Positions 1 through 7,924 of a stretch of 7,924 bases of DNA are shown piece by piece. Numbering within the stretch: the first letter of the stretch is position 1; each line of letters starts with the position of its first letter. The stretch comes from Chloroflexota bacterium. GTDB lineage: Bacteria > Chloroflexota > Anaerolineae > Anaerolineales > Anaerolineaceae. The DNA lies in contig JAEXTI010000188.1 in NCBI GenBank assembly GCA_023406965.1, positions 1-7,924 of the forward strand, given 5' to 3'. Position numbers and translations under genes: made by a program. A model generated the notes under the pieces. It made no database searches, was not told the DNA's origin, and saw only the letters and a program-made list of their open reading frames with translations.

Positions 1-75
1 CCCACCGACCCATCCCTTTACGGTTCAGGCGGAGCATAAGTCTCGTCATACCACACCGTAGGGGCGACACCTCCC
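1..75. other. Non-coding left edge leading into the repeat array
   Basis: No convincing coding region is seen; the reading frames crossing this stretch continue through the repeats and show no domain or ribosome binding site. The first 57 bases contain nothing I recognise. A single repeat head, GTAGGGGCGACACC, lies at 58-71 and runs directly into the first 211-bp element. The window edge may cut off further repeat copies to the left. Confidence 0.5.
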
Positions 76-79
76 GTAG
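58..79 (+). repeat. Isolated REP head of the ACACC type at the edge of the array
   Basis: The sequence GTAGGGGCGACACC (58-71) has the same GTAGGGGCG head as the other repeats here but the extension ACACC. It is followed by TCCC and the GTAG that opens the first 211-bp element. The 18 bases at 62-79 recur inverted at 6119-6136 with one mismatch, so this is a real repeated junction rather than a chance match. No inverted partner is visible within the first 57 bases. Confidence 0.55.
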
Positions 80-286
80 GGGCGGGTCTGTAATGCAGGC
101 TCCTCAATGCCATCTTCAGGCACCACCGCGGGCTCATTTCATTCATCCACCTGGCAGACCCGCCCGGTTGCGCCAGGCTCGCTTGGTTGCCTCACCCGGC
201 GGGTCTCTCGTGTAGATTCACACGTGCAGCCCGCAAAGATCGTGATCAACCCTCAACCCTCCCCCGTCTTAAAGACCCGCCGCTAC
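76..286 (+). repeat. 211-bp composite REP element, copy 1
   Basis: The arms alternate: GGCGGGTCT at 81-89, AGACCCGCC at 156-164, GGCGGGTCT at 198-206 and AGACCCGCC at 272-280. Outer and inner pairs can each fold as hairpins, as in BIMEs (paired REP units). The inner pair 156-206 encloses a loop beginning CGGTTGCGCCAGGCTCGC. Of the three left copies this one matches the distant inverted copy best in the central part. Confidence 0.85.
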
Positions 287-305
287 GCAGAAGGTGACAG
301 CTCCC

Positions 306-516
306 GTAGGGGCGGGTCTATAATGCTGGCTCCTCAATGCCATCTTCGGACGCTACCGCGGGCTCATTTTTTTCATCCACCCGCCAGACCCGCCCGGTTG
401 CGCCAGGCCCGCTTGGTTGCCTCGCCCGGCGGGTCTCTCGTGTAGATTCACGCGTGCAGCCCGCAAAGATCGTGACCAACCCTCAACCCTCCCCCGCCTT
501 AAAGACCCGCCACTAC
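306..516 (+). repeat. 211-bp composite REP element, copy 2
   Basis: It has the same length and arm order as copy 1, with inner arms at 386-394 and 428-436. It differs in a short cluster after CCATCTTC, where it reads GGACGCTACC instead of AGGCACCACC, and in a pure T run before the inner hairpin. The first of these variants is shared with the distant inverted copy at 6142-6352. The closing foot is ACTAC rather than GCTAC. Confidence 0.85.
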
Positions 517-535
517 ACAGAAGGTGACAGATTCC

Positions 536-745
536 GTAGGGGCGGGTCTATAATGCCGGCTCCTCAATGCCATCTTCAGGCACCACCGCGGGCTCATTTT
601 TTCATCCACCCGCCAGACCCGCCCGATTGCGCCAGGCCCGCTTGGTTGCCTCACCCGGCGGGTCTGTTGTGTAGATTCACGCATGCAGCCCGCAATAATC
701 ATGATCAACCCTTAACCCGCCCCCGCATTAAAGACCCGCCGCTAC
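536..745 (+). repeat. 211-bp composite REP element, copy 3 (210 bp), overlapping the transposase stop
   Basis: This is the copy next to the transposase gene. It is one base shorter because of a T-run deletion. Its closing foot, on the minus strand GCGTAGCGGCGGGTCTTT, contains the TAG stop codon of the transposase (744-742). Its distal 60 bases are the most diverged of the three left copies. Transcripts leaving the transposase gene would run into the hairpin arms, so the element could also act as a 3'-end structure for the operon. That last role is inference. Confidence 0.85.
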
Positions 746-1224
746 GCAGAGGTTTTGTCGCGCAACTCGTCTTGGTTCCAATTCATGGGGTTGGCCAGGA
801 TGTAATTATGGATGGCCTGATAATCGGCTTCGTTTCGGATCACATGCTCGTAAAAACTCCGCTGCCAGACCGGTTGACCCGTTGTTTTTCGCAACTGATT
901 AATCCACCGCGCCGAAAACGACTTAAACCCCCGAATCACCTCGGTCAATGGCTGCCTCTTACCTTCTTCCACATCCCGAATGATCACAATCCCATGCACA
1001 TGGTTCGGCATAATGCAAAACGCGCCCAACTCCACATGGGGATAATGAGACGGCAGGCCAACCCACACTTTTTCCGCGATCTTACCGTATTCGCTTAGCA
1101 CCGGGACATCATTAACCACCCGGCCCAACAAATAATTACGATCATGAGTCACTATCGTCACGAAATACGCCCCTGGCGACGAATAATCATACTCCGGCAA
1201 GCGTATGGATCGCCGCTGGTGCAT
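742..1224 (-). CDS. REP-associated tyrosine transposase (RAYT, Y1/HUH family)
   Basis: A 160-residue single-domain protein of the IS200-like Y1 transposase superfamily, RAYT branch. It opens with a typical RRSIRLPEYDYSSPGAYFVT strand. The HUH metal-binding motif is seen in MPNHVHGIV (His75, His77). The nucleophile is probably Tyr141 in HNYILANP, preceded by the conserved WQRSFYEHVIRNEADY helix. Family members nick and rejoin single-stranded REP palindromes with a GTAG foot; here exactly such palindromes start at its 3' end. The ATG has a weak GAGAGA ribosome site (1228-1233) and lies 10 nt after the lipoprotein stop, so it may be co-transcribed with the operon. Length and catalytic residues look intact. 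No terminal repeats of a classical insertion sequence surround it, which favours a domesticated RAYT over an IS200/IS605 element. Confidence 0.92.
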   Translation of the reverse strand: MHQRRSIRLPEYDYSSPGAYFVTIVTHDRNYLLGRVVNDVPVLSEYGKIAEKVWVGLPSHYPHVELGAFCIMPNHVHGIVIIRDVEEGKRQPLTEVIRGFKSFSARWINQLRKTTGQPVWQRSFYEHVIRNEADYQAIHNYILANPMNWNQDELRDKTSA

Positions 1225-1234
1225 TTTTCTCTCG

Positions 1235-2281
1235 CTACGGTTCCAAAATCACCCATCTTGTGGACACCACCACCGACCCCGGCAAGCGCGGGTCGGTCTG
1301 GCGCAACGTGATGCGCACGTTGGTCGGGCCGCTCACATTATAGGGAATCTCCAGGTAAAACGGGCTATGGCTGATCTCCGGCGTAGGCGGGTCAACGGTG
1401 AACTTCTTGGTCGTAATCGCCGCGCCGTTTTCTGTCACCAACTCGACCGTCAGGCTCTGCTCGTTCACCGGGCGCGCCAGCCCGCTCACAATCAGCGTGC
1501 CGCCCGAAATAATCATCCCTTCTTCGGGGTAGCGCACAATGAACGGTTCCTGGTTCACCGCCGATGGGAAAATCTCTGCCCGTCCCACCGACAACAGCAC
1601 CAACTCCACCGACATCAGATAAAGCACTCGCCCGGCGCTGTCATTGGTCACCACTTGCAAGCGGGCCGTTTCGGCAGCCGTCTGAATCTCGAACGGGATC
1701 TGCGGATAGAAAGAAATCGAGCGCCCCATATATCCTTTGAAATCCTTCACCTGCCGGGCAATCAAGCGCCCGTCCTCGCCGATTAATTCCACACGCACCA
1801 ACCCGTCCTCGCCCGGCACGGCGTAGATTTCGGCCTGGATGGGCGAAGTCACCCGCGAAAGCAGTCCCGGTCGGGAAATATACAGCCTCGGCGCGGGCGG
1901 CAGGGGGGTGTTGGTAATCGTGGGGGTGTTTGTGATGGTGGGCGTGCGGCTTGGCACGCGTGTATTGGTCGGGATGCGCGTGTTGGTGGGCGCAGGCCCC
2001 GGCGTCGCCGTGTCACCGGCCGTTGGGGTGCGGCTGGGAGCGCGCGTTTTGGTCAGCGTCGCCGCCAGGCTGGGCGTAGGTGTAGAGGGGTCCAAGGTCG
2101 GTGTTTCTGTGACGGTGGGAGTTACCGATGGCGTTAAGGTTAAGGTAGCCGAGGGCGTCATAGTGGCGGTGAATAGGTTACTAAACGAGGCCCCACCCTG
2201 GCAGCCGCCAAGCGTCTGCGTCAGCAGCATGAACAAAACGGCCATCCAGGCCAGGTGTCTGCGCGGCATAGCCCGTTTCAT
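1235..2281 (-). CDS. Secreted lipoprotein with Thr/Pro-rich linker and C-terminal Ig-like (Gmad2-like) region
   Basis: A 348-residue predicted lipoprotein. Residues 1-26 form a signal peptide (KR, RRH, then a hydrophobic core) ending in LGGC, so Cys27 is the likely lipidated residue. Residues about 40-130 are a low-complexity linker of TPT, TNT and SRTPT units with little secondary structure expected. From about 131 onward two beta-rich segments follow (131-240 and 243-348). The second, with PFIVRYPEEGMIISGGTLIVSGLARPVNE, resembles the Gmad2/Ig-like fold found in envelope proteins; this assignment is moderate. The ATG overlaps the TGA of the upstream oxidoreductase gene (ATGA, 2278-2281), which supports the start and implies translational coupling. 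The protein probably sits on the outer face of the membrane, with the linker as spacer. Its function is unknown. The stop codon TAG lies in CCGTAGCG just before the transposase. Confidence 0.8.
   Translation of the reverse strand: MKRAMPRRHLAWMAVLFMLLTQTLGGCQGGASFSNLFTATMTPSATLTLTPSVTPTVTETPTLDPSTPTPSLAATLTKTRAPSRTPTAGDTATPGPAPTNTRIPTNTRVPSRTPTITNTPTITNTPLPPAPRLYISRPGLLSRVTSPIQAEIYAVPGEDGLVRVELIGEDGRLIARQVKDFKGYMGRSISFYPQIPFEIQTAAETARLQVVTNDSAGRVLYLMSVELVLLSVGRAEIFPSAVNQEPFIVRYPEEGMIISGGTLIVSGLARPVNEQSLTVELVTENGAAITTKKFTVDPPTPEISHSPFYLEIPYNVSGPTNVRITLRQTDPRLPGSVVVSTRWVILEP
1890..2165 (-). repeat. Degenerate Thr/Pro-coding low-complexity repeat inside the lipoprotein gene
   Basis: The DNA encoding the linker is strongly strand-skewed (G/T-rich on the plus strand) and made of short degenerate units such as those for TNTRIP/TNTRVP and TPTITN/TPTITN. 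Such tracts can change length by slippage or unequal recombination, so the linker length may differ between strains. The antisense strand is open for 153 codons only because of this skew. Confidence 0.6.
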
Positions 2282-3147
2282 CCTGCCACCTGCGGCATGA
2301 CCTGCTGCGCGAATGTATTCATGGCTCGCTCTCGCTCCGCCTGGCTTTCCGCCAGGAAGTGCAGCACAGCGTAATTTACTCCCGCGGCCGCATAGGCCCG
2401 CAACCCTTCCAACACCTGCTCTGTCGAGCCGGAAAGCGGAACTCCATCGACTGCCTGGCTGCCCAACGCCACCCGCAAGCGTGGCGCCACCGTGAAGGGG
2501 CGCTGACCGATGAGCGGGCGGGCCACTTTCAGCAGCCGCTCGATCTCGTCAGCGGGCAAATCCACCGGGTGCCAGCCATCCGCCAGCAGTACCGCCCGGC
2601 GCAACGCCCGCGCCGAGTTGCCCGCCACCCACAACGGCGGCCCGCCTGGGCGCAGCGGCCCCGGCGCAAAAGCCACCTTCTCAAAATTGTAATACTTGCC
2701 CTGGTAACTCACCACCCGGTTGCCGCGCCACACCGTGCGCAGCACCTGGATGGCCTCATCCATACGCTTGCCGCGATTGGTAAAGGCGTACCCCAGGTTG
2801 GCGTATTCGCCCTTCGACCAGCCAATTCCCACCGCCAGCATCGTCCGCCCGCCCGAAAGCACGTCCAGCGTGGCCAAAGCCTTGCCTGCTTCCAAGGGGT
2901 TGCGTTGCGGCAGCACCAGCGCCGACACGCCCAGCTTGACTCGCGCGGTCAACCCGGCCAGGTAGCCGAGCGTGGTCAGCGCTTCAAAGATGGGCGTGTA
3001 AGCCGCCGATTCCTCCTCCGGCAAAGCCAGGTGGTCGGTCGCCCAGACCGAATCAAAGCCCAGGCTTTCGGCTGCCAGCGCAGTATCCACGGTTGCCAGC
3101 CGCCCGGCCTGCGCGCCGTAATTGGGAAGAATCACACCGAATTGCAT
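2278..3147 (-). CDS. LLM class F420-dependent oxidoreductase (luciferase-like monooxygenase fold)
   Basis: A 289-residue TIM-barrel enzyme of the bacterial luciferase-like superfamily, closest by pattern to the Rv2161c-type group of probable F420-dependent oxidoreductases. Visible family signatures are the N-terminal strand MQFGVILPNYG, SVWATDHL (30s), VLPQRNPLEAGKALATLDVL (79-97), the GIGWSKGEYANLGY segment (107-120) followed by RGKRMDEAIQVLR, and PPLWVAGNS (170-178) with LADGWHP. The family uses F420 or FMN in cytosolic redox reactions; the substrate cannot be read from sequence, and FMN use remains possible. The start lies 6 nt after the stop of the M32 peptidase gene, and the 3' end overlaps the lipoprotein start by 4 nt, so it sits mid-operon. 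The ribosome site is weak (TAAGAA overlapping the preceding stop), consistent with coupling to the upstream gene. Confidence 0.88.
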   Translation of the reverse strand: MQFGVILPNYGAQAGRLATVDTALAAESLGFDSVWATDHLALPEEESAAYTPIFEALTTLGYLAGLTARVKLGVSALVLPQRNPLEAGKALATLDVLSGGRTMLAVGIGWSKGEYANLGYAFTNRGKRMDEAIQVLRTVWRGNRVVSYQGKYYNFEKVAFAPGPLRPGGPPLWVAGNSARALRRAVLLADGWHPVDLPADEIERLLKVARPLIGQRPFTVAPRLRVALGSQAVDGVPLSGSTEQVLEGLRAYAAAGVNYAVLHFLAESQAERERAMNTFAQQVMPQVAG

Positions 3148-3153
3148 AAATTC

Positions 3154-4656
3154 TTACAGCCCGTAAATCTGGCTGTACTTTCCTTGTAAATAACGCAAAT
3201 ACGCCGGGGCCGCGATCTTTGACCCCGTCACCTTCTGCACCAGGGTTTGCGGCTCAAACTTAGAACCCACATTGTGGATATGCACCCGCAGCCAATTGAG
3301 TAGAGCGTCGAACTTGCCCTGCTCGATATCCCCTTGCAGGTTCGGCAGTTCACGCTGAATGCGCTCCCACAGTTGGGCAGAGACCAGGTTGCCCAAGGCA
3401 TAAGTGGGGAAGTAGCCAAAGTAGCCTGCCGACCAATGCACATCCTGGAGCACGCCGTGAGCGTCGTCGGGCGGGGTCAGGCCAAAAAACTCCTGCATGC
3501 GCGCGTTCCACGCTTCGGGCAGGTCCTTCACCTGCAAGCTGCCCTCAATCAAGGCCAACTCCAGCTCAAAACGCAGCATAATGTGCAAGTTGTAGGTAGC
3601 CTCGTCTGCCTCCACGCGGATCAACGAAGGTTCCACCCGGTTGACGCCCTTGTAAAAAGTATCAAGGCTCACATTGCCCAACTGAGTCGGGAATTTGCTT
3701 TGCAGGCGGCTGTAAAAATACTTCCAGAAGGGCAGCGAGCGCCCAACCAAATTTTCCCACATGCGCGATTGTGACTCGTGCACCGCCATTGAAGCGCCAT
3801 CGGCCAACGGTGTGCGCCGCAAAGACGGGGCAAAACCCAGCTCATACAGGGCATGCCCGCACTCGTGCATTGTGCCGAACAGCGCTGTGCCGATGTAGTC
3901 CGGCTGCACCCGCGTGGTGATGCGCACATCCCCGCTGCCAAAACTGGTAGTGAAGGGATGCGCCGATTTATCCTGCCGCCCGCGCTCCCAATCGTAACCA
4001 AAACGGGTTATCACTTCCACGCCAAAATCCCACTGGGCTTGTTCATCATACTTTAATTTCAAAAAGGACGAATCCACCTGTGGTTTGGCTGCAATTGCCT
4101 TCACCAAAGCTACCTGTTCGGGGCGCAGTTCGGCGAAAATAGCTTTCACTTCTGCCGTCTTCATCCCGCGCTCGAAATCATCCAGCAGCGGATCGTAGAC
4201 ATGCTCGTAAGGCGTGAAGAAACTCGCGTATTCGCGGCGCATTTCCACCACGCGCTCAAGGGACGGCTGGAACGAAGCGAAGTCGTTGTTCTGGCGGGCC
4301 TTCACCCAGGCTTCTTGTGAAAGGGTGGTCAACTGGGCGTAATCACTCACCCAGCGTCCCGGCACCTTGGCGTTTTTCTCAAAGCCGTGCTTGGTCACCC
4401 ACACCAGGCAAGCGTCGTCCGATTCGGGGTCCAGCCCTGCCGCATAAGGCTCCAGGTCCGACAGCAAGTTCGCCATCTCATCCGAGGTAGCCATCTCGTG
4501 CCCAATGCGCGCCAGCGTTGCCAGTTGATTACCGCGGTCCTCTGCCCCTCCGGGCGGCATATAGGTCTGCTGATCCCAACCCAGAACGGCCGAGGCGTGT
4601 CCCAGATCGCTGATCTCACCCAACAAGGCTTTGAGGCGTTGCAGTTTCTTTTCCAC
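3154..4656 (-). CDS. M32 family metallocarboxypeptidase (carboxypeptidase Taq)
   Basis: A cytosolic zinc carboxypeptidase that removes C-terminal residues from peptides. All M32 landmarks are present (numbering from the GTG start): HPFTT and DVRIT near 233-247, the zinc motif HECGH at 264-268, and HESQSRMWEN with the third ligand Glu294, 26 residues after the second His, as expected for the family. The IRVEADE and HGVLQDVHW motifs follow near the C terminus. I chose GTG at 4656 because AGGAAAGGA lies 6 nt upstream and this gives 500 residues, the usual family length. An upstream in-frame ATG at 4713 would add 19 residues (MRPDRFPKPVR...) translated from a 33-bp palindrome and is very unlikely. 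The gene lies 67 nt after serA and 6 nt before the oxidoreductase gene, so it is probably in one transcript with both. Confidence 0.93.
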   Translation of the reverse strand: MEKKLQRLKALLGEISDLGHASAVLGWDQQTYMPPGGAEDRGNQLATLARIGHEMATSDEMANLLSDLEPYAAGLDPESDDACLVWVTKHGFEKNAKVPGRWVSDYAQLTTLSQEAWVKARQNNDFASFQPSLERVVEMRREYASFFTPYEHVYDPLLDDFERGMKTAEVKAIFAELRPEQVALVKAIAAKPQVDSSFLKLKYDEQAQWDFGVEVITRFGYDWERGRQDKSAHPFTTSFGSGDVRITTRVQPDYIGTALFGTMHECGHALYELGFAPSLRRTPLADGASMAVHESQSRMWENLVGRSLPFWKYFYSRLQSKFPTQLGNVSLDTFYKGVNRVEPSLIRVEADEATYNLHIMLRFELELALIEGSLQVKDLPEAWNARMQEFFGLTPPDDAHGVLQDVHWSAGYFGYFPTYALGNLVSAQLWERIQRELPNLQGDIEQGKFDALLNWLRVHIHNVGSKFEPQTLVQKVTGSKIAAPAYLRYLQGKYSQIYGL

Positions 4657-4662
4657 GAGGAT

Positions 4663-4671
4663 TCCTTTCCT
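4663..4671 (-). promoter_or_regulatory. Ribosome binding site that decides the GTG start of the M32 gene
   Basis: On the minus strand AGGAAAGGA is followed by six bases and GTG GAA AAG. It lies downstream of the in-frame ATG at 4713, so it can only serve the GTG at 4656. It is the main argument for the shorter protein. Confidence 0.65.
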
Positions 4672-4677
4672 GATGAA

Positions 4678-4710
4678 AGACCTGACAGGTTTTGGAAACC
4701 TGTCAGGTCT
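4678..4710. repeat. 33-bp perfect intergenic palindrome (15-bp arms, 3-nt loop)
   Basis: The left arm AGACCTGACAGGTTT (4678-4692) and right arm AAACCTGTCAGGTCT (4696-4710) are perfectly complementary around TGG. The palindrome sits between the serA stop and the M32 ribosome site. From memory, palindromes built on CCTGACAGG...CCTGTCAGG are scattered between genes in many Chloroflexota and other environmental genomes; that is recollection, not a search. Read on the minus strand, only TTTC follows the stem, so it is a poor intrinsic terminator, although it could attenuate transcription or protect the serA mRNA end. Confidence 0.85.
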
Positions 4711-4723
4711 CAAGCGAAATAAT

Positions 4724-5665
4724 TTATGCTACCTTCCAACGCAGGGCGTCACCCTTCAACGCCGCCACCACTTCCGAGGCAATATCGAGGCCCGCGCGAC
4801 CCTGCGCTTCCAGCGTCTGCGCGCCAATGTGCGGGGTAGCGATCACCCGTGGATGCGCCACCAGAGGGGTCAATCCGGGCGGCTCGGCGGTAAACACATC
4901 CAGCGCTGCCGCGGCCACCTTGCCCGATTCGAGCGCTGCCAGCAAAGCATCTTCGTCCACAATTCCGCCGCGGGCCGCGTCCACAATGCGCACGCCGTCC
5001 TTCATCTTGGCAAAGGCCTCCGCGTTGAGCATGTTTTTGCTCGTGGCGGTCAAGGGCAGATGCAGGGTGATGAAATCAGACCGCTGAAGCAACTCGTCCA
5101 GCGAAACCAGTTCCGCACCCGTTTCTCGGGCTTCCAAAGGCTCAACGTTGGGATCAAAGGCAATGATGCTCATGCCAAAAGCCATGCAGCGCTTGGCAAC
5201 CGCCGTACCGATACGGCCAAAGCCAATCACGCCCAGCGTCTTCTCAAACAATTCCACACCTTCAAACTCTTTCTTCAGCCACTTGCCAGCCTTCATTGAG
5301 GCATCGGCCCGGGGCACCTCGCGAATCATGGAGAGCATGATCGAGAGGGTCAACTCTGCTACAGACACCGTGGTCGCCAGCGGAGAGTTCACCACCGTCA
5401 CGCCGTAGGTTTGGGCGGCTTTCAAATCGATGTTGTCCACCCCGATCCCGGCCCGGCCAACTACCTTCAACTTCTTTCCGGCCTCAAAAACCGGCAAAGT
5501 CACCTTGGTGCGGCCGCGTACGATGAGCGCGTCATACTCGCCAACTTCCTTCAAGAGGTCATCCGCAGAAATGCCACTGCGGTCTGCGACTTCCCCCACC
5601 TGGCTCAGGATGGCTTTGCCACCCTCATCCAGGCCGTCTGTGAGCAGGATTTTCCAGGTAGCCAT
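4724..5665 (-). CDS. serA: D-3-phosphoglycerate dehydrogenase, short form without ACT domain
   Basis: A 313-residue D-isomer-specific 2-hydroxyacid dehydrogenase. It probably oxidises 3-phosphoglycerate to 3-phosphohydroxypyruvate with NAD in the first step of serine synthesis. The Rossmann motif GFGRIG is at 148-153, with the NAD-selecting Asp171 after it (IIAFDPN). The catalytic residues are Arg232 (DAARGG), Glu261 (AEPP) and His279 (TPHIGA). The VGRAGIGVDNID segment (69-80) matches SerA-type enzymes. The C-terminal ASB/ACT regulatory domains of long SerA are absent, so allosteric serine control is not expected. AGAGGAGA lies 7 nt before the ATG and supports the start. It is the first gene of the minus-strand cluster. 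Another 2-hydroxyacid dehydrogenase specificity is possible because the family is hard to separate by sequence. Confidence 0.88.
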   Translation of the reverse strand: MATWKILLTDGLDEGGKAILSQVGEVADRSGISADDLLKEVGEYDALIVRGRTKVTLPVFEAGKKLKVVGRAGIGVDNIDLKAAQTYGVTVVNSPLATTVSVAELTLSIMLSMIREVPRADASMKAGKWLKKEFEGVELFEKTLGVIGFGRIGTAVAKRCMAFGMSIIAFDPNVEPLEARETGAELVSLDELLQRSDFITLHLPLTATSKNMLNAEAFAKMKDGVRIVDAARGGIVDEDALLAALESGKVAAAALDVFTAEPPGLTPLVAHPRVIATPHIGAQTLEAQGRAGLDIASEVVAALKGDALRWKVA

Positions 5666-5867
5666 ATTATATTCTCCTCTTAGTCCATACGGGATGATCA
5701 GGGTGAGCGGGAGCTTCCCTCCACCCCAAATTTTACCTTAATTTAGCTGAATCAATGCATTTCGAATCCCCCGCAATTATAGCGCGGCCTTGTCTATACA
5801 ACCCTGCTTTTAATAAGTGGTTGCGCCAGGCTGCATTCTTATTAATGACCACTATCAACGCAGATTA
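5666..5867. other. Upstream region of serA, non-coding
   Basis: About 200 bases with no coding signal. It contains the serA ribosome site (5673-5680), a short GGGAGCTTCCC inverted repeat (5709-5719), an AT-rich stretch and a candidate -10 box. At 5819-5832, GGTTGCGCCAGGCT repeats 14 bases of the inner loop of the first 211-bp element (166-179) in the same orientation, possibly a remnant. Confidence 0.45.
5776..5801 (-). promoter_or_regulatory. Candidate serA promoter (-10 TATAAT)
   Basis: On the minus strand a perfect TATAAT (5781-5776) lies about 110 nt upstream of the serA start. The best -35-like hexamer, TTGTAT (5801-5796), is only 14 nt away, shorter than the usual 16-18, so the assignment rests mainly on the -10 box. 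If correct, the five minus-strand genes share a leader of roughly 100 nt. Confidence 0.35.
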
Positions 5868-5915
5868 GCCTCGCCCCCGCCGCTAATTCTTGCGCTGCCG
5901 CTGTAGGGGCGAGGC
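5868..5915. repeat. REP hairpin 1 of the GCCTCGCCCC family
   Basis: Inverted arms GCCTCGCCCC (5868-5877) and GGGGCGAGGC (5906-5915) match perfectly. The right arm carries the GTAG foot (5903-5906). The loop contains CCGCTAATTCTTGCGCT, shared with hairpin 3. The unit belongs to the same broad GTAGGGGCG class as the 211-bp elements but has the extension AGGC. Confidence 0.8.
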
Positions 5916-5949
5916 GAGATTCGACAACCCAATTTAACCAATACCATTC

Positions 5950-5990
5950 GCCTCGCCCTCCTATAATTATCTGCGCAACCAGGGCGAGGC
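5950..5990. repeat. REP hairpin 2 of the GCCTCGCCC family
   Basis: Arms GCCTCGCCCT (5950-5959) and AGGGCGAGGC (5981-5990) are perfectly complementary. The GTAG feet are degraded, and the loop TATAATTATCTGCGC is a diverged version of the loop in hairpins 1 and 3. It reads as an older copy of the same unit. Confidence 0.75.
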
Positions 5991-6026
5991 TAACCAATCC
6001 CTCCCTCAAATTGCATCCACGATTCC

Positions 6027-6074
6027 GCCTCGCCCCTACCGCTAATTCTTGCGCTATTCATGTACGGGCGAGGC
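6027..6074. repeat. REP hairpin 3 of the GCCTCGCCCCTAC family
   Basis: Arms GCCTCGCCCCTAC (6027-6039) and GTACGGGCGAGGC (6062-6074) pair at 12 of 13 positions. The loop CGCTAATTCTTGCGCT is nearly the same as in hairpin 1. A decayed single arm follows at 6097-6122 (GATTCCGCCTTGTCCCTAT), matching 6014-6039. Confidence 0.8.
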
Positions 6075-6118
6075 TACAGGAATCCCAATCATCTCCCATC
6101 CGTGATTCCGCCTTGTCC

Positions 6119-6136
6119 CTATGGGAGGTGTCGCCC
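6119..6136 (-). repeat. Inverted copy of the ACACC-type junction
   Basis: On the minus strand GGGCGACACCTCCCATAG matches 62-79 at 17 of 18 positions. At the left edge this junction opens a 211-bp element; here it opens a decayed AGGC-type unit instead, so the junction has been combined with different repeats. Confidence 0.6.
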
Positions 6137-6141
6137 TTTCC

Positions 6142-6352
6142 GTAGCGGCGGATCTTTAACGCGGGCAATGGAGGTAGATCGCTCAGGATCTTTATGGGCT
6201 GTGCGAGTTAACCTACCCGAAAGACCCGCCGGGTGAGGCAATCTAGCGAGTCTGGCGCAACCGGGCGGGTCTGCCAGATGGATGAATGGAATGAGCCCGC
6301 CGTTGCGTCCGAAGATGGCGGTGAAAAGCCAGCATGAAAGACCCGCCCCTAC
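6142..6352 (-). repeat. 211-bp composite REP element, copy 4, inverted and distant
   Basis: It opens with GTAGCGGCGGATCTTTAA and closes with AGACCCGCCCCTAC, and is exactly 211 bp, like copies 1 and 2. Arms are at 6221-6229 (AGACCCGCC), 6264-6272 (GGCGGGTCT) and 6339-6347 (AGACCCGCC); the first arm carries one substitution. Reverse-complemented, the inner hairpin and the adjoining segment down to GCCATCTTC align closely with the left array, while 6160-6218 is much diverged. It lies in the 5' intergenic region beyond serA, opposite in orientation to the left array. Confidence 0.85.
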
Positions 6353-6365
6353 CGCTAATTCTGGG

Positions 6366-6375
6366 CTGCCCCTAC
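6366..6375 (-). repeat. Additional single GTAGGGGC head beside copy 4
   Basis: CTGCCCCTAC gives GTAGGGGCAG on the minus strand, 14 bp beyond the end of copy 4 and preceded by the shared CCGCTAATTCT motif. No inverted partner arm is evident, so it is probably a solo or truncated unit. Confidence 0.45.
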
Positions 6376-6393
6376 CGGAAATGCCCCGATCTG

Positions 6394-6402
6394 TGGCATA
6401 AT
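6394..6402 (+). promoter_or_regulatory. Candidate extended -10 promoter for the repeat-protein gene
   Basis: TGGCATAAT has the TGn plus CATAAT layout of an extended -10 element and lies about 50 nt before the start codon at 6455. No good -35 hexamer is seen at the usual distance. The site begins just after the repeat block ends, as expected if the repeats stop at the gene's control region. Confidence 0.3.
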
Positions 6403-6454
6403 CAAAATGCGGTGTAGGGCGGCGCTGCGAGATTTGTTAATTCTGGAGGAACCC

Positions 6455-6934
6455 ATGAGCGAAGAACAAACTTCCACACCCGTTGAACCTTCTGCCGAAG
6501 AAGCGCCGCAGATCGTTTCTGAGGTGAGCGGAGAAACCGTCCACTTCCAATCGGGGCTGGCAGGCAGCGTCTCGGCGCAGCAGGACGCCGAAGTGACCGA
6601 TTCGCTGGTTGGCGGGATCGCCGCCGGGCGCGACGCGCAGGCCACCAACACCCTCGTTATGGGCATGGCCGTTGGGCGCGATGCCACCCTGACCAACTGC
6701 TTCACCGCCACGGCAACGGTGGGAGGCAGCGTCGAAGCGGCCAACAGCTCGATGGTCACTGTCTTTGGTAATCAAATCAGCGCCAGGAACAGCTCCATTG
6801 GCGTAGCCCTGGGGCGTGAGATCAATCTGGGCGAAGGCGCGCAAGTCACGCTCACCACCCGCCAGGCTGTGGCAATGGGCGCTGCCTTTGGCGTGGCCTT
6901 TGCCATTTTTAATCGCCTGCTCCGCCGCCGCTAA
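6455..6934 (+). CDS. Hypothetical membrane-anchored protein with six 16-residue repeats
   Basis: A 159-residue protein I do not recognise as a named family. Residues 1-33 are acidic and Ser/Thr/Pro-rich. Residues 35-130 divide into six 16-residue units, clearest in SLVGGIAAGRDAQATN and TLVMGMAVGRDATLTN; the last two drift. The alternating small and hydrophobic residues with recurrent Gly, Asn and Asp turns suggest a small beta-solenoid. Residues about 137-154 (QAVAMGAAFGVAFAIFNR) form one hydrophobic segment followed by LLRRR, so a C-terminal membrane anchor with the repeats in the cytosol or in a tail-anchored topology is plausible. The start is ATG at 6455 because GGAGGA lies 4 nt before it; an upstream ATG at 6407 lacks a ribosome site. 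Similar repeat proteins are, from memory, common and uncharacterised in Chloroflexota. It converges on the kinase gene with 28 nt between them. Confidence 0.8.
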   Translation: MSEEQTSTPVEPSAEEAPQIVSEVSGETVHFQSGLAGSVSAQQDAEVTDSLVGGIAAGRDAQATNTLVMGMAVGRDATLTNCFTATATVGGSVEAANSSMVTVFGNQISARNSSIGVALGREINLGEGAQVTLTTRQAVAMGAAFGVAFAIFNRLLRRR

Positions 6935-6962
6935 ACCACAGGCCAACCGACACACGCAATTT

Positions 6963-7886
6963 TCACGCCAGCAACTGCTCAATCCCTTCCCAGGCTGCGG
7001 TGCTTTTCATAACCATCCTTCTCGCATCCTCAGATGGAAGGTGCTCTACCGCAAAGGGTAAATATTGCGTATTCACCACAATCTCCGCCAGGCAAAACCC
7101 CAGTTCAGCCTGACGTTCATCCATTTTGAGACCCGATTCCCCTTCCCACGCGGCCAGATAATCTTTCCACTCCGGCGATCCGAAATCGACCATGTTCGCC
7201 AGGTCTAAAGCGGCCGGCGCAAACCGGGCATTTCCCCAATCAATCAGCATAGCTTGTTCCACACCGGCTCTAATCAGGTTCCCAGGATGCACATCTCCGT
7301 GGGTGAGAGTCATCGGGAGTGACTTCAGCACAGAGTAGACTTGCTCGTCTTCGCGAATCTGCTTCAGGAGGGCCAGTTCTTGGTAAAACAGCTCACCTTG
7401 GGAAGCCAATGAGGTCACCCCGCTATCAAAACATTGTAATAAAAACGACCGGTCTACTCGCAAAACTTCAGAGAACTCATCTTCACGACCCTCGAAGCGC
7501 CAATGTACCTGTGCCATCATGTGCAGCAACTCCTTCGGGACCGGATCATCCCAGGAAAGCGCCTCGCCGGCATAATACGGGTAAATGAACCAGGTCTGCC
7601 CTTCGAACACGCCACTATCCACTATCCGCGGAATACTTGTATGTGCGACTTGATCATTTAAAGCCTGATGCACATGAAGCTCCTGGGGGAGGGTGTATTT
7701 CTGCACAAACGACACTTCTTGAAACACCCCACCCGGCATTTTCATGATGAGGTCTACCCGGTAGACCCCCGCCGACACATATCCACCTTCCAGGCGGCGG
7801 GTTCGTATCTCGTAGAGCCGGCCATCTGCTCCAACTCTCTGCAGGGCTTCAGCTTCTAGTTTTCCCATGGGCAAAACCAAGTTCAC
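6963..7886 (-). CDS. Aminoglycoside phosphotransferase (APH) family kinase-like protein
   Basis: A 307-residue protein with the APH/choline-kinase fold. The Brenner motif LTHGDVHPGNLI supplies the catalytic Asp198 and Asn203 (HGD at 196-198), and AMLIDWGNA supplies the metal-binding Asp216. Lys64 in SFVQKY is the likely ATP-contacting lysine, and FIYPYYAGEAL (100-110) fits the hinge region. Members phosphorylate small hydroxyl compounds, or sometimes other metabolites, in the cytosol. The acceptor cannot be inferred, and this should not be read as an antibiotic resistance gene. The start is GTG at 7886, with AAGGAGG four bases upstream; the in-frame ATG at 7868 would lose six residues and lacks such a site. 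It stands alone at the window edge, convergent with the repeat-protein gene. Confidence 0.85.
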   Translation of the reverse strand: MNLVLPMGKLEAEALQRVGADGRLYEIRTRRLEGGYVSAGVYRVDLIMKMPGGVFQEVSFVQKYTLPQELHVHQALNDQVAHTSIPRIVDSGVFEGQTWFIYPYYAGEALSWDDPVPKELLHMMAQVHWRFEGREDEFSEVLRVDRSFLLQCFDSGVTSLASQGELFYQELALLKQIREDEQVYSVLKSLPMTLTHGDVHPGNLIRAGVEQAMLIDWGNARFAPAALDLANMVDFGSPEWKDYLAAWEGESGLKMDERQAELGFCLAEIVVNTQYLPFAVEHLPSEDARRMVMKSTAAWEGIEQLLA

Positions 7887-7890
7887 AATT

Positions 7891-7897
7891 CCTCCTT
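7891..7897 (-). promoter_or_regulatory. Strong ribosome binding site for the GTG-initiated kinase gene
   Basis: AAGGAGG on the minus strand is followed by AATT and GTG AAC TTG. The strength and spacing favour GTG at 7886 over later in-frame ATG codons. No promoter can be assigned in the remaining bases up to the window end. Confidence 0.7.
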
Positions 7898-7924
7898 ATT
7901 CTGCAGGAATACGGTAATCCAGCA

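Follow-up and report, generated by a model that had tools for sequence, protein, structure and literature searches.

A putative RAYT/REPIN locus with long-loop hairpins in an Anaerolineaceae bacterium

Known RAYT systems and the repeats of the window

RAYT/REPIN systems, tandem REPINs beside RAYT genes and GTAG repeats in Chloroflexi are already in print. In Pseudomonas fluorescens SBW25 (PMC3116915), two inverted REPs make up the replicative unit, REPINs form tandem clusters together with their flanks, a REPIN cluster lies beside each of three RAYTs, and singlets are read as remnants. RAYTs are described as single-copy and vertically inherited, with REP singlets again taken as remnants (PMC8049555), and it is on record that a RAYT can be lost while its REPs persist, and that RAYTs turn up at new chromosomal sites (PMC3686654). 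REPtrons occur in most species that host GTAG repeats, and GTAG-23 of Thermomicrobium roseum, a member of the Chloroflexi, is clustered at few loci (PMC3733652). In the Marinomonas REPtrons Ma and Mb, REPs are concentrated beside the RAYT, which the authors read as recent arrival, and the loops of Ma are called large; cleavage falls next to the hairpin at CT or CA, and the roles of the loop differ (PMC8266576). In TnpA_REP subclass 2.4, a single palindrome has GTAG/CTAC ends and REPs lie within the gene itself (PMC6006769).

Here we analysed a window of 7,924 nt, the whole stretch of DNA from position 1 to 7,924 of contig JAEXTI010000188.1 of an Anaerolineaceae genome (Chloroflexota; assembly GCA_023406965.1). 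It resembles SBW25 and Marinomonas in that REPs are gathered beside a RAYT gene, and T. roseum, of the same phylum, in its clustered GTAG repeats. Three direct REPIN copies on the plus strand adjoin the gene: copy 1 at 76-286 (halves 76-165, plus, and 197-286, minus), copy 2 at 306-516 (halves 306-395, plus, and 427-516, minus) and copy 3 at 536-745 (halves 536-624, plus, and 656-745, minus). Their mutual identity is 91-92%, and their period of 230/229 bp consists of a 211/210-bp element and a 19-bp spacer (287-305 and 517-535). The fourth copy is inverted (6142-6352, minus strand), lies 5.4 kb off and is 79-82% identical to the tandem copies. All four start with GTAG, end with CTAC and contain four alternating GGCGGGTCT/AGACCCGCC-type arms, as an earlier note on this DNA had stated; its description of a gene abutting three 211-bp elements holds for the three direct copies, except that the third measures 210 bp and the gene overlaps its foot. 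In each element a pair of GTAG-footed hairpins stands in inverted order around a centre, which is 31 nt long in every window copy; the stems measure 10 bp and the loops about 64-69 nt. Since the spacers of the tandem trio also match, the trio by itself does not fix the ends of the element. It arose by tandem duplication, with the 19-bp spacer included.

Two GTAG-footed hairpins in inverted order form a REPIN, which here measures 190-212 bp because each hairpin loop is about 64-69 nt long. In SBW25, the two conserved 16-mers of a GI REPIN start 71 bp apart (PMC3116915). The GTAG families of PMC3733652 are set apart by their published loop lengths of 2-20 bp, while Ma REPs are 42 and 38 nt overall and Mb REPs are shorter (PMC8266576). 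Subclass 2.4 has both feet on one palindrome (PMC6006769), whereas the window carries its feet on paired halves; double-foot REPs and REP inserts in the gene, as in that subclass, are seen in relatives, and the window's RAYT gene has no insert. The earlier note had taken the locus for REPtron-like in a non-proteobacterium, and this is supported by the array beside the RAYT and the further copy 5.4 kb off, with dispersal seen in the sister genome described below. As to its suggestion of a larger, non-proteobacterial version of the system, GTAG repeats in Chloroflexi had been reported before (PMC3733652). Since the double-hairpin unit is the published REPIN, mobility of the whole module is the standard view and not a new type.

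The RAYT gene and its product

The RAYT gene lies at 742-1224 on the minus strand and encodes a 160-aa TnpA_REP-like HUH-Y1 transposase. The protein matches Pfam Y1_Tnp (PF01797) at 3.6e-8 with 34 bits, above the cut-off of 23. NF047646 matches with 75.4 bits (E 4e-21), below its curated cut-off of 80, and the IS200 model scores far lower, at 20.5 against a cut-off of 55. Structure comparison against a PDB library shows that the protein has the fold of TnpA_REP, with 4er8 as its best match; 4er8 is also matched in sequence, where Tyr141 pairs with Tyr115 by hand count of the alignment. As the earlier note had read from the sequence, the HUH/Y1 gene is complete: His75, His77 and Tyr141 are invariant in all 35 aligned sequences (35 of 120 listed homologs, the window's RAYT among them). 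Residues Trp120, Gln121, Glu126, His127 and Arg130 are identical to W94, Q95, E100, H101 and R104 of E. coli TnpA_REP (5/5, hand count), which belong to its GTAG-recognition region (PMC6006769).

The N-terminus is short: relatives start MKFDPKIHHRRSIRL, while the window protein starts MHQRRSIRL, without the six residues after the first Met and without the upstream hairpin of the relatives. A homolog with 83% identity (P0002) has the same short N-terminus. At the other end, the CTAC foot (742-745) of REPIN copy 3 takes in the gene's stop codon (742-744). The gene starts 10 bp past the stop codon of a co-directional upstream gene, so read-through from that gene may serve its expression. The G+C content of the RAYT gene is 0.51, and the six neighbouring ORFs measured are all higher, at 0.53-0.65.

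We consider it likely that this locus is a RAYT/REPIN system, with a TnpA_REP-type HUH-Y1 protein and a GTAG-footed hairpin as its predicted substrate. By analogy with the published biochemistry of other RAYTs, the protein would bind GTAG plus the stem on single-stranded DNA, would nick beside the hairpin through Tyr141, and would copy or move the REPIN elsewhere. Loops as long as these, about 64-69 nt, may be tolerated above the short recognised stem, or they may be specifically read. A REP class with a fixed stem and foot and a near-constant long loop could serve as a test of what a RAYT reads.

Dispersed repeats and the RAYT site in a sister genome

A close-relative metagenome-assembled genome, Anaerolineaceae bacterium isolate Zod_Metabat.414 (G016, the genome of locus L050), aligns with the window over 1236-5835 at 87% (contig 19) and over 6096-6936 at 85%. 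It contains the ortholog of copy 4 (C19:22874-23085) at 83% identity, with the ends and the downstream gene alike. A half-unit model of 90 positions (R1) detected 49 half-units in G016, spread over 26 contigs, at E<=0.001 among the 150 of 1976 candidates that were scored. With one partial match these make 50 half-units, 30 of them in 15 REPINs and 20 as singlets, meaning half-units without a partner at the model threshold, some of which may have decayed partners. A gapped hairpin pattern gave 23 matches in G016 and none with a reversed control. Lengths of 183-198 bp and centres of 11-15 nt are found in all but one of the 15 REPINs (183 being a truncated match), and the remaining one, the ortholog of copy 4, measures 212 bp with a centre of 32 nt. 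Since 14 of 15 are shorter, 211 bp is a local form belonging to one sublineage. The earlier note had proposed the whole 211-bp module as the mobile unit; a double hairpin with GTAG/CTAC ends is genuinely dispersed, but its length of 211 bp is that of one sublineage, and 20 of the 50 half-units had no partner found.

The ends of the element are set by these dispersed copies, which have sharp GTAG feet and differing flanks. GTAG is read in 54 of the 58 feet of window and G016 half-units, a count biased upward because the R1 seeds were picked with a GTAG pattern. The 58 come from 86 R1 matches, with antisense and weak matches and a truncated 32-bit match (L275 182-246) omitted and one 28.6-bit partial match (L265) included. 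Both GTAG and CTAC ends are present in 17 of the 19 REPIN pairs (four in the window, 15 in G016), the others being one with a CTAT end and one from a truncated match. A DNA search of G016 that was independent of GTAG gave nine matches, eight of which begin at query base 1 or end at base 211. Over 49 half-units, each of the four foot positions carries 1.7-2.0 bits of information, and none of the 30 columns outside exceeds 0.37 bits. The random ends that the earlier note had set against its own reading are thus not what is found.

The stems covary in a way that fits pairing inside each half. Of 31 half-units, 12 have G-C as their outermost stem pair, 14 have C-G and 5 another combination; column pair 9-91 is changed on its two sides in 4. 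Across 18 REPINs, pairing within halves holds at 345/360 positions and pairing across halves at 302/360, with G-T counted as a pair; the information and pairing analyses cover 18 of the 19 REPINs and 49 of the 50 G016 halves. Pairing of the outer arms of the 211-bp unit with each other was rejected on this poorer fit, though energy folding of the whole 211 nt prefers one long hairpin over the two-hairpin form. Two alternative folds are also described for REPINs in the SBW25 report (PMC3116915).

The earlier note had also set against its reading an abundance of repeats in relatives lacking such a RAYT, and this is half seen. G016 has its roughly 50 half-units, while its best full-length match to the window RAYT reaches only 49% and another gene gives two partial matches, of 52% and 43%, in a metagenome assembly that may be incomplete. 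Other REP types adjoin three further RAYT genes or gene pieces of G016.

We also compared the site of the RAYT and its array, here called the block, between the two genomes. On the left, the 3' end of a plus-strand gene occupies 1-39 (stop codon 37-39) and aligns to the end of a 388-aa ORF on G016 contig 19; we take its product to be L,D-transpeptidase-like. The left junction (40-75) consists of 18 bp without a G016 counterpart, followed by an 18-bp stretch that resembles the array spacers and the flank of copy 4. On the right, the junction at 1225-1238 comprises the 10 bp between the RAYT start and the upstream gene's stop codon (1235-1237), with CTAC at 1235-1238. That gene (1235-2281, minus strand) encodes 348 aa with 93-94% identity in G016; its product is presumably lipoprotein-like and matched neither Pfam nor NCBIfam. 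Both stop codons counted, 11 bases separate the two neighbours' coding ends in G016, against 1201 in the window, where the stretch contains the RAYT and three REPINs. In G016's family, the left neighbour was found in 15 of 30 loci fetched around the right neighbour. The gap measures 11-112 bases in 13 of these 15 genomes, G016 counted in each figure, and 412 and 510 bases in the other two, neither of which gave a RAYT match at E 10.

Since the gap is 11 bases long in G016 and does not exceed 112 in 13 of the 15 genomes, the block probably arrived recently, and the simplest reading of the alignment is that it was inserted in the window's lineage after the split from G016. The tandem copies are 83-85% identical to the G016 contig 19 copy, and the orthologous copy 4 is 83% identical to the same copy. 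Being as distant from it as copy 4, the array sublineage seems older than its present place, so the block may have been relocated within the genome or acquired from elsewhere. No target-site duplication was seen by eye at the block junctions. The site of copy 4 is readable in both genomes and occupied in both, and comparing the window with G016 revealed no site from which a single REPIN is missing. With the RAYT locus in one and a nearly empty site in the other, these two close relatives offer a clean case for studying how RAYT genes reach new places.

Long-loop hairpins at other RAYT genes and alternative explanations

In the first 29 RAYT loci examined (24 from Chloroflexota, five others), GTAG hairpins mostly have loops of 2-3 nt and a few of 32-37 nt; one locus, L001, has a hairpin with a 67-nt loop. 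Automatic classes over 86 RAYT loci gave 57 with short loops, 13 with loops of 28-40 nt, 10 with none and six with long loops, two of which (L023 and L061) we read as artefacts; L023 was taken out of the long-loop group by hand since its lengths stem from a tandem short-loop array. A hairpin of 94-95 nt with a 65-67-nt loop, as against 2-3 nt in most RAYT relatives, lies directly upstream of the RAYT in six genomes (G001, G381, G341, G021, G008 and G345). In G359 and G257 it falls within the RAYT match, as it does in G436 by a model hit only. GTAG stands at both ends of the one hairpin in eight of these nine genomes (the hairpin finder found none in G436), an arrangement called a double foot (PMC6006769). 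The model places one copy each in G001, G381, G021 and G008 and three in G341 at E<=0.001, and G008 has a weaker second place inside its RAYT. This REP class, found at the RAYT genes of nine other genomes, looks new: in the parts of the open-licence REP/RAYT literature that were covered, no hairpin with a loop of 64-69 nt was found reported.

At least six dispersed long-loop hairpins (L317, L323 and L326-L329) are present in a further genome, G412, and two of five distinct ones have GTAG at both ends; no RAYT was found in the six fetched loci or among the matches listed in the order-wide RAYT search. That search gave RAYT matches in 267 of 400 genomes of the order. The model matches 9 of the 400 at E<=1e-4, among 10 candidates scored per genome, and a family-wide model search of 147 genomes, with 29 candidates scored in each, picked out G016 and, beyond it, two isolated weak hits. 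A strict REPIN pattern gave no match in the 400 genomes, a sample that does not include G016, and this says little since the same pattern recovers only 2 of 13 G016 loci. A GTAG REP palindrome lies inside the RAYT gene at 20 of 29 and 19 of 30 loci (hand count; L280 and L281 belong to the latter). Among the first 29 loci it usually sits between HuH and Tyr, some 250-300 bases into the match.

The window RAYT falls apart from the other long-loop RAYTs in two trees. The first used 84 of 86 rows, with short ones omitted; the second used 21 of the 86 loci and 50 of the homologs P0002-P0059, with homologs of 200 aa or more omitted and P0015 and P0063 left out as duplicates of L001 and L276. In the second tree, the window, L001, L276 and L277 all sit within one supported clade of 53 rows (96/95). 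A single clade of these four was rejected (p-AU 3e-7), with the caveat that long branches are in play and that the group was defined once the first tree was known; the long-loop class therefore does not simply follow the RAYT tree.

Several of these results count against the RAYT/REPIN reading, namely the repeats in G016 without a close RAYT, the G412 hairpins without a RAYT match among those listed, the NF047646 score under its cut-off, the separation of the long-loop RAYTs in the trees and the energy fold into one long hairpin. An alternative account is that the RAYT is not the partner of the repeats and landed in or beside an older REPIN array spread by another, now lost RAYT. In its favour, G016 carries some 50 half-units while its full-length RAYT matches reach 49% at most, the array sublineage is about as old as the split from G016, or older, and the four long-loop RAYTs tested fail to form one clade. 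We think it unlikely, however, as the three REPINs are flush with the gene, whose stop codon lies in a foot, the same long-loop hairpin lies beside or inside related RAYTs in nine genomes, and all four long-loop RAYTs belong to the supported 53-row clade.

It is far less likely that the repeats are ordinary intergenic DNA, tandemly duplicated and recombining without transposition, and that the RAYT lies next to them by chance. The trio, spacers included, plainly results from tandem duplication, and RAYT matches are common in the order, but copies on 26 G016 contigs with differing flanks, sharp GTAG ends and covarying stems speak against such an origin. It is hardly credible that the element is a structured RNA, or a MITE from a different transposase family whose hairpins are incidental: the size of 190-212 bp and the inverted-repeat architecture are MITE-like and the loop sequence is partly conserved, yet an Rfam search of the window gave zero matches up to E 1, and the GTAG foot, REPIN layout and RAYT neighbourhood all suit a RAYT/REPIN system.

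Within the preferred RAYT/REPIN reading, movement of the whole block is plausible, and the block would have come to where it now lies once the lineages of the window and G016 had split. A bolder version, which we regard as rather doubtful, has the RAYT and three REPINs travelling as one unit into the gap between convergent genes after that split, with the REPtron acting like a whole insertion sequence. Long-loop hairpins would then form a stable REP class in their own right, belonging to Anaerolineales-type RAYTs, that became dispersed at least twice, as paired REPINs in G016 and as single, mostly double-footed hairpins in G412.

The window also holds other repeats. A second REP type, GTAGGGGCGAGGC / GCCTCGCCCCTAC, occupies the intergenic stretch at 5868-6121, ahead of copy 4, and also adjoins two RAYT pieces at G016 contig ends (C135 and C105). 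A short palindromic repeat at 4673-4710 recurs in locus L128 (17256-17293), in both orientations.
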